Shown: in pieces, positions 1-45,841 of the stretch | Layout: every line of letters starts with the position of its first letter | Position numbering within the stretch: the stretch's first letter is position 1 | Position numbers and translations under genes: made by a program | The notes under the pieces: model-generated | What the model was told of the DNA's origin: nothing | Database searches by the model: none | The model's input: the letters and a program-made list of their open reading frames with translations, nothing else | NCBI GenBank assembly: GCA_019112865.1 | Contig: DXIN01000011.1 | Coordinates: 1 to 45,841, forward strand | Origin: Candidatus Helicobacter avicola | GTDB taxonomy: Bacteria > Campylobacterota > Campylobacteria > Campylobacterales > Helicobacteraceae | Length of the DNA stretch: 45,841 nt | Direction: 5' to 3'

Positions 1-1353
1 CCCAAATGCCTCTTTATCAGACATAGAATCTGCTTCTCTCTCGCTAATCAAACCTTTTTCAATCGCTTTTTGTTTGAGCATTTGTGCATCAAGCCCCTTA
101 CCATCGTCAGTGACCTCAATCACGATATGGTTACCTTCATTGTAGGCTTTGAGCTGCACGGTTCCCACAGCTGGCTTGCCTAGAGCTTGTCTCTCTTCTG
201 GAGATTCTATACCATGATCACAAGAGTTTCTGATGATATGCACGAGTGGATCGCCAATCTCCTCAACAATGGATTTATCAACCTCTGTTTCCTCACCAGT
301 GATGATAAGATCGACATTCTTGTTAAGCTCCCTTGAAAGGTCGCGCACCATACGCGGGAATTTGTTAAACACCTTGCCCACAGGCTGCATTCTGGTTTTC
401 ATCACCGCAAGCTGCAAGTCCGTAGTTACCGAGGAGATAGATGACACGACTTGATTGAGCTCTTCGAGGAATTTCTCCCCATCATATCGCTCCTCCACAT
501 CACTATAGATTTTAATAAGTCTGTTTTTGCCTAGCACCAATTCTCCAATAAGATTCATCAAATGGTCTAAGCGACGCACATCTACACGCACTGTTTGCTC
601 GACATTGGTTGCTGGAGCACTGCCATCTTCTTTTTTAGCCCCTGCTTTGGGAGCTGCTTTAGCAGCAGGTTTAGGAGCTTGAGGTTTAGGAGCTGCCGCT
701 TTTGGGTCAGCCGTAGGCTCACTTGGTGCTTGCACATTGGGGGCAAGTCCTTGTTTTTTGAGCTCTTCGCGACGCGCTTTGTCGGCTTCTTGTCGTTTTT
801 TCAAAAGTCTCTCAATCTCTGCTTCGACTTGCTCACCACTCATTGATGAGTAGTCCAAATCCGGTTCATCGGCAAGTGGGTTGTCTGCTGCACTTGAGGC
901 TTGCTCTGCCGGTTTAGAATCCTCGTTGCTAGCTTCCTGTGCTGGAGCTGCTTCCTCACCGCCATCACCCGAAACTTCTTGGAGTCGCTTGACAATATCT
1001 GTAATATCAATGCCACTATTTGCGTCAGTCCCATTGTCCCTAATCGCGCTCAAAAGTGCTTTCATAAGATCTACTGATTGTAGCACTACATCCATCACAT
1101 CGGGAGTGATTTTTAGCTCTGCGCGACGCGCTTTGTTGAGCACATCTTCCATATGATGCGTTAGGCTCGTTAATATATCAAAGTTCAAAAACGAGCTTGA
1201 ACCCTTGATGGTGTGTGCCACACGGAAGATTCTATTAAGCAGGTCCAAATCCTCGGGATTACTTTCCAGCTCTACCAAATCTTGATCGAGCTGCTCGACC
1301 ATCTCGAAAGCCTCTATGAGAAAGTCCTCCATTATCTCTTGCATATCGTCCAT
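1..1353 (-). CDS. cheA: Chemotaxis histidine kinase CheA, N-terminal 451 residues (runs off the window)
   Basis: This is the central chemotaxis kinase, which phosphorylates CheY-type regulators in response to receptor-CheW arrays. Reading from the ATG at 1353 gives an unbroken 451 codons to the window edge. An HPt domain comes first, with the phospho-accepting histidine near residue 47 in RVAHTIKGSSSFLNF. An Ala/Pro/Lys-rich linker follows (about residues 150-245), then the dimerisation helices (VDVRRLDHLMNLIGELVLGK) and the start of the HATPase domain with its N-box (HIIRNSCDHGIE). The rest of the ATPase domain, the CheW-like domain and the fused receiver usual in Helicobacter lie outside. 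cheV sits immediately upstream on the same strand, as in H. pylori, so the two are probably co-transcribed. Identification is secure; only the 3' end is missing. Confidence 0.97.
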   Translation of the reverse strand, partial: MDDMQEIMEDFLIEAFEMVEQLDQDLVELESNPEDLDLLNRIFRVAHTIKGSSSFLNFDILTSLTHHMEDVLNKARRAELKITPDVMDVVLQSVDLMKALLSAIRDNGTDANSGIDITDIVKRLQEVSGDGGEEAAPAQEASNEDSKPAEQASSAADNPLADEPDLDYSSMSGEQVEAEIERLLKKRQEADKARREELKKQGLAPNVQAPSEPTADPKAAAPKPQAPKPAAKAAPKAGAKKEDGSAPATNVEQTVRVDVRRLDHLMNLIGELVLGKNRLIKIYSDVEERYDGEKFLEELNQVVSSISSVTTDLQLAVMKTRMQPVGKVFNKFPRMVRDLSRELNKNVDLIITGEETEVDKSIVEEIGDPLVHIIRNSCDHGIESPEERQALGKPAVGTVQLKAYNEGNHIVIEVTDDGKGLDAQMLKQKAIEKGLISEREADSMSDKEAFG

Positions 1354-1419
1354 TGCCTAAACCTCACTTTCAAAATTTAAATTCACTAATCTATGCACTA
1401 TTCTAACAAAAATTATTTT

Positions 1420-2364
1420 TTATTTTGTTAAAATTCGTGATATTTCGTCATAAAATAATCCCGCATCAAATTTTACTAAATATGCTTCCGCTCCGATTTC
1501 CTTTCCTTTTTCCTCGCTAAGTTTATCGCAAATTGAGGAGTTAAAGATAATTGGAATGTGTTTGAAACGCTCATCTTGCTTGACTTGTGCCGCGAAATGA
1601 AAGCCGTCCATTTGTGGCATCTCCACATCTGAAACAATAATTTTCAAATGCTCTCCAAGATTCTCGCGATATTCCTCATATAAGCCCTCCAATTTACTTA
1701 TGCCATCTTCGCCATTGACTGCCTCGACTATATCAAATCCTGCGTCTCTAAGCGAAGTGCGCAAGAGTTTGCGTGCGATGAGGCTATCGTCCAAAATCAA
1801 TGCAATCCCGCTAAATTTCGGCACTTCCTTTTGGCTTCCATCGTCATTAATCATCGTTTTCATCGGATCATAGAAATTGCAGTCCTCCAAAATTCCTTCT
1901 AAATCCAAGATAAGTAATGTCCTGCCGTCTTCGATACGCGTTGTGCCAGTGATTTTGCCGCGTTGATTGTCATTATTGACATTAAATGCTGCACCCTCAA
2001 TGTCTTTCCAGTTAATGCGGCGGATTCTCTTTGCCTCGTGGATAATAAAACCAATCTTAATATTATTGAATTTTGCCACGATGACTTTTTTGCTCGTTTT
2101 TGAGGGGTCTATTTGCACGCACATCCACACCCCCAAATCTACCAGCGGCAAAATTTCCCCACGCAAGTCAAATGTCCCTACCACATAATCAGGTGCAGCA
2201 GGGAGATCAAAGATATGATCGGGAAACTCTACTACCCCATCGACTTTAGAGACATTAATCCCATACACACCTTCATAACTCTCTTCACCTTGCATTTCAT
2301 AGATTCGAAAATCCACTAATTCCATTTCGTTTGTCGCAAGATTTAAAAGATTCTTTTTTGTCAT
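1420..2364 (-). CDS. cheV: Chemotaxis coupling protein CheV (CheW domain plus receiver)
   Basis: CheV couples chemoreceptors to CheA and carries its own phosphorylatable receiver. The first ~165 residues form a CheW-like domain (GVYGINVSKVDGVVEFP, LRGEILPLVDLGVW). The rest is a CheY-like receiver with paired aspartates (LILDDS), a phospho-acceptor Asp in IVSDVEMPQMDG near residue 246, and the conserved Lys in YLVKFD near residue 298. I chose the ATG at 2364 over the GTG at 2370 because the ribosome site AGGAG lies five bases before the ATG and would touch the GTG. The protein is 314 residues, normal for the family. It precedes cheA by about 66 bases. Helicobacters have several CheV paralogues; the neighbourhood suggests the one next to cheA, but I cannot rank it against the others. 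Confidence 0.95.
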   Translation of the reverse strand: MTKKNLLNLATNEMELVDFRIYEMQGEESYEGVYGINVSKVDGVVEFPDHIFDLPAAPDYVVGTFDLRGEILPLVDLGVWMCVQIDPSKTSKKVIVAKFNNIKIGFIIHEAKRIRRINWKDIEGAAFNVNNDNQRGKITGTTRIEDGRTLLILDLEGILEDCNFYDPMKTMINDDGSQKEVPKFSGIALILDDSLIARKLLRTSLRDAGFDIVEAVNGEDGISKLEGLYEEYRENLGEHLKIIVSDVEMPQMDGFHFAAQVKQDERFKHIPIIFNSSICDKLSEEKGKEIGAEAYLVKFDAGLFYDEISRILTK

Positions 2365-2395
2365 TCCCACTCCTAAATAAAACTAAAACACGAAA

Positions 2396-3133
2396 TCAAA
2401 TGCCACATTCTAGCCTAAAAATTCTTCCATCAACATAAAATGAGGGCAATCCCACATATAAAATCTCTCTCCCCTCTTGCTCTGCTTTCATACTATGCCC
2501 TAGATGGAAATGCCCTTCGATGATTGCTTGTGGTGTAGTGTTATATCGCCTAAGGAAATATTTTTTATAAGATTCTATGCGTCGCATACAAAATCCCTCA
2601 TATTCTCCCTTAAACGCACGGATATGCTTAGAATCTATGCTTGTTTGAAGTGTGCGATACACCCACCCACGCGAGAGCCAATCCACACCCCTAAGCACCC
2701 CAAGTCCAAAGCGAGAGTTTAGCACACTGATGTAGATTCTATATCGTTTGTTGAGGAATAAATCACCATGGGCTAAACTCACAATCTTGCCTTGAAAACT
2801 TGCGATGAGGGGTTGGTGTGTGCGTGGGATAAATTTGACTTTAGGGAGATTATGCGTTAATGCCTCTAAACCGAAGTCGTGGTTGCCCTCAAACCAATAC
2901 ACACAGCTATGTTCGCTAAGTTTTTTTATGCGCTCTAGTAGGGCTTTATTGGATTCTCTACTTGTGGCAAGGTTGCCCACCAACATTTGTGCAATATCAC
3001 CCATAAGTAACACTTGTGAGCTTTGTAGTGAATCTAGGCATACTAATAGCTCCTCGTCATTTGCCCTCCAATGCGAATCCGCGACAAATACCGCATCTTC
3101 ACTAAGCTCAAGTGTCGCTTCTAATCCACGCAC
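2396..3133 (-). CDS. Calcineurin-like metallophosphoesterase (LpxH/LpxJ-like candidate)
   Basis: The metal-binding blocks of a calcineurin-type phosphoesterase appear in order: VFVADSHW, GDIAQ, EGNHDFG, LAHGDLFL and IEGHFHLGHS. They would hold two divalent metals and hydrolyse a phosphate or pyrophosphate ester. The spacing, with AHGD followed by a basic region, resembles UDP-2,3-diacylglucosamine pyrophosphatases of lipid A synthesis; the assignment to LpxH/LpxJ is inference. A gene of this type lies beside cheV in H. pylori. The frame is open up to a GTG at 3178 inside argC with no ribosome site. The GTG at 3133, just after the argC stop and preceded by GGGGTGG, is a better start and leaves the domain intact. 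argC and pepD lie upstream on the same strand. Confidence 0.8.
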   Translation of the reverse strand: MRGLEATLELSEDAVFVADSHWRANDEELLVCLDSLQSSQVLLMGDIAQMLVGNLATSRESNKALLERIKKLSEHSCVYWFEGNHDFGLEALTHNLPKVKFIPRTHQPLIASFQGKIVSLAHGDLFLNKRYRIYISVLNSRFGLGVLRGVDWLSRGWVYRTLQTSIDSKHIRAFKGEYEGFCMRRIESYKKYFLRRYNTTPQAIIEGHFHLGHSMKAEQEGREILYVGLPSFYVDGRIFRLECGI

Positions 3134-3134
3134 A

Positions 3135-4178
3135 CTACCACCCCACTTGTGGTATGCCAGATTCTGGCGCAAAACCACACATTATGTTGGCATTGACTAC
3201 GGCTTGGGAGCTTGCTCCGCGCATAAGATTATCAATCGCGCTACTCATATACAGCGCTCTACCTCGCTTGAGTGCGAAAATATCACACATATTGCTTCCA
3301 CGCACATTGCTCACACGCACACTTTGATGACAAATTCTCACAAATGGTGCGTTTGCATACGCTCGCTGCAAAACCTCTAAAGGCTCAATCTCCGCATATT
3401 CACTTTTAAGCGTGGCAAACACACTCACAAGCATACCGCGCGTGAAAGGACACAGATGCGGGACAAAATGCACACGCGCACTCATCGCCCCAAACTGCGC
3501 ACATTTCTCTTCTATCTCGATTTGGTGGCGATGGGTTAAGGGCGCGTAACTAAAGATATTTTCGTTGATATTTGGGTAATGTGTGTCATCAGTGAGTTTT
3601 TTGCCCGCTCCGCTCACGCCACTTTTAGCATCGACAAAGATTTCTCCCTCCACATAGGGCAGAAATGGTAGCAGTGCCAAAAGCGTGGCAGTGGGATAGC
3701 AGCCCGGATTTGCCACCAAAGAGGCATTTGCTATCGCGCTGTGAGCATATTCAGGTAGCCCATACACCGCGTGTGAGAGTCCCTCATAATCAATATGTGG
3801 GCAATACACCGCCTCATAATGCTCCGCACTCAAGCGATAATCCGCACTCAAGTCTATAATTTTGAGCTTGTGAGAATCTCTGTCGTTAGAATCTAACCCG
3901 CCATAGTCTCGCAATGCCTTGACAAATTCCATCGCACTTTTATGTGGCAGTGCCAAAAACACCACATCGCATTGCGCATACACATCTTGGACAGAGGCTT
4001 TTTGCACTGGTAAATCTAGCACATTATAAAATTCCCTGTGAATCTCGCCTAGATTTACACCGCCTTGGGTATTTGCCACATAGCTTATTGTAAAATGCGG
4101 GTGTTTGTGGAGAATCTTTAGTAAATCCGCACCCGTATAGCCACTCACTCCGATTATGCCCGCTCGCAATGTTTTCAT
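3135..4178 (-). CDS. argC: N-acetyl-gamma-glutamyl-phosphate reductase
   Basis: ArgC makes N-acetylglutamate semialdehyde with NADPH, the third step of arginine synthesis. The 347-residue protein opens with the Rossmann motif GVSGYTGADLLKIL and has the active-site cysteine in VANPGCYPTATLLALLP. Family blocks SGVSGAGKK and a histidine-rich HRHQIEIE stretch follow. Length matches the family. Its ATG overlaps the pepD stop by four bases (ATGA), so the two are translationally coupled. H. pylori lacks argC, so its presence marks a species with a fuller arginine pathway. No other arg gene is visible in the window. Confidence 0.96.
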   Translation of the reverse strand: MKTLRAGIIGVSGYTGADLLKILHKHPHFTISYVANTQGGVNLGEIHREFYNVLDLPVQKASVQDVYAQCDVVFLALPHKSAMEFVKALRDYGGLDSNDRDSHKLKIIDLSADYRLSAEHYEAVYCPHIDYEGLSHAVYGLPEYAHSAIANASLVANPGCYPTATLLALLPFLPYVEGEIFVDAKSGVSGAGKKLTDDTHYPNINENIFSYAPLTHRHQIEIEEKCAQFGAMSARVHFVPHLCPFTRGMLVSVFATLKSEYAEIEPLEVLQRAYANAPFVRICHQSVRVSNVRGSNMCDIFALKRGRALYMSSAIDNLMRGASSQAVVNANIMCGFAPESGIPQVGW

Positions 4179-5533
4179 ACTCGCGCTCCTAGATTCTGTA
4201 ATGCCCCCTCCAAAACTGCCACAAATATCTTGAGGCTTTCAAGGTTTAGTCGCTCTTTGGTGCTATGGGGAAAATCAATGGTAGGACCAATAGAGAGGAT
4301 TTTGGTTGGGGTTGGTTTTTGTAGTTCTTTGAGTTTTGTCCCCAAGATACCGCATTCTAGCCCTGCGTGAATCTGTGTGATATGTGGCACAATTCCATTT
4401 GCTTCATACAGCTTAGTAAGCATACTCAAAATCTCGTCATCATCGCTAATGTTGCGTTTCCACGCATTATAAAAATCACTAAACCCTACACGCAAGCCAA
4501 ATGCTTCTAAAAGTGTTTGGACACGTCGCTGCATACGTTCTAGTTTGGTATCATCATTAGCTCGCGCAAAGAGATCAAGCTCCAAAACTCCATTTTGCAA
4601 ACGCGCACAAGAGAGATTGAGTGAATCCACCACACTTTTGGTGCTGGATTCTATCTCATACACACCACTATGTAGCGCAATAATAGGCAGGAGAATCTCC
4701 CTCTCATAGACTTCATCTAGGGATTGTAAGGATTGCGTAGGGGTGATAGAAAACATCGCGTTGGCATACTTGCAGAAGTTTTCACCAGCCACCACCACGC
4801 ATTCTACACCCACAGGGATAGAATTGCGTTTTTCCCCCGCGTGTAGTGTGAGAATCTGCACAGGTTTGTCAATGAGAAAATGTGCAAATTCCACAATCGC
4901 ATTGGGGATATTTTTGTGTATATCTATCCCGCTATGCCCGCCTACAAAGCCATTTGAATGTATCACAAAAGTATTGTTGTAGATTCTTTGGCTAGGCGTG
5001 AGATGTGAGTGTGCGCTAATATCCACGCCTCCAGCACACCCCAAGACGATTTCGTGAATGTCTTCAGAATCTAAGTTGAGCAACACTTCAGATTCTATAA
5101 GCATTTGGAGATTTTTTGCTCCTAGCATTCCTACTTCCTCATCATTAGTAAGTAGCACCTCAAAATTACTCATTTTCTCGCCTAGAGCTAGCATACACGC
5201 CAATGCAATACCATTATCCGCACCCAGACTTGAATCCCGCGCACGCAGATACCGCACTTCCCCCACTTGCTCCTCATAAGTCTCTATGGGCTGATTGCGT
5301 GCTGCACCTCCCACACACACCATATCATAATGCCCCTGCAGACAGCACACGGGTTTGCTGTGAGCAGAATCTAGCTTTTTGGCATAGATATTGCGCATCT
5401 CATCACTCCTTACTACAAATCCGAGGTTTTGTAGAGTTTTTGTGAGATAGTGAAAAAGTTCTTGAGTGTGGAAACTCCCATGAGGGATAGCACAGATTTG
5501 TGCAAAATAGGCTAAGACTTTCTGATACATCAT
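4175..5533 (-). CDS. pepD: Aminoacyl-histidine dipeptidase (M20 family, PepD type)
   Basis: A cytosolic zinc dipeptidase of the PepD (carnosinase-like) branch of M20. The metal-site blocks are visible: LQGHYDMV, LGADNGIALA, LTNDEEVGMLGAKNL, and a C-terminal HAGLECGI. The HSNGFVGGHSGIDIHK stretch belongs to the lid/dimerisation domain. It is 452 residues, slightly short of enterobacterial PepD. Two ATGs stand in tandem after AAGGGGAG; the second gives slightly better spacing, so the start may be 5530. argC follows with a four-base overlap. The divergent manC starts about 90 bases away, and the AT-rich gap presumably holds both promoters. Confidence 0.93.
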   Translation of the reverse strand: MMYQKVLAYFAQICAIPHGSFHTQELFHYLTKTLQNLGFVVRSDEMRNIYAKKLDSAHSKPVCCLQGHYDMVCVGGAARNQPIETYEEQVGEVRYLRARDSSLGADNGIALACMLALGEKMSNFEVLLTNDEEVGMLGAKNLQMLIESEVLLNLDSEDIHEIVLGCAGGVDISAHSHLTPSQRIYNNTFVIHSNGFVGGHSGIDIHKNIPNAIVEFAHFLIDKPVQILTLHAGEKRNSIPVGVECVVVAGENFCKYANAMFSITPTQSLQSLDEVYEREILLPIIALHSGVYEIESSTKSVVDSLNLSCARLQNGVLELDLFARANDDTKLERMQRRVQTLLEAFGLRVGFSDFYNAWKRNISDDDEILSMLTKLYEANGIVPHITQIHAGLECGILGTKLKELQKPTPTKILSIGPTIDFPHSTKERLNLESLKIFVAVLEGALQNLGARV

Positions 5534-5564
5534 CTCCCCTTAAGGTTTTTTTAGTGAAGTTTGC

Positions 5565-5570
5565 TATAAT
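5565..5570 (+). promoter_or_regulatory. -10 box of the manC promoter
   Basis: The hexamer TATAAT matches the sigma-80 -10 consensus of Helicobacter exactly. It lies about 50 bases before the manC ATG, and the ribosome site AAGGAG sits between them. No clear -35 is expected in this group. Confidence 0.6.
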
Positions 5571-5620
5571 TTTTGGCATTATACTAAACTCTAAGCAATA
5601 TTCATTCTTAAGGAGATTCT

Positions 5621-7051
5621 ATGACGATTAGCATACTTTGTGGTGGTTCTGGCACGAGGCTTTGGCCCCTCTCACGAGAGCTTTTGCCTAAGCAATTTGC
5701 CCCAATCCTCCCTAGCACTCCACACCAAGAGGGTGGAGATTCGCTAAATACGCTTTTTGCCCACACGCTTAAGCGCAATCAATCCCTTGTCAAAAGCCAC
5801 AATGCTACTTTTAATGTCATCACCAATGATAAACATTTCTTTTTGGCTAAAGACATCGCCCAAGATGCGGGCATAGCGATAGATTCTTTTCTCTTAGAAT
5901 CTTTTGCTAAAAATACTGCGCCAGCCCTTTGTTTTGCCGCACTGAAAGCTTCTGAATCTAGCTCTGATGAGATTCTCCTCGCCCTGCCAAGCGATCATCT
6001 CATCAAAGACGAGGAGAGCTATCGCTCATGCATACATAAAGCCCTAGATTTAGCCCAAAAAGGCTTTCTTGTAACCTTTGGGATTAAGCCCACTTCTCCA
6101 CACATCGGCTATGGCTACATCAAAGCCCAAGATGGTATTGTCGAGCAGTTTGTCGAAAAGCCCGATCTTGCCACTGCACAAAAATACCTCCAAAGTGGCA
6201 AATATTTTTGGAATAGCGGAATGTTTTGCTTCCGTGCTGATGTCTTTTTGCGGGAATTACAAGTCCATGCGCCAGAGCTTTTAGAATCTTGCACCAAAGC
6301 CTATGAAAAAAGCAAGCAAAGCTCGCCAAATCCGCAGATAATGCGTCTAGAGCCTAAAGCGTGTGAGAATATCCAAGAGATTAGTATAGACTACGCGCTT
6401 ATGGAGAAAAGCTCCAAAGTCGCGTGCGTGGAGGGGACTTTTGTTTGGAATGATGTGGGAGGGTTTGAAGCACTCAAAGAGGAGTGGCAAGCTGATGAGA
6501 GGGGCAATGCCACAAAAGGCGCGTATGTGGCGTTAGATTCGACAAACAACTTTATCCTTTCTGACAAGCTTGTAGCCACTATCGGTGTAGAGAATCTCGC
6601 GATTATCAATAGCGGAGATTGTTTGCTCATCGCACCACTTGCACAAACCCAACGTATCAAAGAGTTAATCCCCACGCTCAAAGCCACCCACCCAGAGCTC
6701 ACACAGATTCACAACACCGCACATAGACCTTGGGGGACTTATAGCGTGCTGTTAGAATCTAGCACTTACAAAATCAAGCAAATCGTTGTCAAGCCAAAGC
6801 ATAGGTTGAGCTTGCAAAAGCATTTTCATAGAAATGAGCATTGGATTGTGGTGAGTGGGAGCGCACTCGTGCAGATTGGGGAAAAGGAAGTGTTTTTGAA
6901 AGCTAATGAATCTACTTATATCCCTATGGGTGCTTCACATCGACTCGAAAATCCGGGCAAAATCCCTCTAGTGCTTATCGAAGTGCAGATGGGCGAGTAT
7001 CTAGGAGAAGATGACATCGTGCGCTTGGAGGACGATTACAAACGCCACTAG
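5621..7051 (+). CDS. manC: Mannose-1-phosphate guanylyltransferase / mannose-6-phosphate isomerase
   Basis: A bifunctional enzyme making GDP-mannose, the precursor of GDP-fucose and mannose in LPS or glycans. The N-terminal nucleotidyltransferase shows the pyrophosphorylase signature LCGGSGTRLWPLSRELLPKQ (residues ~6-25) and the FVEKPD motif. The C-terminal ~115 residues are a type II phosphomannose isomerase cupin, with the metal-ligand region RLSLQKHFHRNEHWIVVSG. The 476-residue length is standard. The ATG at 5621 has AAGGAG seven bases upstream and its own -10 box. It stands alone: copA follows after about 90 AT-rich bases, and no other sugar-nucleotide gene is in view. It could equally be named algA or rfbM; the activity is the same. 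Confidence 0.95.
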   Translation: MTISILCGGSGTRLWPLSRELLPKQFAPILPSTPHQEGGDSLNTLFAHTLKRNQSLVKSHNATFNVITNDKHFFLAKDIAQDAGIAIDSFLLESFAKNTAPALCFAALKASESSSDEILLALPSDHLIKDEESYRSCIHKALDLAQKGFLVTFGIKPTSPHIGYGYIKAQDGIVEQFVEKPDLATAQKYLQSGKYFWNSGMFCFRADVFLRELQVHAPELLESCTKAYEKSKQSSPNPQIMRLEPKACENIQEISIDYALMEKSSKVACVEGTFVWNDVGGFEALKEEWQADERGNATKGAYVALDSTNNFILSDKLVATIGVENLAIINSGDCLLIAPLAQTQRIKELIPTLKATHPELTQIHNTAHRPWGTYSVLLESSTYKIKQIVVKPKHRLSLQKHFHRNEHWIVVSGSALVQIGEKEVFLKANESTYIPMGASHRLENPGKIPLVLIEVQMGEYLGEDDIVRLEDDYKRH

Positions 7052-7141
7052 AGTGATTATAGAGGCATACAAAAATTTAATCACTATTTACTTTTACATA
7101 TTAATCTTTTTGAAATATAACTTTAGGATTTGGAGGCGTTT

Positions 7142-9370
7142 GTGAAAGAAGCGAGTTTTTATATTGATGGTATGAGCTGTTCGGCTTGTAGCAGTGGGAT
7201 AGAGCGATCGCTCTCACGAAAGCCCTATTGCAAAGCTATACAGGTCAATCTCATCAGCCAAAAGGCGCATATTACTTACGATGAGAATCTCATTAGCTTA
7301 GAGGAAATCTTTGCCTTCATTGCTAAGCTTGGCTATGCGCCTAGTATGCTTCCACCACAGAGTAAAAACACGCAGGAATCGCCACAAGGGTTGCTTGCGC
7401 GATTGAATGCCCTTGATGCTAAGCTCCTACCGCCTAAGCGACGCCTAATACTTGCGATTATTTTCACGCTTATCACACTTGTATTTGCCTTTAACGCGAT
7501 GTTTAGCTTTCTCAAGCCCCACGCGATTATTTCGCTAGAGCTAGATTCAATGATTATGCTCTTTAGCACATTGGTGGTTATGCATATGGGGCGGAATTTT
7601 TATTTCAAAGGTTTCAAAGCCCTCATTGTGCGCAATCCCACGATGGATTCACTCATCGCTCTTGGCACGAGCGCGGCGTTTTTGTATAGCCTAAAGGGAA
7701 TGGTGGATATTTTTGTCTCTCACGCACATACGCATTTGTATTTTGAGAGCGTGAGCGTGATTTTGTGCTTTGTGATGATTGGCAAATATATCGAAAATGT
7801 CTCCAAAGAGGACGCCAAACAAAGTGCGAATTTCTTGCTTGAAATCAACCAAAAAAAGGTGCTAAAACGCGCACAAAATGGTGAATGGGTGGAGGTTTTA
7901 GCCCAAGAAGTGCAAAAAGATGATGTGATAAAAATCCTGCCCGGCGATATGGTGCTTGTCGATGGAATCGTGATTGAGGGGTGTAGCAGTGTCGATGAGA
8001 GCAGTATCAATGGCGAGAGTATCCCAGTGCTTAAAAATGTAGGCGATACTCTCTTTTCTGGTTCTATCAATATAGAGGGTGCATTGGTGCTGCAAGCTAT
8101 GCAGGTGGGTAGTCAGACGATGCTAAGCCAAATCTTTACCCTCATTGCCAACGCCACAGAATCTAAAGCCCCAATAGGAATCTTAGCTGATAAAATCGCT
8201 GGGGTGTTTGTGCCAGTAGTCATAGCTATCGCGCTTGTTGCGGGAGTGTTTTGGTGGGTGGCGCGTGATTTTGGCTTTGGGCTTGATGTGTTTATCGCTA
8301 CCCTTGTGATTTCCTGCCCTTGCGCGCTTGGGCTTGCCACGCCTATGGCGTTTTTGCACGCTAAGGCAAAGGCGGCTAAGATGGGCGTGTTTTTCAAAAC
8401 CGCAAGTTGCCTAGAATCTCTTAGTAAAATCACGCACATCGTGTTTGACAAGACCGGCACACTCTCTGATGGGCTTGAAGTCTTTGAGGCTAAAAGCGAG
8501 ATAGAAGAGCGGGAGTTTCTCTCTATCGTGCGCTCACTAGAATCTAATAGCGCGCATATCATCGCCCAAGCACTCACTGCGTATGCCACCGCGCACAACG
8601 CGGAGCTAAAGCCTGTGCAAAACTTTGAATCCATCGCTGGATTTGGGATTAGGGGCGAGATAGAGGGCAAAACCTATATCCTAGGCAATCTCGAGTGTAT
8701 CAAGCTCCATAATCCACACACCACAAATCCTTTCGTAGATTGCGTAGATTCTAAGCTAGCGGTGTATTTGGCAGATTCACAAGAAATTCTTGGCGTGTTG
8801 TATTTGCGTGATTTGCTACGCCCCGAGATTATCCCTACACTGCAATCTTTGCGCGCCCAAAACCTTCATCTCACAATGCTAAGTGGCGATACCAAGGAGA
8901 GCGCGAGAGCAAGCGCGGAGATTTTAGGGATTAGCGAAGTCATCGCACAGGCAAAACCCAAGGATAAGCTAGAATTTATCACGCGCACTAGGGCAGAGGA
9001 TTCACACGCACAGATTCTGATGGTGGGTGATGGAGTCAATGACGCTGCTGCGCTTAAGAGTGCTGATGTGAGTATGGCGTATGCAAGCGGCAATGATGTG
9101 GCGCAAAACTGCGCGGATATCATCATCTATAACCACAATGCCAAGGCGATTTTAAACGCCTACAACCTAAGTAAAGCGACAATCGCAAACATAAAAGGGA
9201 ATTTGTTTTGGGCTTTTGGGTATAATATCGTTTTTATCCCTATTGCTTGTGGGGTGCTAGGAGGCTTTGGAATCTTCTTAGACCCGATGTTTTGTGCGCT
9301 AGCTATGAGCTTTAGCTCTATTAGTGTGGTGCTCAATTCATCGCGGTTGAGGAGGTTTGAGATTCTATAA
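7142..9370 (+). CDS. copA: Copper-exporting P1B-type ATPase CopA
   Basis: An inner-membrane ATPase that pumps Cu(I) out of the cytoplasm. One N-terminal metal-binding domain with GMSCSAC is followed by membrane helices, the metal-gating CPC motif (ISCPCALGLATP) in the sixth helix, the phosphorylated Asp in VFDKTGTL, and GDGVNDAAALKSADV near the C-terminus. The frame opens with TTG at 7130. The GTG at 7142 has TGGAGG five bases upstream and is the more likely start, giving about 742 residues. The copper chaperone copP follows after 15 bases with its own ribosome site, the arrangement of H. pylori copAP. Confidence 0.95.
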   Translation: MKEASFYIDGMSCSACSSGIERSLSRKPYCKAIQVNLISQKAHITYDENLISLEEIFAFIAKLGYAPSMLPPQSKNTQESPQGLLARLNALDAKLLPPKRRLILAIIFTLITLVFAFNAMFSFLKPHAIISLELDSMIMLFSTLVVMHMGRNFYFKGFKALIVRNPTMDSLIALGTSAAFLYSLKGMVDIFVSHAHTHLYFESVSVILCFVMIGKYIENVSKEDAKQSANFLLEINQKKVLKRAQNGEWVEVLAQEVQKDDVIKILPGDMVLVDGIVIEGCSSVDESSINGESIPVLKNVGDTLFSGSINIEGALVLQAMQVGSQTMLSQIFTLIANATESKAPIGILADKIAGVFVPVVIAIALVAGVFWWVARDFGFGLDVFIATLVISCPCALGLATPMAFLHAKAKAAKMGVFFKTASCLESLSKITHIVFDKTGTLSDGLEVFEAKSEIEEREFLSIVRSLESNSAHIIAQALTAYATAHNAELKPVQNFESIAGFGIRGEIEGKTYILGNLECIKLHNPHTTNPFVDCVDSKLAVYLADSQEILGVLYLRDLLRPEIIPTLQSLRAQNLHLTMLSGDTKESARASAEILGISEVIAQAKPKDKLEFITRTRAEDSHAQILMVGDGVNDAAALKSADVSMAYASGNDVAQNCADIIIYNHNAKAILNAYNLSKATIANIKGNLFWAFGYNIVFIPIACGVLGGFGIFLDPMFCALAMSFSSISVVLNSSRLRRFEIL

Positions 9371-9385
9371 ATTAAGGAGCAACCA

Positions 9386-9586
9386 ATGGAAGCTACATTT
9401 AAAAATGTGGGTGGTATGAGATGTCAGGGCTGTGTCGATAAGCTTGAGAAGTTTATCGGAGAAATCGATGGTGTGGAGCGCGTGCAGGTGGATCTCTCTG
9501 CTAAAAGTGTGCAGGTGGATTTTAGCGCGCCAGCCACACAGGAGCAAATTTCTGAAGCCATTTTAGATGCCGGATTTGAGCTATAA
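9386..9586 (+). CDS. copP: Copper chaperone CopP/CopZ
   Basis: A 66-residue single heavy-metal-associated domain with the ferredoxin-like fold pattern. The Cu(I) site is MRCQGC near residues 11-16. It would deliver Cu(I) to CopA or buffer it in the cytosol. AAGGAG lies six bases before the ATG. It is cotranscribed with copA (15-base gap), and its TAA is followed directly by the GTG of the ABC exporter. Confidence 0.94.
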   Translation: MEATFKNVGGMRCQGCVDKLEKFIGEIDGVERVQVDLSAKSVQVDFSAPATQEQISEAILDAGFEL

Positions 9587-11305
9587 GTGAAAGTTCTTAT
9601 CCAGTTTTTTAGACGCTTTCTGCCATATATCAAGGGGCATTATGGCTCGTTTTTTATCGCTGTAAGTGCTTCTTTGGTAGCGGCACTCTGCACTGCAGGG
9701 GTAACCTATATGGTTGAGCCACTGCTAGGCACACTTATGGGGAAAGTCCCCAAAGACACACCTTTTTTTAGCTTCGAAGATATGGCACAAAACAATCTCC
9801 TTGCTGTTGCTATGCCACTTCTCATCGTTCTTATCTATTTGGGCAAAGCCGGTGGGACCTATGTGCAGTCGTATTTTATGAATTTTATAGGACAAGACAT
9901 TGTGCGTCAAGTGCGTGATAGAATGCTTACGCATATGCTAAGTCTTGAGCTAAGTTTTTTTAACAAAATGCGCGGTGGAGAACTGATGTCGCGTATCACT
10001 AATGATATTGGTGTCATTCGTATGGCGGTGTCTAACTACATCACTGAATTTATCCGCGAGTTTAGCACGATTATTGGGCTTGTTTGTGTGGTGTTTTATC
10101 AAAGTCCTAAACTTGCTATTATCGGGCTTATTGTGATTCCACTCGCGCTTATACCTATTAATATGATTATCCGCAAGATGAAAAAATACGCGCGTTCCTT
10201 GCAGGAAAAAAATGCTGATATTACCTCCAAACTCACCGAAATTTTCAATAATATCGAGATTATCAAAGCAAGCAATGGCGAAAAACTTGAGGCAAAGCAT
10301 TTCAAGGAGCAAAACAAGCAATTCCTTAAAATCAGTATGAAATCCGTGCGCGTTGGGGAATTAACAACACCGCTTATGGAATTACTTGGGGCAGTGGCAC
10401 TCGCTGGGGTTATCTATATAGCTACGATTGAGATTCAGGCTGGGAGACTAACAGCCGAAGAGTTTGGCTCGTTTGCTGCTGCGCTTTTTATGATATTCAC
10501 TCCATTGAAAAAGCTCGTAAATATTTGGGGTAATATGCAGGGTGCGATTGTCGCAAGTGATAGAATCTTTGAAATCCTTAGCAAAACTTCACACATTATA
10601 GATGGCTCACACACACTCACAAAGCCCATAGATTCTATACAAGTCAAAAATGCAAGTTTTTCCTATGAGCAAAATCACGCGATTAAGGGCATTACCCTAG
10701 ATTTTAAACGCAATGAAATCACGGCGCTGGTAGGCAAAAGCGGAAGTGGCAAAAGCACATTAGTCAATCTCATATTGCGTTTGTATGAGTGCGAGAGCGG
10801 GGAGATTCTCATCAATGGTAGAAATATCAAAGACTATACACAAAAGAGCCTGCGCGAAAATATCGCCATCGTTACCCAGAGAATCTTCATCTTTAACGAT
10901 AGTATCGCCAAAAATGTCGCCTATGGTATGGAAGTCGATGAAGAGCGCGTGATAGAGGCACTAAAAAGCGCACAAATGTATGAGTATGTCCAAGCTATGC
11001 CCCAAGGGATTCATACGATTTTAGATGAGTTTGGCACAAATTTAAGTGGTGGGCAGCGGCAGCGCATCGCTATCGCCAGAGCTATGTATAAAAATCCCGA
11101 TATTTTTATCCTTGATGAGGTTACAAGCGCGCTGGATTCACAAACCGAGGATATGATCAAAGAAGCCATACATCTAAATCGCAAGGATAAAATCATCATT
11201 CTTATCGCCCACAGACCAAGCACCATCGAGCTTGCTAATAAGGTCGTAGAAATCAGTGAAGGAAAAGTAACAAAAATACACGAGCGAGAAAAAGTTTTTC
11301 CATAA
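9587..11305 (+). CDS. msbA: MsbA-type ABC exporter (fused permease and ATPase)
   Basis: A half-transporter with six N-terminal membrane helices (to about residue 310) and a C-terminal ATPase. The ATPase has Walker A GKSGSGKST, signature LSGGQRQRIAIARA, Walker B IFILDEVTSALD and the H-loop LIAHRPS. As a homodimer it most likely flips lipid A-core or another lipid-linked substrate. At 572 residues it is the right length for MsbA. The GTG start directly abuts the copP stop with no spacer, so translation is probably coupled to the copper genes. MsbA is the best family name; a lipid-linked oligosaccharide flippase of PglK type is the main alternative. Confidence 0.85.
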   Translation: MKVLIQFFRRFLPYIKGHYGSFFIAVSASLVAALCTAGVTYMVEPLLGTLMGKVPKDTPFFSFEDMAQNNLLAVAMPLLIVLIYLGKAGGTYVQSYFMNFIGQDIVRQVRDRMLTHMLSLELSFFNKMRGGELMSRITNDIGVIRMAVSNYITEFIREFSTIIGLVCVVFYQSPKLAIIGLIVIPLALIPINMIIRKMKKYARSLQEKNADITSKLTEIFNNIEIIKASNGEKLEAKHFKEQNKQFLKISMKSVRVGELTTPLMELLGAVALAGVIYIATIEIQAGRLTAEEFGSFAAALFMIFTPLKKLVNIWGNMQGAIVASDRIFEILSKTSHIIDGSHTLTKPIDSIQVKNASFSYEQNHAIKGITLDFKRNEITALVGKSGSGKSTLVNLILRLYECESGEILINGRNIKDYTQKSLRENIAIVTQRIFIFNDSIAKNVAYGMEVDEERVIEALKSAQMYEYVQAMPQGIHTILDEFGTNLSGGQRQRIAIARAMYKNPDIFILDEVTSALDSQTEDMIKEAIHLNRKDKIIILIAHRPSTIELANKVVEISEGKVTKIHEREKVFP

Positions 11306-11345
11306 CCCTACATCTTGTTTAATATTTCTTAAAACTATTTTGTCC

Positions 11346-11351
11346 TACAAT
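11346..11351 (+). promoter_or_regulatory. -10-like box before frdC
   Basis: TACAAT lies about 50 bases upstream of the frdC ATG, in the AT-rich gap after the ABC exporter gene. The AAGGAG ribosome site follows. It is the only hexamer close to consensus in the gap, so it is the likely promoter of frdCAB. Confidence 0.4.
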
Positions 11352-11401
11352 AATGGCGATATTCGCTTAACTGGGAATAGAACACAATGTAAGGAGAGAG
11401 T

Positions 11402-12163
11402 ATGCGAGAAGAGAAAGTTATCGAGAGCTACACGGGCGTAACTCCAGAACGCAAGCATAGCAAAATTCCTGCAAAGCTGGATTTTTATCAAAGTGCTACG
11501 GGCTTGTTTTTGGCGTTGTTTATGATAGCACATATGTTTTTTGTTTCAAGCATTTTGCTTGGCAAAGAGGCGATGTATGCTATTACAAAGTTTTTTGAGG
11601 CAGATTTTCTGTTTGAGGGTGGGCAGCCGATTATCGTAAGTGTGATCGTTGCGATTGTGATCGTTGCATTCGTTACACACGCGTTTTTGGCGGTGCGAAA
11701 ATTCCCTATCAATTATAGGCAGTTTTTGTCTTTCAAGGTGCATAAAGACCTTATGAAGCATGGAGATACGAGCTATTGGGGATTGCAAGTGCTCACAGGC
11801 TTTGCACTCTTTTTCTTGGGCAGCATTCATCTTTATATTATGCTTACTAAACCTGATACCATCGGTCCAAGCACTTCGTCCTATCGTTTTGTGCAAGATC
11901 ATTTTTGGCTCTTGTATTTGGTGCTTCTTGTAGCAGTGGAGATTCACGGGTCTGTGGGACTTTATAGACTTTGTATCAAGTGGGGTTGGTTTGAAGGGCT
12001 TGGTATTAAGACGCTTCGTGCTATCAAAATGGCTATGACTATTTTCTTCCTTGCGCTTGGTATCTGCACTTATATCGCATATATGTCTATTGGCTTAGAG
12101 CAAGACCCACAAAAAACTATGCAAGATTACAAAGCACAAGATATACGAGACTTTGGCAAATAA
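11402..12163 (+). CDS. frdC: Fumarate reductase cytochrome b subunit
   Basis: This is the dihaem membrane anchor of quinol:fumarate reductase, Wolinella type. It passes electrons from menaquinol through two b haems to FrdB. The 253-residue protein has about five membrane spans and carries the expected haem-ligand histidines in hydrophobic contexts (ALFMIAHMFF, FVTHAFLAV, GSIHLYIML, VEIHGSVGLYRL). AAGGAG precedes the ATG. frdA starts 10 bases after the stop; the C-A-B order is the epsilonproteobacterial one. Confidence 0.96.
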   Translation: MREEKVIESYTGVTPERKHSKIPAKLDFYQSATGLFLALFMIAHMFFVSSILLGKEAMYAITKFFEADFLFEGGQPIIVSVIVAIVIVAFVTHAFLAVRKFPINYRQFLSFKVHKDLMKHGDTSYWGLQVLTGFALFFLGSIHLYIMLTKPDTIGPSTSSYRFVQDHFWLLYLVLLVAVEIHGSVGLYRLCIKWGWFEGLGIKTLRAIKMAMTIFFLALGICTYIAYMSIGLEQDPQKTMQDYKAQDIRDFGK

Positions 12164-12173
12164 AGGAGAATAG

Positions 12174-14156
12174 ATGAAAATAACATATTGTGATGCGCTT
12201 GTCATAGGCGGTGGCTTGGCTGGACTTAGGGCGTCAATTGCTGCAAAACAAAAGGGCTTAAGCACGATAGTTTTGTCTCTCGTGCCTGTAAAGAGATCGC
12301 ATTCCGCGGCGGCACAGGGTGGTATGCAAGCAAGCCTTGGGAACTCAAAAATGAGCGATGGCGATAATGAGGATTTGCATTTTGCCGACACGGTTAAAGG
12401 AAGTGATTGGGGCTGTGATCAAGAAGTGGCGAGAATGTTTGTAACCACTGCACCAAAAGCTATTAGAGAGCTTGCTGCGTGGGGTGTGCCTTGGACAAGG
12501 ATTACAAAGGGCGATAGAACTGCGATTATCAACGCCCAAAAAACCACCATTACCGAGGAAGACTACAGACACGGCTATATCCACTCGCGTGATTTTGGTG
12601 GCACCAAAAAATGGCGAACTTGCTACACTGCTGATGCTACCGGACACACGATGCTCTATGCGGTAGCAAATGAGGCATACAAACACGGGGTAGATATCCA
12701 AGATAGAAAAGAAGCCCTAAGTATCATTCACAAAGATGGCAAGTGCTATGGAGCAATCGTGCGTGATTTGGTAACCGGTGAGCTAAGCGCGTATGTCGCT
12801 AAAGGCACGCTTATCGCTACTGGTGGCTATGGTAGAATCTACAAAAACACTACAAATGCTGTGATTTGTGAGGGGACGGGTTTGGCGATTGCTATGGAGA
12901 CAGGTGTCGCAAAGCTTGGCAATATGGAGGCAGTGCAATTCCACCCAACCCCACTTTTCCCATCTGGAATCTTGCTCACCGAGGGTTGTCGCGGTGATGG
13001 CGGAATCTTGCGTGATGTCGATGGGTATCGCTTTATGCCTGATTATGAGCCAGAGAAAAAAGAGCTCGCAAGTCGTGATGTGGTCTCGCGCAGAATGATT
13101 CAGAGAATCCGTGAGGGCAAAGGCGTGAAGTCTCCTTATGGCGAGCATTTGTGGCTTGATATTTCGATTCTAGGACGCGAGCATATCGAGCGCAATCTCC
13201 GCGATGTGCAAGATATTTGTAAGGTTTTTGCTGGTATCGATCCTGCTGATGAGGGCAAAAAGGGTTGGGCACCAGTGAAGCCTATGCAACACTACTCTAT
13301 GGGCGGTATTCGGACAAATTATCAAGGACACACATATTTGCAGGGGCTTTTTGCTGCGGGTGAAGCGGCGTGCTGGGATTTGCACGGCTTTAATCGCTTA
13401 GGTGGAAACTCTGTGAGTGAGGCGGTGGTAAGCGGTATGATCATCGGGGATTATTTCGCACAATTCTGTGAGAGTGCGCAAACTGACATCGCTACAAATG
13501 TAGTGGAGTCCTTTTTGAAAAAACAGCAGGATTACCTTGAGAGCCTCCTTAATAACTCTGGTAACGAAGATGTGTATGTCATCAAAAATCAAATGAAAGA
13601 CATTATGGAAGAAGATGTGGGAATCTTCCGCGAGGGTAAGGGATTGCAAGATGCGGTAACACGACTAGAGGAGCTGTATAAACGTAGCAAAAATATCCAA
13701 GTCAAAAACAAAAAGCTCCACGATAATCCCGAGCTTGAAGATGCCTATCGCGTGCCAAAAATGCTAAAAATCGCACTTTGTGTGGCACTTGGGGCATTGC
13801 AAAGGACAGAATCTAGAGGGGCGCACAGCCGTGAGGACTATACCAAACGCGATGACCTTAATTGGCTCAAACGCACATTGACAAGCTGGGAAGATCCAAA
13901 CCAAACCTTGCCAACGATTAGCTATGAGGATTTGGACATTATGAAAATGGAGATCGCTCCGGGATTCCGTGGGTATGGTGCTAAGGATAATATGATAGAA
14001 AATCCTCTATCCGCACAGCGACAAGCACAAATAGATGCTATCACACAAGAGATTCAGGGCAAAGGTGGCGATAGATACGCTATCCAAGAAGCATTGATGC
14101 CTTTTGAACTTCAAGCGAAATTCAAGGCAAGAAACCAACGATTAGGAGATAAATAA
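12174..14156 (+). CDS. frdA: Fumarate reductase flavoprotein subunit
   Basis: The catalytic subunit, reducing fumarate to succinate on a covalently bound FAD. The FAD-binding start [15 protein letters not shown] is followed by the flavin-linking histidine at residue 43 in [10 protein letters not shown]. Active-site blocks such as [26 protein letters not shown] and MGGIRTN are intact. Its length of 660 residues is close to the Wolinella enzyme. AAAGGAG precedes the ATG, and its stop overlaps the frdB start by one base (TAATG). It acts on the cytoplasmic face of the inner membrane in anaerobic respiration. Confidence 0.98.
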
Positions 14157-14887
14157 TGAGCGCACAAGCAAGAACTTTAACAATCAAAGCATTGAAATTT
14201 GACCCGCAAAGTGCTGTTTCTAAGCCACATTTTCGAGAATACAAGCTCCAAGAAACAGATTCGATGACTATTTTTATCGCGCTTAATCTCATTCGCGAGC
14301 ACCAAGACCCAGATTTGAGTTTTGACTTCGTCTGTCGTGCAGGGATTTGTGGAAGCTGTGCTATGATGATAAACGGGCGTCCGCGCCTTGCGTGTCGCAC
14401 ATTGACCAAAGATCTTCCTGATGTGATCACACTAATGCCTCTACCGGCGTTTAAACTCATCAAGGATTTGAGTGTCAATACTGGCGAATGGTTTGAGGGA
14501 ATGACAAAGCGTGTAGAGAGCTGGATTCACTCCCAAAAAGAAGTCGATATTTCTGCACTTGAGGAGCGTGTCGAGCCTGAAGTCGCACAAGAAGTGTTTG
14601 AGCTAGATCGCTGCATCGAGTGTGGTTGCTGTATTGCGAGCTGTGCGACAAAGGTAATGCGCGATGATTTTATAGGAGCTGCGGGTATGAATCGTGTGGC
14701 GCGTTTTATGATTGATCCACATGATGAACGTAGTGATGAGGATTATTACGAGCTTGTGGGAAATGACAATGGTGTGTTTGGCTGTATGAGCCTTATTGCT
14801 TGCCATGATGTCTGCCCCAAAGAGCTACCATTGCAGAGCAAAATCGCTTACCTCCGCCGCAAAATGGTTTCGGTAGGAATGAAATAA
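14156..14887 (+). CDS. frdB: Fumarate reductase iron-sulfur subunit
   Basis: FrdB links FrdC haems to FrdA flavin through three clusters. The [2Fe-2S] cysteines are in CRAGICGSC and the following LACRTL. The [4Fe-4S] motif is [11 protein letters not shown], and the last cluster uses the later cysteines including [10 protein letters not shown]. The 243-residue length is typical. Its ATG shares a base with the frdA stop. A hairpin plus T-rich run ends the operon just downstream. Confidence 0.98.
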
Positions 14888-14902
14888 GCGTATATTTCAT
14901 CA

Positions 14903-14927
14903 CAAGAGCTTTGCTCTTGCTTCTTTT
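14903..14927 (+). terminator. Rho-independent terminator of frdCAB
   Basis: CAAGAGC, loop TTT, GCTCTTG form a perfect seven-pair hairpin followed by CTTCTTTT, about 15 bases after the frdB stop. It is also the first hairpin of a larger repeat. Confidence 0.75.
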
Positions 14928-14966
14928 ACTTCGTGAAGGGGGAGTTCATACTCCTGCTTTGCGAGC
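14903..14966. repeat. Multi-hairpin intergenic repeat, copy A
   Basis: Successive short hairpins lie downstream of frdB: CAAGAGC/GCTCTTG, CTTC/GAAG (14929-14938) and GGAGT/ACTCC (14941-14954), ending in TGCTTTGCGAGC (14955-14966). A similar arrangement occurs at 36302-36370: CAAG-initiated hairpin, GGAG/CTCC hairpin, then TGCTTCGCGAGC. That suggests a dispersed repeat family whose stems covary while base identity drifts. Confidence 0.5.
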
Positions 14967-15059
14967 TTCTAACCTGTGTTTAAATCTTTGGATTGGTGTT
15001 GCAATGTTTTTGTATGGATTTGGGGGGAGATTCTAAGGAATGCTATTGCAGACTAAGGC

Positions 15060-15091
15060 ACAATCTACTACCTTAAAAGGTGGTAGATTGT
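15060..15091. terminator. Long stem-loop between convergent frdB and the outer-membrane gene
   Basis: Fifteen bases on each side pair (14 Watson-Crick plus one G-T) around a two-base loop. The stem ends nine bases from the last codon of the minus-strand gene. It lacks a strong T tract on the minus side and has a short TTTT on the plus side. A bidirectional terminator or transcript-end stabiliser is the likely role. Confidence 0.6.
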
Positions 15092-15099
15092 ATGAAGTT

Positions 15100-15747
15100 T
15101 TAGAAATTATAAGTGTAGCGCACGCCAAAGGCATAGGGTTGGAGGATTGACATTTTGACATCCATTCCACTTTCAGATGTTGTGGCACTCGCACCTATGA
15201 CGCCAAATCGGTTAAAGAACTCTATCCCATGGTGTTTAGCAAAAATCGTCCTCACACCAAAGTTTATCCCCATATCAAAACCTGAAGGATCTTTGAGCCC
15301 ACCATCAACTATATCTTTTACGATACCACCATAGTGAATCGCATAGCCAAATGAAAGACCAGCAAAAAGTCCTGCAGAGCTTGCTTCGCTAGCGTAGAAG
15401 TTATAGAGCGCATCGACATTTGCCATTACATTGAGGGTGTTGATAGTCTCGTGCAGATTCAAGCCAGCAGGTATTTGGTTTGCGCCATTATTGACTTGGA
15501 GGTATGCCCTCAAACCAAAGCTCTCGGTAAAAAACCACTTATAGCCACCCATAAGTCCATAGCGGAAGTTACCGACACTTGCTGCTTTTGCATTCAATCC
15601 AATTGTATCTCCAAGAGCACCTGCATCCATGTTCATCACGCTATTGCTCACTCCCAAATCCACACCCACAAAGCCACCGCTCTCCTCTGCCATAGCTACG
15701 CCACTAAGTGCTAGAGCCAACGCTCCACTTACCATAAGTTTTTTCAT
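15100..15747 (-). CDS. Small outer-membrane beta-barrel protein
   Basis: This 215-residue protein has a clear signal peptide: MKKL, a hydrophobic core, and cleavage after AMA near residue 20. Alternating hydrophobic strands follow, with a C-terminal RYTYNF ending in phenylalanine, the mark of BAM-assembled outer-membrane proteins. It resembles the small eight-to-ten-strand barrel proteins of Helicobacter; the exact family and ligand are unknown. AAGGAG precedes the ATG. About 90-100 bases upstream lies a nine-G run directly next to a -10-like TAGAAT, which suggests phase-variable transcription. Confidence 0.8.
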   Translation of the reverse strand: MKKLMVSGALALALSGVAMAEESGGFVGVDLGVSNSVMNMDAGALGDTIGLNAKAASVGNFRYGLMGGYKWFFTESFGLRAYLQVNNGANQIPAGLNLHETINTLNVMANVDALYNFYASEASSAGLFAGLSFGYAIHYGGIVKDIVDGGLKDPSGFDMGINFGVRTIFAKHHGIEFFNRFGVIGASATTSESGMDVKMSILQPYAFGVRYTYNF

Positions 15748-15839
15748 AAAAACTCCTTAATTTGTGTTTTTTTGTAGTTTTACTTACTCACGATAAAGAA
15801 TCTTGTGTGAGATTCTCTAGGACATAAATAAAACGCTTC

Positions 15840-15854
15840 ATTCTACCCCCCCCC
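15840..15854 (-). promoter_or_regulatory. Nine-G tract abutting a -10-like box upstream of the outer-membrane gene
   Basis: On the minus strand nine consecutive G (15854-15846) are followed at once by TAGAAT (15845-15840), about 93 bases before the outer-membrane ATG. A homopolymer in the spacer of a promoter can change -35/-10 spacing as it slips, a known way to switch surface proteins in Helicobacter and relatives. That TAGAAT is the true -10 is inference. Confidence 0.5.
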
Positions 15855-16019
15855 TTATAAGAAGCTTAAAAAGAGGATATTTCGTAAAAAATTTTTGAAA
15901 TTTTTGAAATTTGGAGCAATGTTCTCGTATGTGTGTGATAAATCCGTGCTATCGTGTTTGTGGCATAGTGATGTGTGGCATTGGGGAGTGGTAGGGAGAT
16001 GTGGAGTTTGGTGGGTAGC

Positions 16020-18014
16020 TTAGGTTTTGATACCAAACATCCATTGAGTATCAAAAAACCCCGCTACACTATGTGGGTCAAAGGGATTCCACTCAAGCCT
16101 TGGGTCTAGCTTGGTGTTTTCGTCTAGTGTGGATTCCGCGTTGCCTCTGTCTGTTATAATAGCAGACATAGCATTTTTTGCTATCTTATCACGCAGAGTG
16201 AGATAGCGGGATTCTAGCTCACTTTTGTTATGCGTGCTAAAAGTTTCTTGGCGCAGTCGCTCAAGCTCTTTCATATCATTTTCATATTCACGATAAAACA
16301 GCTGTTCTTGCTTTGGTAGCGGGATAAGGCTATTTGCCGAGACAAACTTAAACTCCAAGTTTGGTAGCGGTGCTATATGCTCACTAGGCGCATCACAAAT
16401 CAGCGAGAGAAAACAGCGCAAGCGAGCTATCTCTGTCGCCATAGGCTGTATATCCACGCCATAGATATTGTCTTGCAAAATCCTTAGTTTGCGCTCATAG
16501 GCGGATTGTGGCTCGCTCTTGCCCAAAATCTCATCGAGCTTTTCCCAAAGGTTTAGAATCTCTTGGAGCATACCCATAGGGAATGCTCCGCTTCCACACG
16601 CGGGATCGAGGATTTTGAGCGAATGCAACGCACGCAAGATAGTATCTGCCTCTTGTGTCGCTATCTCCTGCCCTCCGACTTCATCAAAGACAAGAGTTTT
16701 TAGCTTTTCATACTCTATTTTTTGCTCACATTTGGTGTGCAGGGATTGTGCTAATGCACTCTTGCACATATAGCTCACGATTTCGCGTGGCGTGTAGTAG
16801 CTCCCTGTGGCTTTGCGTTTGCTCATGGTTTTTTGCAAGTCTTTGTCGTCTTTTTTGTTGTCGGTGAATAGCACCGAGAGGAGATTCTCAAACACCATAC
16901 CCAAAAGCTCCGGGTCTAGTCCTATCTCTTGCGTGTAGGGCGTGGATTCATCGAGTGTGAAGTGGTAGCTATCTAGGGTTTTGAAAAGCTCCTCAAAGCA
17001 TTTATTGGGGACTATAAGGGTGTTTAGGTATCTGCTCATACCGGTTGTAGAATCCAGCTTGTAGTAGTCGCCATTTTCTTGTGGGGCGAAAAGTCCGCCA
17101 TTGAGGTATGGCACAGAATCTAAAAGTGCGACAATCTTAGATCCTGCAATATCGTTTAAAAGCCCATAGTTGCGGGATTCTCTAGGGGTATTGAGCGTGG
17201 TAAAAAAGAGTGGCTCACACACTTCGTGATAATACTCACTGCTCAAGCTCGTATCCCACAGCCTAGAATCCACCAACCCCTTTTTTTCTAAAAATTTGCA
17301 AAAAAGTATCCGCGAGAGTAGCCGTAGCACAAACTCGCGTTTGGTATCTGCCAAAGTATCTCCGCCCATATCCGCACCGCCCGCTTGCCCTGGCAGGCTG
17401 ATATGCTGGCAAAAATCTAGGAAATGCCCTGTGATAGCTTGGAAAAACTCGGCATTTAGCTTCTCTATGCTTAGAGCTTCTAAAATCGCTTTGTAATACT
17501 CATCGAGCGCGCCATGCTCAATACTAGCGATAGATAGTAGGTTTTTGATATGGGCTGGGTGTGGGGAGGCTAGGTCTATGCCTTTGATAAGTATGATTTT
17601 TTCTAGCACATCTTTTTTCTCGTGCGTGTTTTTGGCATAGCGGCGCGTGGCAAAGGCGATAGAGAGGTGCGTGGAGCTAAGGAAAAAGATGATGTTGTAG
17701 CTTGAAATGGCTTTGTTGATAGCTTTGGTCGCGGTGAGGAGGGCGGATCTGGAGGTGTCTGTGATAGGGATAAGCGAAAAGGCGAGGTTTTTGTGCTCGG
17801 TGCTTGTCGCTTGTCGCAGATGCGCTTCGTAATCTGCGTTGGTAAAGTAGATGATAGCTTCCTTTGGGTCAAAGAGGCTACTATCCTCAAGCACTGAAGT
17901 CTGGGCTAATGCGAGATTTTTAAAGCCAAAAAGCTTCTCAAGCAGGGCGTGAAAACTCTCCTGCGGGGTGGTTGGTAGAGATTGTAACAATGTCGCTATT
18001 TGTGTTTGGTTCAT
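16020..18014 (-). CDS. Adenine DNA methyltransferase, N-terminal half (SAM-binding part)
   Basis: This is the first half of a large Eco57I/N6-adenine-type methyltransferase, placed last in its operon. The ~400-residue N-terminal region is of the kind seen in type IIG and PglX-like enzymes (RILFCKFLEKKGL). Then come GSYYTPREIVSYM near residue 405, motif I ILDPACGSGAFPMGM near residue 466, and NIYGVDIQPMATEIARLRC near residue 515. It stops after WMFGIKT, just where an intact enzyme would continue into the catalytic NPPY motif, which is absent here. That motif begins the separate gene at 19194-20771. AAGGA precedes the ATG by six bases and the gap from the gene before is 10 bases, so it is a deliberate reading frame. 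It should be inactive alone and need the other half. Confidence 0.85.
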   Translation of the reverse strand: MNQTQIATLLQSLPTTPQESFHALLEKLFGFKNLALAQTSVLEDSSLFDPKEAIIYFTNADYEAHLRQATSTEHKNLAFSLIPITDTSRSALLTATKAINKAISSYNIIFFLSSTHLSIAFATRRYAKNTHEKKDVLEKIILIKGIDLASPHPAHIKNLLSIASIEHGALDEYYKAILEALSIEKLNAEFFQAITGHFLDFCQHISLPGQAGGADMGGDTLADTKREFVLRLLSRILFCKFLEKKGLVDSRLWDTSLSSEYYHEVCEPLFFTTLNTPRESRNYGLLNDIAGSKIVALLDSVPYLNGGLFAPQENGDYYKLDSTTGMSRYLNTLIVPNKCFEELFKTLDSYHFTLDESTPYTQEIGLDPELLGMVFENLLSVLFTDNKKDDKDLQKTMSKRKATGSYYTPREIVSYMCKSALAQSLHTKCEQKIEYEKLKTLVFDEVGGQEIATQEADTILRALHSLKILDPACGSGAFPMGMLQEILNLWEKLDEILGKSEPQSAYERKLRILQDNIYGVDIQPMATEIARLRCFLSLICDAPSEHIAPLPNLEFKFVSANSLIPLPKQEQLFYREYENDMKELERLRQETFSTHNKSELESRYLTLRDKIAKNAMSAIITDRGNAESTLDENTKLDPRLEWNPFDPHSVAGFFDTQWMFGIKT

Positions 18015-18024
18015 TGGTGATCCT

Positions 18025-19194
18025 TTAGTTTGGGATTATGGAATTTTTGCGTGCGGTTTTTTGGAGGGAGAAAACAAACAAAAATAGCAAAAGAGAGTAT
18101 GTAACTAATAGGAGGTTTTCTAATGCACCTTTAGAATATATCGCCCCACCTATAAAACCGCCCACACCTAAAATATATTTTGGAGCAACGCATATCATAC
18201 ATAGTGCAATAAAGCCATATATCAAGATTCTAAAGGGAGTGAAAAATACGCTGCAAAATATGAGAAAATATAGTAAATGTATTATGGTTTTTGTTCTTTC
18301 TAGTATTGCACAGGGTAGTTGTTGGAATAGACTAACAAGTCCATTGTCTTTATGGTATTGAGAAAATTTTTCTATGTCTAAGCCATATCGACTTACAAAG
18401 AGGAGTAACCCACATATCCCAATTAATGTGATAACCCAGCCTATAATTTTGGGTAAATCTGTATGGTGGTCGGAAGTGAGGCGGTAGAATTTTAAAACGA
18501 TATTATCTATCCATTCTTTTGAAAAAATTTTAGGCTTTTTGGAATCTAGCTCGATTTCTTTGCAATACAGCTCGATTCTATGGAATTTAGAGGCATCAAG
18601 GAGGTTATCTTGTCGGATAAGAGAGTGTTTGATAATTCTAAAAGAATCTCGTAAGTCTTTAGAAATATCACTAGACTCATTTCTTATCAATTCTTTTGTT
18701 TTATCATAAGAATCTTCTATGTCTATACCGACAAAATTTACAAAATCTAACTTATCAAAGCTTACTCTGGAAAAATTTGGTATTTCTTTAAAAATTACAT
18801 TCCAAAAACCTACCTTTTGCATAAATGCAGAATCTGTGGCGATAAAAAATCTGTCAAATTTAGCATTATCAAAATAAACATTACCCCTAAAATTGCAAGC
18901 CATAGCAGAGAAATTTTGATGAAATTCACACTCTTGAAAAAACACATCGCTATTAAAATATCTGCATTGTAAGGTAACATTTCCCATGAAAGTGGTATGT
19001 ATATTTCTGCCAAGCACGCCAAAAACTATTGGTATATTGTATTCATCAGCTTTGATTCGTATATCTTTTTCTATTATATAATGTTTCTCTTCTTTCTCTT
19101 TCACAAATTCTGGATATCTCTCTTTGAGATATTCTAATATGTCTTTATTCCCTATTTGCTCAATTGTAATAATTATTTCTTGACTTGATTCCAT
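18025..19194 (-). CDS. Pentapeptide-repeat membrane protein
   Basis: A 389-residue protein inserted between the two methyltransferase halves. Residues ~75-165 contain degenerate pentapeptide repeats with a phenylalanine every five residues (CNFRGNVYFDNAKFDRFF, NFSRVSFDKLDF), which fold as a right-handed quadrilateral helix. The last ~150 residues hold several hydrophobic spans (IIGWVITLIGICGLLLFVS, then three more), so it is likely membrane-anchored. The ATG at 19194 shares a base with the preceding stop (TGATG), and AAGGAGG lies just before it. Some pentapeptide proteins mimic DNA and bind gyrase, but nothing here proves that. Function unknown; position suggests a partner of the methyltransferase/helicase operon or a passenger. 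Confidence 0.75.
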   Translation of the reverse strand: MESSQEIIITIEQIGNKDILEYLKERYPEFVKEKEEKHYIIEKDIRIKADEYNIPIVFGVLGRNIHTTFMGNVTLQCRYFNSDVFFQECEFHQNFSAMACNFRGNVYFDNAKFDRFFIATDSAFMQKVGFWNVIFKEIPNFSRVSFDKLDFVNFVGIDIEDSYDKTKELIRNESSDISKDLRDSFRIIKHSLIRQDNLLDASKFHRIELYCKEIELDSKKPKIFSKEWIDNIVLKFYRLTSDHHTDLPKIIGWVITLIGICGLLLFVSRYGLDIEKFSQYHKDNGLVSLFQQLPCAILERTKTIIHLLYFLIFCSVFFTPFRILIYGFIALCMICVAPKYILGVGGFIGGAIYSKGALENLLLVTYSLLLFLFVFSLQKTARKNSIIPN

Positions 19195-20771
19195 CACTCA
19201 CCTCCTTGTATGATTTGGATTTCGGATTCTGTGAGATTGTAGAGGGCATAGACGAGGGAGTCTATTTGGGATTCTAACTCACTCGTGTTGGCATTAGAAT
19301 CTTTAGCTTTAGATTCTACAATCTGCTTGACTAAAGTGATGATTTCATCTGCTAGGGTTTGGTTAGATTCTGTGATTTTGGGGATTGGGAGTTTTTCTAT
19401 CTTATCTTTTGCACCATAAGCGTATTGTCCCGTTTGGATTAAATTTGTCATTTGTGTAATAAGCCATTTATAAAGCCTAGAGTTCATAAGCCCTAAGATA
19501 TAAAGTAAGGTTGAATCTCTTTGTTCCTTAGAAGAGGATTTCTCATTTTTACAGCCTAGATTGCTCGTCATTTCATTCCCTGCAATGACAGAATCTTTTT
19601 GCGTTATCATAAAAAGTGAGTTGTTAAAATACATAAGTTCTTTTATGTAGCTAAAAAAATACTCTCCACTTACAGGATTCCACACAATCTTAGCTTTAGC
19701 AAATTCCTCGTAGTAAGCGATATTATCTTGTGTTTCAAACCATTTGTTAGAAGTCTTTTTCCTGCAACCTTTTTCACCGCTTTGCTCTATGCGTGGCAAA
19801 AATGTAGCAAGATAGTTTTTCATACTTGGATACTCGTCTATATCAAGCTTTAACGCTGGAAAAGTGCCGATTATCCACAAACCCGCCCACTCATAGCTAT
19901 ATCTTTTTATATCTCGTCCTCGTAAAATGGGCTTTATAAGCTCATTTGTGCGTTGTCGTTCGCTAAAGCCACTAGAATCCACACTTGCCTCGCTATCATC
20001 ACAAGATTCCAAAAGCTCTTCTCTTTTGGCAGAATCTATGATAAAGGCTTCGTTATAGCCTGTCAAAACTCCACGATATATAGAGATGTCCCAATCCTTT
20101 AGCGGTGTGCCTATCTTTTCTATCTTTGCTTTGAGTTTGGCTAGCTTTTCATCAGCAAAGATAAAGGCTTCTTTGCTAAGGCTGCTTTGCTTAAGGCTTG
20201 AAAAGTCCTCTTTGCTTAGCTTCGTGAGGTCGTTATTGCACTCTTTTAGCCTTTCATTATCTAAGGCTAGGTAGGAAAAATAAAATTCTCCTATGTCGTC
20301 ATGTTGAGGCGTAGCCAAAACATCTCTTTTAGATTCTTCATGCTTACAGCCCTCAGAATGACGGAGGGAGGAGTCGCAATGACGGATGGGGTTTAAAGGA
20401 GCTTTTTTCTTAAAACTTAGTATGCTAGTATCCACCGTAGCGTTGGCAAAAACTTTCACGCCATTTAAGTCAATATAACTTAGAATTTGGGTGTTTTGTA
20501 GCACAAACTCTCGCAACGCCTCGCCATAGCCTGCGCGCGTGTATTTGTTGCTCGTGATAAAGGAGAGAATCCCGCTAGATTTTAGAATCTTAAACCCAAG
20601 CTCATAAAAATAGGTGTAAATATCGCTTGTGCCTTTATAAATGCTAAAGGCTTTTTGCAAATGGGGCTTTAGGTGCTTTATCTCTTCTTGGCGGATATAG
20701 GGTGGGTTGCCAATGACGATGTCAAAGCCGTTGTGCTGTGAATCTGTAGTTTGTGAATCTATTGGCTTCAT
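19194..20771 (-). CDS. Adenine DNA methyltransferase, C-terminal half (catalytic NPPY and target recognition)
   Basis: This 525-residue protein starts at the point where the 16020-18014 protein ends. After 14 residues comes FDIVIGNPPYIRQEE with catalytic NPPY at 22-25. Methyltransferase fold remnants (LGFKILKSSGILSFITSNKY) follow, then a TaqI/Eco57I-like specificity region (RPI-type block NELIKPILRGRDIKRYSYEW, and LIQTGQYAYGAKDKIEKLPIP at the end). Motif I is absent. The ATG at 20771 overlaps the helicase stop as ATGA, with AGGAG seven bases upstream; a longer GTG frame to 20831 has no such support. Two stretches coded at 20297-20384 and about 19541-19591 look like intergenic repeats read in frame, so its target specificity may have been altered. 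Confidence 0.85.
   Translation of the reverse strand: MKPIDSQTTDSQHNGFDIVIGNPPYIRQEEIKHLKPHLQKAFSIYKGTSDIYTYFYELGFKILKSSGILSFITSNKYTRAGYGEALREFVLQNTQILSYIDLNGVKVFANATVDTSILSFKKKAPLNPIRHCDSSLRHSEGCKHEESKRDVLATPQHDDIGEFYFSYLALDNERLKECNNDLTKLSKEDFSSLKQSSLSKEAFIFADEKLAKLKAKIEKIGTPLKDWDISIYRGVLTGYNEAFIIDSAKREELLESCDDSEASVDSSGFSERQRTNELIKPILRGRDIKRYSYEWAGLWIIGTFPALKLDIDEYPSMKNYLATFLPRIEQSGEKGCRKKTSNKWFETQDNIAYYEEFAKAKIVWNPVSGEYFFSYIKELMYFNNSLFMITQKDSVIAGNEMTSNLGCKNEKSSSKEQRDSTLLYILGLMNSRLYKWLITQMTNLIQTGQYAYGAKDKIEKLPIPKITESNQTLADEIITLVKQIVESKAKDSNANTSELESQIDSLVYALYNLTESEIQIIQGGE
19541..19591. repeat. Second repeat-like stretch inside the methyltransferase C-half
   Basis: On the minus strand the sequence contains CTGTCATTGCAGGGAATG, AAATGACGAGCAATCTAG and GGCTGTAAAAATGAG. 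It shares GTCATTGC, ATGACG and GGCTGTAA..ATGA with the 20297-20384 element and has inverted GTCATT/AATGAC-like arms. It is read in frame as part of SVIAGNEMTSNLGCKNEK, which breaks the otherwise regular specificity domain. Confidence 0.45.
20297..20384. repeat. Palindrome-ended intergenic-type repeat inserted in frame in the methyltransferase C-half
   Basis: The 88-base stretch has inverted ends CGTCAT/ATGACG and an internal CCGTCATTCTGAGGG, a word typical of dispersed non-coding repeats. It is translated without a stop as a hydrophilic Cys/His/Ser-rich insert (RHCDSSLRHSEGCKHEESKR) that has no counterpart expected in a specificity domain. The situation resembles the protein-coding palindromic elements of Rickettsia. 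Confidence 0.55.
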
Positions 20772-23700
20772 TTGTGCTCTCCTGTGGTGGCGGGATTGAG
20801 GGTCGCAAAGTCGGGATTTATCAGTAGCCACGCGATGAGCCTAAATCTCTTGCGTGCGGTTGGGATAAGCCCACCATCACTTTTTTTGTGGGATTCTCGC
20901 TCTTTGGTTATCAAGCGTATCTGCTCATCAAGCGCGTTTGTGAGGGATAAAAATCGATCTTTTAAAAACCCTATATCACGATAGGTAGCACTAATGCGCT
21001 CAAGCTCTCTAAAGGCGTCTGTGGGTATCGAAGTATCTTTGATATGGGGGAGGAGTTTGGCGAGATTGTGCTCGCCGCTTGGGTGCGTAGCACTGGGGTG
21101 TAGGGTGCGATCATAGAGTGTGAAATACAAACCTTTGCTTTGAATGTCTTGCAGGGCTGCAAAAATCGTGTTGCACTCCAAATGCGGAATCTGTATGATA
21201 GAGAATATCCCATCGCTCGCACGCGCACCCTCGCCCACTTCGTAGGATAGGGATTGGAGGAGTTTCTGTGGGGAGTTGAAAAGTGTTGTGTTTTCCTCAA
21301 ATGCTATGAGGTTTTCTGTGAGCATTTGGCGGTATCTTTGGAAATGCTCATCTTGGGCTTTTTGATCCAGACTAAAGGGATTGTGCGTGTGTGTCGTGCT
21401 TTGGGAGGCTATGAGCTTGAATTTTAATCGCTGCTCAAGCTTGATGTATGAATCTATCTCGATGTCGGGGAAAAAGTGCGCTATAAAAATCCTATCGTGT
21501 GGCGAGCCTATGCGGTGAATCCGCCCTGTGCGCTGGATAGATCGCACGGGATTGAAAGCGATATCCCAATTTATGAGATTGGCGCAGTCTTGGAGGTTTT
21601 GCCCCTCGCTCAAGACATCGGTGGCGACTAGGATATCGATAGCTCGCTTATCGTCTAGTGGGTAGCCCTGCGCGCGTGGGGCGAATTGCCCTGTGAGGGT
21701 GGTAAATTTGCTCTTTGTATCGCCTGTGATATATGCGATACGAAGATGTGGGTATGCGTGCTGCAGGGATCGACATATCGCACGTGCTGTGGGGATAGAT
21801 TCGGTAAAGATGAGGAGTTTCTCCTCTGTGATGCGGGCTTGGTGGGATTTGATAAAATCCGATAAGGCTTGGAACTTGGGAGATTTGGCAAAGTCCGTCT
21901 TGGGGTTGTAGGATACAAAGAGGGATTTGATTTGATTGAGTTTTTCTACATCTTCTTTGAGGGTGTGCATAAAACGAGAATCTAAAGAGCCTAAGAGGTC
22001 TAAATCTACGAGATTTTTTAGGCGCGTGGGCAAAAGGGTAGAATCTATCTCATCATTTTCTTGTTGGTCGTTTTCGCGCTCAATGGAGAGAGAATCTAAA
22101 AAATAGTCGTGGTGGGCGATGATTTTCTCTAGTGTCTGCAAAAACGCATCGACAGAGCTCTCGAGGCTTTTGAGTAGCGACATAGTGATAAAGCCTCTGG
22201 GGGTGGTGTATTCGCCGAGATTCTCAAGATGAGATTCTTTGATTTGCTGTGCGATATGAGGTGGCAAAAACTTATAGGGATCATAGATACTAAAGCTAAT
22301 GCCTAAAGATTGTGTTTGGGCATTTTCATCTGTGTCTATGCCCAGAATCTCTAGGAGTTTTTGGTAGCTAAAATCGATGTGCTTTGGAATACTTGAGAGA
22401 TGTTGCGTCTTAATGTCTGGTGTGGGCAAGTCTTTGCTAAGGTTGCGTAGCTCACTTGCGATCTCTGCGCTAGAGCGCGAAAAAATGAGCGATGTGAGAT
22501 AATAATACTCTTGTGGCAAGGGCTTTTGCTCGATAAGCTGTTTTTGGGCATAGCGGCATATTTCATGGGGATTTATAGGAGTATTGTGGAGTGTGATTGT
22601 GTCGGTAAATAAGCCAATCTGATTGGCAAAATCTAGCAAGCTGTTGTTGATAATAGTCGCGCTTAGAGCGAGAAAATCACAATCCCTGCTGATGTTTGCG
22701 CGCAATCGCGTATAGTTGTTGGCACTATTTGCTTTGGGTGCGCCATTGCGGAAAGTGTGGCTTTCATCAAGCACGATGAGATCTGCGGATTGTATCAGGG
22801 AGCGATTGTGCTCTTGGGAGGCTTCGTGGTAGCTAAAAATCTTGATCCTAAAGCAGAGGTTGTCCAAAAACTCTTTTTGGGTTTGTGAATCTAGCGATCG
22901 TTTGAAATAGCTATCCCATTGGGCTTTGAGATTTTTAGGAGTGATGATAACCGGACGCTTATAGAGGCTTATCACGCCAAGCGCACTTAGAGTTTTCCCA
23001 GCACCCACGGGATCTCCCAAAAAGGCTATGTGATAAGTTTTGAGTCGTTTATAAAGCTCCTTGGCGGCGACAAGCTGGAAATCATAGAGTCCAAAGACTT
23101 CTTGTGCGAGGCTTAGTCTATCTTGCTCACTTTGCTGGAGTGGGGTATCACTCGGAAAAAGCGCGATGAGCTTGCTTAGCACATCACAAGGGCTATGATA
23201 CAAAAAACTGGATTTGAGATTGTCTGCGACTTCTGCGCTCACATCGGTGCATTGATCGCGCAGGGTGGTGAAGTATCTAAGCGCGTATTCTGTGTCTTGA
23301 TGACTATCACACAAGAGATTTAGCTCGATATTAGCCTTATCTCCTCCGTAGATTCCAAGTCCGCTGGCAGTGAGGTTGGAGCTACCTATGATAGCAAAGC
23401 TTTTGTGGGCTTTGTTGGCGTGTTGGTGGAGGAGATAGAGCTTGGAGTGGATAAGGACATTGCGATCTTTGAGCGCATAGACTTTGACATCACAGGTGGT
23501 GTCTGTGATAAACTCAAGGGCTTCTTGGTATGTGGTGAGTAGCTCAAGCTGCTTGGCAAAGTCTTTGATCTCTAGGTCAAAAGGATCGCAAAATGCAAAA
23601 GCGATGGATTGTGTGTCACTTTGGCTTGGGGTGGTCTTGCCAATGATGATATGGAGTGAATTGAGCTTGGGGGCGAAAGATGTGGCTATGGCTTGGAGGG

Positions 23701-23900
23701 CTTGGGCGTTGAAAAATCCGCTGATAACCCACAAATCGAGTTTAGAATCTATCGAAGCGTAGGTGTCAAAGAGATGCTGGAGTTTTGTAAAAAGTGTGTT
23801 TGTGCCTTCGTTGGTGATGAGGTTTGTGGAGGTTTGGTCAGAATCTATCTCAAGAGTTTGTTGCCCCCCCCCCAAATTTGCCTATATGACGAACTTGCAT
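20768..23900 (-). CDS. PLD nuclease-SNF2 helicase fusion, phase-variable, out of frame in this sequence
   Basis: A ~1040-residue defence-type enzyme. An N-terminal phospholipase D nuclease domain has HSKLYLL near residue 140 and GSSNLTASG near 160. A superfamily 2/SNF2 motor follows: Walker A GDPVGAGKT near 290, LDESH near 367, LSATI near 403, ATDVLSEGQNLQD near 750 and QRTGRIHRIGS near 785. The best start is the ATG at 23900 with AAGGA six bases upstream, but codons 10-13 run into ten G (23873-23864). With ten, translation from this ATG stops after 16 codons; with nine it reads through. A TTG at 23875 is in frame but lacks a ribosome site. The next gene starts in its ATGA. PLD plus helicase plus adenine methylase recalls DISARM parts (DrmC, DrmD, DrmMI) and ATP-dependent PLD restriction enzymes. 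Confidence 0.88.
23864..23873 (-). repeat. Ten-G slippage tract in the helicase 5' coding region
   Basis: Ten consecutive G on the coding strand start exactly after nine codons from the ATG at 23900. Only a count divisible by three joins that start to the long frame, so the present ten gives OFF. Tracts of this type are the usual switches of Helicobacter and Campylobacter contingency genes. Confidence 0.85.
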
Positions 23901-24005
23901 AGAGAATCCTTGTGTGAAATTTTGGGTTTTTGGTATCAGAAATAATCAAAAATAACGAAGCGACACACTAGCACAAAAATCATTAAAAGCTTATTAAGAT
24001 ATGGG

Positions 24006-24821
24006 TTAGTAGGCGTCAAAGGTGCGTTGGAGCTGGGGGAGGAGTGAATCTTGTGGATTGATATAGGCGAGTTTTGCCCCCATACGCGAAAAATATGCCC
24101 CAAGCCTCGCGTCATGGTGTGCCAATCGTGCCTTGTATTGCGCGAGCGTGAGTGTGTCGGTGCAAGTCTCTTGTGTCTCTACATCGCTTATGCGTTGTGT
24201 GTGTGCCAAATCCAAAAACTTCGGCTCCCATTCGAGATTAGAGCGCACACAGAGTGCATAGAGCAAAAGATGATGTTTGACAGAGGCGATGTGAGCGGCT
24301 AAATCTAGCTTGTAAAAATCCCCGATAATCACACCCAAGCCCCTTTGGTGTCTGTGTGTGGCGAGGTGGTGTGAAAACTCTGTGGCTTTGTGGAGTTGGT
24401 CGCGTTGAGAAAAATGGAGGGTTTGTAGCAAATCAAGGAGCTTGTGTATCTCGGTGGAGCTAGTGAGTGTCTTTGGCTGGTAGGCGTCTAGGTAGTGTAG
24501 CAACGGCTTTAGCCCATACACACACGCACTTTGTAGCAAAATCTCGCATATTTGCACGATTGCAGAGAGTTTGGTGGGCGTGCCTAGTAGGAGGCTTTTG
24601 CTCGGGAGTAGGAAAATGTGTAGGTATGAAAGGGCTTGTTTTTGAAAAACCTTGATCATTGGTCTTTGGTATTTGAGACAGGCAGCAGGCGCGAGGAGGC
24701 GTGCGTCTTGTCCATACACATATTCGCCTAGCTCGAGGAAATCCCCACCCTCACCTGCGGTGTCGTGCGCGCGTAAGTTTTGGAGATTGACAAAAGGGAG
24801 TTTGTGGGTAAATCGTAGCAT
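24006..24821 (-). CDS. DUF58 protein, MoxR partner
   Basis: The 271-residue protein carries the DUF58 signature, here in the form GGDFLELGEYVYGQDARLL near residues 26-44, and a later von Willebrand A-like fold region (RGLGVIIGDFYKL). DUF58 proteins pair with MoxR ATPases in assembly or quality control of enzyme or envelope complexes. The canonical DIDWKATAR-type end of the motif is replaced by LLAPAA, so this is a divergent member. It begins 12 bases after the moxR stop with a weak ribosome site, and the phase-variable helicase starts 105 bases downstream on the same strand. Its client is unknown. Confidence 0.8.
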   Translation of the reverse strand: MLRFTHKLPFVNLQNLRAHDTAGEGGDFLELGEYVYGQDARLLAPAACLKYQRPMIKVFQKQALSYLHIFLLPSKSLLLGTPTKLSAIVQICEILLQSACVYGLKPLLHYLDAYQPKTLTSSTEIHKLLDLLQTLHFSQRDQLHKATEFSHHLATHRHQRGLGVIIGDFYKLDLAAHIASVKHHLLLYALCVRSNLEWEPKFLDLAHTQRISDVETQETCTDTLTLAQYKARLAHHDARLGAYFSRMGAKLAYINPQDSLLPQLQRTFDAY

Positions 24822-24833
24822 AGATTCTGACTC

Positions 24834-25772
24834 TTAAGGGATTGGCACGCGTTTAGTGATCGTCTCAAGGATTGTTTGTGAATCTATCCCAAGCCCAAGT
24901 GCTTCAAAGCTTGGCAAGATTCTGTGTGAAAAGACAAAGGGCAGCACTTCTAGCACATCGCTTGGGCTTACATAGTCTTTGGCGTGCAAAAACGCATAGG
25001 CTTTGGCTGCAAGGCTTAGATCAAGGCTTGCACGAGGCGAGGCACCCAGTCGCAATGCCTGCACACCATTGATGAGTAGTTCGCTGCGCGTGGCATTGCT
25101 CAATGCGACTATGTAGGCATACACGCTCTCATCACAATACACCGATTCAATCTTGCGTTTGATAGACTGGAGTTCGTAAGATTCAAAGATTGGCACGAGT
25201 TCGTGTGTGTGGTGCTTGTTTTGGAGTATGGCTATCTCGCTTTGTGTATCGGGATAGCTTAGAGGAATGATGAGCATAAACCTATCGAGCTGGGCTTCGG
25301 GGAGTGCATACACACCTTCGGATTCTATGGGGTTGGAAGTGGCGATGACGATAAAGGGGCTTTGGAGCAGGTAAGAATCCTCGCCTATGGTAACTTGATG
25401 CTCTTGCATAGCCTCTAAGAGCGCGGATTGCACCTTGGCGGGTGCGCGGTTAATCTCATCGGCAAGCAAGATATTCGTAAAAATCGGTCCAAAACGCGTC
25501 TGGAGGTCGTTGTCTTTGGGGCTATAAATCTGTGCGCCGATGATGTCGCTAGGGAGCAAGTCTGGCGTGAATTGAATCCGCTTGAAATTAAGCTCTAGGG
25601 ATTTGGCGAGGGCTTTAGCAAGCGTGGTTTTGGCAAGTCCGGGGACACTCTCTAGGAGTATGTGTCCTTGCGCAAAAACTCCTATAAGCACCATATCGAT
25701 GAGCTTTTCTTGTCCCAAGACACAGGCATTTAGCTGACTTCTAAGCTGAAAAATCTTGTGAGTGTGCGACAT
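24834..25772 (-). CDS. MoxR-family AAA+ ATPase
   Basis: A chaperone-like ATPase of about 312 residues with Walker A LESVPGLAKTTLAKALAK, Walker B LLADEINRAPAKVQSALLEAMQE, sensor 1 VIATSNPIE and the arginine-finger region QLDRFML. The ATG at 25772 has AAGGA seven bases upstream; the TTG two codons earlier is less likely. The DUF58 gene follows immediately, the normal MoxR arrangement, but the usual BatA/transglutaminase genes are missing. It could serve envelope complexes or the neighbouring defence operon; the sequence does not decide. Confidence 0.92.
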   Translation of the reverse strand: MSHTHKIFQLRSQLNACVLGQEKLIDMVLIGVFAQGHILLESVPGLAKTTLAKALAKSLELNFKRIQFTPDLLPSDIIGAQIYSPKDNDLQTRFGPIFTNILLADEINRAPAKVQSALLEAMQEHQVTIGEDSYLLQSPFIVIATSNPIESEGVYALPEAQLDRFMLIIPLSYPDTQSEIAILQNKHHTHELVPIFESYELQSIKRKIESVYCDESVYAYIVALSNATRSELLINGVQALRLGASPRASLDLSLAAKAYAFLHAKDYVSPSDVLEVLPFVFSHRILPSFEALGLGIDSQTILETITKRVPIP

Positions 25773-25821
25773 TATCAATCCTTTTGTATTGCTTGTGGCA
25801 TTGTAGCAAGTTCTCCCTAAA

Positions 25822-26031
25822 TCATAGGCAAATTTCTTTTAATCGGGCTTTGAATTCGCGGTATTCGAGCACTTCTATGTAGTTTTGTAGGTAGCTTTGC
25901 ACCCAATAGGGAAATTCTTTGCTACAACCCCAGTTATTAACACTCTGTGGGCTAATCCCTACCATTTGAGCAAATTCTTTTTTGCTTAGTTTAGCGCGTG
26001 CAAGCAGTGTTTTAAATGTTCGTTTATCCAT
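25822..26031 (-). CDS. Small helix-turn-helix regulator
   Basis: A 69-residue protein consisting almost only of a Cro/XRE-like helix-turn-helix (KKEFAQMVGISPQSVNNW). Two copies of TCTAAAGAGTAT, one inside a palindrome, lie 50-90 bases upstream and are the likely operator. A divergent small gene sits on the other side, so it may repress both promoters. It ends about 50 bases before moxR on the same strand. Confidence 0.75.
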   Translation of the reverse strand: MDKRTFKTLLARAKLSKKEFAQMVGISPQSVNNWGCSKEFPYWVQSYLQNYIEVLEYREFKARLKEICL

Positions 26032-26075
26032 AACAGCACTTTTAGCAAAAGATGTTCCATAATAAATCTTAAAAT

Positions 26076-26123
26076 ATACTCTAAAGAGTATTTATAAAAT
26101 AAAATAAATAATCTAAAGAGTAT
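26076..26123. promoter_or_regulatory. Candidate operator, palindrome plus repeat half
   Basis: ATACTCT-AA-AGAGTAT (26076-26091) is a seven-pair palindrome. Its right part TCTAAAGAGTAT recurs exactly at 26112-26123, 32 bases on, about three helical turns. It sits between divergent genes, one of which encodes a helix-turn-helix protein. Confidence 0.55.
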
Positions 26124-26195
26124 AAATTAAGTAAAATTTAATAAAATAATCATTATACTATCGTCTTTAAAATTTAACTAATGGAGCGGGTTTTT

Positions 26196-26390
26196 ATGGA
26201 AAATCAGAAATTACAAGAGGCTAAAATCACACAAAATCTTAAAATCAACACACAAACACTTTTGCAACTAGAAAAACAAGACATCATCAAACTAAAAAAC
26301 ATCGTGCTAGAGCTTAAAAACAAGCATTTGCAGATTTTGGGACAGACTTATGAGTTTCGCCAAAGTAGTGAATCTAAGCAGAATCTATAA
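26196..26390 (+). CDS. Small Lys/Gln-rich hypothetical protein
   Basis: A 64-residue protein, mostly helical by composition, with heptad-like leucines (LLQLEKQDIIKLKNIVLELK) suggesting a short coiled coil. The frame opens at 26181, but the ATG at 26196 with GGAG upstream is preferred. It is divergent from the helix-turn-helix gene and ends just before an AT-rich hairpin. I do not recognise the family; a small phage- or toxin-type protein is possible. Confidence 0.55.
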   Translation: MENQKLQEAKITQNLKINTQTLLQLEKQDIIKLKNIVLELKNKHLQILGQTYEFRQSSESKQNL

Positions 26391-26392
26391 TA

Positions 26393-26419
26393 AAACTTTA
26401 TATCTATACTATAAAGTTT
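26393..26419 (+). terminator. AT-rich stem-loop after the small gene
   Basis: AAACTTTATA and TATAAAGTTT pair perfectly over ten bases around a seven-base loop, three bases after the stop, followed by ATTTAGT. It also lies just upstream of the htpG promoter. Confidence 0.5.
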
Positions 26420-26467
26420 ATTTAGTATAAATCTATAAGAGTTAGAGTTTTTTTACTTTTTTTTTGC

Positions 26468-26473
26468 TACAAT
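26468..26473 (+). promoter_or_regulatory. -10 box of htpG
   Basis: TACAAT after a long T-rich stretch, 28 bases before the htpG ATG. T-rich DNA upstream of the -10 replaces the -35 in this group. No CIRCE-type heat-shock operator is visible. Confidence 0.5.
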
Positions 26474-26501
26474 GCGCCAAAAAATTTTCAAGGAGTATTG
26501 T

Positions 26502-28382
26502 ATGGCTACAAAACATTCTTTTCAGACAGAGATTACACAACTTTTGGATTTGATGATACATTCTTTGTATTCACACAAAGAAATCTTTTTGCGTGAGTTA
26601 GTGAGCAATGCCTCTGACGCGCTTGATAAACTCTCGTATCTCACGCTCACTGATGAGAAATTTAAAAACCTCACCTTTAGTCCGCGTATCGACATCTCTT
26701 TTGATGACAAAAAGGGCACTATCACGATACAAGATAATGGTATCGGTATGAATGAATCCGACCTCAAAGAACACTTAGGTGTGATCGCCAAATCCGGCAC
26801 CAAAAGCTTCCTCTCCCAGCTCTCTGGGGATAAGAAAAAAGATTCCGCGCTTATTGGGCAGTTTGGTGTGGGGTTTTACTCGGCATTTATGGTGGCAGAT
26901 CGCGTGGTGGTGCAGAGTAAGAAAGCAGGCGAGGATAAGGCGTATGCGTGGGTGAGTGATGGCAGGGGTGAGTATGAGATAGGCGAGTGCGTGCAAGAGG
27001 AGTTTGGCACACAAATCACACTTTATCTCAAAAAAGATGAGAAGCACTTCGCCTCGCGCTGGGAGATTCAGAGCATTATCGGTAAATACTCCGAGCATAT
27101 TGCTTTCCCTATCTATCTGCACTACACCGAAATGGTGAGCGAGCCTCAAGAGGACAAAGAGGACAAGAGCAAGAAAAAGGAAAAACTCGAGCAAAAAGTG
27201 GAGCAGATAAACTCGGCAAAAGCCCTCTGGACTCTGCCCAAATCCGAGCTAAAAGAGCAGGATTATAAGGATTTTTATAAATCATTTGCCCATGATAATG
27301 CCGATCCGCTGCGCTGGATTCACACCAAAGTCGAGGGCAATCTCGAATACACCACACTTTTTTATTTCCCCAAAACCGCACCTTTTGACCTCTATCGCGT
27401 GGATTATCAAAGCGGTGTGAAGCTCTATGTCAAACGTGTGTTTATCACCGATGATGACAAGGAGCTTTTGCCGCCGTATTTGCGGTTTGTGCGCGGGGTG
27501 ATTGATAGTAGCGATTTGCCGCTTAATGTCAGTCGTGAGATTTTGCAGCAAAACAAAATCCTTGCCAATATCAAATCCGCCTCGACCAAAAAAATCCTAT
27601 CAGAAATCGCCTCGATGGCAAAAGATGAGAATCTGTATAAAGAATTTTACACGCAGTTTGGCAAAGTGCTTAAAGAGGGGCTTTATGGGGATTATGAAAA
27701 CAAAGACAAATTGCTTGAGCTTGTGCGCTTTGATAGCCAAAATCGCGAGTTTGTCTCGCTTAAAGCCTATAAAGAATCTATGCCCAAAGAGCAAAAAAGC
27801 ATTTATTATGTGTTAGGTGAGCATAAAGAGTTGCTCAAAAACTCCCCACTTTTGGAGAAATTTACCAACAAAGGTTTTGAAGTGCTACTGCTAAGTGATG
27901 AAATCGATGGTATGGTAATGCCTATGGTGGGCGAATATGACAAAACACCGCTCAAAAATGTCAGCTCCAAAGACGCGCTGGGTGAAATTGGCGATGAGGG
28001 TGTGAGTGATGAAGTCAAAAAAGAGTTTGAGTCGATTCTAAAAGGCTTCAAAGATGCGTTAGGCGAGCAAATCGGCGAGGTAAGCCTCACAAACCTTATG
28101 CAGCAAGCTCCTCTAAGCCTCATCAAGCAAGATGACAATCCTATGCTAGCCCAGCTCTTTGCGCAAATGGGACAAAAAGCCCCAAAAGCTAAGCCAAATA
28201 TCGAGATTAATGTCAATCATAAGATTTTCCAAAAACTCAAAAACTCACAAGATACGGACAAAATCGCTAAAGTTGCGCATTTGCTCTTTGGGAGTGCGCT
28301 CATCGCCGAAGGAGGCAACCTCGAGCAGGGCGGTGAGTTTAGCAAGCGATTAAACGATCTTATGTTTGAGTGGTTAGATTGA
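26502..28382 (+). CDS. htpG: Chaperone HtpG (bacterial Hsp90)
   Basis: A cytosolic ATP-dependent chaperone. The Bergerat ATPase fold shows NASDALDKL, the DNGIGM motif and GQFGVGFYS; the middle domain has FFPKTAPFDLY-type and LPLNVSRE blocks, and a C-terminal dimerisation domain follows. The frame extends upstream to 26472, but the ATG at 26502 (ATKHSFQTE...) with AAGGAG seven bases before is the family start and gives 626 residues. Its 3' end overlaps the convergent small gene by 23 bases. Confidence 0.97.
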   Translation: MATKHSFQTEITQLLDLMIHSLYSHKEIFLRELVSNASDALDKLSYLTLTDEKFKNLTFSPRIDISFDDKKGTITIQDNGIGMNESDLKEHLGVIAKSGTKSFLSQLSGDKKKDSALIGQFGVGFYSAFMVADRVVVQSKKAGEDKAYAWVSDGRGEYEIGECVQEEFGTQITLYLKKDEKHFASRWEIQSIIGKYSEHIAFPIYLHYTEMVSEPQEDKEDKSKKKEKLEQKVEQINSAKALWTLPKSELKEQDYKDFYKSFAHDNADPLRWIHTKVEGNLEYTTLFYFPKTAPFDLYRVDYQSGVKLYVKRVFITDDDKELLPPYLRFVRGVIDSSDLPLNVSREILQQNKILANIKSASTKKILSEIASMAKDENLYKEFYTQFGKVLKEGLYGDYENKDKLLELVRFDSQNREFVSLKAYKESMPKEQKSIYYVLGEHKELLKNSPLLEKFTNKGFEVLLLSDEIDGMVMPMVGEYDKTPLKNVSSKDALGEIGDEGVSDEVKKEFESILKGFKDALGEQIGEVSLTNLMQQAPLSLIKQDDNPMLAQLFAQMGQKAPKAKPNIEINVNHKIFQKLKNSQDTDKIAKVAHLLFGSALIAEGGNLEQGGEFSKRLNDLMFEWLD

Positions 28383-28572
28383 GAATTGTGTAGTGATTTT
28401 GTGAATCAAGGGCGATTTCATAGGATTTGCCGCTGTGCAAATCTATGAGATAGCACTGATCGCCACCCTCACATTGTGCGCGCTCTGGCGGATAACCTTT
28501 GAGGCGCGCTGATACCTCCTCTAAGTCCATACATAATGCAGAAAATCCAAACATCACGAGCTTGTAGCGCAT
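28360..28572 (-). CDS. Small conserved hypothetical protein
   Basis: A 70-residue protein beginning MRYKLVMFGFSAL, with a Cys pair in CEGGDQC. The ATG at 28572 follows AAGGAG; an upstream extension to 28623 has no support. It converges with htpG and shares 23 bases at the stop ends. Function unknown. Confidence 0.55.
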   Translation of the reverse strand: MRYKLVMFGFSALCMDLEEVSARLKGYPPERAQCEGGDQCYLIDLHSGKSYEIALDSQNHYTILNLTTQT

Positions 28573-28663
28573 ATTTTCTCCTTTTTTGATTGTGGTATTA
28601 TGGATTGTCTTGTGCAATGTCAAGATAATGGGTGGGTAACAATGGGTTTAAGAGGATTTTTGT

Positions 28664-28669
28664 TACAAT
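28664..28669 (+). promoter_or_regulatory. -10-like box of the pseudouridine synthase gene
   Basis: TACAAT after a TTTTTG stretch, about 29 bases before the GTG start, with AAAGGA between them. Confidence 0.45.
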
Positions 28670-28697
28670 ACCAAAGATTTAATCACAAAGGAATATC

Positions 28698-29459
28698 GTG
28701 CGTCTTAACCAATACATCGCCCACAATTCGAAGTTTTCGCGCCGTGAGGCTGACACACTTATAGAATCTGGGCGCGTGAAACTCAATCACACAAAGGCTA
28801 CCTTGCAAAGTGTGTTGGGAGCGAAGGATAAGGTATTTGTCGATGGCAAGCTCTTGCGCCCTGTGCAAAAATACACCGCTATCATCTACCACAAGCCCAA
28901 AGGCGAGCTAGTGAGCAAGCGCGATGATCGCGGGCGTAGGGTCATCTATGATAGCTTAGATTCTAAGTTTAGGGGGTTTAGCTATGTCGGGCGGCTGGAT
29001 TATGCAAGTGAGGGGCTTTTAATCCTAAGCGATAGTAAGCAGGTGGTGCATTCTCTAAGCACCGCAGCCCTCCCACGCACATACAATCTCAAGCTCTCCC
29101 ACGCGCTTAGCCCCAAACTCTTGGATTCTGTGCGTTTGATGCTAGAGGAGGGCAGGGGCTTTGAGATAGATAATGTCAAGGGTGCGCATACTTTGAGCAA
29201 GATTGGCTCCCTCACACTTGCACCATTTCTAGACTTTGAGATTTTGCGCCATAGTGCTTTGCCACGCGTGCGTGTCGTGCTAGAGGAGGGTAAAAACCGA
29301 GAGCTAAGGCGGTTTTTTGCGCAATTTGGCTATGAGATCTTGGATTTGAAGCGCGTAGGCTATGGATTTTGTAGTCTCAATAACCTGCCTTGTGGCAAGT
29401 GGCGGTATTTCACAAAAGATGAGTATAAAAAACTCAAGGCATTTTTGGGCGAATCCTAA
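28698..29459 (+). CDS. rluB: RluB/RsuA-family pseudouridine synthase
   Basis: It converts a uridine of large-subunit rRNA (or small-subunit in RsuA) to pseudouridine. An S4 RNA-binding domain opens the protein (MRLNQYIAHNSKFSRREADTL). The catalytic block GRLDYASEGLLILS contains the essential Asp, and EGKNRELRRFF is the family's third motif. It is 253 residues and starts with GTG, supported by AAAGGA. The gene lies upstream of serS but about 108 bases away. Assignment to RluB rather than RsuA is by general likeness. Confidence 0.85.
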   Translation: MRLNQYIAHNSKFSRREADTLIESGRVKLNHTKATLQSVLGAKDKVFVDGKLLRPVQKYTAIIYHKPKGELVSKRDDRGRRVIYDSLDSKFRGFSYVGRLDYASEGLLILSDSKQVVHSLSTAALPRTYNLKLSHALSPKLLDSVRLMLEEGRGFEIDNVKGAHTLSKIGSLTLAPFLDFEILRHSALPRVRVVLEEGKNRELRRFFAQFGYEILDLKRVGYGFCSLNNLPCGKWRYFTKDEYKKLKAFLGES

Positions 29460-29567
29460 TGCAGTGAGAATCTAAGCTACTTAAGTTTTAGCGGAATAAC
29501 AAATGCTTTTAGATAGCAGAGATTCTATACATTTTGAGAAATCTATCAATTCATCAAGGAATGTGCA

Positions 29568-30848
29568 ATGATTGATATAAGAGCGGTATTAAACGACTTT
29601 GAAACCTTACAAGAAAAGCTTGCGATTAAAAAGGTAAGTACGCAGACCCTTAGGGAGCTTTATGACTTGGCTAATGCGCAAAAGAAGTGCAAACAAGACC
29701 TAGAGGAGCTTCAAGCTTATCAAAACAAAACTTCTAAGCTCTTTGGTGCGTATAGGGCACAGGGCAAAGATACTAACGAGCTAAAAAACGCACTAGATAC
29801 TAACAAACAAAAACTTGCCCACGCCCAAACCCACCTCACAGAGATAGAATCTAAGCTTGAATCTCTCGCGCACATAATCCCTAATATCCCAGATTCTAAA
29901 ACACCTGCTGGCGATGATGAGCATGATAATGTGGAAGTGGCTAAGGTTTTAACTCCTCGCACATTTGACTTCACGCCTAAGGAGCATTGGGAGCTTGCCG
30001 AGCAAAATGGCTGGATAGACTTCGAAACTGGTGTGAAGCTTGCCAAAAGTCGCTTTAGTGTGCTGCGCGGTGAGGGTGCGAGGCTCAATCGTGCGCTTAT
30101 TAATTTTATGCTTGATCATAACGAGCAAGCGGGTTTTGAGATGGTAAGCACGCCGCTGCTTGTCAATGCGCATTGTCTTTTTGGCACGGGGCAGTTGCCT
30201 AAATTTGAAGAGGATATGTTTAAGGTAAAAACCCATATTGAGGAGCTGGATTCACCAGATAGCAAGATGCACGAGCTTTATCTCATCTCGACTTCTGAAA
30301 TCACGCTTACTAATCTCTACAATGACTGCATTATCCCCAAAGATAAGCTGCCCATTATGCTCACTGCTTACACGCCTTGCTTTCGCAAAGAAGCTGGGAG
30401 TGCGGGGCGTGATACACGGGGAATGATTCGCCAACATCAGTTTGATAAAGTCGAGCTTGTCGCGCTCACGCACCCCGATGATAGTGATGCTATGCAAGAA
30501 AAAATGGTGGAGACAGCAAGCGGGATATTGCGGGCTTTAGAGCTTCCTCATCGCCTTGTGCAGCTATGCGGAGGGGATTTGGGATTTAGCGCGAGCAATA
30601 CCATAGATATTGAGGTATGGCTACCCGGGCAGAACTGCTATCGTGAGATTAGCTCTATCTCTAATACGCGCGATTTCCAAGCGCGTAGGGCAAAGATTCG
30701 ATTCAAAGATGAGAAAAAAAATACCCTCGTGCATACGCTTAATGGTTCATCACTCGCAGTAGGGCGCACACTCATCGCAATTATGGAGAATTTTCAAAAC
30801 CAAGATGGGAGTATCACAATCCCAAAAGTGCTGCAAAAATATCTCTAA
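29568..30848 (+). CDS. serS: Seryl-tRNA synthetase
   Basis: A class II synthetase charging tRNA-Ser. The N-terminal ~110 residues form the long antiparallel coiled coil that grips the tRNA. Motif 2 ([20 protein letters not shown]) and motif 3 ([19 protein letters not shown]) are intact. At 426 residues it is family length. AAGGA precedes the ATG. The TPR gene begins 10 bases after its stop, a neighbourhood also seen in Campylobacter and H. pylori. Confidence 0.97.
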
Positions 30849-30858
30849 GGCTTAATGT

Positions 30859-33273
30859 ATGGCTGCACAAGAAGTCGATCTCAACGACCCAAATGCTCTA
30901 TCACAAGAGGAGCAAGAGGCACAACCTAGCACCCCAGAGGAGCAACAAGCAGGATTCAAACAAAAGATTGCCACATTTTTAGCACCTTTGGTGCAAAAAG
31001 TTCCCGCTTTAAAAGATAACAAAAAAGCCTTGTTTGCAGTCATTGGTGGAGGTGTGAGTGTTTTTTTGCTCATCATCAGCCTTATTATCTTTGCCTTTAG
31101 TGGTGGCAATGATGAGGATATGCCTCCACCTCCGCCACCACCAAAACCTACCAAAATATCCCAACCACCTCAAGTTAAAGAACTCTCTAAAAAAGGCAGT
31201 ATTGATGAGAGCGAACTAGGACAGATGATTAAAAAGGCAAATATCCTCTATGAGCAAGGCGACAAACTAGAGGCATTGGATTTGTTTGAGCATATTGCTA
31301 TTTTTTCTCAATCGCTTGCAGGATATAATCTAGGCGTGATTAAGCTCAAAGAAAAAGAATACGAACAAGCCCTGCAGTCTTTTGATATGGCGATTGCAGC
31401 AGGTGAAGATGTGGCGGTGAGTGCGATTAACGCTGCATATGCCGCACACAAGCTAGGCAAGCAAAATTTGGTGGATTATTATGTGGGGATTAGCTCCTCA
31501 CATCTTTTTGAGGCTAACAAACAGCCTTTTTATTCGTTTCTTTATAGTCTCATTGATATTTACAAGGGCTTTTATTTTGAATCTCTCTCTTCATTACTCA
31601 ATCCCAACTCCCAAGCCTATCAAACGCATAACAACAAGCTTGCTGCGAGAATCTTTGTGCTTTTTAATGATGACTACAACGCCCTTGCGACGCTCAAAAA
31701 AACGCCCACCAAAAAAGACAATCTTGCTATCGCCCAGCTTCACGCAAGAGTGGGCGAATACAAAAAAGCGCGCCAATATGTGTATGAATACCTCAATACC
31801 TTTGCTAAAGACCCCCACGCGCTGATGTCTTTGCAGCTCATCGAATTAAAGTTAGGGAATTTCAAAGAAAGTGTGAGTATCCTCAATCGTATGATGCGTC
31901 AAGATGAAAAAAATCCTGATTTAAGCCTCTATCCCATACACGTCAAACTCAAAGAAGAGCTGTTTGATATTCACCAAGCCCAAGAGAATTTTTGGAATCG
32001 CAAGTTTGAACACGAGCAGATTTTGGGCTATAAAATTTTGTATTATTACGCACCTTTTAGAATCTTTGACGCCAAACAAAGCCTTGAAACAATCCAAGAA
32101 GGTGGCATACATCTAAAAATCAATAATATTGAGCTTGCCAAAAGTGCTTTGGGTGAGGGTAGTGGGATAGCCAAAGTCAATCAAAACATCACACTTGCCC
32201 TAAGAGAAGCAAACAGCAACAATATCCGCAAAGCCCAAGAGTATATGCTAAAAGCCCTAAACATCTATCCAAATCACGCAATTTTGCATTACAATATGGG
32301 TGTGCTGTATGCCCAAGCGGGTAACTATGATGACGCCTACACACATTTTTTGCGTGCTTATCATTTGGATAGTAATGATGTCCTTTCGGGGTTGTTTGCT
32401 GTGATTTCAGGGAGATTGACCTATCGCAATGTCGATAGAATCCTAAGCTCCATAAGCTCGGATTTTGCGGATATTAGCTTTGAATCTAGTGAGCAAAAGG
32501 CATTTTTGCTCTGTTTTTTGCGCTATCTTAATAATGTGCCAATCGAGGATTTTGTGTGGATAGGCAATACCAAAAAACCCATATACTACGCGCTAAAAAG
32601 TGCTTATGGCATAGCCAAACAAGATCCACAAATGACGATGGAGAGCTTTAAAAAAATCCAAGATATTTACCCAAAAGATGTCGTGGCAAATGTGATGTAT
32701 GAGCTTGCACGTTTTTATAAACGCGATCTCAAAGAAGTGGCATTAGAGCTCAATGAGTTGTATTACAAAAAAGATTTAGATATGAGCAGTATTTATTTTG
32801 GTGCGTCTTTGGCGCGTGAGCTGTATATTTATACATCGTTTATCACGGGGACTTTACTAAGTATCGAACCCGAGCTAGAAAAAAAGCTCCTTAGTATCAA
32901 CGACAACAATGCTGGAATTTTGCAAGTTTTGGGGCTTTTGAATATTTATAGTGGGCATTTTGAAAAGGCATTTGTGTATTACAACACGCTTATTGATGAC
33001 ATCAAAGAAGACGACCCACAGACGCGTTTTCTAGGTGCAGTGGCGGCTCTAGGTGCTGGACGGCACGAGAACGCCGTGGCACTGCTCCAAATCTCCAAGA
33101 TAGAATCTGCTACAAATTTAGAATCCAAATTTGCCCTAGGATTGCTCTATCAAGAAGCCAAAAATTTCAAAGCCGCGCGTGATCACTACGAGCAGGTGAG
33201 TAGCAGTGATTTTTTATCAGAATACTTTGATTTTGACATTGATACAAGCCAAATGCTCAAGGAGTATAATTAG
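30859..33273 (+). CDS. pflB: PflB-type TPR protein of the flagellar motor
   Basis: An 804-residue protein with an acidic cytosolic N-terminus and one membrane helix (about 53-76, ALFAVIGGGVSVFLLIISLI). A proline run (MPPPPPPPKP) follows, then a long periplasmic series of TPR helices (LHYNMGVLYAQAGNYDDAY near residue 480 is a clear repeat). The gene after serS in Campylobacter is pflB. PflB forms the periplasmic scaffold ring that holds the enlarged stator set of the epsilonproteobacterial motor. The name rests on position, length and layout rather than alignment. No other flagellar gene is here. Confidence 0.8.
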   Translation: MAAQEVDLNDPNALSQEEQEAQPSTPEEQQAGFKQKIATFLAPLVQKVPALKDNKKALFAVIGGGVSVFLLIISLIIFAFSGGNDEDMPPPPPPPKPTKISQPPQVKELSKKGSIDESELGQMIKKANILYEQGDKLEALDLFEHIAIFSQSLAGYNLGVIKLKEKEYEQALQSFDMAIAAGEDVAVSAINAAYAAHKLGKQNLVDYYVGISSSHLFEANKQPFYSFLYSLIDIYKGFYFESLSSLLNPNSQAYQTHNNKLAARIFVLFNDDYNALATLKKTPTKKDNLAIAQLHARVGEYKKARQYVYEYLNTFAKDPHALMSLQLIELKLGNFKESVSILNRMMRQDEKNPDLSLYPIHVKLKEELFDIHQAQENFWNRKFEHEQILGYKILYYYAPFRIFDAKQSLETIQEGGIHLKINNIELAKSALGEGSGIAKVNQNITLALREANSNNIRKAQEYMLKALNIYPNHAILHYNMGVLYAQAGNYDDAYTHFLRAYHLDSNDVLSGLFAVISGRLTYRNVDRILSSISSDFADISFESSEQKAFLLCFLRYLNNVPIEDFVWIGNTKKPIYYALKSAYGIAKQDPQMTMESFKKIQDIYPKDVVANVMYELARFYKRDLKEVALELNELYYKKDLDMSSIYFGASLARELYIYTSFITGTLLSIEPELEKKLLSINDNNAGILQVLGLLNIYSGHFEKAFVYYNTLIDDIKEDDPQTRFLGAVAALGAGRHENAVALLQISKIESATNLESKFALGLLYQEAKNFKAARDHYEQVSSSDFLSEYFDFDIDTSQMLKEYN

Positions 33274-33292
33274 ATTCTGCATTTGCAGAATC
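33273..33292 (+). terminator. Perfect inverted repeat at the pflB stop
   Basis: GATTCTGCA-TT-TGCAGAATC forms nine pairs starting at the last base of the pflB stop. No T run follows, so it may act as a transcript-end hairpin rather than a strong terminator. It is built on the genome's favoured AGATTCT/AGAATCT word. Confidence 0.45.
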
Positions 33293-33596
33293 CACCAACC
33301 CCACAGAATCTAACACAAATAGCAATAGCACATTGCAAAATATAGAGGCAGGAGACCGGGCAAGACAACATAGCCTAGATTCTAGCAATGAGCCATTTTC
33401 TCTGCTGCCTGCCTACTATCGTGAGCGAGACCTAGAAGTGGAATATCTCTTTATCATTACTGATTTGCGCGAGCTAGTGGCAAATAACTTTAAAACCTTT
33501 TTTTCACGCAAAAACCCAAGGTAGAGAAATAACAACGGCGTGTGGTATGTGCTAGGAGAATGTATCGATACAAAAGCCCTCAAGCACTACACTTAG
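33276..33596 (+). pseudogene. Probable remnant of a lost gene
   Basis: One frame is open from a stop at the pflB end, has no ATG or ribosome site, and reads as a plausible protein (LPAYYRERDLEVEYLFIITD, LRELVANNFKTFFSRKNP). After a TAG (33522-33524) the same frame continues as NNNGVWYVLGECIDTKALKH to a second stop at 33596. That pattern fits the tail of a decayed gene. I do not recognise the family. The rest of the gap to 33676 contains nothing clear. Confidence 0.4.
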
Positions 33597-33676
33597 CAAT
33601 CACTAATCTTGTGGTATTAGCTACCTTACGACAAAGCCTCCGTCATACTCATTTGTCTTTGCAATAACACACAATC

Positions 33677-34171
33677 TCACGCTCCTACATACGCCTTATA
33701 ATCAGCTAAAGGGAGATTCTGCGCATTCGCACTAAAGATACAAAAAGGTTTTTTGGGCTTTACTCCCAAATACTTAAAACTATGGTAAATTGGCACAAAA
33801 ATATCCTCTATGGTCGCGCCGTGGTGTCCATCATAGCTAGATTCTGCACCGCCTGCAGTAGTAACAATCCCAAAGCTCTTGCCCTCTAGCATCTTAGGCT
33901 CACCCCCATATAAGATTCCTGTTAGCACCCTATCTTGCCATTCTTTGAGCAAACTCGGTGTGCTAAACCAAAACAAAGGAAACTGAAAAATGATAGTATC
34001 AGCGTTTTTGAGCAATGTCTTTTGGGCTTCTACATCAATATTGCCATTAGGACAAGTGAGTGTGAGGTTTTCTATCGTGAGATTTGGTGTGTCCTGCACA
34101 GATTCTAGCAGTGCTTTATTGACCTTAGAATTTTCCCAAAAAGTGTGGGCAAAAAGTATGAGTGTTTTCAT
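33677..34171 (-). CDS. Flavodoxin-fold NAD(P)H oxidoreductase
   Basis: A 164-residue protein of the Flavodoxin_2 (quinone reductase/KefF/MdaB-like) family. The FMN/FAD phosphate region is ILFAHTFWENSKVNKAL, and the conserved IIFQFPLFWFSTPSLLKEW and GIVTTAGG blocks shape the flavin pocket. It probably reduces quinones or nitro compounds in the cytosol and protects against oxidants. AAGGAGC lies before the ATG, and TATAAT stands about 35 bases upstream on the minus strand. It is divergent from the DUF4105 gene. Confidence 0.85.
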   Translation of the reverse strand: MKTLILFAHTFWENSKVNKALLESVQDTPNLTIENLTLTCPNGNIDVEAQKTLLKNADTIIFQFPLFWFSTPSLLKEWQDRVLTGILYGGEPKMLEGKSFGIVTTAGGAESSYDGHHGATIEDIFVPIYHSFKYLGVKPKKPFCIFSANAQNLPLADYKAYVGA

Positions 34172-34202
34172 AAAAGCTCCTTAAGGATTGAAATGAGCGA
34201 TA

Positions 34203-34208
34203 ATTATA
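34203..34208 (-). promoter_or_regulatory. -10 box of the oxidoreductase gene
   Basis: Perfect TATAAT on the minus strand about 32 bases upstream of the ATG at 34171. Confidence 0.55.
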
Positions 34209-34249
34209 GGGTGCTTGGATTAATGTTTGGCAATGCGCAACATTTAGGC

Positions 34250-34255
34250 TATAAT
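34250..34255 (+). promoter_or_regulatory. -10 box of the DUF4105 gene
   Basis: Perfect TATAAT 29 bases upstream of the ATG at 34285. Confidence 0.6.
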
Positions 34256-34284
34256 GCCACGCAAAATCACAAAAAAGAGCATAT

Positions 34285-36237
34285 ATGCGATGTGTTGTAG
34301 TATTAATATTGTGTGTGGTATGGGTATTTGGGCTTTCGCGAGATGAGGCGATTGAGCAAGCCCTAAAGCTAGAGATTTATACACAAAAACAATGGCGAGA
34401 TTTGCTGCATTTTGATGGGCGAGAGAGCGAAATTGATTCTCCCGAATTTTTTTATGCCAAAAATGGTAAAAAGGACGCCAAAGCCGAGCTTATCGCCACG
34501 ATTGAAGCATTTTATCAACCCATAGATTCTATCATCGTGCCAGAGGATTTTATAGAACGTGTGAGCAAATCCAATGCTTTGCTTGATGCGGCGGTTACCT
34601 CTTTGCCTCGTCGCTCAAGTAGCCCAGAGGACTATCATGGTATCTGTCGCTTCCCTGCACGATTTTTTTATTTGGATTCACTCCTGCATTTTGAGGGATT
34701 GCCGACTTTAGAATGTCAGGAATTTAAAACGATGTTTGCCTATGTCAATCCCAAAAGTGCGACAATCATATTCCCTGCTGCGCATATTAATTCCCCTGCT
34801 TCGATGTTTGGACATACATTTTTGCTCCTAAACTCTGGGTTTAATTCACGTCTGCTCTCGTTTGCGATTAATTATCAAGCTTCAGCTGACCCTAATGTCG
34901 AAAATGGCTTTGCATTTGCGTTTAAAGGACTATTTGGAATGTATGATGGGCGATTTTCTATCCTGCCTTATTATGAAAAAATCAAAGAATATCGTGATGT
35001 TGAAAACCGCGATATATGGGAGTTTGACCTCAATTTGAGCTATGAGGAAGTCGTGCAGATGTATCGACACATCTGGGAGCTTGGCGATGCGTGGTCGTGG
35101 TATTATTTTTTTAGTGAAAATTGCTCATACAATATCTTGTGGCTTTTAGAAGTAGCGCGCCCTAGTCTAGTTTTGCGCGAAAAATTCATCTACCAAGTCA
35201 ATCCCCCCGAAACACTCTTTGTGATGCGCAATGCAGGACTTATCACCAAAGAAACCTATCGCCCTAGTAGGCGCGCTAAGCTCCTAGCGTATGAAAAGGA
35301 GATGAGCTTTAGTGATGTGCATAAAGCAAAAAAAGTCGCTAAAGGCAAATTGAGCGCGCAAAATATCGCTGATGATGAGAATCTATCCTTACGTCAAAAG
35401 CAATATATCCTTGAATCTAGCATTGAGATGAGTGAGTACTGGTATGCCAAAGACAAGCTCAAGCGAGATGACTATACACAAATAATCCACGATAGCGCGT
35501 CTGCGCGCTCACGGCTTGGTGCGAGCAGGGCAGTAGAAGTCATCACGCCTAACTCCCCACTTACAGGAAATCGGGGATTGCGACTAAGTCCGATGTATTT
35601 TGCCAATGCAGATTCTAGCGGTATCACACAGCAAGGCTTAGGACTAGACTTTCGCCTCACTTATCACGACATCACCGACAATGACAGAGGTTATCTCACG
35701 GGCGCACAGATTGAGTTTTTGAGAATCTTAGGCTATGCTGGAGTGGATTCACAAAACCAAATGCGCGCACATATCCACCAAGCTACGATTCTTTCACTTG
35801 CCTCATTTGGTATGGTGAGCAAGTTTTTTACACCTTTTTCTTACCGACTAGACACGGGGTTTTCAAGGCAGTTTCTGCACAACAACCTTCGCTACTATTT
35901 CGCCCTTGGTGGCGGATTTTCTACGCGCATAGGGCAATATAGCTATGTGTATTATCTCCTTGAGCCGACTTTATATTTTGATTGGCGCAATCAGGGCAGA
36001 TTTTTGCTCTCCAACGCTTTTGGAGTGGTGCTAGGCAATGATGGCGCACTCAAACTTGCATTAGAGTATAAGCTCAAAGCCTATGATACAGAGATTTTCG
36101 GACATTATGTGAGTGCCACAGGCTCGATAAATCTCAAGGCAAATCTTGGACTTTTTCTGACATTAGAATCCAACCTTCTCCCACAGCCCTACATTTCGCG
36201 TTATGGACTACAAAGCGGATTGAGAATTTATTTTTAA
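34285..36237 (+). CDS. DUF4105 envelope protein with C-terminal beta-rich domain
   Basis: A 650-residue secreted protein. The signal peptide is short (MRCVVVLILCVVWVFGLS). Residues ~95-300 match the DUF4105 (Lnb N-terminal periplasmic) domain: FPARFFYL, NSPASMFGHTFLLL with its conserved His, and FFSENCSYNILWLLE with its conserved Asn-Cys. That His/Cys pair suggests an enzyme of papain-like fold. The last ~250 residues are rich in alternating strands and end in YGLQSGLRIYF, so the C-terminus may be an outer-membrane barrel. Substrate unknown. It is monocistronic, with its own -10 box and terminator. Confidence 0.8.
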   Translation: MRCVVVLILCVVWVFGLSRDEAIEQALKLEIYTQKQWRDLLHFDGRESEIDSPEFFYAKNGKKDAKAELIATIEAFYQPIDSIIVPEDFIERVSKSNALLDAAVTSLPRRSSSPEDYHGICRFPARFFYLDSLLHFEGLPTLECQEFKTMFAYVNPKSATIIFPAAHINSPASMFGHTFLLLNSGFNSRLLSFAINYQASADPNVENGFAFAFKGLFGMYDGRFSILPYYEKIKEYRDVENRDIWEFDLNLSYEEVVQMYRHIWELGDAWSWYYFFSENCSYNILWLLEVARPSLVLREKFIYQVNPPETLFVMRNAGLITKETYRPSRRAKLLAYEKEMSFSDVHKAKKVAKGKLSAQNIADDENLSLRQKQYILESSIEMSEYWYAKDKLKRDDYTQIIHDSASARSRLGASRAVEVITPNSPLTGNRGLRLSPMYFANADSSGITQQGLGLDFRLTYHDITDNDRGYLTGAQIEFLRILGYAGVDSQNQMRAHIHQATILSLASFGMVSKFFTPFSYRLDTGFSRQFLHNNLRYYFALGGGFSTRIGQYSYVYYLLEPTLYFDWRNQGRFLLSNAFGVVLGNDGALKLALEYKLKAYDTEIFGHYVSATGSINLKANLGLFLTLESNLLPQPYISRYGLQSGLRIYF

Positions 36238-36264
36238 GCTTTGAGGGCATACACTGCCTTTTGC

Positions 36265-36289
36265 AGAATCTAAAGATTTTTTAGATTCT
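36265..36289 (+). terminator. Terminator after the DUF4105 gene
   Basis: AGAATCTAAA and TTTAGATTCT form ten pairs around a GATTT loop, followed by ATTATTTTATT. It is about 28 bases after the stop. Confidence 0.7.
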
Positions 36290-36301
36290 ATTATTTTATT
36301 G

Positions 36302-36370
36302 CAAGTTTGCTATGCAAACTTGTTATCGCTCGTGGAGAGTGAATCTCCACTCGTCTGTGCTTCGCGAGCA
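36302..36370. repeat. Multi-hairpin intergenic repeat, copy B
   Basis: CAAGTTTGC-TAT-GCAAACTTG (nine pairs), GTGGAGA-GTGAA-TCTCCAC (seven pairs) and TGCT-TCGCG-AGCA follow in series. The order, the central GGAG/CTCC hairpin and the final TGCTTCGCGAGC match the element at 14903-14966, although stem sequences differ. Confidence 0.5.
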
Positions 36371-36401
36371 TATACTATCAGAATCTAGAGCTTTAGATTA
36401 C

Positions 36402-36441
36402 TTAGATTCTATAATATTGCTAGTGTTTTAGATTCTATAAT
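36402..36441 (+). promoter_or_regulatory. Tandem -10 boxes before tatB in a direct repeat
   Basis: TTAGATTCTATAAT occurs at 36402-36415 and again at 36428-36441, each ending in a perfect TATAAT. They lie 78-117 bases before the tatB ATG. Further TACAAT boxes at 36458 and 36466 are nearer. Which is used is not decidable by eye. Confidence 0.45.
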
Positions 36442-36518
36442 TTAAAGTTTTTTGCATTACAATTCTACAATTTCTTTGTATTGCTTTTTGGGCGATAGAT
36501 ATTTTGGAAGGTTTGGTG

Positions 36519-37160
36519 ATGTTTGGCGTGGGTATTTTTGAGATTGTGGTGATTTTGGTGGTGGCGGTGATTTTTTTGGGACCAGATAAGCTACCACAGG
36601 CTATCGTGGATATTACGAAATTCCTGCGCGCAGTCAAAAAGACTATCAATGATGCCAAAGATACCTTTGATAAGGAAGTGCAGATAAGCGAACTAAAAAA
36701 AGAAGCCCTTGAGTATAAAAAACTCTTTGAAGACAATGTCAATGCCGCAAAGGGCGAGGTGGATTCACTCACAAAAGATTTGGAGTTTAAAGAGCTAAGC
36801 AACCTCTCGCTCAATAACCCCACCAATCAGCCTATCCCCACGCACCCACAAAAAAGTGCAGAATCTCGCGCCTTAGAATCACTCAATTTCCAAAGTGAGC
36901 AAATAGACGCGGATATGGGCATATCCCACGATTCGCCCTCACAGCCAAATACGCAAGATGGCGCAAAATCCACATTTTCTAAGGATTGTAGTGCCACACC
37001 TTCTGATGTGGCAGATTCTCCTGCTGTCTCATCACATTCGCAAGAACTTGCCAATAGCACACAATCCACCCAGACACACCGGCAAGATTCACAAGATATA
37101 GGCACACAAGGGGACTTGCATACACAATCTACTTCTGCCACTTCGCCCAAAGGAGTCTAA
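36519..37160 (+). CDS. tatB: Twin-arginine translocase subunit TatB
   Basis: TatB, with TatC, recognises twin-arginine signal peptides of folded exported proteins. The N-terminal helix and hinge MFGVGIFEIVVILVVAVIFL-GPDKLPQ are textbook TatA/B, followed by an amphipathic helix (VDITKFLRAVKKTINDAKD) and a long Ser/Thr/Gln-rich, disordered tail. The frame opens with TTG at 36504, but the ATG at 36519 with GGAAGG upstream gives the family N-terminus and 213 residues. tatC follows after three bases. The order tatB-tatC-queA-rsmG is that of H. pylori. Confidence 0.93.
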   Translation: MFGVGIFEIVVILVVAVIFLGPDKLPQAIVDITKFLRAVKKTINDAKDTFDKEVQISELKKEALEYKKLFEDNVNAAKGEVDSLTKDLEFKELSNLSLNNPTNQPIPTHPQKSAESRALESLNFQSEQIDADMGISHDSPSQPNTQDGAKSTFSKDCSATPSDVADSPAVSSHSQELANSTQSTQTHRQDSQDIGTQGDLHTQSTSATSPKGV

Positions 37161-37163
37161 GCA

Positions 37164-37967
37164 ATGTTTGAAGACCTAAAACCCCACTTGCAAGATTTGC
37201 GAAAGCGACTTATCATCTCCGTGGCGGTGCTACTCCTTAGCTTTGGGATATGTTTTAATTTTTGGGGAGTTATTTTTGATTGGGTTGCTGCACCTATTAA
37301 TAGCGCGCTAGAAAACGAGTCTATTAAGGCACATCTCGCTGCTCTAACGATATTAGAAAATATCTTTGTCGCGCTCAAAGTCGCGTTTTTCGCCGCGCTT
37401 GTGGTGTCTATGCCCATTATTTTTTGGCAATTTTGGCTTTTTATCGCACCGGGCTTGTATAAGCACGAAAAAAAAATCGTCCTACCATTTGTGGCATTTG
37501 CAAGTGTGATGTTTGCGTGTGGTGTAGCGTTTGCGTATTATATCGTGTTGCCTGTGGTGATTGAGAATGTCCTGCTTTTTGGGAGTGATAAGTTTGAAGG
37601 GAGCTTGAGCGCGGAAAATTATGTGATGTTTTTCACGCGTCTTGTGGTGGGCTTTGGGATTGCGTTTGAGCTACCTGTGCTTAGCTATTTTTTGGCTAAA
37701 GTGGGAATGATTACAGACAAAAGCCTTAAAAATTTCTTTAAATACGCGGTGGTCATTATCTTTATCATCGCGGCGATTATCACACCTCCTGATGTGCTCT
37801 CCCAAATCTTTTTGGCTATTCCGCTTGTGGGGCTTTATGGCTTTTCAATCGTGATTGCGCATTTTGTCAATCCTGCACCCAAAGATGAGGAAGAAGAGCA
37901 GGAGGAAAGCCAAGATGAGAGCCACTCTAGTGAATCTAGCGCACCAATCCCAACGCAAAACTCTTAG
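37164..37967 (+). CDS. tatC: Twin-arginine translocase subunit TatC
   Basis: The core receptor of the Tat system, with six membrane helices. Diagnostic stretches are HLQDLRKRLIIS at the N-terminus (binding surface for the RR motif), FWQFWLFIAPGLY, FGIAFELPVL with the conserved Glu, and the IITPPDVLSQIFLAIPL region. The C-terminus is an acidic Glu/Ser-rich tail. It is 267 residues, directly after tatB and followed by queA. Confidence 0.97.
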   Translation: MFEDLKPHLQDLRKRLIISVAVLLLSFGICFNFWGVIFDWVAAPINSALENESIKAHLAALTILENIFVALKVAFFAALVVSMPIIFWQFWLFIAPGLYKHEKKIVLPFVAFASVMFACGVAFAYYIVLPVVIENVLLFGSDKFEGSLSAENYVMFFTRLVVGFGIAFELPVLSYFLAKVGMITDKSLKNFFKYAVVIIFIIAAIITPPDVLSQIFLAIPLVGLYGFSIVIAHFVNPAPKDEEEEQEESQDESHSSESSAPIPTQNS

Positions 37968-37973
37968 ATTCTA

Positions 37974-39032
37974 ATGTGCGCCTATACAAGCGATTTTGAG
38001 CTCTCAAGCTATGATTATATTCTGCCTCCAGAGCTTATTGCTATGCACCCTACCAATCCGCGCTGTGATGGGCGATTGCTCGTGTATTATCGTGAGAGTG
38101 GGCGTATTGAGCATAGGCATTTTAGGGATTTTTGTGAGGTGGTACCGCGGGATTACACGCTCGTGTGCAACGATACTAAAGTCCTCAAAGCACGGCTGTA
38201 TGCAAGCAGAGAGGGCGGTGAGAGTGTGCGAGAGATTTTGTTTCACAAAGCTTTTGGAAAATCAAGGTTTTTAGTCCAGATTCGTGGCAGGACTAAAGTC
38301 GGCGCGGTGTTTAGAATCTGTGATCGCACCAAATACCCTACGCACTTTAGTATGCGTGTATTGGAGGTTTTGGATAATGGCTTGCGTGTGGTGGAGTTTG
38401 GCAGTGCAGATTCTAGCGCACCCTTAGGGATAAGTGAGCTCTATGTAATGTTAGAATCTTGCGGGCACACACCTCTACCACCCTATATCAAGCGTGAGGA
38501 CACACTTGAGGATAGCACAGATTATCAAAGTGTGTTTGCGAGCAATGCAGGGGCTATCGCCGCACCTACGGCGAGTTTGCACTTTAGTGAGGAGGATTTC
38601 GCGCGTATAGGGGCATTGTATAAAGTGTGTTTTGTTACCTTGCATGTGGGAGCGGGGACATTTGCCAATGTGCACTCCCACGACATACGCGCCCATACTA
38701 TGCACTCCGAATCCTACGCCCTCTCATCACAAGCGCGTGATGCGATTTTGGGAGATTCTAAGCTATTATGTATCGGCACAACTACGGCACGCGTGGTGGA
38801 GTATTTTTGGCGCACACATCAATCTCAAGGCTTGTGCGATCTGTTTTTGCACCCGGGGAATGTGCCACAGCGAATGGACGCGCTTTTGACAAATTTTCAT
38901 TTCCCCAAAAGCACGCTTTTAATGCTTGTGAGCGCGTTTGTGGGACGTGAGGAGGTGATGAGAATCTATGAATGTGCTATCGCACACAAATACAAGTTTT
39001 TTTCTTATGGCGATGGTATGTTGATACTCTAA
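37974..39032 (+). CDS. queA: S-adenosylmethionine:tRNA ribosyltransferase-isomerase
   Basis: QueA transfers and rearranges the ribosyl group of SAM onto 7-aminomethyl-7-deazaguanine in tRNA, the penultimate step of queuosine synthesis. Family blocks are DYILPPELIAMHP, VCNDTKVLKARL, HVGAGTFANV and TNFHFPKSTLLMLVSAF. Its 352-residue length is typical. It starts six bases after tatC with a poor ribosome site, so it probably depends on translation of tatC. Confidence 0.96.
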   Translation: MCAYTSDFELSSYDYILPPELIAMHPTNPRCDGRLLVYYRESGRIEHRHFRDFCEVVPRDYTLVCNDTKVLKARLYASREGGESVREILFHKAFGKSRFLVQIRGRTKVGAVFRICDRTKYPTHFSMRVLEVLDNGLRVVEFGSADSSAPLGISELYVMLESCGHTPLPPYIKREDTLEDSTDYQSVFASNAGAIAAPTASLHFSEEDFARIGALYKVCFVTLHVGAGTFANVHSHDIRAHTMHSESYALSSQARDAILGDSKLLCIGTTTARVVEYFWRTHQSQGLCDLFLHPGNVPQRMDALLTNFHFPKSTLLMLVSAFVGREEVMRIYECAIAHKYKFFSYGDGMLIL

Positions 39033-39045
39033 AGGAGGGCGAGTG

Positions 39046-39633
39046 ATGGACGATGTGCTAGAGTATTGCAAATCCCTTGGGATTGCTCTTAGTGATGAGG
39101 GGGCAAAAAAGCTAGAAGTGTATGCTAATAGGCTTTTGGAGTGGAATAAGATTCACAATCTTAGTGGGGCGAGCACGTTAGATTCAATCAAGGAGAATAT
39201 CATCGATTCGCTCTATCCCTTGCGTTTTGTGGATAGCTTCGTCAGCTGTCTTGATATAGGAAGTGGTGGGGGATTCCCCGCTATTGTGCTCTCTATCGCG
39301 CTGCCACAGGTGCGATTTATCCTCACAGAGCCTAGGGCGAAACGTTTTGCGTTTTTGCAGCATATGATTGCACAGCTTGAGTTAGGCAATACTAGGGTGT
39401 TGCCTACGCGGATTCAAGAAATCCCTATCACAGAAGTCAATAATATCGATCTCATCACTTCACGGGCGGTGATGAGTGTGGAGGAGATTATGCACTATGG
39501 ACGCAAGTTTTTGAGCCATAATGGGCATTATTTGCTTTTTAAGGGTTCAAGATTCAAGAAAGAAATGCCAAGTATGAGTATAGAGGAATGTTTTAGTAGA
39601 AATGATAGAATCTACTTTTATAAAAAGGGGTGA
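39046..39633 (+). CDS. rsmG: 16S rRNA (guanine-N7) methyltransferase RsmG
   Basis: This SAM-dependent enzyme (GidB) methylates G527 of 16S rRNA; loss gives low-level streptomycin resistance. The SAM loop is LDIGSGGGFPAIVLSIALP, and the LLEWNKIHNLSG start and ITSRAV block are characteristic. The ATG at 39046 follows AAAGGAGG; the GTG one codon earlier is less likely. It is about 195 residues and co-directional with queA (13-base gap). Confidence 0.95.
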   Translation: MDDVLEYCKSLGIALSDEGAKKLEVYANRLLEWNKIHNLSGASTLDSIKENIIDSLYPLRFVDSFVSCLDIGSGGGFPAIVLSIALPQVRFILTEPRAKRFAFLQHMIAQLELGNTRVLPTRIQEIPITEVNNIDLITSRAVMSVEEIMHYGRKFLSHNGHYLLFKGSRFKKEMPSMSIEECFSRNDRIYFYKKG

Positions 39634-39636
39634 GAG

Positions 39637-39849
39637 ATGAAAATTTTGATTATTATCATAGCACTTTTGGCGGTGGTGTGGTTTGTGTTGTTGCGTCCGG
39701 GGCTAAAGTCTAGCACGCACAAATCCAAGGAACTGCCCAGTGAGACTATGCAAGAATGCTGTGTGTGCGGGGTGTTTGCCTCGCAAAAAGATGGGATTAG
39801 GCAAGGCGGGAAGTTTTTTTGCTCTAAAGAATGCAAGGCAAAGGCGTAG
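39637..39849 (+). CDS. Small membrane-anchored zinc-ribbon-like protein (PP0621 family)
   Basis: A 70-residue protein with an N-terminal membrane helix (MKILIIIIALLAVVWFVLL) and four cysteines plus conserved spacing in QECCVCGVF and FFCSKECKAKA, fitting a small zinc-binding domain. It starts three bases after rsmG. A similar short gene follows rsmG in H. pylori. Function unknown. Confidence 0.75.
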   Translation: MKILIIIIALLAVVWFVLLRPGLKSSTHKSKELPSETMQECCVCGVFASQKDGIRQGGKFFCSKECKAKA

Positions 39850-39852
39850 GCG

Positions 39853-40233
39853 ATGTTGGTTTTTGGGTATCCACATCTAAGCACTCCAAAGTTTCGTCAT
39901 ATCCGTGCGATTGAGGATATTGCGACAAGTAAGAATGATGAGATTGTGTGGTTTTATGCACGTGAGGATAGGGAGTTTGCGTTGCTCAAACATTGCGTGC
40001 GTTGTGAGATTGCTTGTGCGGTGCGGGTGGAGGAGATCTTAGACTTTGTGTTATGTGCAAGTTTAAAGCCCACCTATCTCATTATAGAATCCACTCCCAC
40101 GATATACCAAGGGATTGCCGAGAACTATATGCTAGATTCTAAAGTGCTGTGTGTCATCACGCACAAGGAGCAAATCGCTACTTTAGCACAAGAGGGTGTT
40201 GATGGCGTGGTTTTTAGCTCTTGGCTTGTGTGA
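39853..40233 (+). CDS. Conserved hypothetical protein
   Basis: A 126-residue cytosolic protein (MLVFGYPHLSTPKFRHI...) with an alternating strand/helix pattern and two cysteines in HCVRCEIACAV. It starts three bases after the preceding small gene, so it belongs to the tat-queA-rsmG unit and ends at a hairpin. No catalytic motif is visible. Confidence 0.7.
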   Translation: MLVFGYPHLSTPKFRHIRAIEDIATSKNDEIVWFYAREDREFALLKHCVRCEIACAVRVEEILDFVLCASLKPTYLIIESTPTIYQGIAENYMLDSKVLCVITHKEQIATLAQEGVDGVVFSSWLV

Positions 40234-40248
40234 GGTGCTAATACCTCA
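40231..40248. terminator. Hairpin between convergent genes
   Basis: TGAGGT-GCTAAT-ACCTCA, six pairs, begins within the stop of the 39853-40233 gene and ends 28 bases from the stop of the convergent response-regulator gene. Confidence 0.45.
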
Positions 40249-40275
40249 ATGCTTTAGATTCAGAGTTTCTTGGTG

Positions 40276-40956
40276 CTAAGCTTCAAGTTTATAGCCCACG
40301 CCACGCACCGAGATGATGTATTGGGGGTTTTTGGGGTTTTCTTCTATCTTGGCACGCAACCTTCCGATAATCACATCAATGCTTTTGTTTGAGCTCTCTG
40401 GGTTGATAGATTCAGATTCTATGGCGATGGCTTCGCGCGAAAACACATGTCCGCGTTTGCTAATAAGCAATGTGAGGATCTCATATTCCGCGCGTGTAAG
40501 CTCAAGCTTCTTGTCTTTGAAAAATACTTGTCGGCTATGCTTGTCGATTCGAAATACAGAATCTTTTTCTCTGCTTTGTTCTTTGGGATTTTTCTTGCTA
40601 TAACGGCGCAAAAGTGAGTGAATCCTCGCGACTAATTCTTTGGGGTCATAGGGCTTGGGCAAATAGTCATCAGCACCATATTCTAGGGCTTTGACCTTGT
40701 CATCGACATCGCTTCGTGCTGAAGATATGATAATAGGGATATTTTTTTGTTTTGCTACGCGTTTGCAGACTTCTAGTCCATCAAGATTGGGCAAAGTCAA
40801 GTCCAAAAGCAACACATCAAAGTGCTTGGCATTCACAGCACTCATTCCCGTATAGGGTTCATCATAGCTTGTTACATTCATATCGTGTTTTTTGAGATAA
40901 TCGCTCAAAATTTCGGCGAGCTCGACATCATCTTCAATCATCAAAATTTCTAACAT
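40276..40956 (-). CDS. arsR: OmpR-family response regulator (ArsR/HP0166 type)
   Basis: A two-component transcription factor of 226 residues. The receiver has acidic residues EDD at 8-10, phospho-Asp near residue 52 in [12 protein letters not shown], and Lys in [11 protein letters not shown]. The C-terminal winged helix contains [23 protein letters not shown] and RGVGYKLEA. Overall likeness is to H. pylori ArsR, the essential acid-responsive regulator. No histidine kinase is adjacent, so its partner lies elsewhere. A TATAAT box lies about 30 bases upstream. Other OmpR-type regulators of Helicobacter or Campylobacter (such as CprR) are the alternative. Confidence 0.75.
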
Positions 40957-40984
40957 AGCACACTCCTAAATGTGTAAATGCGTC

Positions 40985-40990
40985 ATTATA
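40985..40990 (-). promoter_or_regulatory. -10 box of the response-regulator gene
   Basis: Perfect TATAAT on the minus strand, 28 bases before the ATG at 40956. Confidence 0.55.
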
Positions 40991-41082
40991 CTCTAAGCAG
41001 TTTTATCGCAAGGTAAAAATTGGAAAACATCAGGGAGATAAAGCTCAAGAAGTCCAAAAAGTAACTTAGTATAGTGTTTGCA

Positions 41083-41106
41083 AAGCCCCTTAGAGAAAAG
41101 GGGCTT
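41083..41106 (-). terminator. Terminator of ahpC
   Basis: AAGCCCCTT and AAGGGGCTT form nine pairs around a six-base loop, nine bases after the ahpC stop. Confidence 0.7.
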
Positions 41107-41114
41107 GTGAGAGA

Positions 41115-41711
41115 TTAAAGTTTATCAGCGTTTTGGCTTAGGTATTCTGCTACACCTTTGGCATTCGCTACCATACCTTTATCGCCTTTATTCCAGCCAG
41201 CAGGGCATACTTCGCCATGTTGCTCAAAGTGCAAAAGCGCATCGCACATTCTAATCATTTCATCAACATTTCTGCCAAGTGGGAGGTCGTTGATCACTGC
41301 GTGGCGCACGACTTTGTTTCTGTCGATAAGGAAGCTTCCGCGCAATGCCACTGCACCGCCAAAAAGCACATCATAATCACGAGAAATTTGCTTAGTGATA
41401 TCTGATACCATTGGGAATGTTACCGCACCGATACCGCCTTCTTTTACTGGAGTGTTTCTCCACGCGAAATGCACTTCTTTAGAATCTATCGACACACCAA
41501 TAACGCTAAATCCGCGCTCTGCGAAGTCTTTTACCCTGTGGTCAAATGCGATAATCTCGCTAGGGCACACAAATGTGAAATCTTTGGGCCAAAAGAAAAT
41601 AACCGCACCATTTTTGCCAATGTTGCTGTAAAGGTTGAAGTTATCCTCAAATGTGCCATCAGCTTTGATTGCCTCTGCTGTAAAATCCGGGGCTTGTTTT
41701 GTAACTAACAT
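41115..41711 (-). CDS. ahpC: 2-Cys peroxiredoxin AhpC/TsaA
   Basis: This thiol peroxidase reduces H2O2, organic peroxides and peroxynitrite, usually with thioredoxin in Helicobacter. The peroxidatic Cys is in DFTFVCPSEI and the resolving Cys in HGEVCPAGW. From the ATG at 41711, preceded by AAGGAG, the protein is 198 residues, the length of the H. pylori enzyme; an upstream frame extension to 41744 is not used. A Fur/PerR-like palindrome lies about 25 bases upstream, and a strong hairpin ends the gene. Confidence 0.97.
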   Translation of the reverse strand: MLVTKQAPDFTAEAIKADGTFEDNFNLYSNIGKNGAVIFFWPKDFTFVCPSEIIAFDHRVKDFAERGFSVIGVSIDSKEVHFAWRNTPVKEGGIGAVTFPMVSDITKQISRDYDVLFGGAVALRGSFLIDRNKVVRHAVINDLPLGRNVDEMIRMCDALLHFEQHGEVCPAGWNKGDKGMVANAKGVAEYLSQNADKL

Positions 41712-41735
41712 CGTAGTCTCCTTAATAAAAATTTT

Positions 41736-41754
41736 TGATAACAAATTATTATCA
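41736..41754. promoter_or_regulatory. Fur/PerR-like operator upstream of ahpC
   Basis: TGATAA-CAAATTA-TTATCA is a 19-base palindrome with six perfect outer pairs. It resembles Fur-family boxes (GATAAT half-sites) and sits in the ahpC promoter region. Iron or peroxide control of ahpC by Fur or PerR is known in epsilonproteobacteria. Confidence 0.55.
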
Positions 41755-41845
41755 TAGGTGTGATTGTAATGAAAGTAAGTAACAAGAATCTAAATCTCAC
41801 TAAATTTTTTATCCACGCCTAATACACGCTTAATTTCTAATATGC

Positions 41846-41851
41846 TATTAT
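41846..41851 (+). promoter_or_regulatory. -10 box of trpB
   Basis: TATTAT, about 40 bases before the trpB ATG, with AAGGAG just ahead of the start. Confidence 0.4.
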
Positions 41852-41891
41852 GAAGCGTTTTTAAGAACTTTAAATTTCTCAAGGAGTGTAT

Positions 41892-43103
41892 ATGCCAACA
41901 CCACCCTATCTCAAGCAATTCCCTGATGAAAATGGCTATTTTGGTAAGTTTGGCGGGAGTTTCGTGCCAGAATCTATCGCAAAAGCTATGCAAGAAATCA
42001 ATGAGGCTTACGACTTAATCGCACAAAATAGCGACTTTATCGCCGAGTTGCGCAAGATTCGTGAAACTTTCCAAGGACGCCCTACGCCCATTTACTTCGC
42101 GCACAATCTCACGCGAGAGCTTGGTGGAGCGGGAATCTACCTCAAACGCGAGGATCTCAATCACACCGGCGCGCACAAACTCAATCATTGTATGGGCGAG
42201 GCACTTTTGGCAAAATTTATGGGCAAAAAGAAGCTAATTGCCGAGACGGGAGCAGGGCAGCATGGGGTGGCTTTGGCGACTGCGGCGGCGTATTTTGGGC
42301 TGGAGTGTGAGATTCATATGGGGGAAGTGGATATTGCCAAAGAACACCCAAATGTCGTGCGTATGAAGATCTTGGGTGCAAAAGTCGTGAGTGTGAGTGC
42401 AGGGGCAAAGACCCTCAAAGAAGCGGTAGATTCAGCTTTTGAGGCGTATTTGAAAGATCCGGTTAATAGTATCTATGCCATTGGTTCGGTGGTGGGACCA
42501 CACCCCTTTCCTAAGATGGTGCGGGATTTTCAGGCGGTTGTGGGCTTTGAGGCAAGAGAGCAGTTTATGAAAATGACTGGGGAGTTGCCCGATATTGTTA
42601 CTGCGTGTGTGGGTGGTGGAAGTAATGCAATGGGGATTTTTAGCGGATTTATTGATGATGCAGTGGAGCTGGTAGGTGTAGAGCCTCTAGGGCGCGGAAG
42701 TGGGCTAGGGGAGCATGCGGCAAGCCTTAGCTTTGGGAGTGAGGGCGTGATGCATGGATTTAATAGCATTATGCTTAAAGATTCTAAAGGCGAGCCCGCA
42801 GCGGTGCATAGTGTGGCAAGTGGGCTAGACTATCCGAGTGTGGGACCCGAGCATGCGTATCTGCATAGTATCGGACGCACCAAAGTTGCGGCTATCAGCG
42901 ATGAGGAGGCGATAAAGGCATTTTTTGCACTAAGCAAAAAGGAGGGCATTATCCCCGCTATTGAATCTAGCCACGCCCTAGCGTATGCACTCAAAATCGC
43001 ACCTGAATTAAAGGGCAAAAAGATTCTAGTCAATCTAAGCGGGCGGGGCGATAAGGACATTGATTTCGTGGTAGAAAAGTATGGATATGGGGAGGCTTTC
43101 TAA
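41892..43103 (+). CDS. trpB: Tryptophan synthase beta chain
   Basis: A PLP enzyme that condenses indole with serine. The PLP lysine is in HTGAHKLNH, the substrate Glu in [15 protein letters not shown], and the phosphate-binding loop in [10 protein letters not shown]; the C-terminal LSGRGDKD is intact. The ATG at 41892 with AAGGAG five bases upstream gives 403 residues; a GTG two codons earlier overlaps the ribosome site. No trpA or other trp gene is adjacent, so it may work with a distant TrpA or salvage free indole. The following 244 bases to 43347 hold nothing I recognise. Confidence 0.95.
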
Positions 43104-43347
43104 AATCTTTAGTGAATCTAGAAATCTCTCTCATGCGCTCTCAATGATTTTAGCAATTTGGCTTGGTTGCTTGCGCACGAGTTAAATTCCCTCATCTTGC
43201 AAACACCTAGGTTCTCACAAGGCACTAAAATTTCAGATTAGCCTTATTGGGATTTTGTGAGATGGCAAGATTCTATTTGTTTTACCTCACTCCAAACACC
43301 CTACTATGAATGTTTTGTGCGACTTACACATTTCTTTAGCTTTGTAT

Positions 43348-43521
43348 TTAAAAAACCTCACTATGGCTTCCTAGCCGAAAGCACACTAATACCAAAATAT
43401 CCTCTTGCTTTTTGTAGATTAAAAGCAAATCTGGCTCTATATGGCATTCTCTATATCCTACATACTCGCCCTTTAGGGCGTGGTCTTTATGCTTTGGCTC
43501 TAGGATTTCGTTGTTGGCGAG
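43348..43521. repeat. 174-base direct repeat, copy 1 (toxin 3' half)
   Basis: This segment matches 44467-44640 with one difference. It covers exactly the last 57 codons and the stop of the YafQ-type toxin gene. Confidence 0.95.
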
Positions 43522-43626
43522 CTTGTGTATCACTTCTTTGGCTTTTGTTAGTGATTGTGGCTTATGCTTATACCGCTTTAAGTCTTTTTTGAAAAGTTTA
43601 GAGTATTTGACTTCAAGCCCTGTCAT
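43348..43626 (-). CDS. YafQ/RelE-type mRNA interferase toxin (pair 1)
   Basis: A 92-residue basic protein of the RelE/ParE superfamily, YafQ-like: KYSKLFKKDLKR at the start, LKGEYVGYRECHIEPDLLLI with the catalytic-region histidine, and FRLGSHSEVF at the end. It would cleave mRNA on the ribosome when not bound by its antitoxin. The ATG overlaps the antitoxin stop by 14 bases. Its last 57 residues are the same as in the toxin of pair 3, while the first 35 differ. Confidence 0.88.
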   Translation of the reverse strand: MTGLEVKYSKLFKKDLKRYKHKPQSLTKAKEVIHKLANNEILEPKHKDHALKGEYVGYRECHIEPDLLLIYKKQEDILVLVCFRLGSHSEVF

Positions 43627-43828
43627 TTAAAATATCCTCAAACATTTCATCGACATTGCGGTATCCCCTATATTTCTCTGGATTTGCTAAGATTTCCTCA
43701 CACTCTCTCATCGCCTCTAGGGTCTCATCATTGGGAATCTTCTCTATCTCCAAATCTTTCTTAAGCCCCTTTAGGCTCTCAAGCACTTGCAAGGTCTCAA
43801 AATCCACATTTCTTAGAGTGATTGTCAT
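43613..43828 (-). CDS. RelB/DinJ-like antitoxin (pair 1)
   Basis: A 71-residue antitoxin starting MTITLRNVDFETLQVLES, the ribbon-helix-helix-like DNA-binding and dimer part. Its C-terminal tail (about residues 47-71) should wrap the toxin. The ATG at 43828 follows AAGGAG; the longer frame to 43870 is not supported. It is translationally coupled to the toxin gene and probably represses the pair. Confidence 0.82.
   Translation of the reverse strand: MTITLRNVDFETLQVLESLKGLKKDLEIEKIPNDETLEAMRECEEILANPEKYRGYRNVDEMFEDILNDRA
43696..43811. repeat. 116-base direct repeat, copy 1 (antitoxin 5' half)
   Basis: It matches 44833-44948 with two differences and codes the shared N-terminal half of two antitoxins. 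Confidence 0.9.
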
Positions 43829-43879
43829 AGCATGGCTCCTTAGATTTAATATCAGCATTGTAGCACACACATCTTTGAT

Positions 43880-44263
43880 TTACTCTATGTCTAACATTTC
43901 TTTCAGAATCTCACGCAATCCGTCTTTATTGATACTATCACTTGCTACTTCTACCACGACATCTTCTAGTCTTTCGTAAAAGTCCTCTCGCACAAGTTTA
44001 GGGTAATTTAATTTTATAAATGCCTTTGCAAGATACAAAGCGGTGCGTTTATTGCCATCTAAAAAAGGGTGAAATTTTACACAAGAAAAGATTAAGTGTG
44101 TAAGTTTGTCTAAAAAGCTAGGATACAGCTCATCATTTTGTATATGCGACAGAGCAGATTCTAAATAGCCAATTTGCGTTTTGTTATAGCCTTTTAATCC
44201 ATTCATAGCCTCCATAATATCATTATGCAAGATGATAACTTCCTCTAGGCTAAGGTAATTCAT
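43880..44263 (-). CDS. Doc/Fic-family toxin (pair 2)
   Basis: A 127-residue protein of the Doc type. The Fic motif is HPFLDGNKRTALYLAKAF, with catalytic His and the Asn-Lys-Arg triad. Doc proteins phosphorylate EF-Tu (Fic relatives AMPylate). YLSLEEVIILHNDIM at the start is the usual Doc N-terminus. It overlaps its antitoxin stop by four bases (ATGA). Confidence 0.88.
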   Translation of the reverse strand: MNYLSLEEVIILHNDIMEAMNGLKGYNKTQIGYLESALSHIQNDELYPSFLDKLTHLIFSCVKFHPFLDGNKRTALYLAKAFIKLNYPKLVREDFYERLEDVVVEVASDSINKDGLREILKEMLDIE

Positions 44264-44448
44264 TTATCTTTAAGCCTTTCAAAAACGGCTTTATTGCATT
44301 CTTTTTGCAAGTCATTTTTTAAAAAAGTGCGTAAAGCCTCAAAGTCCTTTTCCTCTTGTATTTCTATCTCTAAATTTTTCTGCACTTTTTGTAGATTTTT
44401 TATAGCCTCTAAAGTCTTAGAATCTACATTTTTAAGCATAATAGTCAT
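44260..44448 (-). CDS. Antitoxin of the Doc-type toxin (pair 2)
   Basis: A 62-residue protein, MTIMLKNVDSKTLEAIKNLQ..., with the same N-terminal pattern as the two RelB-like antitoxins in the array but a different tail (KNDLQKECNKAVFERLKDK). The start has AAGGA upstream. Its resemblance to antitoxins of another toxin family is unusual. Confidence 0.75.
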   Translation of the reverse strand: MTIMLKNVDSKTLEAIKNLQKVQKNLEIEIQEEKDFEALRTFLKNDLQKECNKAVFERLKDK

Positions 44449-44466
44449 ATTTTTTCCTTATCTTTC

Positions 44467-44640
44467 TTAAAAAACCTCACTATGGCTTCCTAGCCGAAAG
44501 CACACTAATACCAAAATATCCTCTTGCTTTTTGTAGATTAAAAGCAAATCTGGCTCTATATGGCATTCTCTATATCCTACATACTCGCCCTTTAGTGCGT
44601 GGTCTTTATGCTTTGGCTCTAGGATTTCGTTGTTGGCGAG
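44467..44640. repeat. 174-base direct repeat, copy 2 (toxin 3' half)
   Basis: Matches 43348-43521 except one base (silent, in an alanine codon). Confidence 0.95.
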
Positions 44641-44748
44641 TTTTTCTATGATAGAATCCACTTTTTTCGCATAACCTTGCTTTATAATTTTTTTGTATTC
44701 TTTCTTAAATTTCTTAGAAAAATCTACCTTGTATATTTTTGTCGCCAT
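44467..44748 (-). CDS. YafQ/RelE-type mRNA interferase toxin (pair 3)
   Basis: A 93-residue toxin starting MATKIYKVDFSKKFKKEYKK at 44748, one base after the antitoxin stop. The final 57 residues equal those of the pair 1 toxin; the first 36 are distinct. A frame extension to 44838 overlaps the antitoxin and is not used. Confidence 0.86.
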   Translation of the reverse strand: MATKIYKVDFSKKFKKEYKKIIKQGYAKKVDSIIEKLANNEILEPKHKDHALKGEYVGYRECHIEPDLLLIYKKQEDILVLVCFRLGSHSEVF

Positions 44749-44749
44749 T

Positions 44750-44965
44750 TTAATCCCTAAGCAAGGCTTCTTTTGCTTCGCTCCAAGAGTTATAAGGCAC
44801 TCTTTTACCAGCCTTAATATCTGAAAGTATCTCCTCACACTCCCTCATCGCCTCTAGTGTCTCATCATTGGGAATCTTCTCTATCTCCAAATCTTTCTTA
44901 AGCCCCTTTAGGCTCTCAAGCACTTGCAAGGTCTCAAAATCCACATTTTTAAGCATAATAGTCAT
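44750..44965 (-). CDS. RelB/DinJ-like antitoxin (pair 3)
   Basis: A 71-residue antitoxin (MTIMLKNVDFETLQVLES...) whose first ~47 residues are almost the same as the pair 1 antitoxin, then a different tail (IKAGKRVPYNSWSEAKEALL). AAAGGAG precedes the ATG. The leader bases before the start resemble those of the other antitoxins. Confidence 0.82.
   Translation of the reverse strand: MTIMLKNVDFETLQVLESLKGLKKDLEIEKIPNDETLEAMRECEEILSDIKAGKRVPYNSWSEAKEALLRD
44833..44948. repeat. 116-base direct repeat, copy 2 (antitoxin 5' half)
   Basis: Matches 43696-43811 with two base differences. Confidence 0.9.
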
Positions 44966-45020
44966 AGCATTCTCCTTTAGATTCCTAGCATTATAGCAGA
45001 TTCTTAGTGTGCTTATGGCT

Positions 45021-45841
45021 TTATAGGCTAGATTCTAGCAAAAAGCCATACTCATAAATCTTTGGCTCGATTTTTTTAGCAAGTTTATCTAAGGCATAAC
45101 GCAAATCAGCGATTAAATCATTATAGGCAGAATCTAAGCTTTTGCTATTCATTTTGCCATTGCCTTTTTCACTTTGCTTAAAGCCTCGAAAATAGCCTTT
45201 TATATCATACAAACTTGCATTAACATTGTAGTTTTTATAAAAGTCCTCTTTGTGTTGGGCGTGGATTTCAGAGATTTTACCAAAGTTTTGATGATAATAT
45301 GTCCATATTTTACGCCCTGCTTCAAAAACTTCTTTTGCTTCCTTGCTAAATTCTAAAGGCTTATTTGGGATAAAGCTTTTAGATTCTAGTTCCAAATCTG
45401 CATCACTAAATTTACTTTGCTTTGCCTTGCTTGTAGTGGTAGAATCTATCTTGATTTTACCCTTGATAAATTTATACATAAAGTGAGATTCAAAAGCTTC
45501 TTTTACTTCTACTTCAGATTCGCTAAAGGGTATAAAATGATTTACGCCCTCTTTAGCACTGATTCTATTTTGTCCGTGAAAGAGAGCGAAAACTAGACAA
45601 TCATTTTGAAATTCGCTGTCTTTTTCCCACATCTCATTTGGATACAAAAACTGGTCTCTATCATTAAGCCAAGTGGCAGGGATAGCGTGACGGACAGCGA
45701 AATATACACAACAAGGGATTAAATTGTGTGCAGTTATGTTATGAAATATCCAATGCCCTTTTGTTGCTTTGTTTAGAATTGCTCCAAGCCCACTATTTTG
45801 AAAATCAGGACTACCTGCCTTTAAGATTCCAAGTGTTTCAG
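45021..45841 (-). CDS. C-terminal part of a large DNA methyltransferase-like protein (5' part outside the window)
   Basis: The frame is open from the window edge to the stop at 45021, about 273 residues. It contains HWIFHNITAHNLIPCCVYFA, ATWLNDRDQFLYPNEMWEKD and FQNDCLVFALFHGQNRI, then a helical C-terminus. Such stretches resemble the specificity region of large N6-adenine methyltransferase or type IIG enzymes of Helicobacter and Campylobacter, but no catalytic motif is inside the visible part, so the call is tentative. A separate short protein starting at 45647 is unlikely because the frame continues upstream. The TA array lies directly downstream. Confidence 0.55.
   Translation of the reverse strand, partial: ETLGILKAGSPDFQNSGLGAILNKATKGHWIFHNITAHNLIPCCVYFAVRHAIPATWLNDRDQFLYPNEMWEKDSEFQNDCLVFALFHGQNRISAKEGVNHFIPFSESEVEVKEAFESHFMYKFIKGKIKIDSTTTSKAKQSKFSDADLELESKSFIPNKPLEFSKEAKEVFEAGRKIWTYYHQNFGKISEIHAQHKEDFYKNYNVNASLYDIKGYFRGFKQSEKGNGKMNSKSLDSAYNDLIADLRYALDKLAKKIEPKIYEYGFLLESSL

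What the first reader, a model, noticed from the sequence alone, without database searches (positions are those of the whole stretch)
15840..15854. Nine-G tract next to a -10 box: likely phase-variable outer-membrane protein
The run lies directly upstream of TAGAAT and about 93 bases before the gene, where slippage would alter promoter geometry. Two long G tracts thus flank the defence operon, one at its first gene and one just beyond its last.
Basis: partly seen in the sequence, partly recalled or inferred. Interest (0 to 1): 0.6.

Follow-up and report, generated by a model that had tools for sequence, protein, structure and literature searches.

The report
Slippery G-run inside surface-protein promoter
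A run of nine G's sits inside the promoter of a Helicobacter outer-membrane-protein gene, where copying errors that change its length should turn the gene up or down; this is a known kind of switch, but the same promoter layout recurs before surface-protein genes across this bacterial family.

Summary
On the minus strand the window reads TTAAGC-TTCTTATAA-G9-TAGAAT (15869-15840), 92 bases before the ATG of a 215-aa HP_OMP outer-membrane protein (Pfam E = 7.7e-16). The tract lies inside a promoter spacer. The module TTAAGC-N9-Gn-(A)TAGAAT occurs six times in this genome, before outer-membrane-protein paralogues and one unrelated gene, with n = 9-10 and spacers of 18-20. In 121 Helicobacteraceae genomes, TTAAGC and TANAAT flanking a G8+ run gave 78 distinct sites in 42 genomes; the reversed-pattern control gave none. 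The run ends 0-2 bases before the -10 in 57 of the 78. Of 32 proteins read downstream of such modules, 15 match HP_OMP. Same-genus orthologues have the same 20-nt geometry without G's. Near-identical loci in two genomes differ by one G (12 versus 13). Tract-free TTAAGC-TATAAT promoters of the genus peak at spacers of 10 and 20-21, so slippage should move this promoter away from or towards a natural optimum. Transcriptional phase variation is well supported but not shown; it works like meningococcal porA. The link with the neighbouring defence operon is coincidence: the genome has 89 runs of nine or more G's.

The parts
15864..15869 (-). TTAAGC upstream (-35-like) promoter element
   Evidence: Sequence. 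Identical in six own-genome copies; TTAAG also present at the same place in the two same-genus orthologues; TTAAGC-TATAAT spacing is non-random in the genus.
15855..15863 (-). Fixed part of the spacer, TTCTTATAA
   Evidence: Identical in six own-genome copies; other genera mostly have a different 6-11 nt here.
15846..15854 (-). G9 tract, the variable part of the spacer (total spacer 18 nt)
   Evidence: Other own-genome copies are G9+A (spacer 19) and G10+A (spacer 20).
15840..15845 (-). -10 hexamer TAGAAT
   Evidence: Sequence; aligned without gaps between the C13 paralogue (TAGAAT) and two tract-free orthologues (TAAAAT); the tract end lies 0-2 nt from a TANAAT in 57 of 78 family sites.
15753..15758 (-). 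Shine-Dalgarno AAGGAG
   Evidence: Sequence; conserved in paralogues and orthologues.
15100..15747 (-). HP_OMP outer-membrane protein, 215 aa, signal-peptide-like start and C-terminal phenylalanine
   Evidence: Pfam PF01856 E = 7.7e-16; four further paralogues in the genome, 61-77% identical.
23864..23873 (-). Second tract (G10), within the 5' coding end of the defence helicase gene; a separate, translational-type switch
   Evidence: From the ATG at 23900 the frame runs 16 aa with G10 and 1043 aa with G9.

Best explanation
The G9 tract is the length-variable part of the spacer of the promoter of an HP_OMP gene. RNA polymerase would recognise TTAAGC (15869-15864) and TAGAAT (15845-15840) and start about 7 nt further on, near 15833 (inferred). 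Slipped-strand mispairing at the tract would change the TTAAGC-TAGAAT distance one base at a time and so raise or lower transcription in a graded way. The paralogues that carry the module, and an unrelated gene with the same module, would vary independently, giving combinatorial variation of the surface. Shown: the module, its recurrence, its gene context and its tract-length differences. Inferred: polymerase use, start site, switching rate and effect on expression. Prediction: the window allele (spacer 18) is weaker than the C13 paralogue (spacer 20), because tract-free promoters and the tract-free orthologues sit at 20-21.
For: Six copies of the module in the genome, including one before an unrelated gene. 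Tract-free orthologues in two same-genus genomes align without gaps to the C13 paralogue: TTAAGG-N20-TAAAAT against TTAAGC-N20-TAGAAT, with the G-run replacing AATTTAGAG. In 121 family genomes the strict pattern has 31 sites in 21 genomes against 0 in the reversed control. The free-gap pattern has 78 distinct sites in 42 genomes against 0, with the tract end 0-2 nt from the -10 in 57 of 78. Among 85k species, 18 of 21 hits are Campylobacterota. Of 32 downstream proteins, 15 match HP_OMP and 9 match OMP_b-brl. A 99% identical 1.8-kb pair differs G12 versus G13, and orthologues in two species differ G10 versus G14. The natural TTAAGC-TATAAT spacing peaks at 10 and 20-21.
Against: No transcription-start or expression data. 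No same-species strains or reads were available, so variation at this very tract is not shown. Many module tracts outside genus g11 are exactly G9 with spacer 19, which could mean slow slippage or selection for one length. Helicobacter promoters tolerate poor -35 elements (own knowledge), so spacing effects may be modest. Binomial figures ignore relatedness of genomes.
Confidence: 0.82

Rival explanations
1. The tract is transcribed: the start site lies upstream, the G-run is in the mRNA leader, and its length sets control by a C/U-rich small RNA, as RepG does on tlpB in H. pylori.
For: RepG acts on a G-repeat in an mRNA leader in H. pylori (PMC8295292). A TATAAG lies just upstream of the tract.
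Against: The TANAAT abutting the tract, and TTAAGC mostly 6-11 nt before it, are conserved while the sequence at TATAAG is not. Tract-free orthologues keep the -10 at the same place. Rfam found nothing in the window at gathering thresholds. A RepG homologue was not sought in the rest of the genome.
Confidence: 0.07
2. A length rheostat of the sabA kind (a variant of the best explanation): the tract changes the rotational alignment of an upstream, AT-rich element with the core promoter instead of a strict -35/-10 distance, so output is periodic at about 10 bp.
For: H. pylori sabA behaves so with a T-tract, with maxima and minima about ten bp apart (PMC4081817). TTAAGC-TATAAT spacing has two peaks one helical turn apart, 10 and 20-21, and tract promoters occur at spacers of 12-14 and 17-24.
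Against: sabA's tract is adjacent to the -35 element, outside the -35/-10 spacer. No expression data distinguish the two.
Confidence: 0.25
3. The tract is a by-product of a tract-rich genome (89 runs of G9 or more) with no regulatory effect.
For: Poly-G is common in this genome.
Against: Eight of the 89 tracts abut TANAAT, all of them between genes and before genes for exported proteins where the gene is visible. Placement is conserved across genera with zero control hits.
Confidence: 0.06

Closest known systems
Neisseria meningitidis porA promoter (also opc, fetA)
   Same: Homopolymer between the -35 and -10 of an outer-membrane-protein promoter; length change alters expression level in steps (PMC3639595; PMC2791445).
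   Different: Different phylum, a different upstream element (TTAAGC) and gene family; here the module is shared by several paralogues and the tract ends 0-2 nt from the -10. No expression data here.
Helicobacter canadensis promoter-located homopolymer tracts (five promoter candidates, four of them poly-G)
   Same: Same group of bacteria, poly-G in predicted promoters, length variation seen in sequence reads (PMC2823697).
   Different: The genes named there include vacuolating-cytotoxin-like and IgA-protease-like genes; the passages read do not describe the TTAAGC-Gn-TANAAT layout.
H. pylori sabA T-tract rheostat
   Same: Intergenic homopolymer tuning an outer-membrane adhesin promoter (PMC4081817).
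   Different: T-tract adjacent to the -35, not a G-tract inside the spacer.
H. pylori RepG-tlpB leader G-repeat
   Same: Variable G-run upstream of a Helicobacter gene (PMC8295292).
   Different: Lies in the transcribed leader and acts through a small RNA.

Membership tests
Transcriptional phase variation by promoter-spacer homopolymer (porA kind) | Homopolymer lies between the two promoter hexamers | tested here: met
   TTAAGC-N9-G9-TAGAAT in the window; 57 of 78 family sites with the tract end 0-2 nt from the -10, control 0. Assignment of the hexamers is by sequence and comparison only.
Transcriptional phase variation by promoter-spacer homopolymer (porA kind) | Tract length varies between close relatives | tested here: met
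   G12 versus G13 on 99% identical 1.8 kb; G10 versus G14 in orthologues; own-genome copies with spacers 18, 19 and 20. Not tested within the window's species.
Transcriptional phase variation by promoter-spacer homopolymer (porA kind) | Expression level depends on tract length, reversibly and at high frequency | not testable with these tools
   Needs reporter or RNA data.
HP_OMP outer-membrane protein family (PF01856) | Match above the curated cut-off | tested here: met
   59 bits against a cut-off of 21, residues 65-215 of 215 to profile 2-154 of 154.
RepG-type leader G-repeat | G-repeat lies downstream of the transcription start | tested here: inconclusive
   The conserved -10 lies just downstream of the tract, which argues against it; the start was not mapped.

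The most novel reading that the evidence does not exclude
Helicobacteraceae and some relatives share a promoter class, TTAAGC-N(0-11)-G(8-19)-(0-2 nt)-TANAAT, in which a G-run abutting the -10 sets the helical phase of an upstream TTAAGC box. It is used mainly by surface-protein genes and reused by several paralogues per genome, so that one layout drives combinatorial, graded variation of the outer-membrane-protein repertoire.
Probability: 0.5. Interest if true: 0.55.

Novelty: new member of a known kind. Interest (0 to 1): 0.42.

Why it matters
It turns one tract into a testable, sequence-defined rule for finding transcriptionally phase-variable surface proteins in Helicobacteraceae, and gives a direction for each allele (distance from a 20-21 nt spacer). 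If the rule holds, surface variation in little-studied Helicobacter species can be read from genomes.

Tried and rejected
Tying the tract to the defence operon: rejected. The operon is a separate gene set, tract density makes the coincidence likely, and the same module precedes outer-membrane-protein paralogues on other contigs. Generic sigma-70 scan of 15000-16300: no signal beyond shuffles, because it looks for TTGACA. Text searches for a prior description of this exact layout found none, but many subscription papers are not in that library. The first homologue-upstream scan took no account of strand and was redone. Leader folding: only mildly stable (z = -2.0), not pursued. In one search the pattern itself limited spacers to 15-22, so the spacing distribution was retested with free gaps.

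Full report
OBSERVATION. On the minus strand the window reads TTAAGC TTCTTATAA GGGGGGGGG TAGAAT from 15869 to 15840, then 92 bases, with AAGGAG at 15758-15753, to the ATG at 15747. Five G8 words occur in the window against 0.29 expected in dinucleotide shuffles; one of 100 shuffles reached five. They form two tracts: this G9, and G10 at 23864-23873.

THE GENE. The ORF at 15747-15100 encodes 215 aa with a signal-peptide-like start (MKKLMVSGALALALSGVAMA) and a C-terminal phenylalanine. It matches Pfam HP_OMP (PF01856), E = 7.7e-16, to the end of the profile. Four paralogues, 61-77% identical, lie elsewhere in the same genome. Same-genus and same-family genomes hold homologues.

THE MODULE IN THIS GENOME. 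TTAAGCTTCTTATAA occurs exactly six times, each time followed by a G-run and TAGAAT. C1 (the window) has G9 and no A, so a spacer of 18. C3, C24, C26 and C37 have G9 plus A, a spacer of 19. C13 has G10 plus A, a spacer of 20. C13 precedes a paralogue of the window gene. C3 precedes an unrelated 450-aa protein; DUF3373 appears once in the scan of the module's downstream proteins, and I assign it to this one. C24, C26 and C37 break off at contig ends inside or just after the module. C26 and C37 end in the same roughly 90 bases with which C27 and C28, two paralogue contigs, begin, so those paralogues very likely carry the module too (inference). C3 and C24 share 36 identical bases across the module and little else. 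Of the 89 runs of G9 or longer in the genome, eight abut a TANAAT within one base. Besides the six there are C24:30170 and C24:73671, both before genes for exported proteins, one a lipoprotein. Most of the other tracts lie inside open frames.

EVOLUTION OF THE PROMOTER. Two same-genus orthologues (60-61% identical) have no tract. Their upstream region aligns without a gap to the C13 paralogue across the promoter: TTAAGG-20-TAAAAT against TTAAGC-20-TAGAAT, with the G-run in place of AATTTAGAG. The two hexamers and their distance are thus kept while the sequence between differs as homopolymer against mixed sequence. This is direct comparative support for TAGAAT as the -10.

RECURRENCE. A strict pattern (TTAAGC, 8-10 nt, G6, 1-6 nt, TANAAT) has 31 sites in 21 of 121 family genomes and none in the reversed-pattern control. 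With both gaps free from 0 to 30, 42 of 121 genomes match, again against zero control. Of 78 distinct sites, the G-run ends 0-2 nt before TANAAT in 57, where about 7.5 would be expected if placement were uniform. The nominal P of 1e-40 ignores relatedness and should be read only as strong. In one representative of each of 85k species, 18 of 21 stretches are from Campylobacterota, among them H. brantae, H. anseris, H. japonicus, several Helicobacteraceae MAGs, an Arcobacter MAG and a Campylobacter MAG with seven copies. Of 32 proteins read directly downstream of the module, 15 match HP_OMP and nine match OMP_b-brl (some may match both). The pattern searches knew nothing of the gene, so this enrichment is independent of how the sites were found.

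LENGTH VARIATION. Two loci 99% identical over 1.8 kb, held in genomes assigned to two genera, differ by one G (12 versus 13). Orthologues in two species of one genus, 83% identical overall with closely similar promoter flanks, differ G10 versus G14. Within that genus outer-membrane-protein module tracts range from G7 to G19. Variation at the window's own tract could not be tested: no same-species strains or reads were available.

WHY LENGTH SHOULD MATTER. In six genomes of the genus, TTAAGC followed by TATAAT at 10-28 nt is far commoner than its reversed control. Tract-free cases peak at spacers of 10 (39 cases) and 20-21 (38 cases), one helical turn apart. The tract promoters mostly fall at 18-24, mode 19, with a few at 12-14. 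The window allele, at 18, is two short of the natural optimum and of the tract-free orthologues. My prediction, not a result, is that it is a weak allele and that a tract two G's longer would transcribe better. That TTAAGC is a Helicobacter -35-type element also agrees with my memory of the H. pylori promoter literature, which I could not check here (one search found no such paper).

MECHANISM AND RIVALS. The best reading is porA-like transcriptional phase variation: poly-G between -35 and -10 of an outer-membrane-protein promoter, graded output. A sabA-like helical rheostat is a variant that the two spacing peaks make plausible. A RepG-like leader mechanism needs the start upstream of the tract and is disfavoured by the conserved -10. 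A neutral by-product is disfavoured by placement.

THE 'FLANKING' CLAIM. The G10 tract at 23864-23873 sits near the start of the PLD-SNF2 helicase gene. From the ATG at 23900 the frame runs 16 aa with G10 and 1043 aa with G9, so the gene reads OFF from that ATG in this assembly. It is a translational-type tract, unlike the one studied here. With one tract per about 20 kb the proximity needs no explanation.

VERDICT. Observation confirmed, interpretation supported, kind already known, with a broader and possibly undescribed promoter class behind it.

Noticed in passing
window 23864-23900, - strand: The defence helicase reads OFF from its ATG (16 aa) with the assembled G10 and would read 1043 aa with G9; a TTG start at the edge of the tract could bypass it.
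   Followed up: partly
window 16020-20831, - strand: A type IIG-like enzyme appears split and permuted: the C-terminal half (19194-20831) precedes the N-terminal half (16020-18014), with a 390-aa protein without Pfam match between them.
   Followed up: no
Own-genome contigs C21, C24, C26, C27, C28, C37: Contig ends fall in or within about 100 bases of the shared promoter module or the start of its gene, so the assembly breaks at these repeats; recombination among the copies is possible.
   Followed up: partly
Own-genome C10, about 5-24 kb (L037, L038): A row of 13 poly-G tracts on one strand, about one per gene, mostly inside open frames.
   Followed up: no
Genus genomes: TTAAGC-TATAAT spacing has two sharp peaks, at 10 and at 20-21 nt, one helical turn apart.
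   Followed up: partly
G003:C19:105-135 and G003:C54:105-135: A poly-C version of the module (TTAAGC-TTAGATTAA-C9A or C10-TATAAT), twice, both close to contig starts.
   Followed up: no
L144 and L179: Orthologous loci 83% identical up to the -10 of a tract promoter, then mostly unrelated sequence where the gene is, then similar again: the gene behind the promoter seems to have been exchanged.
   Followed up: no
L166, L168, L172-L174, L180, L182 (MAG RGIG8913): Seven copies of the same layout, all G9 with spacer 19, before outer-membrane-like genes where readable, in one Campylobacter MAG.
   Followed up: partly
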